A stretch of DNA of 64,000 nt from Euzebya rosea (GTDB lineage: Bacteria; Actinomycetota; Nitriliruptoria; Euzebyales; Euzebyaceae), in contig NZ_PGDQ01000009.1 in NCBI RefSeq assembly GCF_003073135.1, forward strand, positions 155,633 to 219,632, in the 5' to 3' direction. Position 1 is the stretch's first letter. Each line of letters starts with the position of its first letter. The position numbers and the translations under genes were made by a program. Below are positions 1 to 64,000 of this stretch, piece by piece. Under the pieces are notes generated by a model, which saw only the letters and a program-made list of their open reading frames with translations, did no database searches and had not been told where the DNA came from.

Positions 1-1169
1 GCCTTGGTGTCCCGCGCCAGCGCGGCGGGATCACAGGCGACGTAGACCAGGCGGTCGGGACGGAGCGCGGCGAGCTCGCGGCACACGTCGGGACCGGCGC
101 CCGAACGAGGGGGGTCCAGCACGACGACGTCGACGTCGGCCAGCTCGTCCATGACGTCGGCGACGTCCGCGGTCACGACGGTGACGTCCAGCTCCGACAG
201 GTTGGCGCGTGCGTCGGTGGTCGCCTGTGGGCTGGACTCCACGAGGGTCACCCGGGCACCGGCACGGGCCAGGAAGGTGGAGAACAACCCGACGCCGCCG
301 TACAGGTCCAGGACGTGCATCCCGGTCAGGTAGGGGGTGCCGGCCGGCGAGGCTGCGGCGACGACGAGGTCGACCAGCGCGGCGGCCGCGGCAGGGCCGG
401 CCTGGAAGAACGCCCCTGCCGAGACGCGCAGGTCGACGTCGCGGACGCGCATCGTCACCGATCCGGGTTCGCGAAGGACCGCAGGTGCACCCGAGGACTG
501 CAGGGCGACGCCGAAGCTGCCCTCGGGGGCGGCCGGCACGCCGCCGGTGCCCGGGTGGATCGTCAGCAGCCGACCGTCGGTGCCGGCCATCAGTGCCACC
601 TCGTCGACGCCGTCCCAGCCGTCGCCCGCCTCGTCGCGAAGGCTCGCGGCGGCATCGGTCATCAGCAGGCACCGGTCCACCGGGTGCACCTCGTGGCTGC
701 TGGCACGCCGGAACCCCAACGCCCCGTCGGGAGCCACGGCCATCCGCGCCCAGGCCCGGTACCCCTGCGGCCAGGCGTCGGGGACGGGCTCCACGACGAT
801 CTCCGGCGGGTCCTCGACACGGCCGATCCGGACCAGCTGCTCCCGCAGCACCCGGGCCTTCAGCTCCAGCTGGTGTGCCGGCGCCGCGTGCTGCAGCTGG
901 CACCCGCCGCAGCGGTCGGGGCCGTAGTGGGGACAGGGCGGGCCCACGCGGTGGGGACTTGCCTGCAGCACCTCGACCAGCTCGGCCCGTGCCCACCGCT
1001 TCTTCCGCTCGGTGATGCGTGCAGTGACGGTCTCGCCGGGCAGGGCGTGGGCGACGAAGCAGGCCATGCCCTCGGGCAGGCGGCCGACGGCCTCGCCGCC
1101 ATGGGCCCAGCCGTCCAGGGACAGGGTGACGAGGTCGCCGGCGGCGGTGCGGGGCTGGTCGGTGCTCAC
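1..1169 (-). CDS. Class I SAM-dependent RNA uracil C5-methyltransferase (TrmA/RlmD family), 3' end cut by window edge
   Basis: The reverse-strand translation from GTG at 1169 opens with a TRAM-like beta-barrel (residues about 8-60). An iron-sulfur cysteine cluster follows (CPHYGPDRCGGCQLQH), then the Rossmann motif LDLYGGVGLFS, the DPPRSG motif, and VACDPAALARD, which contains the family's catalytic cysteine. These are the signatures of enzymes that methylate C5 of uracil in 23S rRNA (RlmC/RlmD) or tRNA (TrmA). I cannot say which RNA is the substrate. Only about the last 20-30 residues should be missing beyond the left edge. The start is supported by a TACCCT hexamer 8 nt upstream; there is no Shine-Dalgarno. 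It is transcribed divergently from the lipoprotein gene at 1265. Confidence 0.93.
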   Translation of the reverse strand, partial: MSTDQPRTAAGDLVTLSLDGWAHGGEAVGRLPEGMACFVAHALPGETVTARITERKKRWARAELVEVLQASPHRVGPPCPHYGPDRCGGCQLQHAAPAHQLELKARVLREQLVRIGRVEDPPEIVVEPVPDAWPQGYRAWARMAVAPDGALGFRRASSHEVHPVDRCLLMTDAAASLRDEAGDGWDGVDEVALMAGTDGRLLTIHPGTGGVPAAPEGSFGVALQSSGAPAVLREPGSVTMRVRDVDLRVSAGAFFQAGPAAAAALVDLVVAAASPAGTPYLTGMHVLDLYGGVGLFSTFLARAGARVTLVESSPQATTDARANLSELDVTVVTADVADVMDELADVDVVVLDPPRSGAGPDVCRELAALRPDRLVYVACDPAALARDTK

Positions 1170-1177
1170 GCTGTCGG

Positions 1178-1257
1178 AGGGTATGACGCGACGATGCCCG
1201 TGGCCGCGTGGCGCCGTCAGGGGACATGCCGGCGAGGACCAGCGGCTGGGTTACCGT
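1178..1257. promoter_or_regulatory. Divergent -10 hexamers for the RNA methyltransferase and the lipoprotein gene
   Basis: On the reverse strand TACCCT (1183-1178) lies 8 nt before the GTG at 1169. On the forward strand TACCGT (1252-1257) lies 7 nt before the ATG at 1265. Neither start has a Shine-Dalgarno. That spacing places the transcription start at or next to the start codon, the leaderless arrangement common in actinobacteria. No convincing -35 was seen for either. Confidence 0.5.
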
Positions 1258-1264
1258 GCTGGCG

Positions 1265-2110
1265 ATGTCATCCCGGCCGACGGGCTCGACCGCCCTGTTC
1301 CTCGTGCTGGCCGCGGCGCTGCTGCTGGCCTCGTGTGCCCGTTCCAGCGCTCCCCACCTGGTGGCGTCGCTTCCGGAGTCCCTGCTGGACCGCGGTGCGG
1401 TGTGGCGGGCAGGCCCGGACGGCGTCGAGCAAGCCCTCGCGTTGACCGGACTGACGCCGGACGGCGTCGAGGGGTCGGTGACCACCGGCGCCCCGGCGGT
1501 GGTGCTGGTCGCCCACGACGACGTCGGCGGCGTGCCCGCTCAGCTCGAGGCGCGCGGGTACCGGACGGTGGAGCCGCCTGCGACGGGGTGGACCCTGCTG
1601 GAGCGCGGGGCCCTGGTCGAGGAGGCACAGGTCGGCGCCCCTGCTGTCGGTGTGGGGCCCGACCTGGTCGTCATCGGGGGGACCGACGAGGTCGTCGCTG
1701 TCGCGCGCCAGGGGGCGGACAGCCGCACGCCCGTCCCGGTGGAGCTGCTGGACGGGGCCGACATCGCGCTCGTCGGCACGCCGGCGGCGGTTGAGGGCCG
1801 GGGGCCGGTCCGCAGCGCGGCCGAGCTGCCCGAGTGGCAGGCGTTCGCCATCACTGCGACGTCCTCCGACGACGGGGCCGTCGCGCTGCGCGTGCCGGGC
1901 GCCACGCAGGACGATGCGGTTGCCCTCTCGGTGCGCGTCGCCACCGGGGTCCTCGACGGCGGCTTCGCCGTCTCGTCCCTGATGCGGCCGGGGGCGCCGA
2001 TCAGCGAGGGGGACCTGGTGCTGCTGGACGTCGACTGGCTGGCCGACCCGGTTCCCACCGTTTCTGCTGGTCTCGACGGCGGGCTCGGTGCCATCCTGCG
2101 CCCCATGTGA
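1265..2110 (+). CDS. Exported lipoprotein of unknown function
   Basis: The protein is 281 aa. It begins with a short polar N-terminus and a hydrophobic run ending in a lipobox (LLAS-C, Cys about residue 24), so it should be lipid-anchored on the outer face of the membrane. The mature part is rich in Val, Ala, Gly and Asp with no recognisable domain or catalytic motif. I chose the ATG at 1265 over upstream in-frame starts because it gives a normal lipoprotein signal length and sits 7 nt after a TACCGT hexamer. It is monocistronic. Function unknown. Confidence 0.75.
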   Translation: MSSRPTGSTALFLVLAAALLLASCARSSAPHLVASLPESLLDRGAVWRAGPDGVEQALALTGLTPDGVEGSVTTGAPAVVLVAHDDVGGVPAQLEARGYRTVEPPATGWTLLERGALVEEAQVGAPAVGVGPDLVVIGGTDEVVAVARQGADSRTPVPVELLDGADIALVGTPAAVEGRGPVRSAAELPEWQAFAITATSSDDGAVALRVPGATQDDAVALSVRVATGVLDGGFAVSSLMRPGAPISEGDLVLLDVDWLADPVPTVSAGLDGGLGAILRPM

Positions 2111-2177
2111 CCGTCGGGACCGCCGCTCGTCGGATCAGCCAAGAAATTTCGGGAATCGGGCAGGAGAGTCGGCGGCG

Positions 2178-2312
2178 ATGTCGAAAGTCCATGTCAACAG
2201 ATCATCCCGACACCGACTTGATGGGCGCGGCGGCTCATCGATGTTCGGTGCCGTGTTGGGCGCGGCGGCCCGACACGTCCTCAAGGCCCCGGGCTTCGGC
2301 CCGGGGCCTTGA
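2178..2312 (+). CDS. Possible 44-aa small protein whose stop codon lies in a terminator stem
   Basis: An ATG at 2178 is preceded by AGGAGAG at a 9-nt spacing, one of the better ribosome-binding sites in this part of the window. The frame encodes a basic N-terminal half (MSKVHVNRSSRHRLDGRGG) and a short hydrophobic segment (MFGAVLGAAARHVL). It ends at a TGA that overlaps the last base of a perfect hairpin at 2282-2311. The local base composition is less G+C-rich than the flanks. No homologue is recognised. It may equally be a chance frame between two convergent genes. Confidence 0.3.
   Translation: MSKVHVNRSSRHRLDGRGGSSMFGAVLGAAARHVLKAPGFGPGP
2282..2311. terminator. Bidirectional intrinsic terminator
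   Basis: This is a perfect inverted repeat with 13-bp arms (CAAGGCCCCGGGC) around a TTCG tetraloop, followed on the plus strand by AGTCTTTCC. It lies between the convergent lipoprotein gene and prmA, as expected for a shared terminator. Confidence 0.8.
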
Positions 2313-2364
2313 GTCTTTCCCCGGGGCGGAGTCCTTCCCCGGGGCGGAGTCCTTCCACGGGCGG
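2311..2364. repeat. Three tandem 18-bp units next to the terminator
   Basis: Three consecutive copies of an 18-bp unit of the type GAGTCCTTCCCCGGGGCG lie at 2311-2328, 2329-2346 and 2347-2364. The third copy is diverged. The units abut the terminator hairpin and contain no plausible gene. Confidence 0.8.
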
Positions 2365-2410
2365 GAACGCGGTGGGGATGCGGCCGTCCGGGCAGGCCCG
2401 CGCGTGATCG

Positions 2411-3247
2411 TCAGCCGTCGGCGGGACGGTGCGCGACGAGGACGGACCACTCCCGACCGGGGGAGACCGATGGCTCCAGGCCGGCTCGGGCGAAGGTCGA
2501 CCGGGCCTCGTCGCTGCGGTCGACGGCGACACCGGAGCACAGGAGCGTGCCGCCGGGCGCGACGAGGGCGACGAGGTCCTCGGCGATCGCCAGCAGCTTG
2601 TCGGTGATGATGTTGGCGATCACCAGGTCGGCGGTGCCGTCGACGACCTCGCAGGATCCCACCCGCAGGACGATGCGGTCGGCCGTGCCGTGGGCGGCCA
2701 CGTTCTCCGTCGCCACCGTGATGGCCAGCTCGTCGACGTCGACGGCGATCACCTCGCGGGCACCGAGCGCGACGGCGGCCAGGGCGAGCACGCCGGTGCC
2801 GGTGCCGATGTCGGCCACCCGTCGACCGGTGAGCTCGACGTCCTGCATGGCGCGCAGGACCGCGGTGGTCGTCTCGTGGTGGCCGGTGCCGAACGCCATG
2901 CCGGGTTCGATGACGATGCGGTAGGGCGGCTCGTCCAGCTGCGGCCCCTCGGGGGCCAGCCATGGGGGGACGACGGTCAGGGCACCGACGGTGATCGGGT
3001 CCAGCCCCTCCTTCCACGACTCCGACCAGTCGGTCGTGGGCACTTCCTCCCAGCGCCCGTCCAGCGGCATGGGTGGCGTGGTCGCCGGATCGGGACGGGT
3101 GGCGAACCACGCGGTGGACACCCCGTCCTGCTCGGTCAGCCCGTCGCAGGTGATCCCCGCGATGTCGAGCGCGTCGCTCAGGGCGTCCAGGTCCGGACTG
3201 TCGACACGGTAGGCCCAGCTCGAGGGCGGCAGGCCGGTCAGGTCCAT
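2411..3247 (-). CDS. prmA: Ribosomal protein L11 methyltransferase
   Basis: The protein is 278 aa, close to the family norm. The N-terminal substrate-binding part (MDLTGLPPSSWAYRVD onward) is followed by the family hallmark GMAFGTGHHETT (about residues 125-136), the SAM-binding loop DIGTGTGVLALAA and the post-I acidic VIAVDVDELA. DLVIANIITDKLL then matches the N-I/P-P-like catalytic loop of PrmA. It trimethylates lysines and the N-terminus of ribosomal protein L11. The ATG at 3247 overlaps the end of the upstream nitroreductase gene by 10 nt, implying translational coupling. Longer upstream starts would extend far into that gene. Confidence 0.95.
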   Translation of the reverse strand: MDLTGLPPSSWAYRVDSPDLDALSDALDIAGITCDGLTEQDGVSTAWFATRPDPATTPPMPLDGRWEEVPTTDWSESWKEGLDPITVGALTVVPPWLAPEGPQLDEPPYRIVIEPGMAFGTGHHETTTAVLRAMQDVELTGRRVADIGTGTGVLALAAVALGAREVIAVDVDELAITVATENVAAHGTADRIVLRVGSCEVVDGTADLVIANIITDKLLAIAEDLVALVAPGGTLLCSGVAVDRSDEARSTFARAGLEPSVSPGREWSVLVAHRPADG

Positions 3248-3825
3248 CGCTCCACCACCGTCTCCAGCTCCGCCGGCCGGCGCGGTGCCGGGTGGTTGTT
3301 GGCCGGGATGGTCCCCAGGTAGACCCACCCGATGATGCGGTCCTGTTCGCGCAGCGCCAGCGCCTCACGGACTTCCGGGGCATCGCCGAACCAGCCGGTG
3401 CGCCACATCGCCCCGAGCCCCATCGCGTGCGCGGCCAGGCACAGGTTCTGCACTGCGGCAGCGACGGCGGCTTCCTGCTCCCACGCGGGCACCGACTTGC
3501 CGTTCCACGCCTCCTCGGCGGCAAGGGGGGTCGACACCGCGGCGACGATCGTGGGCGCACGCAGCGGCTTGCAGGCCGTCTTGTCGAGCGCGCCCGGATC
3601 GGCGCCGGGTTCGCGCGCCGCGTGGGCTCGTGCGAACACCTCGCCGAGGCGTTCACGGGCATCGCCCTCGATGACCACGAAGCGCCATGGCTGCAGCTGA
3701 CCGTGGTCCGGTGCGGCCACGGCTGCCTGCAGCAGCCGCTCGAGGGTGACCTCGTCGGGGCCGGGCGCGACCAGCCGGGGGACCGACCGGCGCGTGGCGA
3801 TGGCGGTGAGGGCGTCCATCGCCAT
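3238..3825 (-). CDS. Nitroreductase family FMN-dependent oxidoreductase
   Basis: The protein is 195 aa. It starts MAMDALTAIATRRSVPRLV, the usual N-terminal helix plus RRS FMN-phosphate contact of the family. Next come AAVAAPDHGQLQPWRF (the S/D-H-x-QPW FMN site), an insertion with EQEAAVAAAVQNLCLAAHAMGLGAMWRTG (conserved quinone/FMN loop), and IIGWVYLGTIP near the end. It resembles the YdjA-like subgroup of small nitroreductases; the physiological substrate is unknown. It starts 5 nt after the stop of the haem monooxygenase gene and overlaps prmA, so the three probably form one transcript. A start at 3819 is equally possible. Confidence 0.88.
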   Translation of the reverse strand: MAMDALTAIATRRSVPRLVAPGPDEVTLERLLQAAVAAPDHGQLQPWRFVVIEGDARERLGEVFARAHAAREPGADPGALDKTACKPLRAPTIVAAVSTPLAAEEAWNGKSVPAWEQEAAVAAAVQNLCLAAHAMGLGAMWRTGWFGDAPEVREALALREQDRIIGWVYLGTIPANNHPAPRRPAELETVVERWT

Positions 3826-3829
3826 CCCG

Positions 3830-4207
3830 CTAGGCGTCCGGGGTGATGCCAGCGGCGTCCGCGGGCTGGGTGACGCCAGCGGCGTCCGCGGTTTGTATCG
3901 CCTCGAAGCTCCAGACCTCCGAGCCGCTCGCTGCGGGGCCACCCTCGCGCCCGTCCTGCGACGCCTGCGCGTGGCCCTTGCCGAACTGCATGCTGTTGAC
4001 CCACGCGTCGAAGTGCTCCTTGGACTTCCAGCGCGTGTAGACCAAGTACTTGTCGGTGCCGCCGACCGGGCGGAGCAGCTCGAAGTGCTCGAAGCCGTCC
4101 ATCTTCTCGACCTCGCCAGCACGCTTGGCGAAGCGGTCCTCGAGGGTCTCTCGCATGGGTTCGGGCACGGTCAGCACGTTGAAGGCAACGAACGGGTGGT
4201 CCGACAT
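3830..4207 (-). CDS. MhuD/HmoA-like haem-degrading monooxygenase (ABM fold)
   Basis: The protein is 125 aa. The first 100 residues follow the MhuD pattern: an early Asn in FVAFNVLTV, RFAKRAGEVEKMDGF, FELLRPVGGTDKYLVYTRWKS, EHFDAW, and a His in GKGHAQAS. In MhuD the equivalent Asn, Trp and His position haem for oxygenolytic cleavage, so iron release from haem is the likely role. The last 20 residues (ADAAGVTQPADAAGITPDA) are a low-complexity tail encoded by a tandem 27-bp DNA repeat and are probably not part of the fold. First gene of a probable operon with the nitroreductase and prmA. Confidence 0.85.
   Translation of the reverse strand: MSDHPFVAFNVLTVPEPMRETLEDRFAKRAGEVEKMDGFEHFELLRPVGGTDKYLVYTRWKSKEHFDAWVNSMQFGKGHAQASQDGREGGPAASGSEVWSFEAIQTADAAGVTQPADAAGITPDA
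3842..3895. repeat. Two in-frame 27-bp tandem repeats in the 3' end of the haem monooxygenase gene
   Basis: The units are 3842-3868 and 3869-3895, both of the form GGTGAYGCCAGCGGCGTCC followed by GCGG plus four variable bases. A partial third unit continues towards the stop codon. Because 27 is divisible by three, the repeat adds a reiterated ADAAG-type tail without shifting the frame. Confidence 0.85.
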
Positions 4208-4267
4208 GAGGGGGTCTCCTCGCCGCGGGGGCGGTAGGGGTCAGGGTTCACCGGGCAGAGTAGGGCC

Positions 4268-5074
4268 GTGGACCAACGACTGCTCGACGACGCGAAGCGA
4301 ATGACGCTGGCCTGGCACGGCCGTACCGGACCCGTGCTGGCCCCGATGGCCTTCTGGTGGGACGGTCGGCACCTGTGGTGCTCGACCTCCGGCTCCTCGG
4401 CCAAGGTCGAGCGGATCGAGGACCGTCCGGAGGTTGCCGTGCTGGTCGGGGCCGACGACGATGGCGCGTCCGGCGCGGTGCTGCGCGGCAGGGCCCGGAT
4501 CTTCCGCCCGACCGACGTGGTCGCCATGGCCACCCACGGGGCGACCCTCGCCGCTGCGCAGGCTGCCCTGGCGGTCAAGCAGGCCCCGTCGATCGCCGGC
4601 TACGTCGTGGATGCGGCCCGGATCCCCTCCCGCTGGATGCCCGCCCGCCGGGTGATGCTGCGGATCACCGTCGACGATCCCGAGCCGATCCTCGCGCCGA
4701 CGATGGGTCCGGGCATCGCGCCGGGCCTGCCGACCGCCGTCCCTCCGGAGGTGCGGCGGCTGCTGTCGGGACAGCGACGAGTCGTCCTCGGCGTCCGTGA
4801 CGGTGAGCACCTGCGCGTCCTGCCGGCCATCTGGGGGCCGGGCTTCACCCTGGACCTCCCCGCGGGCGAGTCGGTGCCGACCGGGCTGCCGGCGGTTGTC
4901 GTCACTGACCACGACCCGGGGTTCCGCCCGACGGAGGTCGCCGGTGTGGCCGTTCGCGGCCGGATCTCCGGGCGGACGATCAGCGCGGAGTCGGTGCGCT
5001 GGTGGCATGGCTTCGACAGCGGTCGGGCCGAGATGCCGACCGCCGCGTTCGACCCGATCGTCCTTCCCGACTGA
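4268..5074 (+). CDS. Pyridoxamine-5'-phosphate-oxidase-like split-barrel flavin protein
   Basis: The protein is 268 aa from GTG at 4268. The N-terminal 110 residues look like the FMN-binding split barrel: GPVLAPMAFWWDGRHLWCSTSGSSAK, VERIEDRPEVAVLV, SGAVLRGRARIF. A second half of similar composition (RVVLGVRDGEHLRVLPAIWGPGFTLD onward) suggests a duplicated or tandem barrel. Proteins of this type bind FMN, F420 or haem and reduce or oxidise small molecules; the cofactor cannot be called from sequence alone. It stands alone between a divergent operon and a terminator. Confidence 0.72.
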   Translation: MDQRLLDDAKRMTLAWHGRTGPVLAPMAFWWDGRHLWCSTSGSSAKVERIEDRPEVAVLVGADDDGASGAVLRGRARIFRPTDVVAMATHGATLAAAQAALAVKQAPSIAGYVVDAARIPSRWMPARRVMLRITVDDPEPILAPTMGPGIAPGLPTAVPPEVRRLLSGQRRVVLGVRDGEHLRVLPAIWGPGFTLDLPAGESVPTGLPAVVVTDHDPGFRPTEVAGVAVRGRISGRTISAESVRWWHGFDSGRAEMPTAAFDPIVLPD

Positions 5075-5096
5075 CGGCGGTCGGTCCCGAAAACGT

Positions 5097-5124
5097 GTCC
5101 GGCCGCCCCGAGGGGCGGCCGGAC
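5097..5124. terminator. Intrinsic terminator between convergent genes
   Basis: The 13-bp arms GTCCGGCCGCCCC and GGGGCGGCCGGAC are perfectly complementary and separated by GA. In practice this gives a 4-nt loop on a very stable stem. It lies just after the split-barrel gene and before the convergent LVIVD-protein gene. Confidence 0.8.
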
Positions 5125-5149
5125 GATCGTGGTGTCGAGGCAGGTCCGG

Positions 5150-6739
5150 TCAGCGGACCTGGCAGGAGAACCGCAGGGTCCCGTCCTCGTCGGTGACGAC
5201 GGCGAGCGCCTCGGAGACCATCGCCGGGGTGAAGACGGTCGTCCCCTCCGGCGCAGCGGTCGGGGCTGCCGGGTCGATGATCAGGCGGAAGTCACCGTTC
5301 TCGATGAAGCAGTCGGAGTCCCACGTCTCGTCGAAGGGGTTGCCGCACTCCTCCGGGCCGGTCCACTTGAAGATGTCGAACCCGCGGCCCTGGTCGCCCA
5401 CGTACATGTACGGGCCCTTGTAGAACTTGGCGCTCCAGGCCTCGGTCCCGGCGGTGCGGCCGGCCGTGGTCCCATAGGCGCCTGACTCGGAGTCCTCCAG
5501 GGAGATGGTCGCGGCACCGATCTCGACCGGCAGGGTCGGGTCGGCGAAGTCGACGACGCGGCCGCCGAGGACGTACCAGGCGACGCTCATCACCTGGTTG
5601 TTGGGGGCGACGCGGCCGAAGTGGCTGGTGCAGGCACGGTGGTCGGGAGTCTGACCCTGCACCGGTGGCACGTAGTAGCTGAGCGGGCCGACCGCGGCAC
5701 CGGCGATGGAGGTGTCGTAGAAGGCCAGTCCCTCACCGGGGCACACGCCCGAGCGGTCCGCGAAGAAGCCGCCCAGCGCGAGGGACTCGTTGTTGGTCAC
5801 CGCGATGGCGCCGTCGGGGGAGGGGAAGTAGCCGTGGGCGTACGTGCCCTCGTTGGGGGCGAACGCCGTCGTCAGCTGGGGGTCGAGCGGGTCGGTGTTG
5901 TCGTAGATCAGGTAGTCGACCTCGCTGGCGACGTACATGATCGAGCCGTCGGGACTGAGCTCGCCGTCGTGGGGGCTGCCGATGGTTTCGGGCCCGATGA
6001 AGGAGCGGATGTCGGTGACGTCGCCGCCGTCGACGAAGTACGGGCTCATGTCGACGATCTGGATGGAGGTGACCTCGGCGCCGCCGATCTCGCCGTTCCA
6101 GGCGTAGGCGACGGGGGCGGTGGGGTGGAACATGAAGTTGTGGGCGCCACCGGCGCCGATGCGCACGCGGGCGAACGGCTGGGCGTCGTAGGGGTCGGTG
6201 ACCTCGAACATCGAGAATCCGCCGGCCTCGCTGGTCAGCGGGTTGCCGTCGTCGGACTCGTACGTCGTCTCGGGACCGGCCTCGGTGCACAGCGCGCCGG
6301 ACTCGCGGCTGGAACCGACGAAGGTCCGGAGGGTGCCGTCGTCCTCGGTCCACTGGAACACGCCGACGTCGCTGCGCGGGTTGGCGCAGGAGATGTAGTC
6401 GGCGACCACGGCGTTCTCGGGGTCGGTGATGTCGATGATGCCGATGCCGTCGGAGTGGTCGCCGACGACGGCGAAGTCGCGCTCCTCCACCGTGCCGTCG
6501 TCGAGGGTGACGGGTGTGGTGAAGAACTCCACGTCGGTGCCCTGGTTGTCGACCTTCCTGCTGGCCTGGGTCTCGGGGATGTTGGCCAGGGTGATGTTGC
6601 CGACGTGCTCGAAGTTGAACAGGTCGGTGTCACCCACGCCGGGCGCCTGCTGGCGGTCGAAGCCGGTGTCGGGGGCGGCGCCGAGCAGGCCGATCACCAA
6701 CAAGGCGCTGGCCGCGGTCGCGATCGTCTTTCGGATCAT
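5150..6739 (-). CDS. Secreted LVIVD-repeat (beta-propeller-like) protein
   Basis: The protein is 529 aa. ATG 6739 has GGAG 8-9 nt upstream and opens an N-terminal signal peptide (MIRKTIATAASALLVIGLLG, cleavage near AAPDTG). The mature part has repeated segments typical of LVIVD proteins: FAVVGDHSDGIGIIDITDPENAVV, GFSMFEVTDPYDAQPFARV, TSIQIVDMSPYF and GGRVVDFADPTLPVEIG. These normally form beta-propeller blades. Several Cys (ISCANP, GALCTEAG, GVCPGEG, ACTSHFG, EECGNPF, DCFIENG, FSCQVR) could pair outside the cell. No catalytic residues can be assigned. Upstream longer frames lack a signal peptide and were not used. Confidence 0.85.
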   Translation of the reverse strand: MIRKTIATAASALLVIGLLGAAPDTGFDRQQAPGVGDTDLFNFEHVGNITLANIPETQASRKVDNQGTDVEFFTTPVTLDDGTVEERDFAVVGDHSDGIGIIDITDPENAVVADYISCANPRSDVGVFQWTEDDGTLRTFVGSSRESGALCTEAGPETTYESDDGNPLTSEAGGFSMFEVTDPYDAQPFARVRIGAGGAHNFMFHPTAPVAYAWNGEIGGAEVTSIQIVDMSPYFVDGGDVTDIRSFIGPETIGSPHDGELSPDGSIMYVASEVDYLIYDNTDPLDPQLTTAFAPNEGTYAHGYFPSPDGAIAVTNNESLALGGFFADRSGVCPGEGLAFYDTSIAGAAVGPLSYYVPPVQGQTPDHRACTSHFGRVAPNNQVMSVAWYVLGGRVVDFADPTLPVEIGAATISLEDSESGAYGTTAGRTAGTEAWSAKFYKGPYMYVGDQGRGFDIFKWTGPEECGNPFDETWDSDCFIENGDFRLIIDPAAPTAAPEGTTVFTPAMVSEALAVVTDEDGTLRFSCQVR

Positions 6740-6826
6740 GGTGGTGCTCCAGGGGTGAGGGGGTCGGTGCGGGGTTCGACGGCGAGGGGTCGGATTCCTC
6801 CCCGATGGGGTAGGACTGTCCTCCTC

Positions 6827-7471
6827 GTGACCACACCTGGAGACCACCTCTTCGAGGGCGCCATCACCGCCGCGGGCTTCGCGTCAGGCGAGTCCGTCGT
6901 CGTCGGCGCCTGGGCCCGTTCGCCCCTCGGCATGTTCGTCGACGTCATGTGGCGTCGGCCGGACGGCGAGCGGATCCTCCTCGCCCCCCGGCAGGACGTC
7001 GCCGACTACGTCGCAGGCCTGTACGCCTTCGACACCGTTCGGGTCGTCCCCCTCGAGGGCCGCCTCCTGCGGGACGCGCTGCGGGTGTCGGCGGGCCCGC
7101 TGCAGCTCTCGGCCACCCTCGCGCCGCGGGACTGGCGGTCGTGGCTGTTCGCGCTGCGGCCCCGCGTGCTGCGTCGCAGCCCACGGTGGATCGCGCTGGA
7201 GGACCGCCTTGCCCGGCCGTTCGTCGGGCACGTCATCGGCGGCGGCGAGGGGGTCCGGGCGGCGGGCGTGGCCCCCGGCGGCCAGCAGGAGTTCTACGGG
7301 GCCGACGACTGGCGGGCGCTGACCTGGGCTGCCCTGACGGTGGACGGCGCCGACGCAGGGCTGATGGCGCCGCTTCCCGCGGACTTCGGGGTCGGGCTGA
7401 GCGCGTTCCCCACCCAGCCGGCGTCGGTACGGGTCGGCACCATCATCCGTCCGGTTCCGGACCGAGGGTGA
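6827..7471 (+). CDS. Conserved hypothetical protein
   Basis: The protein is 214 aa from GTG at 6827. It is soluble, Arg-rich and without signal or membrane segments. Recognisable stretches are GMFVDVMWRRPDGERILLAP, VADYVAGLYAFDTVRVVPLEG and LARPFVGHVIGGGEGVRAAG. I recall similar actinobacterial proteins annotated only as hypothetical and cannot name a domain. It reads in the same direction as the class IV aminotransferase 23 nt downstream. A longer frame upstream opposite the LVIVD gene has no start with support. Confidence 0.7.
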   Translation: MTTPGDHLFEGAITAAGFASGESVVVGAWARSPLGMFVDVMWRRPDGERILLAPRQDVADYVAGLYAFDTVRVVPLEGRLLRDALRVSAGPLQLSATLAPRDWRSWLFALRPRVLRRSPRWIALEDRLARPFVGHVIGGGEGVRAAGVAPGGQQEFYGADDWRALTWAALTVDGADAGLMAPLPADFGVGLSAFPTQPASVRVGTIIRPVPDRG

Positions 7472-7494
7472 CCACCGGGTAGCCTTCTGCCACC

Positions 7495-8313
7495 ATGAAC
7501 ACGCGGGACACAGAGGGTCGTGCCGTGGTCGACGGCGTGGCCATGCCGTTGGCCGTCGCTCGCCTCGCCCTGACCGACGACGGCGTTGCCCGCGGCGACG
7601 GTGCGTTCGAGACCATCGGGGTGTGGGACGGTCGAGCCTTCCGCCTCGAGGACCACCTGGCCCGGCTGGCCGCGTCGCTGGAGGCCAGCGCCCTGCCCGC
7701 CGCGGACCTCGAGCTGATCGCCGAGGAGGTCCACCAGCTGCTCGCCCGCGCGCCGGGGGATGCCGCGCTGCGGATCTACGTGACCGGGAGCGGCACCCGG
7801 GTGCTGACCCTCGCCCCACAACCGGTCCGTCCCGATCCGACCGTGCTGTCGTTGCAGCCCGGCCCGTGGATCAGCCCACGTGACGGCTACGCCGCTGCCG
7901 GCGCCAAGACCATGTCCTACGGCCCCAACATGGCCGCGACACGTCGCGCCAGGGAAGCCGGAGCCGACGACGCCCTGCTGTACTCCGTGCCCGACCGCCA
8001 CGTGCTGGAGGGCCCCACGTTCGGGGTCGTGTTCGTGGCGCGGGGGGTCGTGCACGTGCCGTCGGAGGACCTCGGCATCGTCCCGTCGATCAGCCGACGG
8101 ACCCTCGTCGACATCGCCATGGCCCACGGCCTGGACGTGCTGCACGGGACCTGGCCGGTCGACGTGCTCGCCGACGCCGACGAGTTGATCGTCTCCTCCT
8201 CCATCCGCGACGCCATCGCGGTGCAGCGGGTGGACGACTGGACCTTCGGCCGTGCCCACCCCGTGCGGGACATGCTGAGCCGCGAGCTGATGATTCGGCG
8301 GCGCGGCCGATGA
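7495..8313 (+). CDS. Aminotransferase class IV (aminodeoxychorismate lyase/BCAT-like)
   Basis: The protein is 272 aa. The fold-type-IV PLP pattern is clear: DDGVARGDGAFETIGVWDGR, FRLEDHLARLAASLEA, an Arg strand (LRIYVTGSGT), the presumed Schiff-base lysine in GAKTMSYGPNMAATRRA, EAGADDALLYSVPDRHVLEGPTFGVVFV, and ELIVSSSIRDAIAV. Members include PabC (4-amino-4-deoxychorismate lyase), branched-chain and D-amino-acid aminotransferases. No neighbouring pab genes help choose. The ATG at 7495 follows a TAGCCT hexamer by 9 nt and has no Shine-Dalgarno. Confidence 0.85.
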   Translation: MNTRDTEGRAVVDGVAMPLAVARLALTDDGVARGDGAFETIGVWDGRAFRLEDHLARLAASLEASALPAADLELIAEEVHQLLARAPGDAALRIYVTGSGTRVLTLAPQPVRPDPTVLSLQPGPWISPRDGYAAAGAKTMSYGPNMAATRRAREAGADDALLYSVPDRHVLEGPTFGVVFVARGVVHVPSEDLGIVPSISRRTLVDIAMAHGLDVLHGTWPVDVLADADELIVSSSIRDAIAVQRVDDWTFGRAHPVRDMLSRELMIRRRGR

Positions 8314-8467
8314 TGGCCTCGGCTCGCCCGGACCGCGTGCCGTCGACGTCTGTGATCGGCGCCCGTGCCATACGCTGTCAGCCGACTGCGTCCCCACGGA
8401 CGCCCGCCGAGCCCCGAGGCGCTAGCCTGCGGGCACGCCCAGCCCCACCACCCCCGAGGAGATCCGC

Positions 8468-9187
8468 GTGAGTGAGTCAGACGCGCCAGCCGCTGACTGG
8501 TATCCCGACCCCTCCGGTCGCTTCCAGTTCCGCTACTGGGACGGCGAGGCCTGGACCGGACACGTGTCCACCGACGGCAAGACCGACTGGGACCCGCCCG
8601 GGGACGGCGACGCCGAGCAGGCCGACGACGCGGCGGCATCCGATGCGGGTGCCGACGACAGCGCGTGGGCACCTGCCGCCGATGACGCCGAGCCGGCCGC
8701 CGAGGTGTCGGCCGAGGGCGACGGCGCGACGCCCGTCGAGCAGGTTGCCGCCGACTCGACCCCTGCCGAGGCTGCCGCCGACGACCAGGCCACGATCGGA
8801 GAGGACGAGCCGGGCGACACCAACCTGGTCGCCAACCGCCGCGCCGGTGTCGCCCAGGACGTCGAGGCCTGGCTGGACGAGGTCGCCGGACAGGTGGCCC
8901 CCCGCCTGAGCCGGATCAGCCCGGAATGGACCGCACAGCCCCAGGCCGAGGCCGCCCGTGCCTGCGCGTACGGGCTGCTGGTCGGCCACCTGGCCCGCCT
9001 CCACCCCCACATGAAGGCCGAGCTCGGCCAGGTCGCCGAAGCCCACCCGTCGTTCACGACGTTGCAGGCCGGTGCCCGCCTGGAGACCCTCGAGCAGATC
9101 GCTGCGGACCCCGAACGCGCTGCGGCGTGGCTCGGCCCGCTGATCGGCACCGAGGACACCGACCGCGTCAGGACGCTGTTCGACTGA
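8468..9187 (+). CDS. DUF2510-domain protein
   Basis: The protein is 239 aa. Residues 9-35 are a DUF2510 motif (DWYPDPSGRFQFRYWDGEAW), common near the ends of actinobacterial membrane or envelope proteins. A long acidic, Ala-rich low-complexity linker (about residues 36-115) follows, then a soluble C-terminal helical domain of about 120 residues with no recognised family. No membrane segment is present. The GTG at 8468 has GAGGAG 7 nt upstream, which fixes the start. A TAGCCT hexamer at about 8425 may be its promoter. Confidence 0.8.
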   Translation: MSESDAPAADWYPDPSGRFQFRYWDGEAWTGHVSTDGKTDWDPPGDGDAEQADDAAASDAGADDSAWAPAADDAEPAAEVSAEGDGATPVEQVAADSTPAEAAADDQATIGEDEPGDTNLVANRRAGVAQDVEAWLDEVAGQVAPRLSRISPEWTAQPQAEAARACAYGLLVGHLARLHPHMKAELGQVAEAHPSFTTLQAGARLETLEQIAADPERAAAWLGPLIGTEDTDRVRTLFD

Positions 9188-9233
9188 TCCCGGTCGGGAT
9201 CACGCCGCACGGCACGACCTCGAGGACGAGCTG

Positions 9234-10196
9234 ATGGCCCTGGGCCTGCCCGACGTGGCCGTGGGTTCGTGGACACACCCCGACGGCCACACCGGCTGCA
9301 CGGTCGTCCTGCCGCCCAAGGGGTCGATGGGTGCCTGCGCCGTCCGCGGCGGGGCACCCGGCACGCGTGAGGCTGCGGCGCTCGGTCCCGGCGGGCAGGG
9401 CACCGAGTGCCACGCCGTCTTCCTGTCCGGGGGCTCGGCGTTCGGCCTCGCCGTCGGTGACGGGGTGGCGCGCTGGTGCGAGGCCCATGGCCGGGGCTAC
9501 GACCGCTTCGTGACCCCCGTCCCCGTCGTCGGCGGGGCGATCGTGTTCGACCTGCACCGGCGTGGCGCGGACCGTCCCGACGCCGACAGCGGCTGGGCGG
9601 CCTGCGAGGCGGCCAGGTTCGCTGACCCCGACCAGGGCCGGGTCGGCGTGGGTGCGGGCTGCACCGTCGCCAAGTCCAGCGGCTTCCAGCACATCCGTCC
9701 GGGAGGGCAGGGCTGGGCCGTCGTCCGCGGGGGCGGCGTCACGGTCGGCGCGCTGATGGCGGTCAACGCCCTCGGCAACGTGCTGGCCGAGGACGGCACG
9801 TTCCTCGCCGGTCCCGAACGGGGAACGCCGAACGACATCGACGGGTACCCCTTCACCGACCTCGCCCCGCCCCCGCGCGCCAACACCGTCATCGGGTGCT
9901 TGGTCACCGACGCGGCCCTGACCAAGGCGCAGGCCTCACGGGCGGCCGATCTGGCCCACAACGGGATCGCCCGTACCATCGAGCCGGCGCACACCGCCTT
10001 CGACGGTGACGCCCTGTTCCTGCTGACCACCCAGGCCCGCGAGGTGCCCAACGCCTCCGACCTGGTCGCCACCCTGGCGGCCCGGGCTGTGGCAGAGGCC
10101 ATCCGCTCGGCCGTCCGCGCCGCCGCCGGACAGCCCCTGGCGGTCCCCGACGACGTGCTGGCGGCCATGCAGGCCGCGCAGAAGGACGACAGATGA
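9234..10196 (+). CDS. P1 family peptidase (DmpA/NylC-like N-terminal nucleophile hydrolase)
   Basis: The protein is 320 aa. It shows the P1/S58 pattern: VAVGSWTHPDGHTGCTVVL, GTREAAALGPGG, AVFLSGGSAFGLAVGDGVARW, GAGCTVAKSSGFQ, VTVGALMAVNALGN, then RANTVIGCLVTDA. Members of this family self-cleave before a Ser/Thr that becomes the nucleophile; the Thr of NTVIG (about residue 218) is the likely one here. Known activities include L-aminopeptidase, beta-aminopeptidase and nylon-oligomer hydrolase. ATG 9234 has GAGGACGAG upstream. Its stop overlaps the next gene by 4 nt (ATGA). Confidence 0.9.
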   Translation: MALGLPDVAVGSWTHPDGHTGCTVVLPPKGSMGACAVRGGAPGTREAAALGPGGQGTECHAVFLSGGSAFGLAVGDGVARWCEAHGRGYDRFVTPVPVVGGAIVFDLHRRGADRPDADSGWAACEAARFADPDQGRVGVGAGCTVAKSSGFQHIRPGGQGWAVVRGGGVTVGALMAVNALGNVLAEDGTFLAGPERGTPNDIDGYPFTDLAPPPRANTVIGCLVTDAALTKAQASRAADLAHNGIARTIEPAHTAFDGDALFLLTTQAREVPNASDLVATLAARAVAEAIRSAVRAAAGQPLAVPDDVLAAMQAAQKDDR

Positions 10197-10447
10197 GTGA
10201 CTTCCCAGAGGACTACCCCTACGCCAGCGTCGAGGCCGAACGACGCATCAAGGCCGTCACGACCGTGATCTCGTTCGTGTCGGTCGGCATGCTGCTGGTC
10301 GGCCTCTACCTCGCGCTGCTCACCCCGAGCATCGGGCCCGGAGGCCTGCTGACCCTCATCGGGTTCGTCGCCCTCATCTTCCTGCCCTTCATCGGCAAGC
10401 GCATGCGCAACGCCGCGCTCGCCCGCGAGGCCGGCCAGGACGCCTGA
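10193..10447 (+). CDS. Small two-helix membrane protein
   Basis: The protein is 84 aa. A short acidic N-terminus precedes two hydrophobic segments (about residues 23-45 and 50-67). The tail is basic (GKRMRNAALAREAGQ), which would place both ends in the cytoplasm. Its ATG overlaps the stop of the P1 peptidase gene, so the two are probably translated together. No family is recognised. Confidence 0.7.
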   Translation: MSDFPEDYPYASVEAERRIKAVTTVISFVSVGMLLVGLYLALLTPSIGPGGLLTLIGFVALIFLPFIGKRMRNAALAREAGQDA

Positions 10448-10485
10448 GCGGTCCCGCCGGCCCCTGTGCCCGGCCCCGACTCGGT

Positions 10486-10563
10486 CAGCTGAACTGACCG
10501 ACCCGGGCCTTCAGCTGAACTGACCGACCCGGGCCTTCAGCTGAACTGACCGACCCAGGCCTT
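10486..10563. repeat. Three tandem 26-bp copies of the 3' end of the enoyl-CoA hydratase gene
   Basis: The units lie at 10486-10511, 10512-10537 and 10538-10563. Each begins CAGCTGAACTGACCGACCC; the third differs at one base. Read on the minus strand, each unit spells the terminal codons and stop of the adjacent hydratase (VGQFS-stop). The two distal copies are therefore non-coding duplicates of the coding 3' end. Confidence 0.92.
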
Positions 10564-11289
10564 CAGCTGGTCGGAGGACGCCGAGGCGGCCTGTGCCCAC
10601 GACTCGTACTCCAGCACCGCGTCGAGGTCGTCGGTGGCCACCGCCAGGTCGACCGCCTTCGTGATGTGTCGTGCCAGCTGGGGGTCGACCTCGGCGAACC
10701 GGCCTGCGAGGGTCAGGGCCTCGGCGACCACGTCCTCGTGGGGCCCCTCGGCCAGCCCGTGCGCAACCGCGGCCTCGGCGTCGAGCATGTCGCCCAGCAG
10801 CAGGGTCCGCAGCGCCTTCGACGCGCCCATGGCCCTGACCAGGAACCAGGTGCAGCCGCCGCCCGGGTGCAGCCCGATCCGCGAGAACGTGGCACCGAAC
10901 TTGCCGTACGGGCCGGTCAGCCGGATGTCGCAGGCCATCGCCAGGTTCAGGCCGGCCCCGACCGCTGCCCCGTTGACCGCGGCGATCGTGGGGAACGGCA
11001 GCTCGCGGATGGCCAGGAACGCCCGGTAGTAGCCCTGCAGGTCGGCATGGACCTGCTGCACCGAGCGGTCGGACTCCCCGAACAGCTGGGGCAGGTCCGC
11101 CCCGGCGCAGAACCCCTTGCCGGCACCGGTCACGACGAGCGTCCGGACGTCGCGGTCCACCTTGAGCTCGGCTGCGGTCGCGATCATCTCCGCGGCCATC
11201 TCGAAGCCCATCGCGTTGCGGCGCTCGGGATCGTTCAGGGTCAGCAGCCGGACGCCGGGGGATGGTTCGGTCAGCTCGAGCAGGGACAT
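10537..11289 (-). CDS. Enoyl-CoA hydratase/isomerase family protein
   Basis: The protein is 250 aa. It has the crotonase fold signatures NDPERRNAMGFEM, the first oxyanion-hole motif GKGFCAGADLPQLF, and AAVNGAAVGAGLNLAMACDIRL for the second oxyanion-hole glycine. GLHPGGGCTWFLVRAMG sits where hydratases place their catalytic acids. The usual second Glu is not obvious there (HPGGG), so isomerase or another crotonase activity is possible. The ATG at 11289 has GAGGAG 9 nt upstream. The 3' end lies in a tandem repeat that also supplies the stop codon. Confidence 0.88.
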   Translation of the reverse strand: MSLLELTEPSPGVRLLTLNDPERRNAMGFEMAAEMIATAAELKVDRDVRTLVVTGAGKGFCAGADLPQLFGESDRSVQQVHADLQGYYRAFLAIRELPFPTIAAVNGAAVGAGLNLAMACDIRLTGPYGKFGATFSRIGLHPGGGCTWFLVRAMGASKALRTLLLGDMLDAEAAVAHGLAEGPHEDVVAEALTLAGRFAEVDPQLARHITKAVDLAVATDDLDAVLEYESWAQAASASSDQLKAWVGQFS

Positions 11290-11443
11290 GTCAGGAGGCT
11301 CCTCGGAGGGTGTGGGGATGTCAGCGGAAGGATGGTGGGGCGACCGTGTCGTGTCGGTCGTGCTGTCCGCAGGGTCGCACGAGACGCGGTGACTACACTG
11401 ACCGTCCGCATGCACATGCCTTCGACCCCATGCGCGCTTCCCC

Positions 11444-11992
11444 TTGAGTCGTCATCTCGAGCTGATCACCACCGCCCCTGCGCAGACCCACGAGGTCGCC
11501 GGGATCCTCGCCGATGCCGCCGTCGTCGGGGACGTGATCGCGCTGACCGGTGAGCTCGGGGCCGGCAAGACCTGCTTCGTGCAGGGGGCGGCGAAGGCCC
11601 TCGGGGTCACCGAACGGGTGACCAGCCCCTCCTTCATCCTCCGCAAGGAGTACGAGGGACGGCTGCCGCTGCTGCACCTCGACGTCTACCGGCTGGAGAG
11701 CCTGCAGGAGGTGCTCGACCTGGGCTTCGGCGATGCGCTGGACAACCAGCGGGTCACCTTCGTGGAGTGGGGCGACGCCATGGCCCCGCTGCTGCCGACC
11801 GATCACCTCGAGGTCGAGCTGCACCTGCCGGAGCTCGACCCCGTCGGCGCCGCCAGCGCTGCCTCGGCCGGCGACTGGCAGCCCGAACCCCGTCGGATCG
11901 TCCTGCGATCCCACGGCCCGTCGTGGACCCGTCGGCTGGCCGAGCTCGAACCGCGGCTGCGCCGTTGGGCCCCGCAGGAAGGAGACGCCTGA
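11444..11992 (+). CDS. tsaE: tRNA t6A biosynthesis ATPase TsaE
   Basis: The protein is 182 aa. Walker A GELGAGKT (about residues 36-43), [33 protein letters not shown] and VTFVEWGD are the conserved blocks of TsaE, the ATPase that recycles the TsaB-TsaD complex in tRNA A37 threonylcarbamoylation. The start is a TTG at 11444; nearby upstream ATGs are out of frame. TACACT at 11392-11397 is a plausible -10. It heads a compact operon: its stop overlaps the tsaB start by one base (TGATG). Confidence 0.95.
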
Positions 11993-12723
11993 TGCTCGTC
12001 CTCGGCGTCGAGACCTCCACTCCCGCCGCCAGCGTCTGCCTGGCCACCGAACAGGGCGTGGTCGCCTCCACCTCCCTCGGCAGCGGCCTGCCGCACCTCC
12101 AGCGTGCCCACGGCCGCTTCGTCACCGAGGCCATCAGCTGGTGCCTGCGGTCCGCCGAGCTCGTCCCCGACGACGTCAAGGGCGTCGCGGTGTCGCTCGG
12201 CCCCGGTTTGTTCACCGGCATGCGCGTCGGCATCGCCACCGCGCAGGCGTTCGCGCACGCACGCCAGCTGCCCGTGGTCGGGCTTGCGTCCCTCGACCTG
12301 CTCGCCTTCCCGCACCGGCACGCGCACGGGGTCATCTGCAGCGTCATCGACGCCAAGCGCGGTGAGCTGTTCTGGGCGCTGTACCGCTGCGCCCCGGGCG
12401 GCGTCCAGCGGGTGACGGAGTTCCGCACGGGACGGCCCGAGACGCTGGCCGGCGAGCTCGAGGCCATCGGCGAGGACGTGCTGTGCGTCGGTGACGGCGC
12501 GATCGCCCACGCCGGGCTGCTGGCCAGCGTCGGCGCGGAGATCGGTGGCGTCGGCTCGGCCCACCCGTCCGCCCAGGCGCTGGTGGAGCTCGCGCTGCCG
12601 CGGTTCCTCCGGGAGGAGACCCGCCGGCCCGAGGAGCTGACCCCCACCTACATCCGCCAGGCCGATGCACAGATCAACTGGGCCAAGCGCGGGGCGCTGC
12701 ACGGTGGGACGGCCGGCGCGTGA
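11992..12723 (+). CDS. tsaB: tRNA t6A biosynthesis protein TsaB
   Basis: The protein is 243 aa. It starts [17 protein letters not shown] and contains AVSLGPGLFTGMRVGIATAQAFA and VVGLASLDLLA, the ASKHA-fold blocks of TsaB. It lacks the metal-binding HxxxH of TsaD, as expected for the non-catalytic scaffold subunit that dimerises with TsaD. It overlaps tsaE by 1 nt and rimI by 4 nt (GTGA). Confidence 0.95.
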   Translation: MLVLGVETSTPAASVCLATEQGVVASTSLGSGLPHLQRAHGRFVTEAISWCLRSAELVPDDVKGVAVSLGPGLFTGMRVGIATAQAFAHARQLPVVGLASLDLLAFPHRHAHGVICSVIDAKRGELFWALYRCAPGGVQRVTEFRTGRPETLAGELEAIGEDVLCVGDGAIAHAGLLASVGAEIGGVGSAHPSAQALVELALPRFLREETRRPEELTPTYIRQADAQINWAKRGALHGGTAGA

Positions 12724-13253
12724 CCGCCGTGACCGTACGGCCGATGGAGGCCGACGACCTGCCGGTGGTGCTCACCATCGAGCACGCCGTCCAGCCCCAG
12801 CCGTGGACCGAGGGCCTGTTCCGGGCCGAGCTCGCCGAGCCGACGCGTGCCTACCGGGTCGCCGTCGACGACGCCGGGCAGGTGCTCGGCTTCGGGGGCA
12901 TCCTCGTGGCCGTCGACGAGATGCACGTCACCACGCTGGCCACGTCCGCCGACCACCTCCGCCGTGGCATCGCCTCCCACCTGATGGTGGCCCTGATGGA
13001 GGAAGCGCGGACGCGTGGGGCCACCGCCGCCACGCTGGAGGTCCGCACCGAGAACCAGCCGGCACAGCGGCTGTACGCCCGCTTCGGCTTCGCCCCGGTC
13101 GGGGTGCGTCCCGGCTACTACGCCGCCACCGGTGAGGACGCCCTGATCATGTGGGCCCACGACCTCGACGGGTCCGAGTGCGCCGCCCGGCTGGACCGCC
13201 TCAGGGCCGCCCTGTCCCCCGTCCGAACCACCACCCTCGAAGGAGTCCGCTGA
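12720..13253 (+). CDS. rimI: Ribosomal-protein-S18-alanine N-acetyltransferase RimI (GNAT)
   Basis: The protein is 177 aa. GNAT features: VRPMEADDLPVVLTIEH, acceptor-side QPWTEGLFRAEL, acetyl-CoA loop HLRRGIASHLMVALMEEA (R/Q-x-x-G-x-G/A type), and LEVRTENQPAQRLYARFGF. Its place between tsaB and tsaD is the classic RimI position and is the main reason for choosing RimI over another GNAT. GTG at 12720 overlaps the tsaB stop; its own stop overlaps the tsaD start by one base. Confidence 0.9.
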   Translation: MTAVTVRPMEADDLPVVLTIEHAVQPQPWTEGLFRAELAEPTRAYRVAVDDAGQVLGFGGILVAVDEMHVTTLATSADHLRRGIASHLMVALMEEARTRGATAATLEVRTENQPAQRLYARFGFAPVGVRPGYYAATGEDALIMWAHDLDGSECAARLDRLRAALSPVRTTTLEGVR

Positions 13254-14269
13254 TGCTGGTCCTCGGGATCGAGACGTCCTGCGACGAAACCGCCGTGGCG
13301 CTGGTCGAGGACGGCACCACCGTCCGCTCCAACGTCATCGGCACCCAGTTCGAGCACCACCGCCCCTTCGGTGGGGTCGTCCCGGAGATCGCCGCCCGCG
13401 CGCACCTGGACATGATGCTGCCCGCGATCGACCGCGCGTTCGTCGAGGCGGGGGCCACCTACGCCGACGTCGAGGGCGTGGCCGTCACGGCGGGGCCGGG
13501 CCTGGTCGGGGCGCTGCTGGTCGGCGTGGCCGCCGCCAAGTCCATCGCGCTGGCCCACGACCTGCCGTTCATCGGCGTCAACCACCTCGAGGGGCACGTC
13601 TGCGCCACGCAGCTGGAGTTCGGCCACCTCGAGCCGCCGATGATCAGCCTCATCGTCTCCGGGGGGCACACCTCGCTGGTGCTGCTGGACGCCGAGGGGC
13701 GCTTCGAGACGATCGGCCAGACCATCGACGACGCGGCTGGCGAGGCGTTCGACAAGATCGCCCGGTTCATGGGGCTGCCGTTTCCCGGCGGGCCCGAGAT
13801 CGACAAGCTGGGCCGCACGGGTGACCCGACGGCGATCGCGTTCCCCCGGGCGATGATGAACGACGGGACCCTCGACTTCTCGATGTCGGGCCTGAAGACC
13901 GCGGTCATCCGCGAGCTGCGGCGACGCGAGGCGGTGGGGGAGGAGATCGTCATGCCCGATGTCGCCGCGTCGTTCAACGAGGCGATCGTCGACGTGCTGG
14001 TCACCAAGACCCTGCGGGCGGCGGAGGCCCATGACGTGGGCACCATCACCCTGGTCGGGGGTGTGGCCGCCAACGGGCGGCTGCGCGAGGCGATGGCGGA
14101 CGGCTGTGCGCGGACGGACCGTCGCCTGCTGCTGCCCCAGCCGGTCCTCTGCACCGACAACGGGGCGATGATCGCCGCTGCGGGATACAACCGACTCGTG
14201 GCCGGTGAACGGTCGCCGCTGACGATCGATGCCGACCCGGGCCTGCCGCTGGTCCCGCTCGCCGGGTAG
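13253..14269 (+). CDS. tsaD: tRNA N6-adenosine threonylcarbamoyltransferase TsaD
   Basis: The protein is 338 aa, the normal length. GIETSCDETAVALVEDG, the metal-binding NHLEGHVCA (HxxxH, about residue 110), SLIVSGGHTSLVLLD, DDAAGEAFDKIARFMGLPFPGGP, SMSGLKTAV and LVGGVAANGRLRE cover every conserved block. It transfers the threonylcarbamoyl group onto A37 of ANN-decoding tRNAs. ATG at 13253 overlaps the rimI stop. A longer upstream frame is only the rimI shadow. Confidence 0.97.
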   Translation: MLVLGIETSCDETAVALVEDGTTVRSNVIGTQFEHHRPFGGVVPEIAARAHLDMMLPAIDRAFVEAGATYADVEGVAVTAGPGLVGALLVGVAAAKSIALAHDLPFIGVNHLEGHVCATQLEFGHLEPPMISLIVSGGHTSLVLLDAEGRFETIGQTIDDAAGEAFDKIARFMGLPFPGGPEIDKLGRTGDPTAIAFPRAMMNDGTLDFSMSGLKTAVIRELRRREAVGEEIVMPDVAASFNEAIVDVLVTKTLRAAEAHDVGTITLVGGVAANGRLREAMADGCARTDRRLLLPQPVLCTDNGAMIAAAGYNRLVAGERSPLTIDADPGLPLVPLAG

Positions 14270-14279
14270 AAGTGGTGCT

Positions 14280-15140
14280 GTGACGACGACCCCAGCCCGT
14301 CCCACCGCAGTGCGCCTGCGGTTGTCGGGGGTACCCGCGGTCGTCGACGCCCTGGAGCGCGACTTCGGTCGCCTGCCCGCGGGCATGTGGGATCCCCGCC
14401 ACCACTACCTGCTCGATGCGCTGGACCGCCACGAGAGCCAGCGGTTCGTGGTGTGGGGCGATCACGCGCCGCGGTCCGTGGTGCACCTCGGGTTGACCGG
14501 GACGGTGCTGCCGGCCGGCCACCCCGACGGGGCGGAGGAGCTCGCGCCGTTCGTCGAGCGGTCCCGCTGGCGGATCATGATCGGGGACGAGGCGATCACC
14601 AGCGCCCTGCTGGACCTGGCGATGGGTCGGTCGTGGTGGCGCCGTCGGCCGCAGGTGCGCATCCAGCGCTTCATGACCGTGGAGCGCATGGACGGCTTCG
14701 CCGACGTGGAGGGGTTCCGGCGCGGGGCCCGGCAGGACCTGCCGTGGCTGGAGGAGTTCGCCTGCCGCCTGCACGTCGAGGACCGGATGGGGCCGCCGCT
14801 CGGCGGCAGCGCACGCGTGGCTGTGGGTCACCGGATGGGCGAGTCGGTGGATCGCGGGATGACCTGGGTCGTCGAACGTGCCGGTCGGCCCGTCGCCAAG
14901 CTGGACCTGTCGCTGTACTCCACTCGGCGGGGTGCGCAGATCGCGGGCGTCTACGTCGACCCGGAGTGGCGGGGCCGCGGGATCGCCACCGGCATGGTCC
15001 AGCGCCTCTCGGCCGAGCTGCTCCACGGTGGCCTGCCGGTGATCAGCCTGCACGTCCGCGACGACAACGAGCCCGCCATCCGCGCCTACCGCGGCGCCGG
15101 CTTCGCCGAACGCGGCAACTGGTTGCTGGCACTCCGCTGA
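14280..15140 (+). CDS. GNAT-family N-acetyltransferase with unusual N-terminal region
   Basis: The protein is 286 aa. The C-terminal third is a GNAT domain: VVERAGRPVAKLDLSLYS, AGVYVDPEWRGRGIATGMVQRLSAEL (acetyl-CoA R/Q-x-x-G-x-A loop), VISLHVRDDNEPAIRAYRGAGF. The first 160 residues have no obvious acetyltransferase motif and may set substrate specificity. It starts 10 nt after tsaD and probably belongs to the same transcript. Its last 16 coding bases and stop codon lie in the first copy of a 55-bp direct repeat. Confidence 0.85.
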   Translation: MTTTPARPTAVRLRLSGVPAVVDALERDFGRLPAGMWDPRHHYLLDALDRHESQRFVVWGDHAPRSVVHLGLTGTVLPAGHPDGAEELAPFVERSRWRIMIGDEAITSALLDLAMGRSWWRRRPQVRIQRFMTVERMDGFADVEGFRRGARQDLPWLEEFACRLHVEDRMGPPLGGSARVAVGHRMGESVDRGMTWVVERAGRPVAKLDLSLYSTRRGAQIAGVYVDPEWRGRGIATGMVQRLSAELLHGGLPVISLHVRDDNEPAIRAYRGAGFAERGNWLLALR

Positions 15141-15290
15141 GGACCCGAGCCCGCGACGGAGGAGCGTTCGCGAGGCCCGGAGGCGGAGTGTGGGGGTCGA
15201 AGGGGGTGGAGCGTCAGCGCAACCCCCTGGGGGAAGCTGGCACTCCGCTGAGGACCCGAGCCCGCGACGGAGGAGCGTTCGCGAGGCCCG
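15125..15290. repeat. 55-bp direct repeat duplicating the 3' end of the GNAT gene
   Basis: Identical 55-bp copies lie at 15125-15179 and 15236-15290, starting GCTGGCACTCCGCTGAGGAC. The first covers the final codons and TGA of the acetyltransferase; the second is non-coding. The 56-bp insert between them is purine-rich and has no gene. The rest of the gap to 15503 holds the palindromic repeat listed separately. Confidence 0.92.
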
Positions 15291-15312
15291 CCTGAGCGGC
15301 GACGGGGAGGGT

Positions 15313-15440
15313 GTGTGCGATGGACGCCTGTGGGCGCGGAGCATCCCACCCACCCTGCACCCTCGTGTGCGTTGGCGGCCCGCACGGGGTGGGCATCGCA
15401 CACGGTGGCCAACCCCGGGTGGCATCGACCACCCTCGGGG
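15313..15440. repeat. Dispersed palindromic repeat, locus A
   Basis: GTGTGCGATG at 15313-15322 is exactly the reverse complement of CATCGCACAC at 15394-15403. Between them are related fragments (CATCCCACCC, GTGTGCGTTGGCGGCCC). The downstream half reads GTGGGCATCGCACACGGTGG. The same words recur in three other spacers of this window. No gene is supported from 15141 to 15503. Confidence 0.75.
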
Positions 15441-15503
15441 CCGACCAAGTCACACGGCGACCGACGACCCCGGGACCCAGGTCCAGAGGCCGCCGCGTCT
15501 GGA

Positions 15504-15983
15504 CTACGCCTGGGCGAGGACTCCCTCGTCCTCGAGGCGGATGACCAGGTCCTCCGGGTCGGTGCCGTAGATGACCGACAGCGCCCGCAGGTCCTCGCCA
15601 CGGATGGTGAGGACGTTGCCGTTGAAGTCGCCGCGCTGCAGCTGGATGGTGTGGGCGAACCGGCTGACCGGCCGCAGCTCGGGGTCGAGGTCGGCCCGCG
15701 AGAGCTTGCGCAGGTCGAGCATGATCTTGCTGGCGGCAGCGGACGTCGCCGACGACGGCAGGTCCTCCTTCGGCAGCAGCTCCGACACCGGCACGTTGTA
15801 GAACTCGCTCAGCTCGGCCAGCTTGGCCACCGAGACCGCGCGGTCCCCACGCTCGTAGGACCCGACGACGACCGCCTTCCAACGGCCGCCCGAGACCTCC
15901 TCCACCTGCTGCAGGGTCAGACCCTGCTGCTGACGGATGGCACGCAGACGGGCCCCAAGACGCTTCTGGTAGTCCGTGGCCAC
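15504..15983 (-). CDS. bldD: BldD-type c-di-GMP-responsive transcriptional regulator
   Basis: The protein is 159 aa. The N-terminal XRE helix-turn-helix is clear (LGARLRAIRQQQGLTLQQVEEVSGGRWKAVVVGSYERGDR, about residues 8-48), followed by VAKLAELSEFYNVPVSELLP. The C-terminal domain contains RGD, eight residues (FNGNVLTI), then RGED, exactly the RXD-X8-RXXD motif that binds tetrameric c-di-GMP in Streptomyces BldD. LRALSVIYG follows, as in BldD. GTG 15983 is fixed by a strong AGGAGG upstream. It is divergent from groES-groEL, and a consensus BldD box lies in its own promoter. Confidence 0.92.
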   Translation of the reverse strand: MATDYQKRLGARLRAIRQQQGLTLQQVEEVSGGRWKAVVVGSYERGDRAVSVAKLAELSEFYNVPVSELLPKEDLPSSATSAAASKIMLDLRKLSRADLDPELRPVSRFAHTIQLQRGDFNGNVLTIRGEDLRALSVIYGTDPEDLVIRLEDEGVLAQA

Positions 15984-16054
15984 TCGTTCCTCCTGCAACG
16001 TTCGACGCCCCCTCACGGGGGATACGGCGTGTTCGCCGCGATACACCCTGCGTG

Positions 16055-16073
16055 AAGCCTAACACAGCGTCAC
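16055..16073 (-). promoter_or_regulatory. BldD box overlapping the presumed bldD -10
   Basis: CTAACACAGCGTCAC (16059-16073) fits the published BldD-box consensus NTNACNCWGNGTNAN at every fixed position on both strands. On the minus strand the adjacent TAGGCT (16060-16055) is a plausible -10 for bldD, with TTTACA 16 nt further upstream as a weak -35. Binding here would block transcription of bldD itself. Confidence 0.7.
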
Positions 16074-16117
16074 GCTCTGTAAAACTTGTTCTTGTCACCG
16101 TCCGTGACCGCGCGCGA

Positions 16118-16138
16118 CTTGAGCGTATGACGCTCAGA
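16118..16138 (+). promoter_or_regulatory. HAIR-like palindrome (possible HspR site) upstream of groES
   Basis: CTTGAGC, seven bases, then GCTCAGA. The HspR-binding HAIR consensus is CTTGAGT-N7-ACTCAAG; the inner five positions of each arm are palindromic with the right spacing, the outer two of the right arm are not. It lies about 70 bp upstream of the CIRCE element. Confidence 0.4.
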
Positions 16139-16187
16139 TGTTGGCACTTCTCCTTGCAGCCTCCACGGGCGAGTGCTAACTTCCCGT

Positions 16188-16214
16188 CTGGCACTCCGGA
16201 TGACCGAGTGCCAA
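16188..16214 (+). promoter_or_regulatory. CIRCE operator (HrcA site) of groES-groEL
   Basis: CTGGCACTC, nine bases, GAGTGCCAA: a near-canonical CIRCE inverted repeat (consensus TTAGCACTC-N9-GAGTGCTAA). Two further half-sites lie just upstream: TTGGCACTT at 16141-16149 and GAGTGCTAA at 16171-16179. The operator region may therefore be compound. The position, about 145 bp before groES, fits HrcA heat-shock repression. Confidence 0.88.
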
Positions 16215-16359
16215 CCGCGTCGTCGGGGGTGCGAGATCCAGCCGGCGACGCACAGACGATCCGAACCCAATTGCCGACGTCCCGCTGTCGTGCGCGGACC
16301 CACCCGTCGAGGGTTGCTCCGCGGTGCGATGCCGAAGGACGACTTAGGAGGAGCTACAG

Positions 16360-16668
16360 ATGGCGACCGCCACCAAGGTTGCACTGCAGCCGCTGGAAGA
16401 CCGTGTTGTCGTGCAGGCCAACGAGGCCGAGCAGACCACCGCCAGCGGACTGGTCATTCCCGACACCGCCAAGGAGAAGCCCCAGGAGGGCACCGTCATC
16501 GCAGTCGGCCCGGGCCGCGTCGGTGACGACAACGAGCGGGTTCCGATGGACGTCGCCGAGGGCGACGTTGTCATCTACTCCAAGTACGGCGGGACCGAGA
16601 TCAAGCTGGGCGGCGAGGAGTACATCATCCTCTCCGCTCGCGACATCCTCGCCAAGATCCAGAAGTAA
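16360..16668 (+). CDS. groES: Co-chaperonin GroES
   Basis: The protein is 102 aa. [39 protein letters not shown] is the canonical start, with the mobile loop around residues 20-36. [34 protein letters not shown] and the end [16 protein letters not shown] complete it. It forms the heptameric lid of GroEL. The ATG has a strong TAGGAGGAG 8-9 nt upstream. It is the first gene of the CIRCE-controlled operon, with groEL 15 nt downstream. Confidence 0.98.
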
Positions 16669-18318
<1,650 letters not shown>

Positions 18319-18341
18319 TCCAGCGTCACCCGCAAGACCCT

Positions 18342-18374
18342 CGACGGGGCCGGCCCACACGGGCCGCCCCGTCG
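18342..18374 (+). terminator. Terminator of the groES-groEL operon
   Basis: CGACGGGGCCGGCCC, loop ACAC, then GGGCCGCCCCGTCG: a 14-15-bp stem with one bulged base, followed by TTCGTTCTC. It begins 24 nt after the groEL stop. Confidence 0.8.
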
Positions 18375-18400
18375 TTCGTTCTCGGGTGGCTGAGCCGCCC

Positions 18401-18552
18401 GTGTGTGGTCGACCCCGGCAGCGGGTGGGGATGGCGCACACCCTTCGGGCTCGTGTGGCATCCCGGGCTGTCGGGGGCGGCGCAGGGACACGGTGGCGCA
18501 CCCCGTGTGCGATGGACCGGGTGCGCTGCGGTGGATCGCACACGCCCGGCCC
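18401..18552. repeat. Dispersed palindromic repeat, locus B
   Basis: The spacer between groEL and the AbiEi-like gene contains GTGTGTGGTCGACCCC, GGATGGCGCACACC facing GTGTGGCATCCCGGG, and GTGTGCGATG (18505-18514) facing GATCGCACAC (18534-18543). These are the same palindromic words as at the other three loci. The remainder up to 18683 is a purine-rich GGAGGAGGGC stretch without a supported gene. Confidence 0.7.
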
Positions 18553-18683
18553 ACGGGAGGAGGGCCCGGCGCGACGGGCTCAGGGGGAGGAGGGCTCAGG
18601 GGAGGGTGGGTCTCGCGCCAGTTGTCCACAGGCATCGCCAGGTCCTGGAACGGGGGACTGCGCGACAGGCCACCCTCGGCGGC

Positions 18684-19769
18684 ATGGCCACACCTCTTGC
18701 CTCATCACGGGTGCTCCACCTCGAGCCGCCCCGGACCCGGTGGGCCGGCGTGGGGATGCTCGCGGCGTCCCAGGCCGGGCACGTCGCGGTCTGGCAGGCG
18801 CGAGCGCTGGGCCTGACGGCGGAAGCCATCAGACGACGCGCCGTTCGCGAAGCATGGACGCGTGTCCACCACTCGGTCTGGCGCCTGCCCGGCGTTCCTG
18901 CTTCCGTGCTCGGGCGGCTGTGGGCTGCGGCGCTGGCGATCGCCAACACCTCGGCCGCGTCCCGTCTCGCGGTCGACCCTCCGGACCTGGACGACCTTCG
19001 TCGGGTGCTGGGCGACCTGGTGATGGTCACCGGGTGGTCAGCCGCCGGTCTGAGCGGGTTCGATCGGGGGCGGTCGCTGCGACCGCAGCTCGCGGTGCCG
19101 GCGACCGTCACGACCCGACGGGCGGCGGTGGACCTGGTGCGCAGCCGACGTGGGGTCGCCGGATTCTGGGACGACCACGACGGCCTGCCGGTGGCGATTC
19201 CCTCGCGGATGCTCTGGGACGCCGCGCACCTGTCGAGGGGGACGATCGGCGCCGTGGAGGCCCTGGGCGACCTCGCGACCCATCTCGACCGCACCCGCCG
19301 GTTCGCGGTGGAGGAGCTGCTGGGGCTCGTCGACGAACCAGCTGCGTTCGGACTGCCGAGCAGGCCCCCTCCGCTGCTGCGGGCATGCGCTGAGGAGCTG
19401 CGGCCCGGGTTCTCCCACTCACGGACCGAGGACGTGGCACGTCGGATCGCCTCCTCGGTGTGTGCGGAGCTGGGACTCCGACTCCACCCGACGCCGTACG
19501 ACATCGTCGACGACAGCGGACGGATACTCGGAGAAGCCGATCTGGCCATCCCGGACATCCGCTTCGACGGCGAGATCGATGGTCCCCACCACGAGTCGCC
19601 CAGCCAGCAACGGCACGATCGCCGGCGCGACCGCAACGTCAGGCGCATCGACTGGGTCGTGGAGCGCTATCCCACACGCATGATCGACGACGACCGCGAC
19701 GCGTACCGACGCCGGTTCCGGTCCGACGTCGTCGCCCGGGCCGGGGCGGTCGGACGGGCCGTCGGTTGA
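18684..19769 (+). CDS. AbiEi-like/DUF559-type protein with a possible PD-(D/E)XK nuclease domain
   Basis: The protein is 361 aa. Residues about 20-75 resemble the AbiEi-type winged helix (QAGHVAVWQARALGLTAEAIRRRAVREAWTRVHHSVWRLPG). The C-terminus has GEADLAIPDIRFDGEIDGPHH and VRRIDWVVERYP, the D...E-x-D/G pattern of DUF559/Vsr-like endonuclease folds. Such solitary two-part proteins are frequent and highly variable in actinobacteria and are often annotated as type IV antitoxins. No partner toxin is next to it here. The ATG at 18684 is the first start after the repeat region and has no good Shine-Dalgarno. Confidence 0.7.
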   Translation: MATPLASSRVLHLEPPRTRWAGVGMLAASQAGHVAVWQARALGLTAEAIRRRAVREAWTRVHHSVWRLPGVPASVLGRLWAAALAIANTSAASRLAVDPPDLDDLRRVLGDLVMVTGWSAAGLSGFDRGRSLRPQLAVPATVTTRRAAVDLVRSRRGVAGFWDDHDGLPVAIPSRMLWDAAHLSRGTIGAVEALGDLATHLDRTRRFAVEELLGLVDEPAAFGLPSRPPPLLRACAEELRPGFSHSRTEDVARRIASSVCAELGLRLHPTPYDIVDDSGRILGEADLAIPDIRFDGEIDGPHHESPSQQRHDRRRDRNVRRIDWVVERYPTRMIDDDRDAYRRRFRSDVVARAGAVGRAVG

Positions 19770-19806
19770 CGCGTTTCGGCGCATCGACGCGGGGCACGTT
19801 CTTCGC

Positions 19807-20256
19807 ATGAGCACTCCGCAGCAACCAGAACTCCACCGCAGCAAGGAAACCCCGGAGATGGACCTCGACAACGTCGCGGGCGACCTCGAGGGTCGAGATC
19901 AGCCCGGACAGTCGGGCGGCAAGGGGCGTCCGGTTCCGAAGGACAACCAGCAGGGACACCACCCGGCCAGGGAGCAGGACAAGCCCGACCTCGACAAGTT
20001 CGCGGCCAAGCTCGGCCTGGTCGACGACGAGTCGACACCGGACGACGTTCGCACGGATGCGCCGGCGTCGGCCGGCGCAGAGCCGGCAGCGCCGTCGAGG
20101 AGCCTGACCGGCGAGGCTGCCAGGGCCATCTCGTCGCTGGAGAGCGCTGGACGGGCGGCCGCCGCTGCCTCGCTCGCGCTCACCGCACGCACTATGCGGC
20201 TGGCTGCTGACCTCGTGGACCGCCTCGGCGACGACGTCGCCCCGCGCCGCGCCTGA
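19807..20256 (+). CDS. Hypothetical hydrophilic protein
   Basis: The protein is 149 aa. The first 95 residues are hydrophilic and probably disordered (many Asp, Gln, Lys, Pro). The last 50 form an Ala-rich amphipathic helix (TGEAARAISSLESAGRAAAAA onward). There is no signal peptide or known domain. It is the only long forward frame here with gene-like composition. No Shine-Dalgarno is evident. Confidence 0.5.
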   Translation: MSTPQQPELHRSKETPEMDLDNVAGDLEGRDQPGQSGGKGRPVPKDNQQGHHPAREQDKPDLDKFAAKLGLVDDESTPDDVRTDAPASAGAEPAAPSRSLTGEAARAISSLESAGRAAAAASLALTARTMRLAADLVDRLGDDVAPRRA

Positions 20257-20359
20257 GACGTCGACGCTCGCGCCGGTGTCGTGTCCGGGACGGTGCGTCA
20301 GGCCAGCCGATGCGTCGGACCGGCCACGCGCAAGGCCGACACTGCGTCCGGTCATTCGC

Positions 20360-20410
20360 CGCAGGGCCACATCCGCCGCAGGGCCTCATCCACCGCAGGG
20401 TCTCATCCAC
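20360..20410. repeat. Three tandem 17-bp units
   Basis: Units of the type CGCAGGGCCTCATCCAC start at 20360, 20377 and 20394, each with one or two differences. They lie in the non-coding stretch from 20257 to 20731. Confidence 0.7.
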
Positions 20411-20433
20411 AGGGCCGGGCCGGCGCACAGCCC

Positions 20434-20580
20434 GTGTGCGCTGGACGACCTCTTGGGCCGCCGAAGGCCCACACCCCCTCGCTTGGTGTGCCACGCCGGC
20501 CCGCCAGAGGTGGGCATCCCACACATGGGCCACCCCCGTGTGGGATGCACGCCCTCAGTGGGTGGGTATCGCACACGATG
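20434..20580. repeat. Dispersed palindromic repeat, locus C
   Basis: CATCCCACAC (20515-20524) is the exact inverse of GTGTGGGATG (20538-20547), 13 nt apart. The flanks read GTGGGCATCCCACACATGGG and GTGTGGGATGCACGCCC. A further GTGTGCGCTGGACG lies at 20434 and GTATCGCACACGATGG at 20565. This is the cleanest copy of the family shared with loci A, B and D. Confidence 0.8.
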
Positions 20581-20601
20581 GTCGCGGGCGACCGGCCCGG
20601 C

Positions 20602-20728
20602 CACGGCCCCCACGCCCGGTCACGGCCCCCACGCCCGGTCACGGCCCCCACGCCCGGTCACGGCCCCCACGCCCGAGACCGGCCTCACCCGGCCCGGGTG
20701 GCCGAACCCGGCCCGGGTGGCCGAACCC
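20602..20728. repeat. Two families of 19-bp tandem repeats
   Basis: Four copies of CACGGCCCCCACGCCCGGT run from 20602 to 20677 (the last with two changes). Two copies of GGCCCGGGTGGCCGAACCC run from 20691 to 20728. Both have a 19-bp period but unrelated sequence. They end 3 bp before the stop codon of the DUF4916 gene. There are no unique spacers, so this is not a CRISPR array. Confidence 0.9.
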
Positions 20729-20731
20729 GGG

Positions 20732-21274
20732 CTAGGGGAGGACGCCGACGTGGGCCATCGCCATGCGGACGAGGCGGTCCTGGCCGCCGGTCATCTCGGT
20801 GGCGACGAGGGGGGACGTGGCGTCCTCAACGCTCATCCACGAGAAGTCGAGGGTGTCCTGGCTCGGGGCGCACTCACCGCTCACCGGCACGACGTAGACG
20901 AGGCTGACCGCATGCTGGCGGGGGTCGGAGTAGCCGGTCCTGGACGGCTCGGGGAAGTACTCGGCCACCGTGAAGGGGGAGGGGTTGGGCGGCAGCAGCG
21001 GCTCGGCGTCCGGTCCGAGGTCCTTGGTCAGGTGACGCCACAGCGAGTCACGGATGGTCTCGCCGTACAGCACTCGGCCGCTCACGATGGCGCGGGAGAC
21101 CGTGCCGTCGGGGCGGGGACGCAGCAGCAGGCCCACCTTCGTCACCGTCCCGAGGTGGTCGGTGCGCACCGGGACGGCCTCGACGTACACCGTCGGGACG
21201 CGTTCGCGGATCCAGGACAGCTCTTCGTCCTCCAGCCAGCGGTGCTGGGTGGACAGGATGTCGGCGTCGCTCAC
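20732..21274 (-). CDS. DUF4916 protein (Nudix-like fold, no intact Nudix box)
   Basis: The protein is 180 aa. HRWLEDEELSWIRERVPTVYVEAVPVR, GLLLRPRPDGTVSRAIVSGRVLYGETIRDSLWRHLTKDLG and FTVAEYFPEPSRTGYSDPRQHAVSLVYVVPVSGE match the actinobacterial DUF4916 family, which is related to Nudix hydrolases. The catalytic REUXEEXGU core is not present: the corresponding stretch is RDSLWRHLTKDLG. Pyrophosphohydrolase activity is therefore doubtful. The GTG at 21274 has GGAAGGA upstream. Confidence 0.82.
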   Translation of the reverse strand: MSDADILSTQHRWLEDEELSWIRERVPTVYVEAVPVRTDHLGTVTKVGLLLRPRPDGTVSRAIVSGRVLYGETIRDSLWRHLTKDLGPDAEPLLPPNPSPFTVAEYFPEPSRTGYSDPRQHAVSLVYVVPVSGECAPSQDTLDFSWMSVEDATSPLVATEMTGGQDRLVRMAMAHVGVLP

Positions 21275-21362
21275 TCGGGGGTCCTTCCCGCGGGGGTGGG
21301 TCTCGGCCCCGCAGTGTGGCACGCCGGACCCGACCCGACCGGCCGCGGACCCTCGACCCTGT

Positions 21363-21412
21363 TAGGGTCTGCACGGATGGGCAGCAGCACGAGCGGCACT
21401 GTCAGTGGTTGA
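21363..21412 (+). promoter_or_regulatory. Promoter and possible 11-codon leaderless leader ORF
   Basis: TAGGGT (21363-21368) lies 8 nt before an ATG at 21377. That ATG opens MGSSTSGTVSG and stops at 21410-21412, 8 bases into the downstream gene that begins with GTG 21405. The arrangement would couple translation of the following gene to the leader peptide. Alternatively, the leader is fortuitous and the gene has a short untranslated region. Confidence 0.4.
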
Positions 21413-22322
21413 GTCGACCAGCGAGACAGCACCGTCGCTGGGAAGAGACGCGCTGAGCGGTCGCCTCGAGCGTGCGCTCTCCGCGCTCGAGGGCCGGGAC
21501 GGTCCGTCCATCCAGTGGCGACGCGCCTGGCTGCTCACCGCCGCGGGGCGGTACGGCGATGCGCTGGAGGCCTGCGAGCAGGCCAAGCAGGGTGCGCCGA
21601 TCATCCAGGCCGCCGCGCTGATGGCCGAGGCGATGCTGTACCGCCAGGTCTCGCTGCACGCCCGGGCCGAGGTCGCCGACGACATGGCGCTGGAGACGCT
21701 GAGGGCCTCCCGGGTGCGCAGCCCGTCGGTGCGGGCCGCCATCCGGGTCGGGCAGGTGGCCGACGCCGTGGGGCTCGGCGCCGACGATGCGGTCCTGGCA
21801 CGACGGGTCAAGGTGGCGGCCGGGGCCGTGACGACCGCGGGGTCCTGGCGGCAGAGTGTCCGCCTCACGTGGGTCCGGGGAGAGGTCGCCATGGTCCGTG
21901 GCGCCTACCGTGAGGCCGACCGTGCCTTCGGCACCGGCGCGCGGATCGCCCACGACCAGGGCGCCCGCCGCCACGAGGCCAAGTCACTGATCTTCCTCGC
22001 GGCGGCATCGGCCGCTCGCGACCAGCAGTCCGAGGCCGTCCGGCTGGCCCGTCGCGGCCTGCAGCTGGCCGCCCGCTGCGGTGCGGCCCCGCTGGTCTGG
22101 CCGGCCGAGCTGATCCTCGCCGAGGTGGACACCGACGCCGCCGACGAGCACCTCGACCGGGCGCGGCGAGTGGCAGGCGGGCTGATCGACTCGCTGCCCG
22201 AACCCCTCCAGCAGGAAGCGCGCGAACGACCGCCGGCCAGCTGGTTGCTGGCGCTCGGCCGTACGCACGCGGCCCACGGCACGACCGACGGTTCCCCGCT
22301 GGAGATCCCCACCGATGCCTGA
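21405..22322 (+). CDS. Helical-repeat (TPR-like) protein of unknown function
   Basis: The protein is 305 aa and almost entirely alpha-helical by composition. Paired-helix motifs resemble tetratricopeptide repeats: RRAWLLTAAGRYGDALEACEQA, VRGEVAMVRGAYREADRAFGTGARIAHDQG and SEAVRLARRGLQLAARCG. There is no enzymatic motif, signal or membrane segment. Such proteins usually mediate protein-protein contact. It precedes the GAF-SpoIIE phosphatase by 98 nt, and a regulatory link is possible but unproven. Confidence 0.7.
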   Translation: MVESTSETAPSLGRDALSGRLERALSALEGRDGPSIQWRRAWLLTAAGRYGDALEACEQAKQGAPIIQAAALMAEAMLYRQVSLHARAEVADDMALETLRASRVRSPSVRAAIRVGQVADAVGLGADDAVLARRVKVAAGAVTTAGSWRQSVRLTWVRGEVAMVRGAYREADRAFGTGARIAHDQGARRHEAKSLIFLAAASAARDQQSEAVRLARRGLQLAARCGAAPLVWPAELILAEVDTDAADEHLDRARRVAGGLIDSLPEPLQQEARERPPASWLLALGRTHAAHGTTDGSPLEIPTDA

Positions 22323-22420
22323 GACCGCGGTGTCGAGTTGTCCCCGCGTGCACCGGTCGTAGGCTTGGACGGCCGCGCCCACCCCCTGCGCGACGTCCGG
22401 ACGCCTCCCCACACATCGCG

Positions 22421-24136
22421 ATGACCTCCACCGACGCCACCGCCCCGGGCGCTGACCGGGCACCCCACACCACCGAGGGGGTGCTGACGGCACTCACCGG
22501 CCTGATCCGACACCTCGCCAGCGCCACGACCGTCGTCGAGGTGCTGACCGCGCTCGTCGACACCGTCGTCGACGCCACCGAGGCGACGGGCGCCGCGGTG
22601 CTGGAGCGGCACGCCACCACCGGACGGGTCGAGGTCGCCGTCGACACCGGCCTGGACCTCCCCGCCGACCAAGCCGCACTGGCAACGCTGTGGGCGACCA
22701 GCGACCGCGACCGGCCCCAGGCCTGGACCGACGCGGCAGGCGTGCCACCGCCGCTTCGTGGCCTGACCGGATGGGGCGCCGGCCTGGTCATCGACGTCGG
22801 TGCGGAGGAACCGGCCGACCGGGTCCTGCTGGTCGCCGGCGAGCACGCCCCCGCCCACCTGCAGTCCTGCCGCGACATGGCGATGGCCGTGGCTCCGGCG
22901 CTCGACGCCCTGCGTCAGCACCAACGCATGGCCCGCACGCGCAACCTCCTGGACCGTGTGACGGAGCTGGCCGCACGGCTCACCCGTGCAGGGACCGTCT
23001 CGGGCCTGCTCACCGCGCTGGTCGAGGAGGTCGCCGACCTGGATGTCGTCACGGCCACTGTGGTCTGGCGCATGGTCGCCGATCCCGACGCCGACCGACT
23101 CGTGGCCGAGGCCGAGGCGGGCCCCGGCCTGCGCGTGCTGCAGCACGGCATGGACGAGGCGGTGGAACGACGGATCCGCGGTGTCCTGGCCCCCGGCACC
23201 TCTCGCGCCGGACGGGCCATGCTCGGCGCCCCCGCCCCCCTCGCGGACGGGCGGCTGCTGACGCTGCTGCTCATCGGTGAGGACCCGCGGCGGGCCCTCG
23301 GCCTTCTGCACGACCGCCCCCTCGACCCCGAGGTCCACGGCGTCCTGTCGACCCTCGCCGGGGCGCTCGGCCCGGCGCTGGTCAACGCCGGCCTCGCGAC
23401 CGAGCGACGAACGTTGCTCGGCACGTTCAGCCGCACCCTGCGTCCGGGGCGGGTACCGGCCGGCACCGACATCGGCGTCGAACACCACCCCAACACCACG
23501 GCTGCGGAGTCCTTCGGCGGTGACTTCTTCGACTGGTTCCAGCCCGACGAACACCGTGTCCTGCTCGCCCTCGGCGACGTGGCCGGCAAGGGTGTCCCGG
23601 CTGCCGCGGCCGCCAGCATGGCGGTCTGGTCGCTCCGAGCGCTGGGCCGCCAGGGGACCGGGCCGAACGTGCTGGCGCGGCTGCTGGACACCGCGGTCGC
23701 GGAGGAGCTCGGCGGCGAACGCTTCGTCACGCTGGCCCTGCTCGACATCGACACCACGACCTGGCGCGTGCGCATGGTCCTCGCCGGCCATCCCGCACCG
23801 TTGCTGCTGCGACAGACCACCCCGCTGGAGGAGCTGGACCTGCACGCCGATCGCCCGCTCGGCGTCATGCCGCTCGGGCCGGCGTTCACCACCCACGAAC
23901 GGCAGCTCGAGCCGGGTGACGCGTTGGTGTTGTTCACCGACGGTGCGACCGAGGCCCAGGCCCCCGACGGTCAGCGGCTCGGCAGGGACCGCCTCCGGGC
24001 GGCAGCGGAGGCCGCGTGGACGCCCGGGGCCGTCCGGGCAAGCGAGATGGCGGGGGCGCTCTGGTCCGCGGTGCATGCTTGGTCCGGTGGGCCCCCCGAC
24101 GACGACTGCGCGCTCATCGTCCTGCGCAGACCCTGA
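22421..24136 (+). CDS. GAF-domain PP2C-type protein phosphatase (SpoIIE/RsbU family)
   Basis: The protein is 571 aa. There are two GAF-like sensory domains (about residues 20-165 and 170-325). The SpoIIE phosphatase domain (about 340-570) has the metal-binding aspartates in ESFGGDFFDWFQ, LALGDVAGKGVPAAAAAS, LVLFTDGATEAQ and PDDDCALIVL. Such enzymes dephosphorylate anti-sigma-factor antagonists in partner-switching cascades. No anti-sigma partner genes lie adjacent. TAGGCT at about 22361 is a possible -10. It is followed 7 nt later by a lipoprotein gene. Confidence 0.92.
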   Translation: MTSTDATAPGADRAPHTTEGVLTALTGLIRHLASATTVVEVLTALVDTVVDATEATGAAVLERHATTGRVEVAVDTGLDLPADQAALATLWATSDRDRPQAWTDAAGVPPPLRGLTGWGAGLVIDVGAEEPADRVLLVAGEHAPAHLQSCRDMAMAVAPALDALRQHQRMARTRNLLDRVTELAARLTRAGTVSGLLTALVEEVADLDVVTATVVWRMVADPDADRLVAEAEAGPGLRVLQHGMDEAVERRIRGVLAPGTSRAGRAMLGAPAPLADGRLLTLLLIGEDPRRALGLLHDRPLDPEVHGVLSTLAGALGPALVNAGLATERRTLLGTFSRTLRPGRVPAGTDIGVEHHPNTTAAESFGGDFFDWFQPDEHRVLLALGDVAGKGVPAAAAASMAVWSLRALGRQGTGPNVLARLLDTAVAEELGGERFVTLALLDIDTTTWRVRMVLAGHPAPLLLRQTTPLEELDLHADRPLGVMPLGPAFTTHERQLEPGDALVLFTDGATEAQAPDGQRLGRDRLRAAAEAAWTPGAVRASEMAGALWSAVHAWSGGPPDDDCALIVLRRP

Positions 24137-24143
24137 CCGCATC

Positions 24144-24995
24144 GTGACCGGGGTCCGAAACGGCGTGCTCGCCGCGGTGCTGCTCGTGCTGCTTGCCGGG
24201 TGCCTCCCGGAGGTGCCGGCGCCGGTGGTCGTGCAGACCATGGCCCCCGGCCAGGACGACATCCTGCTCGCTCGCGACGCCCTCGGTGAGGACGTCGTCG
24301 CCGTCGCCCGGCTGATCATCGCCGCGCCGTCGCGTCTCGAGGAGCTGCGCTTCGAGGTCGAGCGTGGCGCGCCCCAGCGCGCAGTCCAGGAGGCCCTCCG
24401 ACAACATGCGGCGGACCTCATGGCGGACTCGGACGCGTTGCTGGCCGACGCCGCAGCGCTGCGGGCCGAGGTCGGGCCCGACCCGCTCGGTCCCGTGGCG
24501 CATGCCGCCGCGATGGCGGCCGAGCTCGGCGAGCTCGGCCGCGTGACGGCGGGGGAGATCACCCGCGACGTCGACAGCCTGACCCCCGTCATCGCCTTCG
24601 ACACGGCGCTGGACGACCTCGTCGAGGCGTGGAACGTCCGGGGCTCACGCAGCCAGCAGGTCGAGCGGTTCGAGCTGCTGGTCGCCGAGGCCGACGGCCT
24701 GGTCAGCGCCGCGCGACGGCTCGACGTCGGCGACTGCACCCTGCTTCGCACCAACAGGATCCGCTGGGCCGAGCTGCTGGCGGTCCGCACTGCAGCGCTG
24801 CGCGACGCGGCGCTGGAGCGTGCTGGCACTCGGTTCGACGAGCTCCGCGACCAGTTCTCGCGCGCTCCGCTGGGGGAGGATCGGGCCGTGGCGGACTCCG
24901 AGACGATGGCCTGCTGGGCTCGCGGCTCGTCGGTCGAGGACCGCGGCGAGCAGGCACAGGCGCTGGTCGACGGCATCCGCTCCGAGCTGGGCTGA
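24144..24995 (+). CDS. Lipoprotein of unknown function, coiled-coil rich
   Basis: The protein is 283 aa from GTG at 24144. The signal MTGVRNGVLAAVLLVLLAGC ends in a lipobox (LLAG-C, Cys 20). The mature part is helical with heptad-like stretches (ALRQHAADLMADSDALLADAAALRAEV; AADLDELVEAW-like segments) and two Cys (GDCTLL, MACWARG). No domain is recognised. Its close spacing to the phosphatase gene suggests co-transcription. Confidence 0.78.
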   Translation: MTGVRNGVLAAVLLVLLAGCLPEVPAPVVVQTMAPGQDDILLARDALGEDVVAVARLIIAAPSRLEELRFEVERGAPQRAVQEALRQHAADLMADSDALLADAAALRAEVGPDPLGPVAHAAAMAAELGELGRVTAGEITRDVDSLTPVIAFDTALDDLVEAWNVRGSRSQQVERFELLVAEADGLVSAARRLDVGDCTLLRTNRIRWAELLAVRTAALRDAALERAGTRFDELRDQFSRAPLGEDRAVADSETMACWARGSSVEDRGEQAQALVDGIRSELG

Positions 24996-25024
24996 GGGCG
25001 CTCGGACGGCCGATGGCGTGCGGC

Positions 25025-25030
25025 TACCCT
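25025..25030 (+). promoter_or_regulatory. -10 hexamer for the DUF4012 gene
   Basis: TACCCT lies 7 nt before the GTG at 25038 with no Shine-Dalgarno, suggesting a leaderless start for the first gene of the polysaccharide locus. Confidence 0.5.
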
Positions 25031-25037
25031 TGATCCG

Positions 25038-27056
25038 GTGAGCGAACAAGACGACATCGAGGTCATCGACCTGCGTCAGCGCGTCGAGACCCTTCCTCGC
25101 CAGACCCGCCTGGTGCCTCCCACCGAGCGCGACGGTCGCGGGTCGGTCGGCCGGTCCCCCCGACGCCGGTGGGCGGGTGCCGTCGTCGGTGCGCTCCTCG
25201 TCGTCGGCCTCGCCTGGGCGGGTGTGGCGGCCCTGACCCTCCTGCGGATCCGTGGGGACGTCGGGGACACGCGGACCGCGCTGCTGGACGCGCGCAGCGT
25301 CCTGACGGCCGGTGAGGTGGAGCGGGCTGCGGAGCTGTTCGGCATCGCCGCTGCAGACCTGCGGGATCTCCCCGACCGGGTCACCGGTCCGGCGGTGTGG
25401 CCCGCCCGGTTGGTGCCGACGTACAACCGCACCCTGGACGCGGTCGCCGAGCTCGGTCGGGCCGGCGGCCTTGCCGCCGCCGCGGCAGGTCAGGTCGCCG
25501 AGGTCCTCGCCGAGGGAGAAGGAGGTCTCGGCGCGCTCACGCCACGGGACGGCCGTGTCCCGGTGGACCGCATCGCGGCGTTGACGCCCATGCTCGAGGC
25601 CGCCGCAGCGGACGTCGGGACCGCGCTGCAGATGGCCCGCGACGTGCCGACCACGGGGGTGGACGATGCGGTCGTCGAGGGCCGTCGCGAGTTCATCGAG
25701 GTGCTCGAGCCCACGGCCGACCAGCTGGCGCTCGGAGCGGAGGTCACAGAGGTGCTGCCCCGCATCTTCGGAGCGGATGGACCCAGGCGCTACGTGGTGA
25801 TGGCCTCCAACCCGACCGAGGCACGTGGCACGGGCGGGTTCTTCGGCGGGTACACCGTGATGGAGGCAGACAACGGCGAGCTGTCCTTCGGGCCCGTCGG
25901 TGAGACCCTGGACCTCCCGGTGCCGCCGGACCCCAGCGTCGTGGAGTGGGTGGACCCCTCCCTGGAGGAGCGCTGGGCGCTGTACGGCGGCTCCACGCGC
26001 ATCCGCAGCATCAACATGACGCCCGACTTCCCCTCCGCCGCGGGGATGGTGGAGAACTACTGGGCAAGCGTCCTGGGGGACCCAGTCGACGGCGTCATCG
26101 CCGTCGACCCGTTCGCCTTCGAGGCGATGCTGGAGATCAACGGTCCGATCCAGGTCGGTGACCTGGGCGAGGTCTCCTCCACCGAGGTGGTGGAGTTCGT
26201 CAGCCACTCCGCGTACTCGCTGATCGGCAACCCGATCGAGCGGAAGCGGCTGATCGGCAACGTGGCGGCCCAGACGCTGCAGGGGTTCCTCGACGGTCCG
26301 GGCGACGTGACGCCCGCCGCGGTGCTGGACGCGCTCGGCAGCATGACGGCACGGGACAGCCTGCTCATCCACTCGGTCCACCCCGACGAGCAGGCACTCC
26401 TGGAGGAGGCGAACCTCGCCGGCAAGCTCGAGGCCGGTCCGGGAGACATGCTCGCGATCATCCTGAACTCGGGATCGGGCTCCAAGATCGACTACTTCCT
26501 CGATCGGACCGTGCGCTACGACGTGGCCCTCGAGGACGATGGCGTCGCCACGGGCGTGGTGTCCGCCGGGTTCGTCAACACCGCACCCACGTCGGGTGAG
26601 CTGGCGTACATGATCGGACCGCCCGACACACCGGTTGACTTCGGCGCAGGCGACAACGTGACCTACGTCTCGGTCTACACCGCACCCGGGACGACCTTCT
26701 TCGAGACCCCCGACATCGGCTACGCCGACCTGCCGACCAGCTCGTCGATCGAGCTCGGCTTCCCGGTCGCGTCGACGTGGATGTTGATCCCGTCGGGCCA
26801 GTCCCGGGAGCTGATCTACTCCTGGTCGACCCCGGGGGCCTGGACCGAGGAGGGCGACGAGGTCGTCTACGCGCTGCGCTACATCCACCAGACCGCAGTT
26901 CGGCAGACCGAGGTCGAGGTCCGTGTCGCCGTTCCCGACGGCATGGACGCCGTCGACCTGCCCCCTGGGGCCGAGGTCGTGGACGGGGAGGTCATCCTGA
27001 CGCTCGAGCCGCAGTCCGACGTCGACCTCGAGGTCCGGTTCGCCCCCCGTCGGTGA
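25038..27056 (+). CDS. DUF4012 domain-containing membrane-anchored protein
   Basis: The protein is 672 aa. It has a cytoplasmic N-terminus, one membrane segment (about residues 46-70, AGAVVGALLVVGLAWAGVAALTLL), then a large extracellular domain. The DUF4012 hallmark RRYVVMASNPTEARGTGGFFGGYTVMEADNGEL appears near residue 255, with ENYWASVLGDPVDGVIAVDPFA following. The family occurs almost only in actinobacterial and Gram-positive polysaccharide loci; its biochemical role is unknown. The downstream Wzc-like kinase gene starts 45 nt later. Confidence 0.9.
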   Translation: MSEQDDIEVIDLRQRVETLPRQTRLVPPTERDGRGSVGRSPRRRWAGAVVGALLVVGLAWAGVAALTLLRIRGDVGDTRTALLDARSVLTAGEVERAAELFGIAAADLRDLPDRVTGPAVWPARLVPTYNRTLDAVAELGRAGGLAAAAAGQVAEVLAEGEGGLGALTPRDGRVPVDRIAALTPMLEAAAADVGTALQMARDVPTTGVDDAVVEGRREFIEVLEPTADQLALGAEVTEVLPRIFGADGPRRYVVMASNPTEARGTGGFFGGYTVMEADNGELSFGPVGETLDLPVPPDPSVVEWVDPSLEERWALYGGSTRIRSINMTPDFPSAAGMVENYWASVLGDPVDGVIAVDPFAFEAMLEINGPIQVGDLGEVSSTEVVEFVSHSAYSLIGNPIERKRLIGNVAAQTLQGFLDGPGDVTPAAVLDALGSMTARDSLLIHSVHPDEQALLEEANLAGKLEAGPGDMLAIILNSGSGSKIDYFLDRTVRYDVALEDDGVATGVVSAGFVNTAPTSGELAYMIGPPDTPVDFGAGDNVTYVSVYTAPGTTFFETPDIGYADLPTSSSIELGFPVASTWMLIPSGQSRELIYSWSTPGAWTEEGDEVVYALRYIHQTAVRQTEVEVRVAVPDGMDAVDLPPGAEVVDGEVILTLEPQSDVDLEVRFAPRR

Positions 27057-27101
27057 CCCCGGCGGGGGCTGATCACGCGGAACAGGCGGTACGCTTCCGG
27101 C

Positions 27102-28784
27102 GTGGAAGAACAGATTCGCCGTGGCCCAAGCCTGCTCGAGTCCCTGTGGCGGTACCGCGTCATCGTGATGGGGGTCACCTTGGCCATGGGGGTGGTCGGC
27201 TACCTCGTGGGGCTGCAGGAGGCCGAGAGCTACGAGGCCGAGGGAACGCTGTTCCTGGCCGACCCGAACCTCGGTGACGACCTCCAGGGCATCGTCGGGT
27301 CGCGGATCTCCGCGGAGGAGTACGTCCCACGTCAGTCGGCCCGCATCCAGTCGCGCGCGGTCCTGCAGGAGGCGGTGGAGCTGACGGGCAACCGCGTGTC
27401 CGTCGACGACCTCGAGGAGAACCTCGACATCGATGCCTCGATCGAGACCCTCGAGATCACGATCCTCGTCCAGGACGCCACCGCCGAGGGCTCCGCAGAG
27501 CTGGTCAACGCCATCGCCGAGGCCTACCGGAGCCAGCGTCGGGAGCAGGAGGAGCTGCGGGCCGAGGACGCCGTCGCGGAGCTTCGCGCGCAGCAGACCC
27601 GGTTGGAGGAGGAGCGAAACACCCTCCAGCAGAACCTCGAGGCGGATCCGGGGAACATCGCCCTGCCCTTCCTCATCCAGTCCCTTGACGCGCGGATCCT
27701 CGACATCAGCGGCCGCATCGACGCCACGCTGCTCGAGGTGCGCCTGCGTGGCGACGGGATCGAGAGCTTCGAGACCGCCAATCCCCCGGAGTTCCCCGCT
27801 CGGCCCCGTCCACGCCTGACCGCGATCAGCTTCGCCTTCCTCGGCGCCGTCGCCGCGGCCATGTGGGCCTACTGGTACGCGTTCAAGTCGCAGCGCGTGA
27901 CGTCGCGCACGGATCCCGAGCTCGTGCTGGGGGTGCCCCCGCTCGGCGAGATCCCGCTGTACCGCATGACGAGCGAGGACGCGCTGACCGGCCTGCTCAG
28001 GGTCGACCCTGCCGCAGCAGAGGCCTACGAGTTCGTCCTGTCCTCCATCGAGTTCGCCCTGGCGGACCTCGACGGGAAGTCGCTCCTCATCACCTCCACG
28101 CTGCCGGGCGACGGCAAGACCACCACCACGCTGCAGCTGGCGATCGCGGCATCCAGGGACCGTCGGCGGGTGGTCCTGGTCGACGCCGACATCCGCGCCC
28201 GCGGGCTGACACGGGTGCTGGGCGCCGACGACCGCGTGGGCCTGTCCGACCTGGCAGCCCTCGACCTCGAACCCAACGAGGTCCTGCGCCGCTACAAGTT
28301 CTCGGAGCAGTCCCAGATCCCCGTGGTGACGGCCGGCCAGCGTCGTGGCGATCCGGCAGCACTGCTGCGGACGCATGCCTTCCGCAAGGCGATGGACCGC
28401 ATCGAGGACTCCGCCGAGCTGCTGATCGTCGACTCCTCGCCGTTGCTGGCGGTCGCGGACGCCACCATCGTCGCCGGTTCCGTCGACGGCATCGTCATCG
28501 TCGTCAGCCACGGCACACCCTTCAGCGAGCTGCAGAAGGTCCGGGAACGGCTCAAGTTCGTGTCGACCCCGCTCCTCGGCTATGTCTTCAACCGATCCGA
28601 CTCCTCCACGGCGGGTGCGTACGGCTACGGCTACGGCGTGGCGGAGGACGACGACGGCCAGCGGCGGCTGCTTCCGGGCTCCCGTTCGCGGCAGGGCGCC
28701 CGCAACGACGAGGTGCGCGAACCGCGCCCCCGAAGGCGCGGTGATTCCGACGACGGCCCGGTCGGACACTCGAAGGCCTCGTAG
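27102..28784 (+). CDS. Wzz/Wzc-type polysaccharide co-polymerase with BY-kinase domain
   Basis: The protein is 560 aa. An N-terminal Wzz domain has TM1 (about 20-40), a periplasm-facing coiled coil (residues about 140-190) and TM2 (about 245-265). The C-terminal tyrosine autokinase has Walker A STLPGDGKTTTTLQLA, Walker A' RRVVLVDADIRA and Walker B ELLIVDSSPLLAVADA. The tail has a small tyrosine cluster (AYGYGYG), the likely autophosphorylation site, before a basic disordered end. Such proteins set chain length and control export. GTG at 27102 follows TACGCT by 6 nt. Confidence 0.93.
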   Translation: MEEQIRRGPSLLESLWRYRVIVMGVTLAMGVVGYLVGLQEAESYEAEGTLFLADPNLGDDLQGIVGSRISAEEYVPRQSARIQSRAVLQEAVELTGNRVSVDDLEENLDIDASIETLEITILVQDATAEGSAELVNAIAEAYRSQRREQEELRAEDAVAELRAQQTRLEEERNTLQQNLEADPGNIALPFLIQSLDARILDISGRIDATLLEVRLRGDGIESFETANPPEFPARPRPRLTAISFAFLGAVAAAMWAYWYAFKSQRVTSRTDPELVLGVPPLGEIPLYRMTSEDALTGLLRVDPAAAEAYEFVLSSIEFALADLDGKSLLITSTLPGDGKTTTTLQLAIAASRDRRRVVLVDADIRARGLTRVLGADDRVGLSDLAALDLEPNEVLRRYKFSEQSQIPVVTAGQRRGDPAALLRTHAFRKAMDRIEDSAELLIVDSSPLLAVADATIVAGSVDGIVIVVSHGTPFSELQKVRERLKFVSTPLLGYVFNRSDSSTAGAYGYGYGVAEDDDGQRRLLPGSRSRQGARNDEVREPRPRRRGDSDDGPVGHSKAS

Positions 28785-28791
28785 GCCCGTC

Positions 28792-28797
28792 TAGCAT
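28792..28797 (+). promoter_or_regulatory. Possible -10 hexamer for the nucleotide-sugar dehydrogenase gene
   Basis: TAGCAT lies just after the kinase stop and about 65 nt before the dehydrogenase start. The intervening leader is A+C-rich with a weak AAGGA near 28851 ahead of GTG 28863. Confidence 0.35.
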
Positions 28798-28862
28798 CCT
28801 CCTGTGCGCGCAGCAGTCAGCGCGCCGCTTCAACCACACACGCAACGCCAAGGACAACATCC

Positions 28863-30188
28863 GTGAACGTCGCCGTCATCGGTGTGGGCCATGTCGGCCT
28901 GGTCACCGCCGCCACCATGGCCAAGATCGGCCACAACGTCATCGGCTTCGACATCGATGAGTCGAAGGTCGAGAGCCTGCGCAACGGGATCGTGCCCTTC
29001 CACGAACCGGGGCTGCAGGAGCTCCTGACCGCCGGGATGGACAGCGGTTCCATCCGGGTCACGACCGACGCCGCCGACGCGCTCAGCGACGTCGACGTGG
29101 TCTTCATCTGCGTCGGCACCCCACGTCGCGAGGACGGGTCGCCCAACCTGACCTACGTCCAGTCCGCCGCGGCCATGGTGAGCACCCACGCCACCCGCCC
29201 GACGGTGGTCGTGGAGAAGTCCACGGTGCCCGTCCAGACGGGGGAGCGCATCCGGCAGGCGCTCACGCTGCAGGCCCAGAGCCGGGGCCAGTCGCTCACC
29301 CACGACGTCGTGTCCAACCCGGAGTTCCTCAAGGAGGGCACCGCGGTCGAGGACACGCTGTATCCCGACCGCATCGTGGTCGGTGCCGACTCCGCCGCGG
29401 CACACGAGGTCATGCGTCGCCTCTACGAGCCGCAGCTTGCCGCCCACGACTGCCCGTACGTGGCCACGGACGTGAAGACCGCCGAGCTGATCAAGCACGC
29501 CTCCAACGCGTTCCTCGCCACCAAGATCAGCTTCATCAACGCCGTCGCGCGGATCTGCGAGGCCACCGGCGCGGACGTGGAGACCGTCGCCGACGCAATG
29601 GGCCACGACGGTCGGATCGGGCGGTCCTTCCTCAACGCCGGGCTCGGATACGGCGGATCCTGCTTCCCCAAGGACGTCGAGGCCTTCATCCACATCGCCA
29701 GCGACCTCGGCTACGACTTCGGCCTGCTCCGCGAGACCGAGCGGATCAACCGCGAGGCCAAGCGGTGGCCCATCGGGCAGCTGCGGCGGATGCTGTGGAA
29801 CATCGGCGACAAGACCATCGCGATCCTCGGGGTGGCGTTCAAGCCGCACACCGACGACATCCGGGATGCGCCCGCGCTGGACGTCATCGACGCCCTGGTG
29901 GCCGAGGGCACCACCGTCCGGCTGCACGATCCGGTTGCCCTGCCCCACGTGGCCGACCGGTGGGGCCGCGCCGTCGTCCTGTGCGACAGCGCCGAGGAGG
30001 CGATCCGCGGTGCACATGCGGTCGTGACGTGCACCGAGTGGCCCGAGTACGAGAAGCTGACCCCGGCGCAGCTCGCCGAGTGGTTGGAGTTCCCGGTGGT
30101 GGTCGACGCCCGGAAGGTCTGGGACCCCGAGGCACTCGCAGCGGAAGGCCTCAACGTGGCGTCCGTCGGTCGGCAGCTGCTCGGCTGA
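28863..30188 (+). CDS. UDP-glucose/GDP-mannose dehydrogenase (UDP-glucose 6-dehydrogenase type)
   Basis: The protein is 441 aa. It has NAD-binding VAVIGVGHVGLVTAATMA, FICVGTPRREDGSPNL, EKSTVPVQTGERI, SNPEFLKEGTAVED, and the catalytic cysteine in GYGGSCFPKDV (Cys about 267). The C-terminal domain has ILGVAFKPHTDDIRDAPALDVID. The enzyme oxidises the C6 hydroxyl of a nucleotide hexose to the carboxylate, most likely giving UDP-glucuronate for the polysaccharide. GDP-mannose cannot be excluded as substrate. Confidence 0.93.
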   Translation: MNVAVIGVGHVGLVTAATMAKIGHNVIGFDIDESKVESLRNGIVPFHEPGLQELLTAGMDSGSIRVTTDAADALSDVDVVFICVGTPRREDGSPNLTYVQSAAAMVSTHATRPTVVVEKSTVPVQTGERIRQALTLQAQSRGQSLTHDVVSNPEFLKEGTAVEDTLYPDRIVVGADSAAAHEVMRRLYEPQLAAHDCPYVATDVKTAELIKHASNAFLATKISFINAVARICEATGADVETVADAMGHDGRIGRSFLNAGLGYGGSCFPKDVEAFIHIASDLGYDFGLLRETERINREAKRWPIGQLRRMLWNIGDKTIAILGVAFKPHTDDIRDAPALDVIDALVAEGTTVRLHDPVALPHVADRWGRAVVLCDSAEEAIRGAHAVVTCTEWPEYEKLTPAQLAEWLEFPVVVDARKVWDPEALAAEGLNVASVGRQLLG

Positions 30189-30230
30189 CGAGGTTGGCCA
30201 GCAGGTCACCCTCCGTCGGGGACTCGGGGG

Positions 30231-30259
30231 TTGGAGTCCAACAACCCTCCGGATAGGAT
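30231..30259 (+). promoter_or_regulatory. Sigma-70-type promoter of the sugar transferase gene
   Basis: TTGGAG (30231-30236), 17 nt, TAGGAT (30254-30259), then 8 nt to the GTG at 30268. It is one of the few sites in the window where both hexamers are seen. The -35 lies in a small inverted repeat (GGGTTG...CAACCC) that could be an operator or a weak terminator of the upstream gene. Confidence 0.5.
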
Positions 30260-30267
30260 CACGGTCC

Positions 30268-31011
30268 GTGGAACACGATTCACCGCCCGGTCGGGCGCGG
30301 CAGGGAGCACGGGGAACTGCAGTCGCTACCGACGTGACCATCGACCTGACCGATTCACGTCTGTCGGTCGATCCGGTGTGCGCCGACACGGTCGTGCCGG
30401 TGTCGGACTCGGTGTACCTGCGCTACGTCAAGCCCGCGATCGACGCGCTGCTCGCGGCCGTCGCGCTGCTGCTCGCCCTGCCGGTGATGGCGGTCGTGGC
30501 CACGGTGGTCTTCGTGAGCCTCGGTCGACCGATCCTGCTGCGGCAGGAACGCGTGGGGCGTGGTGGCAAGCGGTTCACCGTCTACAAGTTCCGGTCCATG
30601 CATCCGGACCGGCGCGGTGGTGGTACGGACTGGGACGGCATCGACCGTCGGGTCACGCACAAGCACCCCGACGATCCCCGCCTCACACCCTCTGGCCGCC
30701 TCCTGCGCAAGCTCTCACTGGACGAGCTGCCACAGCTGCTCAACGTGCTGCGCGGTGACATGAGCCTGGTCGGCCCCCGCCCCGAGCTGCCGACCATCGT
30801 CCAGCGCCACTACGAGCCGTGGCAGCACCGGCGCCACGCCGTCAAGCCCGGCATCACGGGGTTGTGGCAGGTCTCGGAGCGGGGCAACGGGATGATGCAC
30901 GAGCACGTCGATGTCGACCTCGACTACGTCGATCAGGTCGGACTCGGCACGGACCTGCGGATCCTGATCCGGACGCTGCCCGCGGCCCTGATGTCCAAGC
31001 AGGGGTACTGA
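30268..31011 (+). CDS. Initiating sugar-phosphate transferase (polyprenyl-phosphate hexose-1-phosphate transferase)
   Basis: The protein is 247 aa. A single re-entrant or membrane helix (about residues 55-80) precedes the bacterial sugar transferase domain: ILLRQERVGRGGKRFTVYKFRSM, DPRLTPSGRLLRKLSLDELPQLLNVLRGDMSLVGPRPELP, VKPGITGLWQVSERG. This is the small monotopic PGT type (PglC/WcaJ C-terminal domain). It places the first sugar phosphate on undecaprenyl phosphate. The first 40 residues are poorly conserved and could be shortened if translation starts later. Confidence 0.93.
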   Translation: MEHDSPPGRARQGARGTAVATDVTIDLTDSRLSVDPVCADTVVPVSDSVYLRYVKPAIDALLAAVALLLALPVMAVVATVVFVSLGRPILLRQERVGRGGKRFTVYKFRSMHPDRRGGGTDWDGIDRRVTHKHPDDPRLTPSGRLLRKLSLDELPQLLNVLRGDMSLVGPRPELPTIVQRHYEPWQHRRHAVKPGITGLWQVSERGNGMMHEHVDVDLDYVDQVGLGTDLRILIRTLPAALMSKQGY

Positions 31012-31020
31012 CCCGCTGAG

Positions 31021-32217
31021 TCAGTCCACGAGCCGTTCGGCGATCTCCGCGCCGATGGCGAGGCTTGCCGTGGCGGCGGGAGACGGAGCGTTGAGCACGT
31101 GGACCGTCCGGCCGACACGATGCATCACGAAGTCGTCCGCGAGGCTGCCGTCGGGGTACAGGGCCTGCGCCCGCACGCCCGAGCGGTACGGCTGCAGGTC
31201 CTGGACGCGGAGGTCCGGGGTCATGCGCCGAAGGGCCCTGGCGAAGGCCCGTCGTGACAACGAGCGGGTCATCTCCCCGACGCCGGTGCGCCAGTGCGCC
31301 GCAGCCAGGCTCCGCATCCCGGGATCCGTCGCGATCTCGCGCAGGTCCCGCAACGACCGGTCCTGCCAGGTGTAGCCCTCCCGAGCCATTGCGAGCACCG
31401 CGTTGGGTCCAGCGAGTACCTCCCCTGACACGTGTCGGGTCAGGTGGACACCGAGGAACGGGAAGCGTGGGTCCGGTACGGGGTAGATGAGGGACCGGCA
31501 CAGCTGCCGAGCCTCCGGGCGCAGGCGGTGGTACTCGCCACGGAACGGGACGATCGACACCGGCGGGGCTTCGCCGGACACGGCCTCCAGCAGCCGATCG
31601 CTGTGCAGGCCGGCGCAGGCCACCAGGCGGTCGGCCAGGACGTCGCCCCCGGTGGTGTGCACGACCAGGCCGTCCGGTCGCTCGGTGGTGCCGAGGACGG
31701 TCTCCCCCGTCCGGATCGTGCCGCCGCGCTCCCTCACCAGCGTGGCGAGTCGCTCGGCGACGGCCACGAAGTCCACGATGCCGGCGTCACGGACGTGCAG
31801 CGCCTCGACACCGCGCACCGCTGGCTCGAGGCGTCCGAGCTCGGCCCTGTCGACGAGCGACGCGTCGACGCCGTTCGCGCGCCCACGCTCGGCGATGGCG
31901 TGCAACCCCGCGCGTTCGTGATCCTCCACGGCCACCACGACCTTGCCGCACAGGTCGTGAGTGATGTCGTGGGTGCGGACGAAGTCGAGCAGGAGCTCCC
32001 GGCCCCGACGGCACAGGCGGGCCTTCGCCGACCCGGGTGGGTAGTAGACGCCGGAGTGGATCACCCCGGAGTTGCGGCCGGACTGATGGCGGGCGACGCC
32101 CAGTTCCTTGTCGATGACGGTGACGGGGACATCGGGCCACCGGGTCGCCATCGCATGGGCCGTTGCCAAGCCGACGAGACCTGCCCCGACGACCACTGAT
32201 CCGGGACGTACGCCCAA
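31021..32217 (-). CDS. lhgO: L-2-hydroxyglutarate oxidase-like FAD oxidoreductase
   Basis: The protein is 398 aa. FAD-binding [18 protein letters not shown], then [96 protein letters not shown] and the end [16 protein letters not shown] match LhgO closely. It converts L-2-hydroxyglutarate to 2-oxoglutarate, a metabolite-repair reaction with no evident link to the flanking glycan genes. I chose TTG 32217 because it leaves 7 residues before the FAD motif; GTG 32196 is the alternative. It is convergent with the sugar transferase (9-nt gap). Confidence 0.88.
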
Positions 32218-32294
32218 CGGAACCCCTTTCCTCGCGATGTACCATCCATCGCCGTTGCCCAACCGTAGTCCACTTCGAGTCAGGACCTTCATCC

Positions 32295-33347
32295 GTGACT
32301 GAGACACCTCGCGCGTTCATAACCGGGATCACCGGACAGGATGGTTCGTACCTGGCCGAGCTGCTGTTGGCGAAGGGGTACGAGGTGCATGGTCTGGTGC
32401 GTCGTGCGTCGACGTTCGGGACCGAGCGGATCGACCACCTGTACCTGGACCCGCACCTCGATGCGGCGCGGATGTTCCTGCACTTCGGTGATCTCTCCGA
32501 CGGCAACTCGCTGACCCGGTTGATGCTGGATGTGCAGCCGACGGAGGTCTACAACCTGGGTGCGCAGTCCCATGTCGGGGTGTCGTTCAAGAACCCCATC
32601 TACACCGTCGACGTGGACGCGCTGGGGACGTTGCGGCTGCTGGAGGCCTGTCGGCAGCTGGACACGCCGCCGCGGTACTACCAGGCGTCGTCCTCGGAGA
32701 TGTACGGCCAGGTGCAGGAGGTCCCGCAGTCCGAGACCACCCCGTTCCACCCGCGCAGCCCGTACGGGTGCGCGAAGGTGTACGGGTTCTGGCAGACGGT
32801 CAACCACCGTGAGGCGTACGGGATGCACTGCTCCAACGGCATCCTGTTCAACCACGAGTCCCCGCGGCGTGGTGAGACGTTCGTCACGCGCAAGATCACC
32901 CGGGCGGCGACGCGCATCAAGCTGGGCCTGCAGGAGAAGCTGTACCTGGGGAACCTCGACGCCCAGCGTGACTGGGGGTTCGCGGGTGACTATGTCGAGG
33001 CGATGTGGCTGATGCTGCAGCAGGACGAGCCCGACGACTACGTGGTGGCGACGGGGGAGATGTACTCGGTGCGGGAGTTCGCCGAGCGGACGTTCGCCCT
33101 GCTGGACCTGGACTGGGAGCGCTACACCGGCATCGACGAGCGGTACATGCGCCCCGCGGAGGTCGAGGAGCTGCTCGGTGACCCGACGAAGGCGCGCGAG
33201 CAGCTGGGCTGGAAGCCCCGGCACTCCTTCGACGAGCTGGTGGAGATGATGGTGGAGTCCGACATGGAGCTGGCCAAGCGCGAGCGTGCGCTGGTCGACG
33301 CCGGGCTGGCGACCATCGAGTGGCAGCAGGGTCCCGACCGTGAGTGA
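32295..33347 (+). CDS. gmd: GDP-mannose 4,6-dehydratase
   Basis: The protein is 350 aa. [32 protein letters not shown] (NADP Rossmann), [37 protein letters not shown] (Tyr-x3-Lys), [17 protein letters not shown] and [20 protein letters not shown] are diagnostic. It makes GDP-4-keto-6-deoxymannose, the substrate of the next gene. Codon choice differs from its neighbours: more GTG, GCG, CGT and GGT, fewer GTC, GCC and GGC. GTG 32295 is the start; it overlaps fcl by 8 nt. Confidence 0.96.
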
Positions 33348-34320
33348 GCGGACCCAGCTCAGCGGCAAGCAGGTGCTCGTCACCGGTGGGGCCGGATTCC
33401 TCGGTCGCAAGGTCTGCGAGCGACTCGAGGAGGAGGGCGCCGCACCGGTCGTGCTCCGAAGCGCCGATGTGGACCTGACCCGTCAGGCGGAGACCGAGGA
33501 GTACCTCGCCGAGCTCCGGCCGGACATCGTCATCCACCTCGCCGCCGAGGTGGGGGGCATCGGGGCCAACCGGGACAACCCCGGCCGCTACTTCTACGCC
33601 AACGCCACGATGGGCATCCACCTCATCGAAGCGGCCCGCGTCACCGGGGTCGAGAAGTTCGTCCAGATCGGTACGGTCTGCGCGTACCCGAAGTTCACCC
33701 CCATCCCGTTTCGCGAGGAAACGATCTGGGACGGGTACCCCGAGGAGACCAACGCCCCCTACGGCGTGGCCAAGAAGTCCCTGCTGGTCATGCTGGAGGC
33801 CTACCGGCAGCAGTACGGCTTCAACGGGATCTACCTGCTACCGGTGAACCTCTACGGGCCGGGCGACAACTTCGACCTGCATTCCAGCCATGTCATCCCG
33901 GCCCTGATCCGCAAGTTCACCGCGGCGGTCGACGGCGTCGACGGGGCGGCCACCGATGTCGTCGAGGTGTGGGGGACCGGGGCCGCGAGCCGCGAGTTCC
34001 TGCATGTCGACGATGCGGCCCGCGGCATCCTCATGGGCACCCGGGACCATCACGACTCCGAACCCGTCAACCTTGGGTCGGCGCACGAGATCACCATCAA
34101 GGACCTGGTGGAGACCATCGGTCGCCTCACCGGTTTCGACGGCGAGATCCGGTGGGACACGACCAAGCCCGACGGCCAGCCCAGGCGCAAGCTCGACACG
34201 TCACGGGCCGAGGCCCGGTTCGGGTTCGTCTCCGAGATCGGCTTCGAGGAAGGACTTGCGGGCACCATCGCGTGGTGGCGGGCGAACCGCGACGCGGTGA
34301 TGGCCGAGGAGCGATCGTGA
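33340..34320 (+). CDS. fcl: GDP-L-fucose synthase
   Basis: The protein is 326 aa. [84 protein letters not shown] (Tyr-x3-Lys) and [14 protein letters not shown] identify the 3,5-epimerase/4-reductase that completes GDP-L-fucose. It starts at GTG 33340 inside the gmd end and its stop overlaps the next start (GTGA). Codon use returns to the GTC/GCC-rich pattern of the locus. Confidence 0.95.
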
Positions 34321-35108
34321 CGCTCCCGCCCCGGGTGGACCTGCTCGGGGTCCCGTTGTCGGCCACGTCCTACGCGGACGTGCTCGAGCTCATCGACACC
34401 CCACCCGTCGGCGAGCGGGCCCGCACCCTCGCCTTCTGCAACGTGCACTCCGTGATGACCGCTCGCGGTGACGAGACCCTCCGCACGGCACTCCGCGAGC
34501 TCGATGTCACCACCACCGACGGCATGCCGTTGGTCTGGGCCCTGCGCAGGCTCGGTGTACCGGACCAGGAGCGCGTCTACGGCCCCGACCTCATGGAGAT
34601 GGCGTTGCCCCACGGCGTCGACCGTGGCTGGCGCCACTACTTCTACGGGGCCGCTCCGGAGACACTCGAGAAGCTGCTGGCCAACGTGCGGGCGAGCGTT
34701 CCCGGGATCGACATCGTCGGCTCCCACAGCCCGCCGTACCGGGCCCTCAGCGAGCAGGAGGAGGAGGAGCGGCTCGCGGAGATCCGCGACTCGGGCGCCA
34801 CACACGTGTGGGTCGGTCTCGGCATGCCCAAGCAGGAGCTGTTCGTGCACCGCGTCGCCGACCGGCTTCCCGGTCAGACCCTGCTCGCGGTCGGCGCCGC
34901 GTTCGACATGCACGCAGGCGTCGTCTCGCAGGCCCCCGACTGGATCCAGGACAAGGGCCTCGAATGGGCCTACCGGTGGGCGCAGGAGCCACGACGGCTG
35001 ACGTCGAGGTACCTGGTCAACAACCCGATGTTCCTCCTGCTGCTCGCCCTCCAGCTGCTGCGTTCCCGCCTCGGAGGACACGAGCCGACGATGGGCTCGA
35101 CGCGATGA
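34317..35108 (+). CDS. WecG/TagA/CpsF family glycosyltransferase (GT26)
   Basis: The protein is 263 aa. [96 protein letters not shown] and [33 protein letters not shown] cover the GT26 fold. Members add N-acetylmannosamine or mannosaminuronate as the second sugar on the lipid carrier. Overlapping starts and stops on both sides place it in the gmd-fcl operon. Confidence 0.93.
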
Positions 35109-37396
35109 CGATCCGCGTCCTCCACGTCCTCGACGTGCTCCGACCCTCCGGGGCGGAGACCTGCCTGCGAATCGCCGGCGACATGTGGGCAGACCTCGAC
35201 ATCGACTGCGACGTCCTTGCCACCGGGGACGAGCTCGGCCCCTACGCCGCGCCCCTGCACCGCGCCGGCTACCGCACGGCCCATCTGCCGCTGGACCCGT
35301 TCACGGACTTCGCCCGGACGTTCCTCCGCCTGTTGCGGACCGAACGGTACGACGTGGTCCACATCCACATCGAACGCGCCAACTTCTACGTCGCCGCCCT
35401 CGCGCGGTTCGCCGGGGCCCGGGTCGTCCAGCACGTGCACAACGTCTTCGCCTTCGACGGTGCCCACGGACTCGAGCGTCGGGTGCAACGGAACCTGATG
35501 CGTGCGGCAGGGATCCCATTCCTCGCGGTCTCCGACGACGTCGTCGAGAACGAGCGGGACCGGTTCCACATCGATGCGACCACCTTCCTCAACTGGGCCG
35601 ACCTCGAGCGCTACCAGCCGGACGCGGCGGCCCGGGGACCGGCCCGGGAGGCCCTGGGGATCCCCGCCGAGGCGTTCGTCCTCGTGTCGGTGGCCAACTG
35701 CCACGACTTCAAGAACCACCTCACCATGGTCCGGGCGATGGCCCAGCTCGACGACGGCGTCAGGTGGCTGCACGTGGGGTCCGGCGGGCTGGAGGAGGAG
35801 GAGCAGGCGCTGGCACGCGAGCTCGGCGTGGAGAAGCGGATCAGCTTCCTCGGGCAACGCGACCCCCTCCAGGCCCTGCGGGCCGCCGATCTGTTCGTGA
35901 TGAACTCCCACTACGAGGGGCAGGGCATCTCCGCCATCGAGGCCCTGGCGTCGGGACTGCCGGCGGTGCTGAGCGACGTCCCGGGCCTGCGGAACCTCGG
36001 GGACATGGGTGTCCCGGCTCGCTGGTGCGGCACCGACGCCGAGAGCCTTGCCGCTGCGATCGACGCGAGCCGTGCAGCGCCACCCACCGGGACGCTCGAC
36101 GTGCTCAGGTCGACCTTCTCGCCCGACGCCCGTGTCCCCGCGCTCGCACGGGTCTACCGCGACGTGACCGGTGACCGACCGGCCACAGCGTCGGAGGCCC
36201 TGCCCTCGACGGTCCTGCCGGACGCGCCGATGCGCGTGGGCATGATCAGCCCCCTCTACACCGAGCCGTTGCTGCCCCACCTCGATGCCGATCCGTCGAC
36301 GGTCCCACCGGGGATCGGCGGCCCGACCCCCACCGACCTGACGGTCTCCCTCATCCGTGCCGGGCATCACGTCAGCGTCATCACGATGGACTCCACCGTC
36401 GACCGTCCCGTGCGGTTCACCGGCCCCCAGCTCGACCTGCGCATCGTCCCGATGCGCCCGATCCACCGCGGTCGGGACGCCTATCGCCCCGAGCGGCTGG
36501 CCATGCAGGCGGAGCTCGCGACCATGGACCTCGACATCGTGCACGCCCACTGGAGCTACGAGTTCGCGATGGTGGCCGAGCACGCACGCGTCCCGCACCT
36601 CGTGACCGTGCACGACTGGGCGCCGCTCGTCGTCAAGTACAACCCCATCCCGTACTGGTGGGCCAAGCTCGCCATGAACGCCAAGGTGTTCGCCGGCCGC
36701 CCGCCCATGACCACCCCGTCGCCGTCTGTCCATCGCCGACTTCGCGCCATCGGTTTCCGCAACGTGCGGCTGATCCCCAACGGCCTTCGCCTGGATGCCA
36801 CGGGGCTGTCCGACCCGCGATCACAGCTCGGGAGTCCGGCGACCCTGCTCAGCGTCACCAACGAGTTCTCGGGCCGCAAGAACACCGCGACCCTCCTGCG
36901 TGCCTTCGACATCGTCCGGCGGCGATACCCGGGGACGACGTTGCGGCTCATCGGGGCCGATCACGGCCCTGGGGAGAAGGCCGAGGAATGGGCCGCCGAG
37001 CACGGGCTGACCAGCGGCGTGACCTTCCTCGGGATGCAGTCCCGCGAGGACGTGCTCCGCGAGATGCGGGAGGCCGACCTGCTCGTGCACCCCGCCCGTG
37101 AGGAGCCGTTCGGGTTGGTCATCATCGAGGCGATGTCCCAGGGGCTGCCCATCGTCGGTGGCGAACAGTCCGGGGGCGTCCCCTACATCCTGGACGACGG
37201 GGCGTTCGGCATCCTCGTCGACGTCGACCGAGCCGAGCACATCGCCGCAGGGGTCTTCCGCTACCTGGACAACCCCGAGGACTACGTGCGGTTCTCCGCG
37301 CTCGGCCTCCAACGCGTGGCCGACGCCTTCGACAACCACCGCATCACCGACACCTACGTCGAGGCCTACCGGGACCTGCTGGCCGGTACGTGGTGA
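35105..37396 (+). CDS. Fused double GT4 glycosyltransferase
   Basis: The protein is 763 aa, twice the usual length, with two complete GT-B enzymes. Domain 1 (about residues 1-365) has RPSGAETCLRIAGDMW, VVHIHIERANFYVAALARF, LVSVANCHDFKNHLTMVRAM and MNSHYEGQGISAIEALASGLP. Domain 2 (from about 376) has its own start-like MRVGMISPLYTEP, IVHAHWSYEFAMVAEHA, LIPNGLRL, LLSVTNEFSGRKNTATLLRAF and HPAREEPFGLVIIEAMSQGLPIVG. Both retain the C-terminal E-x7-E nucleotide-sugar region. It probably adds two successive sugars. ATG overlaps the previous stop. Confidence 0.93.
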   Translation: MTIRVLHVLDVLRPSGAETCLRIAGDMWADLDIDCDVLATGDELGPYAAPLHRAGYRTAHLPLDPFTDFARTFLRLLRTERYDVVHIHIERANFYVAALARFAGARVVQHVHNVFAFDGAHGLERRVQRNLMRAAGIPFLAVSDDVVENERDRFHIDATTFLNWADLERYQPDAAARGPAREALGIPAEAFVLVSVANCHDFKNHLTMVRAMAQLDDGVRWLHVGSGGLEEEEQALARELGVEKRISFLGQRDPLQALRAADLFVMNSHYEGQGISAIEALASGLPAVLSDVPGLRNLGDMGVPARWCGTDAESLAAAIDASRAAPPTGTLDVLRSTFSPDARVPALARVYRDVTGDRPATASEALPSTVLPDAPMRVGMISPLYTEPLLPHLDADPSTVPPGIGGPTPTDLTVSLIRAGHHVSVITMDSTVDRPVRFTGPQLDLRIVPMRPIHRGRDAYRPERLAMQAELATMDLDIVHAHWSYEFAMVAEHARVPHLVTVHDWAPLVVKYNPIPYWWAKLAMNAKVFAGRPPMTTPSPSVHRRLRAIGFRNVRLIPNGLRLDATGLSDPRSQLGSPATLLSVTNEFSGRKNTATLLRAFDIVRRRYPGTTLRLIGADHGPGEKAEEWAAEHGLTSGVTFLGMQSREDVLREMREADLLVHPAREEPFGLVIIEAMSQGLPIVGGEQSGGVPYILDDGAFGILVDVDRAEHIAAGVFRYLDNPEDYVRFSALGLQRVADAFDNHRITDTYVEAYRDLLAGTW

Positions 37397-38931
37397 CCGA
37401 GGAGCAGGCTCCCGACGAGGGCAACCTGACCAGCCGGGTCCTCGGCGGCGTCACCTGGAGCGTCGGGCTGCGGGTGCTCGGACTCGTCGCCCAGCTCGGC
37501 TACACCTCCGTCATCGCCCGGCTGCTGGACCCGGAGGCGATCGGCCTCGTCGCCAGCGCCCAGGTCGTCCTGCTGGCGGGACAGCTCGCCGCCGAGCTCG
37601 GCATCGGCCGGGCGCTGGTGCAGAAGACCACCCTCAGCCAGGAGGAGGTCCGCGCCGGCTTCACCGCATCGGTCGTGATGGGTGCCACGCTCACCGCCAT
37701 CCTGTTCCTCGCGGCGCCCGCAGTCGCGGCGCTGTTCGGTGACCCGGGGGTTGCGCCCGTCACGCGTGGACTGTCGTTCGTACTGCTCGCCACGACGTTG
37801 GGCACCACCGCCGAGGCGCTGCTGCTGCGGGACATGCGCATCCGCGCGGTGGCCACGCGCGAGTTCACCTCCTTCGTCGTCGGCTACCTCGTGATCGGGG
37901 TCGGATCGGCGCTGGCGGGGTTCGGCGTGTGGTCCCTGGTCGCCGCGGCCGTCTCCAAGGCGGTCCTGCTGTCGGCATCCGCCCTGCTGATCGCCCGCCA
38001 CGACATGCGCCCGCTCCTGGCCTGGGCGCCGGTCCGATCGCTGTACGCCTTCGGCAGCCAGGTGTCGCTGGTCTCCGTGGTCGAGTACCTCACGCAGGCC
38101 GCGCCCCCCACCGCGATCAGCCGCTTCCAGGGTCCGGCCCAGCTGGGGCAGTTCAACCAGGCCAACCGCGTCCTCGAGCTGCCGTTCACCAACATCTCCC
38201 AGGCGATCGCCGATGTCCTCTTCCCGGCCATCAGCCGGATCAAGTCCGAACGAGATCGCGTCGGCGGCGCGTACCTGACGGCCCTGGCCGTCACGGGTTC
38301 GATCCTGCTGCCCACCGCGGCCGGAGCCGGAGTCGCCGCCGAGGAGATCGTCGCCGTCCTGCTCGGTGATCAGTGGGGCCCCGCCGCACGCGTCCTGCCC
38401 GTCCTGGCCGTGTACTCGGCCGTCATGATGCTGACCTACTACGCGGCGATCATCTGCGAGGCGATGGGGGTGCTGAAGCAGAAGATCGTCATCCAGGTCC
38501 TGACGCTGATCATCCTCGGAGTCGGATTCGTCGTCTTCTCCGACGCCTCGTTGCTGGCCCTGTCGGTGGTCATGCTGGTGGCCGCTGTCGGGCGGTTGCT
38601 GGCGTACTGGGTGGTCATGCATCGTCAGCTCCGGATCGGCGCCCTCGCGCAGCCCGCTGCGCTGGCCGGCCCCGTCCTCGGCGCCGTGCTCGTGGCCGGT
38701 GCGATCGGTGGCTGGACGGTCGTCGGCCGGGGCATGGACCTGCCGGTGCTGCTGACCCTCCTGGGCCAGATCGTCGTGGGCGCCACGGTGCTGGGCGCGG
38801 CGTACTTCTTCGGGCCCCTCCGCGGCGTCCGTCGCGAGCTCGTCGTCCGACTCGAGTTCGCCGGCCTCGACGAACGGAGCGGCACGGCTCGTCGTCTGAT
38901 GGCCGTCATGCGAAGCGGACTCGGTGGATGA
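37393..38931 (+). CDS. Wzx-type polysaccharide flippase (MOP/PST superfamily)
   Basis: The protein is about 512 aa with 12-14 hydrophobic segments. The first helix block, SRVLGGVTWSVGLRVLGLVAQLGYTSVIARLLDPEAIGLVASAQVV, is typical of Polysacc_synt_3 lipid-linked oligosaccharide flippases. GPAQLGQFNQANRVLELPFTNISQAIADVLFPAISRI is a conserved internal loop. It moves the undecaprenyl-linked repeat unit across the membrane. GTG 37393 overlaps the GT4 stop (GTGA); GTG 37390 is equally possible. Confidence 0.93.
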   Translation: MTEEQAPDEGNLTSRVLGGVTWSVGLRVLGLVAQLGYTSVIARLLDPEAIGLVASAQVVLLAGQLAAELGIGRALVQKTTLSQEEVRAGFTASVVMGATLTAILFLAAPAVAALFGDPGVAPVTRGLSFVLLATTLGTTAEALLLRDMRIRAVATREFTSFVVGYLVIGVGSALAGFGVWSLVAAAVSKAVLLSASALLIARHDMRPLLAWAPVRSLYAFGSQVSLVSVVEYLTQAAPPTAISRFQGPAQLGQFNQANRVLELPFTNISQAIADVLFPAISRIKSERDRVGGAYLTALAVTGSILLPTAAGAGVAAEEIVAVLLGDQWGPAARVLPVLAVYSAVMMLTYYAAIICEAMGVLKQKIVIQVLTLIILGVGFVVFSDASLLALSVVMLVAAVGRLLAYWVVMHRQLRIGALAQPAALAGPVLGAVLVAGAIGGWTVVGRGMDLPVLLTLLGQIVVGATVLGAAYFFGPLRGVRRELVVRLEFAGLDERSGTARRLMAVMRSGLGG

Positions 38932-39039
38932 TATGCATGTGTCCGCTTGGACGGGCGCCACGCCGACGACGGCTGTGGACGAGGGGATGGACCATCACAT
39001 GTTGACCGCAACCGAAACCACGAGGCAAGGTTTCGGACC

Positions 39040-40137
39040 ATGTTGCTGAGCATCTGCGTACCCACCAGGAACAGGCCGGACATGGTCCGCGGGCTGCTGC
39101 AGTCACTCCTTGCCCTGGACCCCAGCGAGCTCTCGGTGGAGATCCTCGTCGGGGACAACTCCACCAACGACGAGACCGAGGCGCTGATGGCGCAGTTCCC
39201 GTCGGTGGACTACGTGCGGAACGTGGGCGACCTCGGCCCGTACGGCAACTTCAACTCCCTCATCGCCCGTGCCTCGGGCGAGTGGATCCACCTGATCGCC
39301 GACGACGACGTCGTCGAGCCGGGCTATCTCGACGGCCTCGTGCAACCACTGCACGACGATCGGGCCGTCATCGTCACCGGCCGCGTCGGGTTCGTGGGCG
39401 GGACCCCCGCGGACACGGCGGCGGCCGCAGAGGTCCAGGCCGCCCAGTACGCCCGTCTGGGCCGCATGGGGATCGAGTTCCCGAGCCGCATCGACGGGGT
39501 CGAGCTGATCAACCGTGCGCTCATCCACGGCTGTCCCTTCGAGTTCTCCCACACGCTGGTCAGGCGCACGGCCGTGATCGCCTCGGGAGGATTCGACCGT
39601 CGCTTCCGACTCCAGGGCGACTACGACCTGTGGCTTCGGCTGCTCGGCATCGGCGATGCGGTCTTCGCCGACGTCGAGATGGGCGCCTTCAGGGTCTACG
39701 ACGCGAACATGCTGGCCGACCGCGATGCCCAACGTGCCTACCGGACCGAACGCCTGCTCATCCGGCTCTCCGAGCTCGGCCGGCACCTGGACCTGCTGGC
39801 GCCCGATGTCCGGGGCGCCGTCATCGCGGCCGTTCGCAAGGACATGGCGCGGGTCCGCACGTTCACGCGGATGGGGATCGGGGGCCCCACCGCCGACGGA
39901 ATGCTCACCTCCGAGCTGCGCCGGGCCACCGATGCACTGGAGCAGGCGGGGCTCGGCCGTTCACTGGAGCCGGTCCTCGGTGAGGTCATCGCGCACACGC
40001 CGGGCGGGATGCTCAGCACGCTGTTCGGGTTCGCGGATGCCGTTCGGTCGTTCCTCGGCACACCCCAGGACGGGGGGGAGATCGGCGAACGCGCACCCGT
40101 CCCCGGCGGGACGGTCCGCCAGCTGGTCACGCGCTGA
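39040..40137 (+). CDS. Family 2 glycosyltransferase
   Basis: The protein is 365 aa. LLSICVPTRNRPDMVRGLLQSLLAL, VEILVGDNSTNDETEAL, GPYGNFNSLIARASGEWIHLIADDDVVEPGYLDGLV (DXD-like) and LQGDYDLWLRLLGIGD are GT2 features. The C-terminal 120 residues are helical and less conserved. The start ATG 39040 is chosen because the GT-A fold begins at once; in-frame upstream sequence is unlike a protein. The 108-nt gap after the flippase gene contains TGATATGCATG, a possible -10. Confidence 0.9.
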   Translation: MLLSICVPTRNRPDMVRGLLQSLLALDPSELSVEILVGDNSTNDETEALMAQFPSVDYVRNVGDLGPYGNFNSLIARASGEWIHLIADDDVVEPGYLDGLVQPLHDDRAVIVTGRVGFVGGTPADTAAAAEVQAAQYARLGRMGIEFPSRIDGVELINRALIHGCPFEFSHTLVRRTAVIASGGFDRRFRLQGDYDLWLRLLGIGDAVFADVEMGAFRVYDANMLADRDAQRAYRTERLLIRLSELGRHLDLLAPDVRGAVIAAVRKDMARVRTFTRMGIGGPTADGMLTSELRRATDALEQAGLGRSLEPVLGEVIAHTPGGMLSTLFGFADAVRSFLGTPQDGGEIGERAPVPGGTVRQLVTR

Positions 40138-40188
40138 GCGCCCGGAAGGGCCTGGGGCCCGTCGCGGTACGATCGGTCCACGTTGCTC

Positions 40189-41784
40189 ATGTCCCAACGC
40201 GGCCGCCCGCTGCTCCCGACCACCCTGATCGTCGCGTGTGTGGTGGCGTCCGCCATCGCGCTGGCGGTTGGGTTCCGCGCGTGGCCGGGCGCAGCCACGC
40301 AGAAGGATGTCGTTCGGACAGCAGCAGACAGTCCTGACCCAGTCCCCCCGACGGCCGGCAGCACGTCGGAGGCCGCCGTGGCCGAACCGGGTGCCAGGAT
40401 CGGGGAGCTGGTGCGTGCCGATGACCGCCCCGTGGTTCGGCTCGAGGTGGGCGACGACTTCGCCGCGGCAGTCCGCGCCCACCCCCCGGGGACGACGTAC
40501 GTGATCGCCGCGGGACTCCACCGTGGACAGGTCGTGGTGCCCGACAGGGGTGACACCTTCCTCGGCGAACCGGGCGCGGTCGTCAGCGGCAGCGTGGTCC
40601 TTCCCACCGACGGCTTCCGCCGGAACGGGTCGGTATGGGTCCTCGACGGTCGAACCGAGTGGCCGTTCACCCACAACGGCGCGCTGCACGGCGTCACGGA
40701 GGAGGGGGCCAGCCGGGCGGCCTCGAACCACGACCTCTGGTGGGACGACGTCCGCCTCGACCACGTCGAGACGAGGGGATCGGTCGACGCGAGCGGCGAG
40801 TGGTACTTCGACTACGACGCCGACCAGCTGGTCGTCTTCGACGATCCCTCCACCGCTCGTGACCTGGAGCTGGCCGTCCTCGAGGAGTTCATCAGCTCGG
40901 AGGCATCGGACGTCACCATCCGCAACCTCGAGCTCGAGCGCTTCGCCACCCCCGCCCAGCACGGCGTCATCCAGGCCGAGGGCGCTCGCTGGCACATCAG
41001 CGACGTCATCATCCGTGAGGCACACGGTGCGGGGGTCAGCCTGGACGACCGATCGATCCTCGAGCGAGCGACCGTCATCGGGAACGGCCAGCTCGGCGTC
41101 GAGGCGACGCTCGGGACCGACGTGGTCGTCCGCGACAGCGTCATCGCCGACAACGGCCAGCTCGACTACCTGTGGTCGTGGGAGCGGGGAGGGCTGAAGT
41201 TCAAGGAGACCAGCGGGGCCGTGGTCCAGGGCAACCACGTGCACGGCAACCGGGGGCCGGGCATCTGGTTCGACCTCGGCAACGAGGACGTCCTCATCGA
41301 CGGGAACCTGGTGGAGGGCAACACCGTCGCTGGGATCTTCTACGAGATCTCGTTCAGCGCGACGATCAGCGACAACGTGGTCCTCGACAACGGTCGGGAG
41401 GAGCAGCTCAGCAACCTGGGGTCGGGGATCTTCGTCTCCATCTCCTCCGATGTCCTCGTCGAGGGCAACGAGACGGCGGGCAACCACCAGGAGATCGTCG
41501 CGGTGCACGCCGATCGGGCCGAGGAGATCGGTCCTGGCTACGCTGTCGAGCGCCTCGTCGTGCGCGACAACCACGTGACCCTGGGCCGCGACGGCGCGGT
41601 CGGGCTGTGGGTGGACACCATGGAGTCGGTGTTCTTCTCCGATCGGGGCAACGTCTTCGAGGACAACACCTACGTCGTGGACGGGTGTGACCGCTGCTTC
41701 CAGTGGGACAACGAGCTGATGGACTACGCGGCCTGGCAGGCCGCAGGCAACGACCTGGCCGGCGTGCTGGAGGAGGAACGGTAG
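40189..41784 (+). CDS. Exported right-handed parallel beta-helix protein, paralogue 1
   Basis: The protein is 531 aa. An N-terminal anchor or signal (about residues 10-32) is followed by a Ser/Pro/Ala linker. The conserved entry module has GTTYVIAAGLHRGQVVVPDRGDTFLGEPGAVVSG. The beta-helix (about 230-480) has repeated rungs with N at turn positions (GNHVHGNRGPGIWFDLGNEDVLIDGNLVEGN; DNVVLDNG; GNETAGN). Pectate-lyase-like helices bind or cleave acidic polysaccharides; no catalytic triad can be assigned. TTG 40183 (9 nt after TACGAT) is an alternative start. The wzy-like gene begins directly after the stop. Confidence 0.88.
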   Translation: MSQRGRPLLPTTLIVACVVASAIALAVGFRAWPGAATQKDVVRTAADSPDPVPPTAGSTSEAAVAEPGARIGELVRADDRPVVRLEVGDDFAAAVRAHPPGTTYVIAAGLHRGQVVVPDRGDTFLGEPGAVVSGSVVLPTDGFRRNGSVWVLDGRTEWPFTHNGALHGVTEEGASRAASNHDLWWDDVRLDHVETRGSVDASGEWYFDYDADQLVVFDDPSTARDLELAVLEEFISSEASDVTIRNLELERFATPAQHGVIQAEGARWHISDVIIREAHGAGVSLDDRSILERATVIGNGQLGVEATLGTDVVVRDSVIADNGQLDYLWSWERGGLKFKETSGAVVQGNHVHGNRGPGIWFDLGNEDVLIDGNLVEGNTVAGIFYEISFSATISDNVVLDNGREEQLSNLGSGIFVSISSDVLVEGNETAGNHQEIVAVHADRAEEIGPGYAVERLVVRDNHVTLGRDGAVGLWVDTMESVFFSDRGNVFEDNTYVVDGCDRCFQWDNELMDYAAWQAAGNDLAGVLEEER

Positions 41785-43116
41785 ATGTTGGGACTCGGTG
41801 TCGAGGTGCTGGCGGTCCTCGCAGGGTTCGCCCTCCTCGGACTGTTCGTGCTGGACCTCACCCTGGAGCGACAGGACGTCCCGTGGATCTTCGTCTGTGC
41901 GATCGCCCTGGCCCGTGAGATGTCCGACCCGCTGCCGGCCATCAACGCCGCGGGGATCGCCATCAACGGCGAGGACATCATCCTGGCGGTTGCGCTGCTG
42001 GTCGTCACCGGATGGCTCTTCCGCGGCATGGCCCTCCAGACGCCGCAGACGCTCATGGCCCTCGCGGTACTCCTCGTGATGATGTCGGTCCTGCGCGGTG
42101 CGCCCGAGTTCGGGCTGCCGGCCGCCATCAACGAGGCCCGCGAGACGCTCTACTTCCTCGGCGCCGGACTGCTGGGCAGCTTCGCCCCCGTCGGCCCCAA
42201 GGACCGTCGGCGCCTGATGAACGGATGGCTCGTCCTGTGTGGTGGCCTGGCTGCGCTCGCGATCCTCCGATGGGGCATCGTCTTCAGCGGCCTGCCGTTC
42301 CGCGGGCACTGGTACGAGTCGGAGTTCGCGGGCCTCCGAGTGCTCGACAGCAACGGGGCGCTGGTCCTCACCATCGGGTTCCTCATGCTGCTGCCACGGC
42401 TGCTGCGAGGACGGGCGACGAGGTTGGAGCAGCTGGCGGGCGGATGCTTCGGCGTGGTCGTCGTGCTGCTCCAGCACCGTTCCGTGTGGCTCACACTGGT
42501 CGCGGGGACGGCGTACCTGGTGTGGGACAACCGCAAGCGTGTGTCCCGGACGATGGTGATGTCGGTGGGTGTCGGAGTCGTCGTGTTCGGGCTGGTCAGC
42601 CTCCTCCTCGTGGACTTCGCCGCCCTCGGTGAACAAGCAGGTCGGGCTGACGCCACCAGTGACAAGACATGGCAGTGGCGAGTCTCCGGCTGGGCCGACC
42701 TCCTCGAGGAGTCCGGCCCGGTGGGACCCTTCGAATACCTCTTCGGTGTTCCCTACGGATCCGGCTGGGAGCGGTCGGTGTCCGCGGGCTTCGACGTCGA
42801 CGTACCCCCCCACAACTTCTACCTGGAGATGCTCCTGCGGATCGGGTTGGTCGGCATCCTGCTGGTCGTCGCGGCTGGCTGGATGTCGGCGCGGCGCCTC
42901 CGGCATCACGAGCTCGAGGTCGACGACGGCTACCTGAACGCATCGGTGATGCTCACCATCCTCACCATCCAGGCCCTCTACTCGGTGCCCTACAACCTGG
43001 GCATGGAGCAGGGCTTGCTGTTCGGGCTGGCGATGGCCATCTGGGCGGATCCGCAGCGGCGCATGGGACGGGGCCTGCACCTCGTGCGGCCGGGCGACAG
43101 CCTCGTCCGCCGCTGA
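41785..43116 (+). CDS. O-antigen ligase/polymerase-like (Wzy/WaaL) membrane protein
   Basis: The protein is 443 aa with about 10-12 membrane segments. The long extracellular loop (about residues 285-355) ends in VPPHNFYLEMLLRIGLVGILLVV, the PHN-x-[YF] signature of the Wzy_C/O-antigen ligase family. It also has LLQHRSVWLTLVAGTAYLVW. It would polymerise or ligate lipid-linked units on the outer face. It starts immediately after the TAG of the beta-helix gene (0-nt gap), so the two are co-translated. Confidence 0.9.
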   Translation: MLGLGVEVLAVLAGFALLGLFVLDLTLERQDVPWIFVCAIALAREMSDPLPAINAAGIAINGEDIILAVALLVVTGWLFRGMALQTPQTLMALAVLLVMMSVLRGAPEFGLPAAINEARETLYFLGAGLLGSFAPVGPKDRRRLMNGWLVLCGGLAALAILRWGIVFSGLPFRGHWYESEFAGLRVLDSNGALVLTIGFLMLLPRLLRGRATRLEQLAGGCFGVVVVLLQHRSVWLTLVAGTAYLVWDNRKRVSRTMVMSVGVGVVVFGLVSLLLVDFAALGEQAGRADATSDKTWQWRVSGWADLLEESGPVGPFEYLFGVPYGSGWERSVSAGFDVDVPPHNFYLEMLLRIGLVGILLVVAAGWMSARRLRHHELEVDDGYLNASVMLTILTIQALYSVPYNLGMEQGLLFGLAMAIWADPQRRMGRGLHLVRPGDSLVRR

Positions 43117-43132
43117 CCCGGTCGGGGAACGA

Positions 43133-43165
43133 CGAAGGGCCCGGCCGTCGTGGCCGAGCCCTTCG
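43133..43165. terminator. Intrinsic terminator between convergent genes
   Basis: CGAAGGGC-C-CGGCC and GGCCG-A-GCCCTTCG form a 13-bp stem with one mismatch around a GTCGT loop. It lies between the wzy-like gene and the convergent cell-wall-binding beta-helix gene. Confidence 0.8.
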
Positions 43166-43182
43166 AGGGAGCTGGACTGTGG

Positions 43183-45681
43183 TTACCCGCTGCCGTAGGG
43201 GCGGGTCCGGAACGGCGCCGGTGGGGCCATCGCGGTGGCGTCCACGGGGAGGAACCGACCGTCGGTGTCGAACCTGAGCTGACCGGTCCACTCCGGAACG
43301 GTGACCTTCCGTCCCCACCAGAAGTGCTCCGCACGATCCTCGCGCAGCCGGTAGACGTTGGACTCCCACACCAGGTCGTCTCGCTCGTAGCGCTCCGGTT
43401 CGTTGGTGGTGACCCGAAGGCCGGGGAGGTAGGCGTCGATCCGGATGTCGTTGCTGTGCACGTACAGGTCCGCGATCTCCAGCACGCCGAACTCGCCGCT
43501 CGGGATCCCGTTGTGGTTGGCCATGATCGGGAACCGGTTGCTCTCCAGGACGTTGGAGCGAACCTCGGTGTCCGGTGAGTTGGACACCCAGATGCCGCCG
43601 CCGAGGTCACCGAACGCGAAGGCACCGTTGGCGCGGGAGACGTTGGAGTCGACCAGTGCGGTCACCGTCTCCTCGACGAGGATGCCGGCGAACTCGTTGT
43701 GTTCGGTCAGGTTGGAGACCCAGTGCGGGTTGTTGCAGTCCAGGTCGCACCACAGGCCGGGACCACGGTTGTGGTGGGCCCAGTTCTGCAGGAAGACGCT
43801 GTTGACGGTGTTGGTCATCTTGGCGCCGCCGGCCTCCCAGTCCCACCGGTAGCCGACCTCGCCGTTGAAGGCGAACTCGTTGCCCTCCAGCACCACGGGG
43901 GCCTGGGAGCCGTCGGGCAGGTGGTCGCCGCCCGTGATGCCGATCTGGCCGTTGTGCGCCAGCCGGGAGTCGGCCACCCGCGTCCCTGCGCCGGTGCGGA
44001 CACCAGCGGACTTGGACTCCATGACCGTGACGTGATGGATGTTCCACGCCCAGCCGTTGTGGGCGTCGATGGCCCCGACCTTGGCTGCCGTGGCGTACCG
44101 GCGGATCTCGAGGTGGTCGATCTCGACGTCGCGGGCCGTGGACCAGAACGCCCAGGGGGCGACCGACAGCTGGAGCTGTCCGAGCGTGGCGGGATCCTGG
44201 CCGAGCACGATCACGTCGTTGGCGGTGTCGAGGTGCCACTGGTCGGGCAGTGTCAGTGACCCCCGCTGGCCGGTGTGCGCGAGGCGAGTGCGCCCAGCGA
44301 AGAGGTCGGTCTGGATGAGCTCGCCCTCACGGCCCTCCTCGGCCTCGGCGATCGCCGCGGGGGGCGGCGGCTCGAACGTCACGCCCGGCACGACCCAGCG
44401 CCCGTCGCCGTCCTGATAGGCCTGGCTGGTGTCGATGTCGATCGCGCCGAGCAGCACGGCTCCCGTCTCGCCGGTGAACCGGTCGCCGTCCTTCGGCTCG
44501 ACCTGCGTCAGGCGGTGCTCGCCGGCGGTGAAGACGTAGGTGGTTCCCGGGGGGTTGGCGTCGACGATGGCCTGCGCGTTGGCGCCGGGGGTGATGCGAA
44601 CCCCGGCCGGCGGCGACCATGGTGCGTGGGGGGTTGCCAGGTCGGTGAGCTCGAAGTCCACCTCGGTGGGCAGCTGGCCTCGCTCGCCCACGATGTTGAC
44701 CTGGTCGAGGTGTCCGGTGCGGGCCAGGATCCAGTCACGACCGACCGACGTCGACCAGACGTGGGGGTTGACGTAGAGCAGCACGCCGCCGAGCGTGCCG
44801 GCGGTCGCGCCGGCGACCAGTGCGTCCTGCCAGTTGGCGCCGTTGACCAACCACACGGTGGACAGGTCGGCACCGGCGGCCTCGGTCGCGTCAGCGACCG
44901 ACAGCGACGTGTGGTATCGCGACACGCCGTCGAGTCGGGAGACGTCACCACGCGCCCACAGCTGGTCGGAGACGGCCCGGCTCACGGCAGCCTCGCCGCC
45001 GACGATGGTGATCGTGTCCGGCGCGTCCGCAGCCAGCGCCGCGTCGGTCTCGGCGGGCAGGTCGCCCTGCCGGCTCAGCAGGATCGGTGCGCCGAGCAGC
45101 GCGGCGTGCTGGGAGACGGCGACGGCATCCTCCCAACCACCGATGTGTCCGGCGCCCTCGCCCCGGACGACGAAGGGGTCGGCGTTGCCCCCGTTGGCCC
45201 GGACGAAGTCCAGCGCGGCAGCCGCGGTCGCGAAACGGTTGGGGCCCTGGATGCGGTCGATCTGCGTGACGCCCCATCCGCGCAGCTCGTCCACGACGGT
45301 GTCGCCGACAGCAGCGCTGCCACCCATGACGACGACCCGGCTGGGGCTGTAGTGCTCGATCTGCTCCCACACGTGGCGTGGCATCGTGTACTGGTCGGTC
45401 AGCAGCAGTGGCGCATCCAGCAGGGCGGCGACCGGCGCAGCCGCGAGTGCGTCGGCGAACTGGTCGGCACGGGCCATGACGACGGTGTCGGAGTCGGGCC
45501 ACATGCGGCGGGCGACCACCGTGCTGATGCCGGTCCCGGTGTCGGCCTCGAAGCGTTCGACGTCCCAGCCGGTGGACTGGGCGTCGGCAGGTGGGGCCAC
45601 CGGGACCATCACGGCGATCAGGGCCACGAGGAGGACAACGAGGGCAGCGCGGAACGAACGAAGCTGGAGAGAGGGCGTCAT
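43183..45681 (-). CDS. Surface protein with cell-wall-binding repeats 2 and a parallel beta-helix, paralogue 2
   Basis: The protein is 832 aa. The signal peptide is residues 1-34 (LVVLLVALIAVMVPVAPPADA). Three cell-wall-binding-repeat-2 modules follow (about 40-340): TVVMARADQFADALAAAPVAALLDAPLLLT, VVVMGGSAAVGDTVVDELRG, RIQGPNRFATAAAAL, ITIVGGEAAVS and RLDGVSRYHTSLSVA. Then come the entry module GTTYVFTAGEHRLTQVEPKDGDRFTGETGAVLLGA and a beta-helix (about 530-780) with GYRWDWEAGGAKMTNTVNSVFLQNWAHHNRGPGLW. CWB2 repeats tether proteins to wall polymers, so the helix is displayed on the cell. ATG 45681 follows TACCGT by 9 nt and has no Shine-Dalgarno. Confidence 0.92.
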   Translation of the reverse strand: MTPSLQLRSFRAALVVLLVALIAVMVPVAPPADAQSTGWDVERFEADTGTGISTVVARRMWPDSDTVVMARADQFADALAAAPVAALLDAPLLLTDQYTMPRHVWEQIEHYSPSRVVVMGGSAAVGDTVVDELRGWGVTQIDRIQGPNRFATAAAALDFVRANGGNADPFVVRGEGAGHIGGWEDAVAVSQHAALLGAPILLSRQGDLPAETDAALAADAPDTITIVGGEAAVSRAVSDQLWARGDVSRLDGVSRYHTSLSVADATEAAGADLSTVWLVNGANWQDALVAGATAGTLGGVLLYVNPHVWSTSVGRDWILARTGHLDQVNIVGERGQLPTEVDFELTDLATPHAPWSPPAGVRITPGANAQAIVDANPPGTTYVFTAGEHRLTQVEPKDGDRFTGETGAVLLGAIDIDTSQAYQDGDGRWVVPGVTFEPPPPAAIAEAEEGREGELIQTDLFAGRTRLAHTGQRGSLTLPDQWHLDTANDVIVLGQDPATLGQLQLSVAPWAFWSTARDVEIDHLEIRRYATAAKVGAIDAHNGWAWNIHHVTVMESKSAGVRTGAGTRVADSRLAHNGQIGITGGDHLPDGSQAPVVLEGNEFAFNGEVGYRWDWEAGGAKMTNTVNSVFLQNWAHHNRGPGLWCDLDCNNPHWVSNLTEHNEFAGILVEETVTALVDSNVSRANGAFAFGDLGGGIWVSNSPDTEVRSNVLESNRFPIMANHNGIPSGEFGVLEIADLYVHSNDIRIDAYLPGLRVTTNEPERYERDDLVWESNVYRLREDRAEHFWWGRKVTVPEWTGQLRFDTDGRFLPVDATAMAPPAPFRTRPYGSG

Positions 45682-45814
45682 CGTTCGGTAACGGTAAAGG
45701 CCGACCCCACGAATTCGCCGCTACCGAACGGACAGGTCAACGCCCGGAAATGGCGGGAGGAATTCGACCTCGCGCGACGGATGTCGCAGGGTGTCACGCT
45801 GGGCGCGAGTCCCC

Positions 45815-47395
45815 CTACGCAGCGTGCCCGTACCCGACCGCCTGGTAGGGGGTGCGGATGGGGTTGCCGCCGGTGCTGGAGGCACCCGCGAAGCTGGCGT
45901 TGACGTCGAAGCCCATCGACTGCCAGGAGGAGAAGTCGTGGTCGCCGTTCCACCAGAACGCCGCGCCGCTGTCGACCTGGCGGTAGGTGTTGTCCTGGAA
46001 GGTGTTGCCGCGCTGGGTGTAGAACTCGTCCTCGCCGGTGTAGACACGGAGGCCGGTCGGCTTGGTGCCGCCGAGCGTGACGGCGTTGTGGTGGACGCTC
46101 AGCCCGGTGGTCTCGTAGCGGCCGTACGCGCCGGCCCCGCGCTCGTAGTGGGTGGCGAGGATCTCCAGGCGGTTGTCGGAGAAGTCGTTGTGCATGACCT
46201 CGACGTCGGAGGAGTTGGAGACCCACAGGCCGGACCCGATGTCGCCCCAGCCGTCCGCCCCGTTGCGGGTGACGCGGTTGTCGGCGATGGTCGCGCCGTA
46301 GGAGATCTCGACCATGACACCGATCAGGTTGTCCGAGACGAGGTTGGAGGTGATGACCGAGTCGCGGTTGTCGATGTCGAACCACACCCCGGGGCCGAAG
46401 TTGTGGTGCACGTAGTTGTTGGTGAACACCATGCCGGTGGTCTCCTTGAACTTCGTGCCGCCGCCCTCCCAGCCCCAGTGGTACTGCAGGGTGCGGTTGT
46501 AGGAGATCTCGTTGCGCTCGACCACGATGCCCTCGCCGTGCCAGGCGGTGACGCCGATCTGGCCGTTGCGGGTGATCAGCGAGTCGGTGAGGGTGGCGCC
46601 GGGGCCGAGGGTGATGCCGGCGCCGTGGTTCTCCGCGACGGTGACGTGGCGGACCGTCCATCCGTTGCCCTGGGTGTGGATGGCGCCGTGCTGGGCGTAG
46701 GAGCCGTAGCGAAGGACGGTGATGTGCTGGATGGTGACGTTGTCGGCGTCGGAGCGGAACGCGTGCCACGGGACCGACAGGGACAGGGGCGTGGAGGCCG
46801 GGTCGGTGCCGACGACGACCTGGTCGGCGGCGTAGTCGAAGAACCACTCGCCGGCCGAGTCGACCTCGCCACGGCTGTTGACGTGCTGCAGGCGGGTGTC
46901 CCCGGCCCAGAGGTCGTTGTTGGCCGCGTCGCGGGCGAACCCGTCCTCGGTGCTGCCGTGGAAGCCGCCGTCGAAGACGAACGCCTCGGCGGTCTGGCCC
47001 CCGGCGACCCACACGTTGCCCTGCTTGCTGAAGGCGTCGGCGGGGAGGGTGACGGTGCCGGTCATGATGGCGCCGGCGTCACCGGTGTAGGTGTCGCCGT
47101 CGCGGGGGGTGATCGTCTGGGCGACGTGGCGGCCGGCGGCGATGCGGAAGTGGGTGCCGGCGGGGTGCTGGGCGATCGTCGAGGCGAAGTCGGTGCCGAC
47201 CTCGAGGACGACCTCGTCGCCGGTGCGGGCCGGCGGGGCGGCGGGCGCCTGCGGGGCGTCGGCGGGGGCAGCGGCAGTGCTTCCACGGCGGCCGTAGTAC
47301 TCCTGCGCGCTGGCCGCGGGAGCGGCGAAGGCGACGATGAGGAGGACGAGGAGCGCGACGATCCCGGTGCTGCGACGGTCGGTAGAAGTTGCCAT
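45815..47395 (-). CDS. Secreted parallel beta-helix protein, paralogue 3
   Basis: The protein is 526 aa. The signal peptide is VALLVLLIVAFAAPAASAQ (cleavage near residue 31), then an Ala/Pro linker and the same entry module (GTHFRIAAGRHVAQTITPRDGDTYTGDAGAIMTG). The beta-helix closely follows paralogue 1: YHWGWEGGGTKFKETTGMVFTNNYVHHNFGPGVWFDIDNRDSVITSNLVSDN, then EISYGATIADNRVTRNG. It has no wall-binding repeats or membrane anchor, so it is probably released. It lies 133 bp upstream of paralogue 2 on the same strand. ATG 47395 is chosen for the signal peptide. Confidence 0.9.
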   Translation of the reverse strand: MATSTDRRSTGIVALLVLLIVAFAAPAASAQEYYGRRGSTAAAPADAPQAPAAPPARTGDEVVLEVGTDFASTIAQHPAGTHFRIAAGRHVAQTITPRDGDTYTGDAGAIMTGTVTLPADAFSKQGNVWVAGGQTAEAFVFDGGFHGSTEDGFARDAANNDLWAGDTRLQHVNSRGEVDSAGEWFFDYAADQVVVGTDPASTPLSLSVPWHAFRSDADNVTIQHITVLRYGSYAQHGAIHTQGNGWTVRHVTVAENHGAGITLGPGATLTDSLITRNGQIGVTAWHGEGIVVERNEISYNRTLQYHWGWEGGGTKFKETTGMVFTNNYVHHNFGPGVWFDIDNRDSVITSNLVSDNLIGVMVEISYGATIADNRVTRNGADGWGDIGSGLWVSNSSDVEVMHNDFSDNRLEILATHYERGAGAYGRYETTGLSVHHNAVTLGGTKPTGLRVYTGEDEFYTQRGNTFQDNTYRQVDSGAAFWWNGDHDFSSWQSMGFDVNASFAGASSTGGNPIRTPYQAVGYGHAA

Positions 47396-47457
47396 GCAGA
47401 GGGTAACGGCACGCTCTGTTAGCTCCTTGACACAAAGTAGTGACGGGTTCCGGGCGT

Positions 47458-47463
47458 TACGGT
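47458..47463 (+). promoter_or_regulatory. -10 hexamer for the downstream GT2 gene
   Basis: TACGGT lies 6 nt before ATG 47470, with no Shine-Dalgarno between. TTGACA at 47427-47432 is 25 nt further upstream, too far for a standard -35. The promoter faces away from the beta-helix gene at 47395. Confidence 0.45.
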
Positions 47464-47469
47464 GTGCGG

Positions 47470-48351
47470 ATGCCCGATGCCCCTGCTGCACCGCCGGTTC
47501 GCCTGGCGGTGGTCATGACCGTCTTCAACCGTGCGGAGCTCACGCTGCGCTGTCTCGAGGGCCTGCACGCCCAGCACGCCCTGGATCGCGTCGACCTCGA
47601 CGTCGTGATGGTCGACGACGGCAGCACCGACGGGACCGCAGCGCGTGTCGCCGACGCCTTCCCCTCGGTTCGGATCCTGCGTGGGGACGGCCAGCGGTTC
47701 TGGAACGGTGGCATGCGGATGGCCTGGGCGGACGCCCTGTCGCGCGATCCCGACGTCACCCTGTGGCTCAACGACGACACCATCCTGTACCCCTCGGCCC
47801 TGGGCACGCTCCTGGACACCCTGGAGTCGACCGGGGGTGTCCCCGTCGCCGGGGCGGAGGTCATCGTCGCCGGCGCCACCGTCGACCCGGAGGACGGGCA
47901 GGTCAACTACAGCGGGGTCACCCAGCACCCGACCAGGCGCCTGCGCTTCGACGTGATCGAGCCAGACGGCCGCCCGCAGCGGGCCGATACCATGAACGGC
48001 AACGCGGTGCTGGTCCCACGGGCCGTGGTGTCACGCCTCGGTACCCTGGCCCGCGCCTACACCCACTCGATGGGGGACTACGACTACGGCCTCCGTGCAC
48101 GGCTGGCCGGGATCCCGATCTGGGTCACGCCGGAGGTGGTGGGCGACTGTCCCTCCAACCCGGGGTTCGTCCCCTCGGGTGACGTCGCCGCGGACCTCGA
48201 ACGGCTGCGGGGAACCAAGCACCTGCCCACCGACGAGTGGCAGACGTTCGCCAAGCGATGGGCAGGGCCCGCGTGGCCTGCCTACTGGGTGTCTCCCTAC
48301 GTCCGCCGGACCGTGGCCGTCCTGCGCGCGGCCGTCGGCGGCGGCGACTGA
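47470..48351 (+). CDS. Family 2 glycosyltransferase, rhamnosyltransferase-like
   Basis: The protein is 293 aa. LAVVMTVFNRAELTLRCLEGLHAQ, LDVVMVDDGSTDGTAARVADAF, VRILRGDGQRFWNGGMRMAWADAL, VTLWLNDDTILYPSAL and AYTHSMGDYDYGLRARLAGIPIWV match the GT2 subgroup that includes rhamnosyl- and similar deoxyhexosyl-transferases (GDGQ-FWNGGM block). It is alone on this strand, with a leaderless-type start. It ends 6 bp before the end of the convergent GT4 gene. Confidence 0.9.
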   Translation: MPDAPAAPPVRLAVVMTVFNRAELTLRCLEGLHAQHALDRVDLDVVMVDDGSTDGTAARVADAFPSVRILRGDGQRFWNGGMRMAWADALSRDPDVTLWLNDDTILYPSALGTLLDTLESTGGVPVAGAEVIVAGATVDPEDGQVNYSGVTQHPTRRLRFDVIEPDGRPQRADTMNGNAVLVPRAVVSRLGTLARAYTHSMGDYDYGLRARLAGIPIWVTPEVVGDCPSNPGFVPSGDVAADLERLRGTKHLPTDEWQTFAKRWAGPAWPAYWVSPYVRRTVAVLRAAVGGGD

Positions 48352-48357
48352 CCGGTC

Positions 48358-49497
48358 CTAGCCAGCAGCAGCCCGCCGAGCTGCCCCGAACAGGCGTGCC
48401 GCCGCCATCGACGGTCGGTGGCCGGCCATCCGCTCCTCGGCGCGGGCCCCGAGCTCGCTGATGCGTGCCGGGTCCGCCAGTAGTCCGGCGAGCGTCGCCC
48501 TCGTCGCGTCGACGTCGTGGGGGTCCACCACCAGCGCCGGATCCACCAGCGCGTGCGCGCCTGCCCATCGCGAGCACAGCACGGCCGTGCCCACCGCCAT
48601 GGCCTCGAGGGCCACCATGCCCCAGGTGTCCTCGTGGGTCATGAAGGCCAGCAGGTCGGCGGCCGCCAGGTGGGCGCCCAGCTCCTCGTAGGGCACCCAG
48701 CCGACGAGCTCCACCAGGTCCTCCATGCCCTCGTCGGCGATCAGCTGTTCGATGGCGTCGGCCTGTGGGCCCGCCCCGACCAACCGGACGCGGACCCGCC
48801 GCCGCAGCTCCGCGTCCAGGCCCGCCACGACCTCCAGCAGGGTCAGGACACCCTTGCGTGGCTCCCACCGGCCGACGCTGAGCAGCGTGACCGTGCCCTC
48901 AGGAGCGGCGGGTGGCGGGGTTCCCCCCGCCAGGGTCGAGGGGTCCGGGACCATGTAGGGGACCTGCTCGACCTCGCCGGCAGGGATGCGCAGGTGCTCC
49001 TGCAGGTAGTCGCGCCCGCCGGGGGAGTTGGTCACGATCGCGTCGGCGGCCAGCGCGACGCGGCGTCGCTGCGCCGTTCGGCGGGGATCGTCGCGGAAGT
49101 CCACCCTGGGGGAGGACCCCTCCCACAGCAGCACCACCCGCCAGCGCGCGAGCGGCCGCAGGGCGAGCGCGATCATCGTCCAGAGCGAGAAGCCGCTCGT
49201 GATGACCACGTCGGGCCGGAACCTACACAGCTCCGCGGCGATGCCGGGGGACAGGACCATGACCCCGCCGCCGTAGTCGGAGTCGCTGTCGCCGGATGTG
49301 GTGACCCGGCGCTTCTCGCCGACGACCGTCACGCGACCGGCCGGGTGGAGCTCCTCGTCGCGGATACCACGCCACGGCATGGCGGTGAACAGCCGAGTCT
49401 CCTCGCAACGGCCGGCGAGGTCGTCGAGGACCGGCTTCCAGTAGGCGCCGAGCTCGACGGTCGGCACGACCAGCGCGATCCGGGGCTGCCGGCTCAC
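48358..49497 (-). CDS. Family 4 glycosyltransferase
   Basis: The protein is 379 aa from GTG at 49497. RIALVVPTVELGAYWKPVLDDLAGRC, VVITSGFSLWTMIALALRPLA, VLLWEGSSPRVDFRDDPRRTAQRRRVALAADAIVTNSPGGRDYLQ, TVTLLSVGRWEPRKGVLTLLEVVAGL and AFMTHEDTWGMVALEAMAVGTAVLCSRWAGAHALV give a full GT-B fold. The sugar is unknown. Its start overlaps the stop of the PIG-L gene by 4 nt, so deacetylase and transferase are translated together. Confidence 0.9.
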   Translation of the reverse strand: MSRQPRIALVVPTVELGAYWKPVLDDLAGRCEETRLFTAMPWRGIRDEELHPAGRVTVVGEKRRVTTSGDSDSDYGGGVMVLSPGIAAELCRFRPDVVITSGFSLWTMIALALRPLARWRVVLLWEGSSPRVDFRDDPRRTAQRRRVALAADAIVTNSPGGRDYLQEHLRIPAGEVEQVPYMVPDPSTLAGGTPPPAAPEGTVTLLSVGRWEPRKGVLTLLEVVAGLDAELRRRVRVRLVGAGPQADAIEQLIADEGMEDLVELVGWVPYEELGAHLAAADLLAFMTHEDTWGMVALEAMAVGTAVLCSRWAGAHALVDPALVVDPHDVDATRATLAGLLADPARISELGARAEERMAGHRPSMAAARLFGAARRAAAG

Positions 49498-50150
49498 GGG
49501 TGCACGACCACCTTGGCCGTCACGAACGCCTCGGCCCACCGCGCACGACACTCCACGCCCCGCAGCCGGGGCAGCGCACGGAACAGTGCGTCGTCCCACC
49601 AGTCCCGCCCGGCCTGTGAGGGGAAGTGTTCGTGGAGCAGCGCGATCTTGCGGTCCACGAGCTCGTCGTCCAGCGGCACGTAGAGGCTGGGCTGGATCGT
49701 GTCGCCGTCGTACTTGGGGATCTCGTAGCCCCAGATGGCGTGGTCGCGGAACGCGGTGGGCAGCAGCGTGGCGACGGTGTCGTGGTCCTGATGGGCGTCA
49801 CCGGGGCGGGTGGCGAGGATCAGATCGGGGTCGACGTCTGCCGCGAGGTCCTGCAACGACTGCTTGACGGCCCCCCAGTGGGCGGGGAAGCGGCCGTCGG
49901 GCAGGTCGAGCACCGTCACGTCGACCGATCGTGCGTCGCTGCAGAACGCCGCCGCCGACGCTCGAGCTTCCTCGGCACGGTCCGGGGTGGCGCTGAGGAC
50001 GACCCATCGGACCGCGAGGGTGCCGGGGTGCTGGCCGAGGACACGCAGGATCGTGCCGCCCGCCCCGATCTCGATGTCGTCGGCGTGGGCACCCACGGCC
50101 AGGAGCACGGCGTCGGGACGGTCGAGGGCGGGGAGGTGATGGGCAAGCAC
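49494..50150 (-). CDS. PIG-L/LmbE family N-deacetylase
   Basis: The protein is 218 aa. AVLLAVGAHADDIEIGAGGTILR carries the zinc-binding (P/A)HxDD motif (usually AHPDDE). DLILATRPGDAHQDHDTVATLLPTAFR has the second metal-binding HxxH-type site. The family removes acetyl groups from N-acetyl sugars and related conjugates. Overlap with the GT4 gene suggests it prepares the glycan or sugar donor used by that enzyme. GTG 50150 follows TAGCAT by 9 nt on its strand. Confidence 0.92.
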   Translation of the reverse strand: MLAHHLPALDRPDAVLLAVGAHADDIEIGAGGTILRVLGQHPGTLAVRWVVLSATPDRAEEARASAAAFCSDARSVDVTVLDLPDGRFPAHWGAVKQSLQDLAADVDPDLILATRPGDAHQDHDTVATLLPTAFRDHAIWGYEIPKYDGDTIQPSLYVPLDDELVDRKIALLHEHFPSQAGRDWWDDALFRALPRLRGVECRARWAEAFVTAKVVVHP

Positions 50151-50159
50151 TGGCGATCG

Positions 50160-50179
50160 ATGCTACGGGAACATACGGT
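50160..50179. promoter_or_regulatory. Back-to-back divergent -10 elements
   Basis: TAGCAT (50165-50160, minus strand) serves the PIG-L gene with a 9-nt spacing to GTG 50150. TACGGT (50174-50179, plus strand) serves the methyltransferase with a 7-nt spacing to GTG 50187. Only 8 bp separate the hexamers and 36 bp separate the two coding regions. Neither gene has a Shine-Dalgarno. Confidence 0.55.
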
Positions 50180-50186
50180 GCCGGCC

Positions 50187-51446
50187 GTGAACACCGCCTG
50201 GACCTCCCCTTCCTCCGTGACCCAGTCCTGCCGTTCCTGCGGGGACCGCCTCGAGCAGGTGCTCGTCGACCTCGGCATGTCGCCGCTGTGCCAGACGGTC
50301 ATCCGTCCCGAGGCCGCCGAGGTCGGGGAGGTCTTCTATCCGCTGCGGGCCATGGTCTGCCAGACCTGTTGGCTGGTGCAGGTCGGGGACTACGTCGCCC
50401 CCCAGCAGATCTTCGACGACACCTATCCCTACTTCGCCAGCTACTCCGACAGCTGGCTGGCCCATGCTCGCGCCTACGTCGAGGCGATGGTTGAGCGGTT
50501 GGGCCTGGACGCCGACAGCCGGGTCGTGGAGGTCGGCTCCAACGACGGGTACATGCTGCAGTACATGGTCCAGCGGGGGATCCCCAGCCTCGGCGTGGAC
50601 CCCACGGCCAACACCGCCGCGGCGGCCAGGGAGAAGGGCGTCGACACCCGCGTCGACTTCTTCGGCCTCTCGGTGGCCCGTGAGCTCGTCGCCGACGGAT
50701 GGCAGGCCGACCTGGTCGCTGGGAAGAACGTCATGGCGCAGGTGCCCGACCTGCGTGACTTCGTCGCCGGCCTGGCCCATCTCGTCGCGCCCACCGGCAC
50801 CGTCACCATCGAGTTCCCCCACCTGATGACCATGATCGACGGGCGCGAGTTCGACACGATCTACCACGAGCACTTCAGCTACTTCTCCCTCGTGGCCGTG
50901 CAGGACGTGTACGCCCGGCACGGCCTCACCGTCACCGACGTCGAGGAGCTGCCGACGCACGGCGGGTCCCTTCGCGTGTACGCCCAGCGCACCGACGGCA
51001 ACCCGGTGGTCGCCCCGAGCGTCGACGCGCTGCTGGCGCGGGAACGAGCGGCTGGGGTCGACACCCCCGCCTACTACGAGGGATACGCCGACGCGGTGGC
51101 CAAGGTCCGCCACGACCTTGTGTCCTTCCTCGAGCAGGCCCGACAGGACGGCCTGCACGTGGTCGGGTACGGCGCGCCGGGCAAGGGCAACACGCTGCTC
51201 AACCACGCCGCGATCCGCAGCGACCTGCTCAACTACCTCGTCGACCGCAGCCCGGCCAAGCACGGGCACCTGGCACCCGGCTCGAGGATCCCCATCCTCC
51301 ACCCCGACGTGCTGGCCGAGACACGACCCGACGTGATCCTCGTCATGCCGTGGAACCTCCGGGAGGAGATCAGCGCACAGCTGGAGTACACCCGCGAGTG
51401 GGGAGCCCGCCTGATGGTGGCCATCCCCGAGCTCACCACGCTGTGA
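50187..51446 (+). CDS. NDP-sugar C-methyltransferase-like enzyme (zinc-binding N-terminus, SAM methyltransferase)
   Basis: The protein is 419 aa. An N-terminal zinc ribbon (CRSCGD at about 14-19, CQTCWLVQVGDY near 60-70) precedes a Rossmann domain with VVEVGSNDGYMLQYMVQRGIPSLGVDPT, GKNVMAQVPDLRDFVAGL and the diagnostic TIYHEHFSYFSL. HVVGYGAPGKGNTLLNHAAI starts the C-terminal second Rossmann-like domain. This is the Methyltransf_13/14 layout of TylC3-type deoxysugar C3-methyltransferases. GTG 50187 is preferred because TACGGT lies 7 nt upstream; ATG 50160 lies inside the divergent promoter. Its stop overlaps the next gene (GTGA). Confidence 0.9.
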   Translation: MNTAWTSPSSVTQSCRSCGDRLEQVLVDLGMSPLCQTVIRPEAAEVGEVFYPLRAMVCQTCWLVQVGDYVAPQQIFDDTYPYFASYSDSWLAHARAYVEAMVERLGLDADSRVVEVGSNDGYMLQYMVQRGIPSLGVDPTANTAAAAREKGVDTRVDFFGLSVARELVADGWQADLVAGKNVMAQVPDLRDFVAGLAHLVAPTGTVTIEFPHLMTMIDGREFDTIYHEHFSYFSLVAVQDVYARHGLTVTDVEELPTHGGSLRVYAQRTDGNPVVAPSVDALLARERAAGVDTPAYYEGYADAVAKVRHDLVSFLEQARQDGLHVVGYGAPGKGNTLLNHAAIRSDLLNYLVDRSPAKHGHLAPGSRIPILHPDVLAETRPDVILVMPWNLREEISAQLEYTREWGARLMVAIPELTTL

Positions 51447-52753
51447 CCGACCGCTCGACCGGGCGGGCAGACGTGCCCGATGGGGAGGAGCTGCTGCAGC
51501 GGGCGGCTGAGGTGGTCGCGGTGCCCCGAGCCCTGACCGGCGACGGGGTGCGCACGCTCCTCGAACGGCTGCGCGGATGGGTCCCGGGCCTGCGGACCGT
51601 GGAGGTGCCCAGCGGCCAGCAGGTGCTCGACTGGACGGTGCCGGAGGAGTGGAACCTGCGCCGGGCGGTGCTGACCGGTCCCGACGGTGCGGTCGTCGCA
51701 GACTCCGACCGCAGCATCCTCGAGGTCGTCGGCTACTCCGAACCGGTCGACACCACCATCGACCTCGTCGAGCTGCAGGGCCACCTGCACAGCCTGCCCG
51801 ACCAGCCCGACGTGGTCCCCTGGCGCAACAGCTACTACCGGCGGACATGGGGGTTCTGCCTGCCCGACCGGGTTCGGCAGGCCCTGCCGGAGGGGCGGTA
51901 CCGCGCGGTGGTCGATGCCGACCTGGGGCCGGGGCACCTCAGCTACGGCGAGCTGGTGCTGCCCGGCCGGACGGCGGAGGAGGTACTCGTCACGGCGCAC
52001 CTGTGCCACCCGGCCATGGCCAACGACAACGCGTCGGGGCTGGTCGTCGCGGCGGCTGCGGCGGCAGCCCTCTCGGATCGTCCCCTGCGGCGGACCCACC
52101 GCTTCCTGTTCGGCCCGGGCACGATCGGCGTCATCACGTGGCTGGCCACCCATCCCGACGTGGTCCGGCGCGTGGTCGGCGGCGTCGTCCTCTCCGGGGT
52201 GGCCGACCCGGGTGAGCAGGTGACCTACAAGCGGTCACGCCGGGGTGACGCGCCCATGGACACCGCGATGCGCTTGGCCCTGCGGGACAGCGGACTCGCC
52301 CATGCCCTCGTGGACTACACCCCCTGGGGCTACGACGAACGCCAGCTGAACTCCCTTGGATACGACCTCGGGGTCGGTCTGCTGCAGCGGACGCCCCACG
52401 GCACGTACCCGGAGTACCACACCTCCGCTGACGACCTGTCGTTCCTGCGTCCCACCCACCTGTCGCAGTCCCTCGACGTCCTCCTGTCGGGCCTGGAGGC
52501 CATGGACGCCGACCGGCGGGTGCGCAACCTCAAGCCCCACGGCGAACCCCAGCTCGGGCCGCGCGGGCTGTGGCCCTCGATCGGGGGGACCGCGGGCCGG
52601 CAGGCCCAGATGGCGCTGCTGTGGGTGCTCGCCATGGCCGACGGCAGCACGGGGGTGCTCGAGATCGCCGACCGGTCGGGCCTTCCGGTCATGGAGGTCG
52701 CGAGGGCTGCCGACGCCCTGTCGTCCACCGACCTGCTCGACTTCGTCGACTGA
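51443..52753 (+). CDS. DUF4910 zinc-hydrolase-like (aminopeptidase fold) protein
   Basis: The protein is 436 aa from GTG 51443. LLERLRGWVPGLRTVEVPSGQQVLDWTVPEEWNLRRAVLT is the DUF2172/PA-like insertion. VLVTAHLCHPAMANDNASGLVVAAA supplies His and Asp ligands of an M28-like zinc site. WGYDERQLNSLGYDLGVGLLQRTPHGTYPEYHTSADDL carries the later conserved His/Asp/Glu. The C-terminal 70 residues are a winged helix. The family is common in O-antigen and capsule loci; its substrate is unknown. It is translationally coupled to the methyltransferase. Confidence 0.87.
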   Translation: MTDRSTGRADVPDGEELLQRAAEVVAVPRALTGDGVRTLLERLRGWVPGLRTVEVPSGQQVLDWTVPEEWNLRRAVLTGPDGAVVADSDRSILEVVGYSEPVDTTIDLVELQGHLHSLPDQPDVVPWRNSYYRRTWGFCLPDRVRQALPEGRYRAVVDADLGPGHLSYGELVLPGRTAEEVLVTAHLCHPAMANDNASGLVVAAAAAAALSDRPLRRTHRFLFGPGTIGVITWLATHPDVVRRVVGGVVLSGVADPGEQVTYKRSRRGDAPMDTAMRLALRDSGLAHALVDYTPWGYDERQLNSLGYDLGVGLLQRTPHGTYPEYHTSADDLSFLRPTHLSQSLDVLLSGLEAMDADRRVRNLKPHGEPQLGPRGLWPSIGGTAGRQAQMALLWVLAMADGSTGVLEIADRSGLPVMEVARAADALSSTDLLDFVD

Positions 52754-52833
52754 CCCGCCGGGTCGGCACACCGGTACGGGCCCACCGCGAGCCGGGGCCC
52801 ACTGCTCGGCATCGCCCCGGCGCGTCGGCTAAC

Positions 52834-54174
52834 GTGCCGCGCGTGCTTGTCGACGGACCGGATCGCCACGGACCCAGCGATGCCGCTCGGGCCCTGCAAC
52901 GACGTGCCCACCGGGCGATCCCCGGTGGTGCCCACACCTACGCCAAGGGCGACGACCAGTTCCCCCTGAACGCCCCGCCGCTGCTGGTGCGCGGGGAGGG
53001 GGCGCGAGTGTGGGACAGCGACGGCAACGAGTACGTGGAGTACGGCGGTGGACTTCGGGCCATCGTGCTCGGCCACGGGCATCCACGGGTGGTCGACGCA
53101 GTGCAACGGGCCATCGCCGAGGGCACGAACTTCGCGCGTCCGTCGGTCCTGGAGGTCGAGGCCGCGGAGGACCTGCTCGCCTTCCTCGACCGGCCCGACT
53201 GGATGGTGAAGTTCACCAAGAACGGCAGCGACGCCAACTCCAGCGCCATCCGGCTGGCACGGGCCGCCACCGGCAGGGACCTGGTCGCCATCTGCCGCGA
53301 CCAACCGTTCTTCTCCGTCGAGGACTGGTTCATCGGCACCACGCCGATGGACGCCGGCATCCCGTCGGCGGTTCGCGACCTCACCGTCGGCTTCCCCTAT
53401 GACGACCTCGACGCACTCCGCGACCTGCTTGCCGACCGGACCGTGGCGGCGGTCGTCATGGAGGCCGCCAAGTACGACGACCCCTCCCCGGGGTGGTTCG
53501 AGGGCGTCCGCCGTCTCTGCGACGACACCGGCACCGTCTTCGTGCTCGACGAGATGATCACCGGCGTGCGCTGGCCCGGCCGCACCGCCATGGGGCACTA
53601 CGGCATCCACCCGGACCTGGCGACCTACGGCAAGGCGCTCGGCAACGGCTTCTCCGTCTCCGCGGTCACCGGTCGGCGCGAGCTCATGGAGCTCGGCGGC
53701 CTGGACCACGATCGTCCCCGGGTGTTCCTCGCCAGCTACACCCACGGGGCGGAGTCCACCGGACTCGCCGCCTGCAGGGCGGTCACGGCGGTGGGCATGG
53801 AGACCGACATCGGTGCCGGCATCGCCGCACGCGGTGAGGCGCTGAGGGCCCGGCTCAACGAGGTGTCCCGGGCCCACGGGGTGGAGGAGCACTTCTTCGC
53901 CTGGGGACCCGGCCAGGTGCTCGTCTTCGTCACCCGTGACGCCGATGGGGAACCCTCGCAGGTCCTGCGCGCGCTGGCGATGCAGGAGCTGATCGCCGGC
54001 GGCGTGCTCGGCACCTCCCTCGTGATGAGCCTCGCGCACGGCGACGCCGAGCATGCCCTGACCGTCGCCGCATGGGACCGGGCGGCTGCGGTCTACGCCC
54101 GTGCACTCGAGGACGGACCCGACGGGCTGCTGCACGGCCACCCGACCAACCAGGTCTGGCGTCGATACAACTGA
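52834..54174 (+). CDS. Class III aminotransferase/aminomutase (glutamate-1-semialdehyde aminomutase-like)
   Basis: The protein is 446 aa. HRAIPGGAHTYAKGDDQFPLNAPPLLVRGEGARVWDSDGNEYVEYGGGLRAIVLGHGHP, VKFTKNGSDANSSAIRLARAATGRD, VFVLDEMITGVRWPGRTAMGHYGIHPDLATYGKALGNGFSVSA (Schiff-base Lys about 267). It resembles HemL, but the surroundings point to a glycan-linked PLP enzyme rather than haem synthesis. DEMITG and YGKALGNG are intact, so it should bind PLP. GTG 52843 is an alternative start. Confidence 0.9.
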   Translation: MPRVLVDGPDRHGPSDAARALQRRAHRAIPGGAHTYAKGDDQFPLNAPPLLVRGEGARVWDSDGNEYVEYGGGLRAIVLGHGHPRVVDAVQRAIAEGTNFARPSVLEVEAAEDLLAFLDRPDWMVKFTKNGSDANSSAIRLARAATGRDLVAICRDQPFFSVEDWFIGTTPMDAGIPSAVRDLTVGFPYDDLDALRDLLADRTVAAVVMEAAKYDDPSPGWFEGVRRLCDDTGTVFVLDEMITGVRWPGRTAMGHYGIHPDLATYGKALGNGFSVSAVTGRRELMELGGLDHDRPRVFLASYTHGAESTGLAACRAVTAVGMETDIGAGIAARGEALRARLNEVSRAHGVEEHFFAWGPGQVLVFVTRDADGEPSQVLRALAMQELIAGGVLGTSLVMSLAHGDAEHALTVAAWDRAAAVYARALEDGPDGLLHGHPTNQVWRRYN

Positions 54175-54247
54175 CCTTCAGTGAACGGTCGAACCTGCCG
54201 ACGACCAGAATGAAACATCGATTTCCGAGGGAAGAGAACACGGCGTC

Positions 54248-55072
54248 ATGGGAAGCACCGACAGGCTCGATCCGGCCGACATCCCCGTCGTCATCCTGGC
54301 GGGTGGCTTCGGCATGCGCCTCCACGAGGAAACCGAGCGCGTGCCCAAGCCCATGGTGCAGATCGGGACCAAGCCGATCCTCTGGCACATCATGCGGCAC
54401 TACTCCACCTACGGCTTCCGGCGGTTCACGATCTGCCTCGGCTACAAGAGCTGGGCGATCAAGGAGTACTTCCTCAACTACCACTCCGAGACCGCCGACC
54501 TCCGGGTGCAGCTGGGCCGCCACAGCAGCGTGGAGTACCTGGGTGACTCGATGGTCGAGGACTGGGAGATCACCCTCGTCGAGACGGGCCTGAACTCCGG
54601 CAGCACCGGGCGCCTGCAGGGTGTGCAGCGGTACATCGACACGCCCTACTTCATGTACACCTACGGCGATGGGGTCGGCACCGTCGACCTCGACGCCGTG
54701 CACAGCCAGCACGTCGCGGCCGACCGCTTGGTCACCGTGACCGGCGTGAAGCCGATGTCGAGGTACGGGCTGTTGCTCCACGACGGCGAGCGAGTGACCG
54801 CGTTCGACGAGAAGCCGGAGATCGCCGAGGGATACGTCTCCGGGGGGTTCTTCGCGCTGTCGTCGGGGCTGTTCGACCGGCTGGACGGGCACGACCCGAC
54901 GGGGTTCATGGAGATCGACGTCCTGCCCGGCCTGGTCACCGAGGGGCAGGTCGGCATGCATCGCCACCACGGCTTCTGGCACTCGATGGACACCTACCGG
55001 GACTACGTGGCGCTCAACGACATGTGGGACGCCGGCGACCCGCCGTGGAGGACCTGGAAGGACGAGGGGTAG
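54248..55072 (+). CDS. rfbF: Glucose-1-phosphate cytidylyltransferase-like nucleotidyltransferase
   Basis: The protein is 274 aa. VVILAGGFGMRLHEETERVPKPMVQIGTKPILWHIMRHYSTYGFRRFTICLGYKSWAIKEYFLNYH is the RfbF start almost word for word. TLVETGLNSGSTGRLQGVQRYI, FMYTYGDGVGTVDLDAV, FDEKPEIAEGYVSGGFF and GFWHSMDTYRDYVALNDMWDAG follow. It would make CDP-glucose. No CDP-glucose 4,6-dehydratase gene is present in the window. The 73-nt spacer before it is unusually A+T-rich for the locus. The next gene begins directly after its stop. Confidence 0.93.
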   Translation: MGSTDRLDPADIPVVILAGGFGMRLHEETERVPKPMVQIGTKPILWHIMRHYSTYGFRRFTICLGYKSWAIKEYFLNYHSETADLRVQLGRHSSVEYLGDSMVEDWEITLVETGLNSGSTGRLQGVQRYIDTPYFMYTYGDGVGTVDLDAVHSQHVAADRLVTVTGVKPMSRYGLLLHDGERVTAFDEKPEIAEGYVSGGFFALSSGLFDRLDGHDPTGFMEIDVLPGLVTEGQVGMHRHHGFWHSMDTYRDYVALNDMWDAGDPPWRTWKDEG

Positions 55073-55615
55073 GTGGAGGTCCTCGACACCGCGCTGGAGG
55101 ACGTCAAGGTCCTCCGGCAGCAACGCCACGGTGACGAACGCGGCTGGTTCGCACGGGCGTGGTGCCAGCACGAGTACACCGACGCTGGTCTGGATCCGGT
55201 CGCCGCGCAGGTCAACTTCAGCTCCACGTCCCGGCGGGGAACCATCCGCGGACTGCACCGCCAGGTGGATCCGCACGCGGAGGCCAAGACGGTGTGGGTC
55301 GTGTCCGGCGCGATCCTCGACGTGGCGGTCGACCTCAGGGACGGGTCGCCGACCCGCACCCAGCACGTGGCGGCCGAGCTGTCGGCGGCCAACGGGCGCG
55401 GGCTGCACATCCCCAAGGGGTTCGCACACGGCTTCCAGGCGCTGACCGACGACGTGGTGATGGTCTACGTCATGAGCGAGTTCTACGCCCCCGGGACGGA
55501 GCAGGGGGTGCGCTTCGACGACCCGACCATCGGCATCGACTGGCCGCTGCCGGTGACCGTCCTCAGCGACAAGGACGCCGCCCTGCCACCCTTGGGTCCG
55601 TCCGAGACCCCCTGA
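55073..55615 (+). CDS. dTDP-4-dehydrorhamnose 3,5-epimerase-like (RmlC) cupin
   Basis: The protein is 180 aa. RHGDERGWFARAWCQHEY, VNFSSTSRRGTIRGLHRQVDPHAEAKTVWVVSGAILDVAVDLRDGSPT (general-base His in GLHRQ) and GLHIPKGFAHGFQALTDDVVMVYVMSEFY match RmlC-type epimerases acting on 4-keto-6-deoxy nucleotide sugars. There is no rmlA/B/D nearby. Its substrate is presumably the product of the adjacent cytidylyltransferase route. GTG start follows the rfbF stop with no gap. Confidence 0.9.
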   Translation: MEVLDTALEDVKVLRQQRHGDERGWFARAWCQHEYTDAGLDPVAAQVNFSSTSRRGTIRGLHRQVDPHAEAKTVWVVSGAILDVAVDLRDGSPTRTQHVAAELSAANGRGLHIPKGFAHGFQALTDDVVMVYVMSEFYAPGTEQGVRFDDPTIGIDWPLPVTVLSDKDAALPPLGPSETP

Positions 55616-55626
55616 CAGGAGCGACA

Positions 55627-56028
55627 GTGCCCACCTTCCCCCGTGCGGAGTGGATGACCGCCTACGCCGAGACCGTGGCGGCGCACCCCCGTGCCGACGC
55701 GATCTCCACGGCGTTGGCCGGACGGTTCCGCTTCGTGGTCAAGGAGGGCGGGGGACTCCAGTCCCGCCTGGTGCACGACATGGTCGTCGCCCCCGGCGGG
55801 CTGTTCGTCGCCGAACGCGGTGACGAGTCGATGCCCGCCACCCTGACCGTCACCGCCGCCTACCCCCGGTGGAAGGGGCTGATCACCGGGAAGGCCGACT
55901 TCGTGATGTCGTTCCTGATGCGCAAGGTCAAGGTCGACGGTGACCTGTCCACGGTTCGGGACCGGCTCTCCGACGCCCGTCCGCTGCTGGAATGCCTCCA
56001 CGAGGTCCCCACCGAGTTCGAGTTCTAG
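55627..56028 (+). CDS. SCP2 sterol-binding-fold protein
   Basis: The protein is 133 aa. AISTALAGRFRFVVKEGGGLQSRLVHDMVVAPGGLFVAERG, then AAYPRWKGLITGKADFVMSFLMRKVKVDGDLSTV, has the SCP2 pattern (ligand-exposing loop, GKADPxxAFMxGKxKVxGD-like end). The fold binds lipids or acts as an accessory domain; no ligand can be assigned. AGGAG lies 5 nt before GTG 55627. It is 11 nt after the epimerase gene and may be co-transcribed, though a link to sugar metabolism is not evident. Confidence 0.75.
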   Translation: MPTFPRAEWMTAYAETVAAHPRADAISTALAGRFRFVVKEGGGLQSRLVHDMVVAPGGLFVAERGDESMPATLTVTAAYPRWKGLITGKADFVMSFLMRKVKVDGDLSTVRDRLSDARPLLECLHEVPTEFEF

Positions 56029-56062
56029 GCGTTGGCACGGGTCGGTCCGTCGTGGCCGGCCC

Positions 56063-56068
56063 TATGCT
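56063..56068 (+). promoter_or_regulatory. -10 hexamer for the APS kinase gene
   Basis: TATGCT lies 7 nt before ATG 56076. Its position favours this ATG over the in-frame ATG at 56064, which lies inside the hexamer. Confidence 0.45.
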
Positions 56069-56075
56069 GCCGCCC

Positions 56076-57374
56076 ATGACTGCCCTGACCCTCAGCCGCC
56101 CGCAGCTGGCCGCATGGGAGCTGCTGGCCGGCGGGTGGCTCTCGCCGCTGGACGGGTTCGTGTCCCCCGACGAGCTCGCGGCCGGCCTGCCTCGGGTCAC
56201 CCTCGACGTGCCCGCCGACCTCGGCTCGTCGCTGGTCGGGCAGACCGTCGAGCTGCGCGAACCCGAGGGTGTCCGGTTGGGAACCATCGAGGTGGCCGGA
56301 GCGGCCCCTGCCCCATGGGTGGGGCCCGGGACGGTGCACCTGCACGGGGCCCAGTCCGTCGACCTCCCGGCCGTCCGCTACGACCACCAGGACGTGCGCG
56401 TGACCCGGGACGGTGCGCCCGACGGCGTGGACGTCGTGATCCCCGCGGCCAGGCCGCTGACCGCCGGAGAGCTCGACGACCTCGAGGGGAGCGGCTCGCT
56501 GGCGATCGTCTCGCTGGTCGGCGACGCACCGGCCGACGACACGACGATGCACTCGCTCGTCAGGGCCCACCGCCTGCACGTCGACCGGCTGCGTGCGGAC
56601 GGTGTCGTCGTGCACCACGTCGTCCTCCCGGCACCGCCGCCTGCCGACGGCGAGGTCCCGGCCGTCACCGCGCTGGCCACCAGCGTCCTGGCGGGCGAGG
56701 GCGGACGGGTCCGGTGGCCGGGGGACCCGGACGGGGACCTCGATGCCTCGGTGGCCGCGCTGCTCGACGCACGCAACCCCCCGCCGGACCGCGCCGGCCT
56801 GACCATCTTCTTCACCGGCCTGTCGGGGTCGGGGAAGTCCACGGTGGCGGGGGCGGTGATGGCGCGTCTGCATGCCGAGACCGACCGCACCGTGACCCTG
56901 CTGGACGGGGACCTGGTGCGGCAGCACCTGTCGAGCGAGCTGACGTTCTCGAGGGAGCACCGCGACCTCAACATCACCCGTATCGGGTTCGTGGCGGCGG
57001 AGATCACCAAGCACCGGGGCATCGCGGTCTGCGCGCCCATCGCCCCCTACGACGCCACGCGACGTACCGTCCGCGAGATGGTCGAGCGCCACGGTCGGTT
57101 CGTGCTCGTCCACGTCGCCACGCCGCTGGAGGTGTGCGAGGCCCGTGACCGGAAGGGCCTGTACGCCAAGGCAAGGGCCGGTGAGATCGGCTCGTTCACC
57201 GGCATCTCCGACCCCTACGAGGTTCCCGAGGACGCCGAGCTGGTGCTCGACACCACCGACATCTCCATCGCCACCGCCGCCGAACGAGTCATGGCCGCCC
57301 TGCGGGACCGCGGCCTGCTGCCGGCCGGGACATCGCCGACCGGCGGGCCCGAGGGACAGGACGCCTCGGCGTGA
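56076..57374 (+). CDS. cysC: Adenylylsulfate (APS) kinase with degenerate ATP-sulfurylase-like N-terminus
   Basis: The protein is 432 aa. The C-terminal kinase (about residues 240-420) is intact: FFTGLSGSGKSTVAGAVMARL (Walker A), VTLLDGDLVRQHLSSELTFSREHRDLNITRIGFVAAEITKHRGIAVCAPIAPYDATRR, GRFVLVHVATPLEVCEARDRKGLYAKARAG, FTGISDPYEVPEDAELVLDT. The N-terminal 230 residues begin like a sulfurylase PUA domain (LSRPQLAAWELLAGGWLSPLDGFVSPDE). They lack the catalytic QxRNPxHxxH and GRDHAG motifs. The N-domain is therefore probably structural or regulatory. The product, PAPS, feeds sulfate assimilation or sulfation. Overlaps the permease gene (GTGA). Confidence 0.9.
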   Translation: MTALTLSRPQLAAWELLAGGWLSPLDGFVSPDELAAGLPRVTLDVPADLGSSLVGQTVELREPEGVRLGTIEVAGAAPAPWVGPGTVHLHGAQSVDLPAVRYDHQDVRVTRDGAPDGVDVVIPAARPLTAGELDDLEGSGSLAIVSLVGDAPADDTTMHSLVRAHRLHVDRLRADGVVVHHVVLPAPPPADGEVPAVTALATSVLAGEGGRVRWPGDPDGDLDASVAALLDARNPPPDRAGLTIFFTGLSGSGKSTVAGAVMARLHAETDRTVTLLDGDLVRQHLSSELTFSREHRDLNITRIGFVAAEITKHRGIAVCAPIAPYDATRRTVREMVERHGRFVLVHVATPLEVCEARDRKGLYAKARAGEIGSFTGISDPYEVPEDAELVLDTTDISIATAAERVMAALRDRGLLPAGTSPTGGPEGQDASA

Positions 57375-59152
57375 CCGTCGACGGCTGGATCACCGCCGCG
57401 GTCGTCGTCGGCGTGCTGGTCGCGCTGGCCCGCGAGCTGGCACCGCCACCCTTCGTGATCCTCGGGGCGGTGGTGGGGTTGCTCCTGCTGGACGTCATCA
57501 CCACCGAGCAGGCGCTGGCCGGGTTCGCCAACCCCGCGCCGTTCACCGTGGCAGCCCTCTACGTGGTGGCCCGGGCCGTGCAGCGCACCGGCGGTGTCAC
57601 CGCCGCGGTCGACATGCTGCTGGCCGGCGCACACGACGGCGAGCGACCACCCTCGGCCCGTGGGGTCCTGGTCCGCATGCTGCCGCCGGTCATGGCGACA
57701 TCGGCGCTGCTGAACAACACGCCGATCGTGGCCGTCCTGGCGCCGAACCTCGCCACGTGGGCCGAGGAACGAGGGCTGTCGTCGTCCAAGCTGCTCATCC
57801 CCCTCAGCTACGCGGCGATCCTCGGGGGTGTCCTGACCGCCGTCGGCACCTCGACGACCCTCGTCGTCTCGGGCCTGATGGAGCAGTCCGGGCTGGCGCC
57901 GCTCGGCCTGCTCGAACCCCTCCGGTTCGGCCTTCCCGTCGCCGTCGTCGGAGGAACGGTGATCGCGCTGGCTGCCCCGCGGCTGCTTCCCACCCGAACC
58001 GCCGCACACGAATCCTTCCGCGTCGGGGCCAAGGCGTTCACGCTGTCGGTGCAGGTCGTCGCCGACGGGCCGGTCGACGGCGTCACGATCGCCGACGCCG
58101 GCCTGCGTGCACTGCGCGGGGTGTACTGCGTGCAGGTCCGTCGCGGCGAGCAGGTCATGGCGCCCGTCGCCCCGGACATCCAGCTGCTCGGCGGGGACGA
58201 GCTGACCTTCGTCGGCAACGTGCACCGGGTGGTCGACCTGCAGCACCGACGAGGCCTCTCCTCCTCCGAGGCCCACCACGCCAGCGCCATCGGGGGCACG
58301 GCGCAGATGTTCTACGAGGCCGTCATCGGCCCGTCCTCGCCGCTGGTCGGGCAGACCCTCAAGCAGGTTGGCTTCCGGGCCCGCTACGGCGCCGCGGTCG
58401 TGGCGATCCACCGCGCCGGCGCCCCCGTCGGCGACAAGCTGGGCGAGGTGACCCTCCGGACCGGCGACACGTTGCTGTGCCTCGCGGGTGCCGGGTTCGC
58501 GGCTCGGGCGCAGGACAGCGGCACCTTCGCGCTGGTCGCGGCGATCGGGGCCGAGGCGCCGCTGGACAAGCGACGTACCCGCCTGGCGCTGCTGGTGCTT
58601 GCCGGGATGCTGGTGCTGGCCGGTTCGGGGCTCCTGACGATCCTCGAGGCGTCGCTGACCGCCGCCCTCGCGCTGGTGGCCTCCAGGGTGATGTCGCCGG
58701 CACAGGCCCGGCAGGCCATCGATGTGCCCGTCATCGTCGTCATCGCCGCCGCGTTCGGGCTGGGCGCTGCGGTGGAGTCCAGCGGGCTGGCCGACGCCAT
58801 CGCCGGCCTCGTCCAGCAGGTGGCGGGTCCCTTCGGCGCCGCCGGCTTGGTCGTGGGGCTGATCCTCCTCGTGGTCGTGCTGACCGAGCTGATCACCAAC
58901 AACGCCGCCGCCGTGCTGGCCTTCCCCGTCGCCGTGGCCACCGCCGAGCGGGCCGACCTGGCCGCACGCCCACTCCTCCTCGCCGTGGCGGTCGCCGCGT
59001 CCCTGTCCTTCGTGACCCCGCTCGGCTACCAGACCAACCTGATGGTCTACGGGCTGGGCGGCTACCGGTTCGGGGACTTCGCCAGGCTCGGCCTGCCGGT
59101 CGCGGTCCTCAGCGTCGTCGCCCTCTCGGTGAGCGTGTTGCTGCAGGCCTGA
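57371..59152 (+). CDS. SLC13/DASS-type permease with two RCK_C domains (possible sulfate transporter)
   Basis: The protein is 593 aa. Membrane segments occupy about residues 1-215 and 400-593. Between them lie two TrkA-C (RCK_C) domains, residues about 225-300 (FTLSVQVVADGPVDGVTIADAGLRAL) and 315-395 (FYEAVIGPSSPLVGQTLKQVGFRARYGAAVVAIHRAG). ATSALLNNTPIVAVLAP and ELITNNAAAVLAFPVAVA are the paired substrate/Na+ motifs, and FVTPLGYQTNLMVYGLGGYRFGDFARLG is the C-terminal signature. Translation coupled to the APS kinase makes sulfate the most likely substrate. Confidence 0.9.
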   Translation: MTVDGWITAAVVVGVLVALARELAPPPFVILGAVVGLLLLDVITTEQALAGFANPAPFTVAALYVVARAVQRTGGVTAAVDMLLAGAHDGERPPSARGVLVRMLPPVMATSALLNNTPIVAVLAPNLATWAEERGLSSSKLLIPLSYAAILGGVLTAVGTSTTLVVSGLMEQSGLAPLGLLEPLRFGLPVAVVGGTVIALAAPRLLPTRTAAHESFRVGAKAFTLSVQVVADGPVDGVTIADAGLRALRGVYCVQVRRGEQVMAPVAPDIQLLGGDELTFVGNVHRVVDLQHRRGLSSSEAHHASAIGGTAQMFYEAVIGPSSPLVGQTLKQVGFRARYGAAVVAIHRAGAPVGDKLGEVTLRTGDTLLCLAGAGFAARAQDSGTFALVAAIGAEAPLDKRRTRLALLVLAGMLVLAGSGLLTILEASLTAALALVASRVMSPAQARQAIDVPVIVVIAAAFGLGAAVESSGLADAIAGLVQQVAGPFGAAGLVVGLILLVVVLTELITNNAAAVLAFPVAVATAERADLAARPLLLAVAVAASLSFVTPLGYQTNLMVYGLGGYRFGDFARLGLPVAVLSVVALSVSVLLQA

Positions 59153-59167
59153 GCGATGCCCGGCGGC

Positions 59168-59866
59168 TCACCGACGCAGGTGCAGCCAGCCGAAGCCGAG
59201 CCGACCCCGATACCCCGTCGCGTAGGCATCCCACCGTTGGTCGGCGAAGGCGGCTGCCCCGGGCAGGCGCGATCGCCTGACCCCGTCCCCCCATGCCCGT
59301 TCGAACGCGTCCCATTCCCAGGGATCGCTGGCCTCCGCGCCGATGACCGACCACCCGGCAGCCCGCGTGCGCTCGACGAGCCCGCCGAGTCCCTCCGGCA
59401 GCCGGCCGAAGGCCTCCGCCCACGCGAGGGGTTGGCTGCCGTGCCAGAAGCCCTCACCGAGCAGCATCGTGTCGGCGTCGACGTCGTGGAGGAGACGGTC
59501 GAGTCCGCCGACGGCATGGCTCGACCCGACGCACAGGACGGCATCGGCCTGCAGGGACGACTGCCCGGCGTCGGCGACGTCGTGGGTGACGCGGTCGTGC
59601 ACCCCGAGGGTCCGGGCTGCGCGACGGGCGCGTCCGATGGCCTCGGCATCGACGTCGATCCCGTGCCCTCGAGTCGTCGGCGCGGCGAGCAGCACGTCGT
59701 GCAGCAGCGAGGCGGAACCGCAGCCGAGGTCCAGCACCGTGGCCGGTCGGTCGGACGCGACGACCCCGGCCAGACGGGTTGCACGGAACCGCGAGAGCGG
59801 GGCGTTGTAGCGCAAGGACCCCCCTCCCCGCCGTCTGAACTGCTGGTTTCGGGATGTATCGGACAT
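59168..59866 (-). CDS. SAM-dependent methyltransferase, substrate unknown
   Basis: The protein is 232 aa from ATG 59866. An Arg-rich N-terminus (QQFRRRGGGSLRYNAPLSRFRATRLAG) leads into VLDLGCGSASLLHDVLLA (motif I), GHGIDVDAEAIGRARRAA (motif II), ADAVLCVGSSHAVGGLDRLL and DADTMLLGEGFW. EGFWHG..P is seen in small-molecule methyltransferases. An ATG at 59941 would add 25 residues; neither start has a convincing ribosome site. It is convergent with the permease gene (15-nt gap). Confidence 0.82.
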   Translation of the reverse strand: MSDTSRNQQFRRRGGGSLRYNAPLSRFRATRLAGVVASDRPATVLDLGCGSASLLHDVLLAAPTTRGHGIDVDAEAIGRARRAARTLGVHDRVTHDVADAGQSSLQADAVLCVGSSHAVGGLDRLLHDVDADTMLLGEGFWHGSQPLAWAEAFGRLPEGLGGLVERTRAAGWSVIGAEASDPWEWDAFERAWGDGVRRSRLPGAAAFADQRWDAYATGYRGRLGFGWLHLRR

Positions 59867-59929
59867 GGCCGTTCGGTCACGCTCCTCGGGTTCGGCGCTG
59901 CGTGAGGCATAGTGAATCGCCTCCGAGAG

Positions 59930-59959
59930 TTGACGACGCATGTATCAGACGCCTACCGT
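59930..59959 (+). promoter_or_regulatory. Sigma-70-type promoter of the cysteine-rich repeat protein gene
   Basis: TTGACG (59930-59935), 18 nt, TACCGT (59954-59959). The resulting leader would be about 80 nt. ATG 60046 has GGAG 10 nt upstream. Confidence 0.55.
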
Positions 59960-60045
59960 CCCGTTCTGACCAGCATGCGTGTCGCGTTGCAGTGGTGCCC
60001 GTTGGGCGCCAGGGGTGGGGCGACCACAGACGGAGATGATCACAG

Positions 60046-60954
60046 ATGACCAAGATCCTGCGGCAAACGGGGATGTACGCCCTCGTGCTGCTCGTGGGCA
60101 TGTTCACGATGATGGCAGTCGCCACCCCCGTGAGCGCCCAGGACGACTCCTGCTACCCGGTCCCGCCGGGCGGCTGCCCCGACGTGGCACCCGAGTGTGC
60201 TGACGTCGTCGCCGCCATCGTCGCCGGTGACCCCAGCGACGAGACCCTCGCCGAGATGGACGCCAACGGGGATGGCGTGCTCGACGAGCAGGACCTTCCT
60301 GCCTCCTGCACCTGCGAGGAGCTGATCGCCGCGATCGCCGCTGGCGAGATCGATCCGGCCAACCTCCCACCGGACGCGCTGGCGGACTGCGGATGTTCGG
60401 AGATCCTCGACGCGATCGCCGCTGGCACCCTGGACGCCAGCAACCTGCCGGAGGGTGCCGCTGAGGCCCTCGCCCAGTGCGGGTGCGCGGAGATCCTCGA
60501 CGCGATCGCCGCTGGCACGCTGGACGCCGACAACCTCCCGGCTGCGGCCGCCGAGGCGCTCGCCCAGTGCGGCTGTGACGAGCTCGTCGCCGCCATCGTG
60601 GCTGGCACCGTCGACCCGATGAACCTCCCCGGTGACCTCGGCGACCTGCTCGCCACCTGCTGCGAGGCGCTCGCCGACGCGGTCGTCGCCGGCGACATCG
60701 ACCCGGCCGACCTCCCCGAGGGCCTCCTCGAGGACTGCGGCTGCGACACCGTCCAGACCCTGATCGACGCTGGTGTCCTCGACGCCGACGCGCTCCCCGA
60801 GGAGTGCGAGGACGGCCCCTCCGTCGCCGTCTCGCCTGACAACACCATCGCCGACACGGGCATCGACGCCGAGGGCATGGGCGCCATGACCCTGGGTGCG
60901 CTCCTGGCCGGTGGGCTGTTCCTGCTGCTGAGCCGTCGCCGCACCGCCGAGTAG
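60046..60954 (+). CDS. Secreted, membrane-anchored protein of cysteine-rich 26-30-aa repeats
   Basis: The protein is 302 aa. The signal peptide is residues 1-31 (ending VATPVSAQ). The mature protein consists of about seven repeats, each opening with C-x-C or C and continuing as [DE]-[IL]-[LIV]-x-AI-x-AG-x-[IL]-D-x-x-NLP, for example CGCAEILDAIAAGTLDADNLP. The first contains a perfect EF-hand-like loop, DANGDGVLDEQD. The end is TADTG-like sequence (IADTGIDAEG), a hydrophobic helix and SRRRTAE, which resembles a cell-wall-sorting tail but lacks a canonical LPXTG. The protein is very acidic. I do not recognise the family. Confidence 0.8.
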   Translation: MTKILRQTGMYALVLLVGMFTMMAVATPVSAQDDSCYPVPPGGCPDVAPECADVVAAIVAGDPSDETLAEMDANGDGVLDEQDLPASCTCEELIAAIAAGEIDPANLPPDALADCGCSEILDAIAAGTLDASNLPEGAAEALAQCGCAEILDAIAAGTLDADNLPAAAAEALAQCGCDELVAAIVAGTVDPMNLPGDLGDLLATCCEALADAVVAGDIDPADLPEGLLEDCGCDTVQTLIDAGVLDADALPEECEDGPSVAVSPDNTIADTGIDAEGMGAMTLGALLAGGLFLLLSRRRTAE

Positions 60955-60976
60955 CGGTCGACCGACAACCCGAGGG

Positions 60977-61003
60977 ACCCCGTCGCACCACGCGGCGGGG
61001 TTT
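60977..61003 (+). terminator. Intrinsic terminator of the repeat-protein gene
   Basis: ACCCCGTCGC, loop ACCAC, GCGGCGGGGT: a 10-bp stem with one G-T pair, followed by TT and C+T-rich sequence. It starts 22 nt after the stop codon. Confidence 0.8.
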
Positions 61004-61032
61004 CCTGCTGTTCGGTATCATCCGCCCCCGAC

Positions 61033-61072
61033 CCCCGGGTGAGTCGGTTCTCACGCCGGGGCTTGTTGTTTT
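61033..61072 (+). terminator. Terminator-like hairpin with T-tract in the guaB3 leader
   Basis: CCCCGGGTGAG, loop TCGGTT, CTCACGCCGGGG: an 11-bp stem with one bulged G, then CTTGTTGTTTT. It is the best intrinsic-terminator match in the window. TATCAT at 61016-61021 upstream could be a -10. The hairpin may thus attenuate guaB3, or it may simply back up the terminator at 60977. Confidence 0.65.
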
Positions 61073-61126
61073 CCCACGCGTCGTGCACGAGGTGCACACG
61101 CACACGAACCCATGTGAGGACCCACC

Positions 61127-62287
61127 ATGGCGGAGATCGAGATCGGCATCGGCAAGAGCGGTCGTCAGGCCTATGGCCTCGACGACATCGCCATCGTCCC
61201 CTCCCGACGGACCCGAGACCCCGAGGACGTCGACATCAGCTGGCAGATCGACGCCTACACCTTCGACCTGCCGGTGCTGGCGTCGGCGATGGACGGCGTG
61301 TCCTCACCGGCGACGTGCATCGAGCTGGGCAAGCTCGGTGGCCTCGGTGTGCTGAACCTCGAGGGCCTGTGGACCCGCTACGAGGACCCCGAGCCGCTGC
61401 TGCAGGAGATCGCCGAGCTGGACCAGGAGGTCGCCACCGCACGGATGCAGGAGATCTACGCCCAGCCCGTGCAGCCCGAGCTGATCGGTCGCCGTGTGGA
61501 GGAGATGGCGGCCGCGGGCATCACCGTGGCGGCCTCGTTGACGCCGCAGAAGGTCAACGAGTTCCACTCCCTGGCGCTCGACGCCGGCCTCGACATCCTG
61601 GTGATCCAGGGCACCGTCGTGTCCGCCGAGCACGTGTCCACCCGCAGCGAGCCGCTGAACCTCAAGGAGTTCATCGCCCGCTACGACATCCCGGTGATCG
61701 TCGGCGGCTGCGCCTCCTACTCCTCCGCCCTGCACCTCATGCGGACCGGTGCGGCCGGCATCCTCGTCGGCGTCGGACCGGGCAACGCCTGCACCACCCG
61801 CGGGGTGCTCGGCCTCGGTGTCCCGCAGGCCACCGCCATCGCCGACGCGGCCGGCGCACGCAGCCGCCACCTCGAGGAGACCGGCCGCTACGTCCAGATC
61901 GTCGCCGACGGCGGCATGCGCACCGGCGGTGACATCGCCAAGGCCATCGCCTGCGGCGCCGACGCCGTGATGCTCGGCTCGCCCCTCGCCCGCGCGGCCG
62001 AGGCCCCCGGCAAGGGGACCCACTGGGGCATGGCGACGTTCCACCCGACGCTGCCCCGCGGAGCCCGTGTCCGGGTCGACCGCGTCGGGTCGCTGGAGGA
62101 GATCCTCGTCGGTCCGGCCAACGAGAACGACGGCACCCGCAACCTGTTCGGCGCCCTCGCCACCTCCATGGCCACCTGCGGGTACCAGACCATCAAGGAG
62201 TTCCAGCGCGCCGAGGTCATGGTCGCCCCCTCCCTGCAGACCGAGGGCAAGACCTACCAGCGCCAGCAGGGCGTCGGGATGGGCTAA
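61127..62287 (+). CDS. guaB3: GuaB3-type IMP dehydrogenase-related protein
   Basis: The protein is 386 aa. It has the IMPDH/GMPR barrel without CBS domains: [106 protein letters not shown] (Cys-loop CTTR), [32 protein letters not shown]. The length, CTTRGVLG loop and [21 protein letters not shown] block are those of GuaB3. A dehydrogenase or reductase on purine nucleotides is expected; the role of actinobacterial GuaB3 is, to my knowledge, unsettled. GAGG precedes ATG 61127 by 7-8 nt. Confidence 0.93.
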
Positions 62288-62381
62288 CCCGTCCGGGTGG
62301 CTGGGCAGGGCTGCTGGTCCTGCAGGTCCTCGGGGCCTCGCGGCGGCTTGGCCCGCGGGGAGTCGGTCTGTCGGGGCGGTC

Positions 62382-62491
62382 GGGGCTTCGGGCTGGTTGG
62401 GCCTGCCCCGGGGCGGTCGGGGCCTCGGGCTGGCTGGGCCTGCCCCGGCGTGTGCGGGGCCTCGGGCTGGCTGGGCCTGCCCGGCGTGTGC
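62382..62491. repeat. Three tandem 37-bp units
   Basis: Units starting at 62382, 62419 and 62456 share GGGGCCTCGGGCTGGCTGGG plus CCTGCCCC and a variable end. The third is one base short and runs into the first 120-bp repeat. No gene is supported anywhere from 62288 to 62959. Confidence 0.8.
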
Positions 62492-62893
62492 GGTGGGCAG
62501 CCCGTGGGGCTGGCCATGCCACACACCCTGCGGGGACGTGTGCGATGCACGCCCCGTGCCCGTGGGCATGCCACACGTGGGCCGAGGGCGTGTGCGGTGG
62601 ACGCCTGATTGGGCAGCCCAGGGCCCACGGGCGAGGGTGGGACCCGGTGTCGGCCCGCGCGGACTCTGCCAGGGCGGTCGGGGCGGCCCACCTCGTCGAG
62701 GCGGTCCACCCCGTCGAGGCGGCCCACCCCGTCGAGGCGGCCCACCCCGTCGAGGCGGCCCACCCCGCCCAGCGTGTGCGGTGGGCAGCGCGTGGGGCTG
62801 GCCATGTCACACGCCCTGCGGGGACGTGTGCGATGCACGCCCCGTGCGGGTGGGCATGCCACACGTGGGCCAAGGGCGTGTGCGGTGGCCGCC
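62486..62893. repeat. Dispersed palindromic repeat, locus D: a 120-bp element present twice
   Basis: The two copies are 62486-62605 and 62774-62893, about 95% identical and 288 bp apart. Each contains GTGTGCGGTGGGCAG, CATGCCACAC (or CATGTCACAC) facing GTGTGCGATGCACGCC, then GTGGGCATGCCACACGTGGG and a closing GTGTGCGGTGG. The internal words are those of loci A-C. The strand-symmetric structure and lack of a conserved frame argue against coding. Confidence 0.85.
62687..62758. repeat. Four tandem 18-bp units between the two 120-bp elements
   Basis: CCCACCCCGTCGAGGCGG repeats at 62687, 62705, 62723 and 62741, the first two with one change each. The period is divisible by three, which creates long open frames on both strands that read as simple peptide repeats; these are artefacts. 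Confidence 0.9.
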
Positions 62894-62959
62894 GGGATGG
62901 GCGGGCCAGCGCACACGGGGTCGGGGGCGGGGCGACACGGCTGGCCCCCGGGTCGAGGG

Positions 62960-63868
62960 TCAGCGGCTGAAGGCGTCCATGATGGAGAGGACGCCGGGGC
63001 CCATGATGATGATGAACAGCGCGGGGAAGATGCCGAAGATGAGGGGGAAGAGCAGCTTCACCGGCGCCTTGCCGGCACGCTCGCGGGCCCTCGCGCGGCG
63101 TCGCCGTCGCATCTCGCGGGCCTGCACCTGCAGCGTCTTGGAGATGGGCGTACCAAGCTGCTCGGCCTGCAGCAGCGCCAGGGCGAAGGACGTGAGGTCC
63201 TCGGAGTCGTTGCGGTCGATCAGCCCCTGCAGGGCGGCCTGACGGCTGACGCCCAGCTGCTGCTCCTTCAGGAACCGGTCGAGCTCGGCACCCAGGGGGC
63301 CGGGCAGCTCACCGGCCACCTCGGCCACACCCTGCTCGAGTCCCAGGCCGGCCTGCGCGGTCAACGCCAGCAGGTCGAGGGTCTCGGGCATGGCACGGGT
63401 GATCTGCTGCTGACGCCGCTGGGCGGTGTTGAGGACCCAAAGGTCGGGCAGCAGCCAGGCGACGGCGCCGGCGCCGACGATCGTGGCCAGCGCGACGCCG
63501 ACGGACAGGCCGAACACGAGGCTGATGAGCAGCCCGATGACCAGTCCCGCGCCGATGGCGGCGACCTTGAGCGCCATGACGGCCTCGGGCGGCATGGTCA
63601 GGCCGGCCCGGTCGAGGCGGCCACGCCAGCGGTTGTTCTCCTCGCGGCTCAACCGTCGGCGGCCGGGCATCCGACGGCTGACGATCGTGCCGAGGCGGGC
63701 GCCGAGGCCGGGGTCGCGGTCGACGGTCGGTGCGGCGGCCACGGGGCCACCCGCCCCGGCGCGGGTCAGCGCGGCCACACCGGCGCTGGTGCGGCGGGAC
63801 AACCCGACCGCCACGAACGCAACCGACAGCCCGATGAGGACCGCTGCGAGGTATCCCAGAGTGACCAT
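62960..63868 (-). CDS. tadC: Type II/Tad secretion F-domain membrane protein TadC
   Basis: The protein is 302 aa. An N-terminal membrane helix (about 5-24), a cytoplasmic Arg-rich stretch, two helices (about 95-145), and the T2SSF domain follow: RAMPETLDLLALTAQAGLGLEQGVAEVAGELPGPLGAELDRFL, SEDLTSFALALLQAEQLGTPISKTLQVQAREMRRRRRARARERAGKAPVKLLFPLIFGIFPALFIIIMGPG. The length and order fit TadC, which forms the pilus-assembly platform with TadB. ATG 63868 has AAGGAGG 9 nt upstream. The operon should continue to the right of the window. Confidence 0.92.
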   Translation of the reverse strand: MVTLGYLAAVLIGLSVAFVAVGLSRRTSAGVAALTRAGAGGPVAAAPTVDRDPGLGARLGTIVSRRMPGRRRLSREENNRWRGRLDRAGLTMPPEAVMALKVAAIGAGLVIGLLISLVFGLSVGVALATIVGAGAVAWLLPDLWVLNTAQRRQQQITRAMPETLDLLALTAQAGLGLEQGVAEVAGELPGPLGAELDRFLKEQQLGVSRQAALQGLIDRNDSEDLTSFALALLQAEQLGTPISKTLQVQAREMRRRRRARARERAGKAPVKLLFPLIFGIFPALFIIIMGPGVLSIMDAFSR

Positions 63869-63872
63869 CCTG

Positions 63873-63998
63873 TCAGACCTCCTTCTTTCCGGGGCTCCGC
63901 CCCGGACCCGCGAGTGCGATGACCACAGGTCCCTCCCACGAGTGGGTCCCTCCCATGGACATCACACCCTTGACCTTCTCGGGGCTCCGCCCCGGACC
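63873..63998 (-). CDS. Possible C-terminal end of the gene upstream of tadC
   Basis: A minus-strand frame is open from the window edge to a TGA at 63875-63873, just before the tadC ribosome site. The visible end contains GPGRSPEKVKG and GPGRSPGKKEV, the same peptide twice, because the frame crosses a duplicated hairpin sequence. In a Tad operon the expected neighbour is tadB, but nothing TadB-like is visible in these 41 codons. Confidence 0.3.
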   Translation of the reverse strand, partial: GPGRSPEKVKGVMSMGGTHSWEGPVVIALAGPGRSPGKKEV

Positions 63999-64000
63999 CG
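63889..64000. repeat. Direct repeat of a GGGGCTCCGCCCC hairpin
   Basis: The 20-mer GGGGCTCCGCCCCGGACCCG occurs at 63891-63910 and again at 63981-64000. Each copy contains the inverted repeat GGGGC-TCC-GCCCC. Between them GGGTCCCTCCCA-type words also occur twice. Similar hairpins are frequent intergenic elements in high-GC actinobacteria. Confidence 0.8.

What the first reader, a model, noticed from the sequence alone, without database searches (positions are those of the whole stretch)
20434..20580. Undescribed palindromic intergenic repeat family with core GTGTGSGATG / CATCSCACAC
Four non-coding spacers (15313-15440, 18401-18552, 20434-20580, 62486-62893) share inverted pairs of a 10-bp core, usually extended to GTGGGCATCSCACACRTGGG on one side and GTGTGSGATGSACGCC on the other. 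Exact inverse pairs occur at 15313/15394 and 20515/20538. Loop lengths vary (13 to 71 nt) while cores are kept, and the compensatory-looking changes (CCC/GGG, CGC/GCG) suggest selection on the palindrome. It could be a REP-like mobile element, a protein-binding site or an RNA structure.
Basis: seen in the sequence. Interest (0 to 1): 0.7.

Follow-up and report, generated by a model that had tools for sequence, protein, structure and literature searches.

The report
Triple-palindrome array behind genes
Two related bacterial genomes carry dozens of 143-base non-coding elements, each normally built of three palindromes at a rigid 52-base spacing and sitting in gaps at the ends of genes, which are likely docking platforms for an as yet unidentified DNA-binding protein.

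Summary
The "variable loops" are one lattice: 39-bp imperfect palindromes, 13-bp linkers, period 52 bp, normally three units (143 bp). The window holds five elements (15313, 18401, 20434, 62486, 62774). The genome holds at least 50 and one congener about 30; the profile found none in the other 64 genomes of the class. All 60 three-unit groups are spaced exactly 52/52.

Arms do not covary: they pair less than in all 500 shuffles, so a stem is not what is selected. Key columns are mirror-symmetric and nearly frozen between orthologous copies while other columns have drifted. At further palindrome columns substitutions mostly swap G with C or A with T, keeping base-pair class; this fits readout of double-stranded DNA by a protein.

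Elements lie in convergent or tandem gene gaps, never divergent ones (0 of 53 classified). At least 24 of 26 congener stretches have an element at the same place in this genome. No RAYT transposase was found. Some copies sit between long inverted arms, suggesting an old mobile origin.

Best reading: a fixed three-dyad protein platform at gene 3' ends. The protein and its role are not identified.

The parts
15313..15455 (-). element 1: units 15313-15351, 15365-15403, 15417-15455; convergent gap between predicted genes 14310-15140(+) and 15504-15983(-)
   Evidence: model R1 match G000:C9:170945-171087, E 1.2e-22
18401..18543 (-). element 2: units 18401-18439, 18453-18491, 18505-18543; downstream of groEL (16684-18318 +), which is followed by a terminator-like hairpin at 18359-18372
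   Evidence: no element at the same place in G003
20434..20576 (-). element 3 (the given finding): units 20434-20472, 20486-20524, 20538-20576; convergent gap between predicted genes 19858-20256(+) and 20732-21274(-)
   Evidence: orthologous to an element in G003, L107:4005-4147
62486..62628 (-). element 4: units 62486-62524, 62538-62576, 62590-62628; downstream of guaB3 (61127-62287 +), convergent gap
   Evidence: aligned with G003 L108:3909-4051, 76% identical
62774..62916 (-). element 5: units 62774-62812, 62826-62864, 62878-62916; second copy 288 bp from element 4 in the same convergent gap, before gene 62960-63868(-)
   Evidence: G003 has a single element in this gap

Best explanation
The element is a 143-bp non-coding array of, normally, three mirror-symmetric 39-bp sites at a 52-bp period, placed in gaps at gene ends, and it likely works as double-stranded DNA: a predicted sequence-specific protein dimer would bind each dyad, so that three dimers would form one phased nucleoprotein complex. 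Shown: the geometry, the usual number of three (60 of 80 groups), the frozen columns, the absence of arm covariation, the position bias and the shared positions in two species. Inferred: that a protein reads the site, touching G1/G3/G5, T9, C13 and C16 of each half base-specifically and sensing only base-pair class (G:C or A:T, either way round) at columns 6, 7, 8, 10 and 11, as minor-groove or shape readout would. Inferred more weakly: that the complex acts as a boundary at gene 3' ends (transcriptional or topological insulation between neighbouring units), broadly as has been discussed for BIMEs in E. coli. The element probably spread as the centre of an inverted-repeat mobile element and is now mostly kept in place.
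For: Geometry: 60 of 60 three-unit groups spaced 52/52; reversed-sequence control 1 unit against 138 in G000 and 0 against 82 in G003.
Not a stem: arms pair less than shuffled, and none of the 9 pairings of a 5' with a 3' half-site is better than chance (z -0.6 to -2.8).
Selection since the species split: columns called invariant from 15 elements outside the test differ at 47 of 697 sites between 17 orthologous pairs, the other columns at 664 of 1734, p 8e-64.
Class-keeping changes: G<->C is 90 of 148 substitutions at the S columns against 66 of 256 in the middle and 31 of 122 in linkers (p 6e-12, 6e-9); A<->T is 29 of 49 at columns 8/32 against 18 of 256 (p 1e-15).
Place: of 53 clusters with both neighbours known, 28 convergent, 25 tandem, 0 divergent (G000 0 of 29, G003 0 of 24); no overlap with a predicted gene in 57 clusters; array-free gaps of at least 180 bp in the same stretches: 3, 24, 25 (by subtraction; p 5e-10, treating orthologous gaps as independent).
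Vertical: at least 24 of 26 G003 array stretches have a G000 array or array fragment at the same place; element orientation kept in 17 of 17 compared pairs.
Against: No binding protein has been identified, and no tool here could show binding. The family is found in 2 of 66 genomes of the class, so the protein, if dedicated, must be equally restricted or have changed its specificity. Copies are gained and lost: element 2 is absent in G003, and eight G000 places hold two complete copies where G003 has one. 20 of 80 groups do not have three units, some of them at contig ends. In tandem gaps element orientation shows no preference relative to transcription (10 same, 11 opposite of 21, read), so no link to a given gene is shown. 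One element with its arms is inverted between the species (L185/L188). The insulation role is inferred from position alone. The class-keeping spectrum could in part reflect high G+C, though middle columns and linkers of the same elements show it much less.
Confidence: 0.57

Rival explanations
1. A decaying non-autonomous mobile element (MITE or REP-like): the triple palindrome is the centre or transposase-binding part of a larger inverted-repeat element, spread by an enzyme now lost, with no host function.
For: Some copies lie in the loop of a roughly 500-650-bp structure with long inverted arms (L126: arms 91%, 85% and 81% complementary; coordinates of others). Arm matches are present in 16 of the 57 sources examined. 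The arm repeat has 21 matches in G000 and 22 in G003, none in G001 or G002; 17 of 21 and 18 of 22 lie within 500 bp of an element place. In G001 and G002 the gap at the L125 locus is 7 and 13 bases between opposed stop codons, read by eye; in G002 the left gene differs.
Against: A dead element would drift evenly, but key columns are nearly frozen between orthologues while the others differ at 38%. Most stretches with elements show no arm. Most compared positions are shared between the two species. No Y1 transposase; other transposase classes were not tested.
Confidence: 0.25
2. A strong gyrase site: the 143-bp element wraps DNA gyrase at gene ends, where positive supercoils gather, as BIME-2 does in E. 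coli.
For: Length and three-part symmetry resemble the 130-bp gyrase motif with a 36-bp centre and two 47-bp flanks described in PMC6379681 (passages read); indirect readout is proposed there; convergent positions fit.
Against: The 10.75-bp periodicity of base composition reported for the gyrase motif is not significant here (power 0.06 at 10.75 and 0.19 at 10.25, 95% shuffle limits 0.30 and 0.27). The palindrome has odd length with its dyad on a base pair, while the reported cut is a 4-base stagger. Gyrase is universal (general knowledge) but the element is found in 2 of 66 class genomes.
Confidence: 0.1
3. An RNA element: three hairpins in 3' untranslated regions, acting as terminator, stabiliser or small RNA.
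For: Position after gene ends and palindromic units.
Against: Anti-covariation of arms, no pairing of 5' with 3' half-sites above chance, no Rfam match in the window, no strand preference in tandem gaps, and a separate terminator-like hairpin before element 2.
Confidence: 0.05

Closest known systems
BIME / REP elements of E. coli and relatives
   Same: Interspersed, extragenic, palindromic units in alternating orientation, often between convergent genes, reported to bind gyrase, IHF and Pol I (passages of PMC1525189 and PMC2817692).
   Different: Normally three 39-bp units at a fixed 52 bp; no stem covariation, whereas PMC2817692 reports palindromy preserved, suggesting complementary mutations; no Y1/RAYT gene found; positions mostly shared between two species.
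E. coli gyrase binding motif / strong gyrase site
   Same: About 130-143 bp, symmetric, three-part; base composition rather than exact sequence matters (PMC6379681, passages).
   Different: Strict base-specific columns here; no significant 10.75-bp composition period; lineage-restricted.
MITEs and RU-type small mobile sequences
   Same: Non-coding, intergenic, inverted repeats around the element in some copies (PMC2759123 and PMC2229807 seen only as search listing with abstract start).
   Different: The part present in all copies is the inner trimer, not terminal repeats; positions mostly shared between two species.
Chromosome-wide protein sites such as matS, SlmA or Noc sites (recalled, no call)
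   Same: Tens of palindromic copies per chromosome read by one protein.
   Different: Those are single short sites; here the usual unit is three phased dyads.

Membership tests
REP/BIME (RAYT-associated) | Y1-type RAYT transposase in the genome | tested here: not met
   PF01797: 0 of 4 congeners; the control rings in 5 of 14 known genomes
REP/BIME (RAYT-associated) | stem kept by complementary changes | tested here: not met
   pairing below all 500 shuffles
REP/BIME (RAYT-associated) | extragenic, many copies, alternating orientation | tested here: met
Gyrase motif / strong gyrase site | 10.75-bp period in base composition over two flanks | tested here: not met
   periodogram over the whole 143 bp below the 95% shuffle limit
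Gyrase motif / strong gyrase site | gyrase cleavage in vivo | not testable with these tools
   needs Topo-Seq
MITE | terminal inverted repeats | tested here: inconclusive
   long inverted arms around some copies, one arm or none at others
MITE | target-site duplication at an empty site | not tested
   element-free sites were seen but flanks are too diverged to read a duplication
Structured RNA of Rfam | match to a family above its cut-off | tested here: not met
   0 matches in the window
Phased protein-binding array | conserved symmetric contact columns with fixed spacing | tested here: met
Phased protein-binding array | an identified protein that binds it | not testable with these tools
   needs pull-down or ChIP

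The most novel reading that the evidence does not exclude
A lineage-specific chromosome-architecture system: an unknown DNA-wrapping protein recognises three phased dyads, partly by base-pair class instead of base identity, and marks the ends of transcription units as physical boundaries; the site was domesticated from the core of an inverted-repeat mobile element.
Probability: 0.27. Interest if true: 0.8.

Novelty: new variant of a known kind. Interest (0 to 1): 0.57.

Why it matters
Bacterial intergenic repeats are usually taken as mobile debris or stem-loops. This one shows no stem covariation and keeps most of its positions between two species: a unit of normally three dyads with rigid spacing and a substitution pattern that keeps base-pair class. 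It offers about 80 natural copies in two species with which to find the cognate protein, and a testable case of how bacteria might insulate neighbouring transcription units. It also shows that selection on a species-restricted site family can be measured from a single pair of congeners.

Tried and rejected
RNA or cruciform stem: rejected. The anti-covariation is not read as selection against hairpins, because G/C skew of the free S columns follows that of the middle columns (rho 0.51) and of the flanks (rho 0.40), though not significantly that of the linkers (rho 0.20, p 0.20), so local strand skew can produce it.

RAYT: none by PF01797 in four congeners; other transposases were not searched.

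Other congeners: the loose unit pattern gives 16 matches in G001 and 26 in G002 against 7 and 9 in the reversed control, and one match with up to 1 mismatch in G001 (L055, no neighbouring unit seen). The profile gives best E 1.3 and 0.07 there. I read this as no family, but a weak or diverged relative is not excluded.

Replichore or ter marking: in G003 a DnaA domain lies at 394 of C1, elements occur near the expected terminus, and the profile lists no element in 1.04-2.44 Mb (the few loose-pattern hits there look by eye like another repeat or chance); no orientation rule was seen.

Autonomous copy: the gene between two inverted arrays (L105:4650-5438) is a short-chain dehydrogenase; the integrase-core gene in L189:4199-5086 lies where an insertion has split an array.

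Plasmids and phages: no match; viral and genome contigs, exact three-half-site pattern: none. These are weak negatives: the tool warns that records very near the window's genome may be left out.

31 loci around relatives' guaB3 and other neighbours (of all then held): best E 0.13.

Literature: no description seen in the listings of searches; three papers were opened, passages only; subscription papers are not covered.

Filters of mine: 43 of 60 elements below 80% mutual identity; 52 of 60 below 85% for A1. Groups of 1, 2, 4 or 5 units (15 in G000, 5 in G003) were left out of the alignment. Genome searches cap the candidates scored (26, 150, 48) and the listing is truncated, so 50 and 31 places (two of the 31 are halves of one split element) are lower bounds.

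Full report
What was checked. The core GTGTGSGATG is present at the stated coordinates and exceeds chance in the window (27 with up to one mismatch, shuffled mean 14.1, none of 100 shuffles as high) and in the genome (38+23 exact, reversed control 1+1).

Anatomy. Spacings between half-sites fall on one lattice: inverted at 29, inverted at -23, same-strand at 52 and 104. The unit is a 39-bp imperfect palindrome, units are separated by 13-bp linkers, and the period is 52 bp. An iterated weight matrix found 138 units in 34 G000 sources (the window and 33 stretches) and 82 in 23 G003 stretches, with 1 and 0 in the reversed control. Grouped by neighbourhood, there are 39 groups of exactly three units in G000 and 21 in G003, all 60 spaced 52/52; other groups are 9 of one, 7 of two, 3 of four and 1 of five. 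Short spacings other than 52 are 54 (five) and 55 (one), against 134 of 52. The window holds five complete elements. The pair at 62486 and 62774 is two copies in one gap where G003 has one; this is one of eight G000 places with two complete copies against one in G003 (L073, L075, L079, L083, L094, L097, L104 and the window).

Copy number. Merging the places listed by the profile R1 at E below about 1e-7 (truncated list) gives 50 in G000 and 31 in G003, two of the latter being halves of one element split by an insertion.

Polarity and symmetry. The three units can be oriented: the linkers differ (GGGGTcGGcc..C, then G.cGgccgAGGGT), and the 60 elements were set in one direction. Within a unit the most constant columns are 1, 3, 5, 9, 13, 16 and their mirror images 24, 27, 31, 35, 37, 39 (pooled frequencies 0.90-1.00).

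Not a stem. On the 52-row alignment A1, the three-hairpin structure forms standard pairs in 65.8% of cells against 68.1 (sd 0.6) in shuffles, and 500 of 500 shuffles were as high or higher; slid versions pair in 24.5-50.2%. None of the nine 5'-with-3' half-site combinations pairs better than chance. Half-sites on the same side of the three units resemble each other, strongly for the 3' halves (b1-b2 z 5.7, b1-b3 5.5, b2-b3 4.6) and weakly for the 5' halves (0.6-2.0). G/C skew of the free columns follows the middle columns and the flanks, though not significantly the linkers, so the anti-covariation needs no selection against hairpins.

Selection. G000 and G003 are close congeners (mean DNA identity of aligned parts 84-93% per pair of stretches; GuaB3 97% identical). 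In 17 orthologous element pairs, columns called invariant from 15 other elements differ at 47 of 697 sites, the remaining columns at 664 of 1734. Over all cross-species pairs of elements the remaining columns differ at 51% and the constant ones at 6% (columns defined on all data), so the constant columns are as alike between loci as within them. The 60 flanking bases are only 25-72% identical, compared without gaps. At columns 6, 7, 10, 11 and mirror images G<->C makes up 90 of 148 changes, and at 8/32 A<->T 29 of 49, against 66 and 18 of 256 in the middle of the same units. Keeping the base-pair class while the strand of each base changes is what minor-groove or shape readout of duplex DNA would leave; that reading is inferred.

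Place. With gene calls from a simple codon-usage finder of my own, 57 element clusters overlap no predicted gene; of 53 with both neighbours known 28 are convergent, 25 tandem and none divergent. Array-free gaps of at least 180 bp in the same stretches are 3, 24 and 25 (by subtraction; p 5e-10). Many of these gaps are orthologous between the two species, so the p value is too small, but each species alone has none divergent (0 of 29, 0 of 24). Element 2 follows groEL, which has its own terminator-like hairpin, so the element need not be the terminator there.

Age and spread. At least 24 of 26 G003 array stretches have a G000 array at the same place; for one of them (L121) the G000 copy is cut by contig ends, and for L106 and L111 no partner was among the stretches fetched. 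Orientation is kept in 17 of 17 compared pairs; in a further pair (L185/L188) the element with its arms is inverted relative to its flanks. Element 2 is missing in G003. At the L125 locus G001 and G002 have 7 and 13 bases between opposed stop codons and no element (read by eye). The profile finds the family in 2 of 66 genomes of the class at E 0.001; in 120 relatives five further genomes have weak hits at E 0.003-0.01, against about 1e-19 or better for the full-length copies listed. In G003 no listed match lies on the second contig. The looser unit pattern shows a small excess over its control in G001 (16 against 7) and G002 (26 against 9), which the profile does not support (best E 1.3 and 0.07).

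Arms. A subset of elements lies between inverted arms of up to about 200 bp, in L126 forming a 588-bp structure; arm matches were found in 16 of 57 sources. The arm repeat has 21 matches in G000 and 22 in G003, 17 and 18 of them within 500 bp of an element place. This suggests that the element once moved as the centre of an inverted-repeat element. No Y1 transposase was found in the four congeners.

Interpretation. The combination of a usual trimer, rigid phase, symmetric frozen contacts, class-keeping drift, no stem and gene-end location is best explained by a protein that binds three dyads as one assembly on duplex DNA. The protein and its role are not identified. By position the most likely role is a boundary between transcription units; the gyrase variant of that idea fits length and position but not the composition period.

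Taxonomy. The best named relatives of GuaB3 are Egibacteraceae and Nitriliruptorales MAGs, 81-85% identical, so the host is placed in or near class Nitriliruptoria of the actinobacteria; the genus Euzebya, used in two literature searches, is a guess from recall.

Noticed in passing
L189 (G003:C1:4387500-4396500), about 3790-5230: An element is split: R1 matches its 3' part (model 59-143) and 5' part (1-82) about 1.27 kb apart, with an integrase-core (rve) gene in between, so an insertion sequence has apparently landed inside an element.
   Followed up: partly
G003:C1:1078889-1079027, 1484538-1484649, 512582, 3629779 and others: Another palindromic repeat family, GTGTCGGGTG...CCGACAC or GTGTCGCCTG...CCGACAC, partly in 50-bp tandem steps, caught by the loose pattern.
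   Followed up: no
window 20597-20676 and 62660-62770: Short tandem repeats (about 20 and 18 bp, by eye) directly beside element 3 and between elements 4 and 5.
   Followed up: no
G003:C1 1.04-2.44 Mb: The profile lists no element in this 1.4 Mb of one chromosome arm, against about 30 in the other 4.4 Mb.
   Followed up: partly
L185 / L188: The element with its arms is inverted relative to the flanks between the two species, as recombination between the inverted arms would produce.
   Followed up: partly
G003:C1, six places (285225, 473659, 2205378, 2672866, 3371559, 3762133): Six identical-scoring weak DnaA-domain matches in 403-aa frames, possibly the ATPase partner gene of a multicopy insertion sequence.
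   Followed up: no
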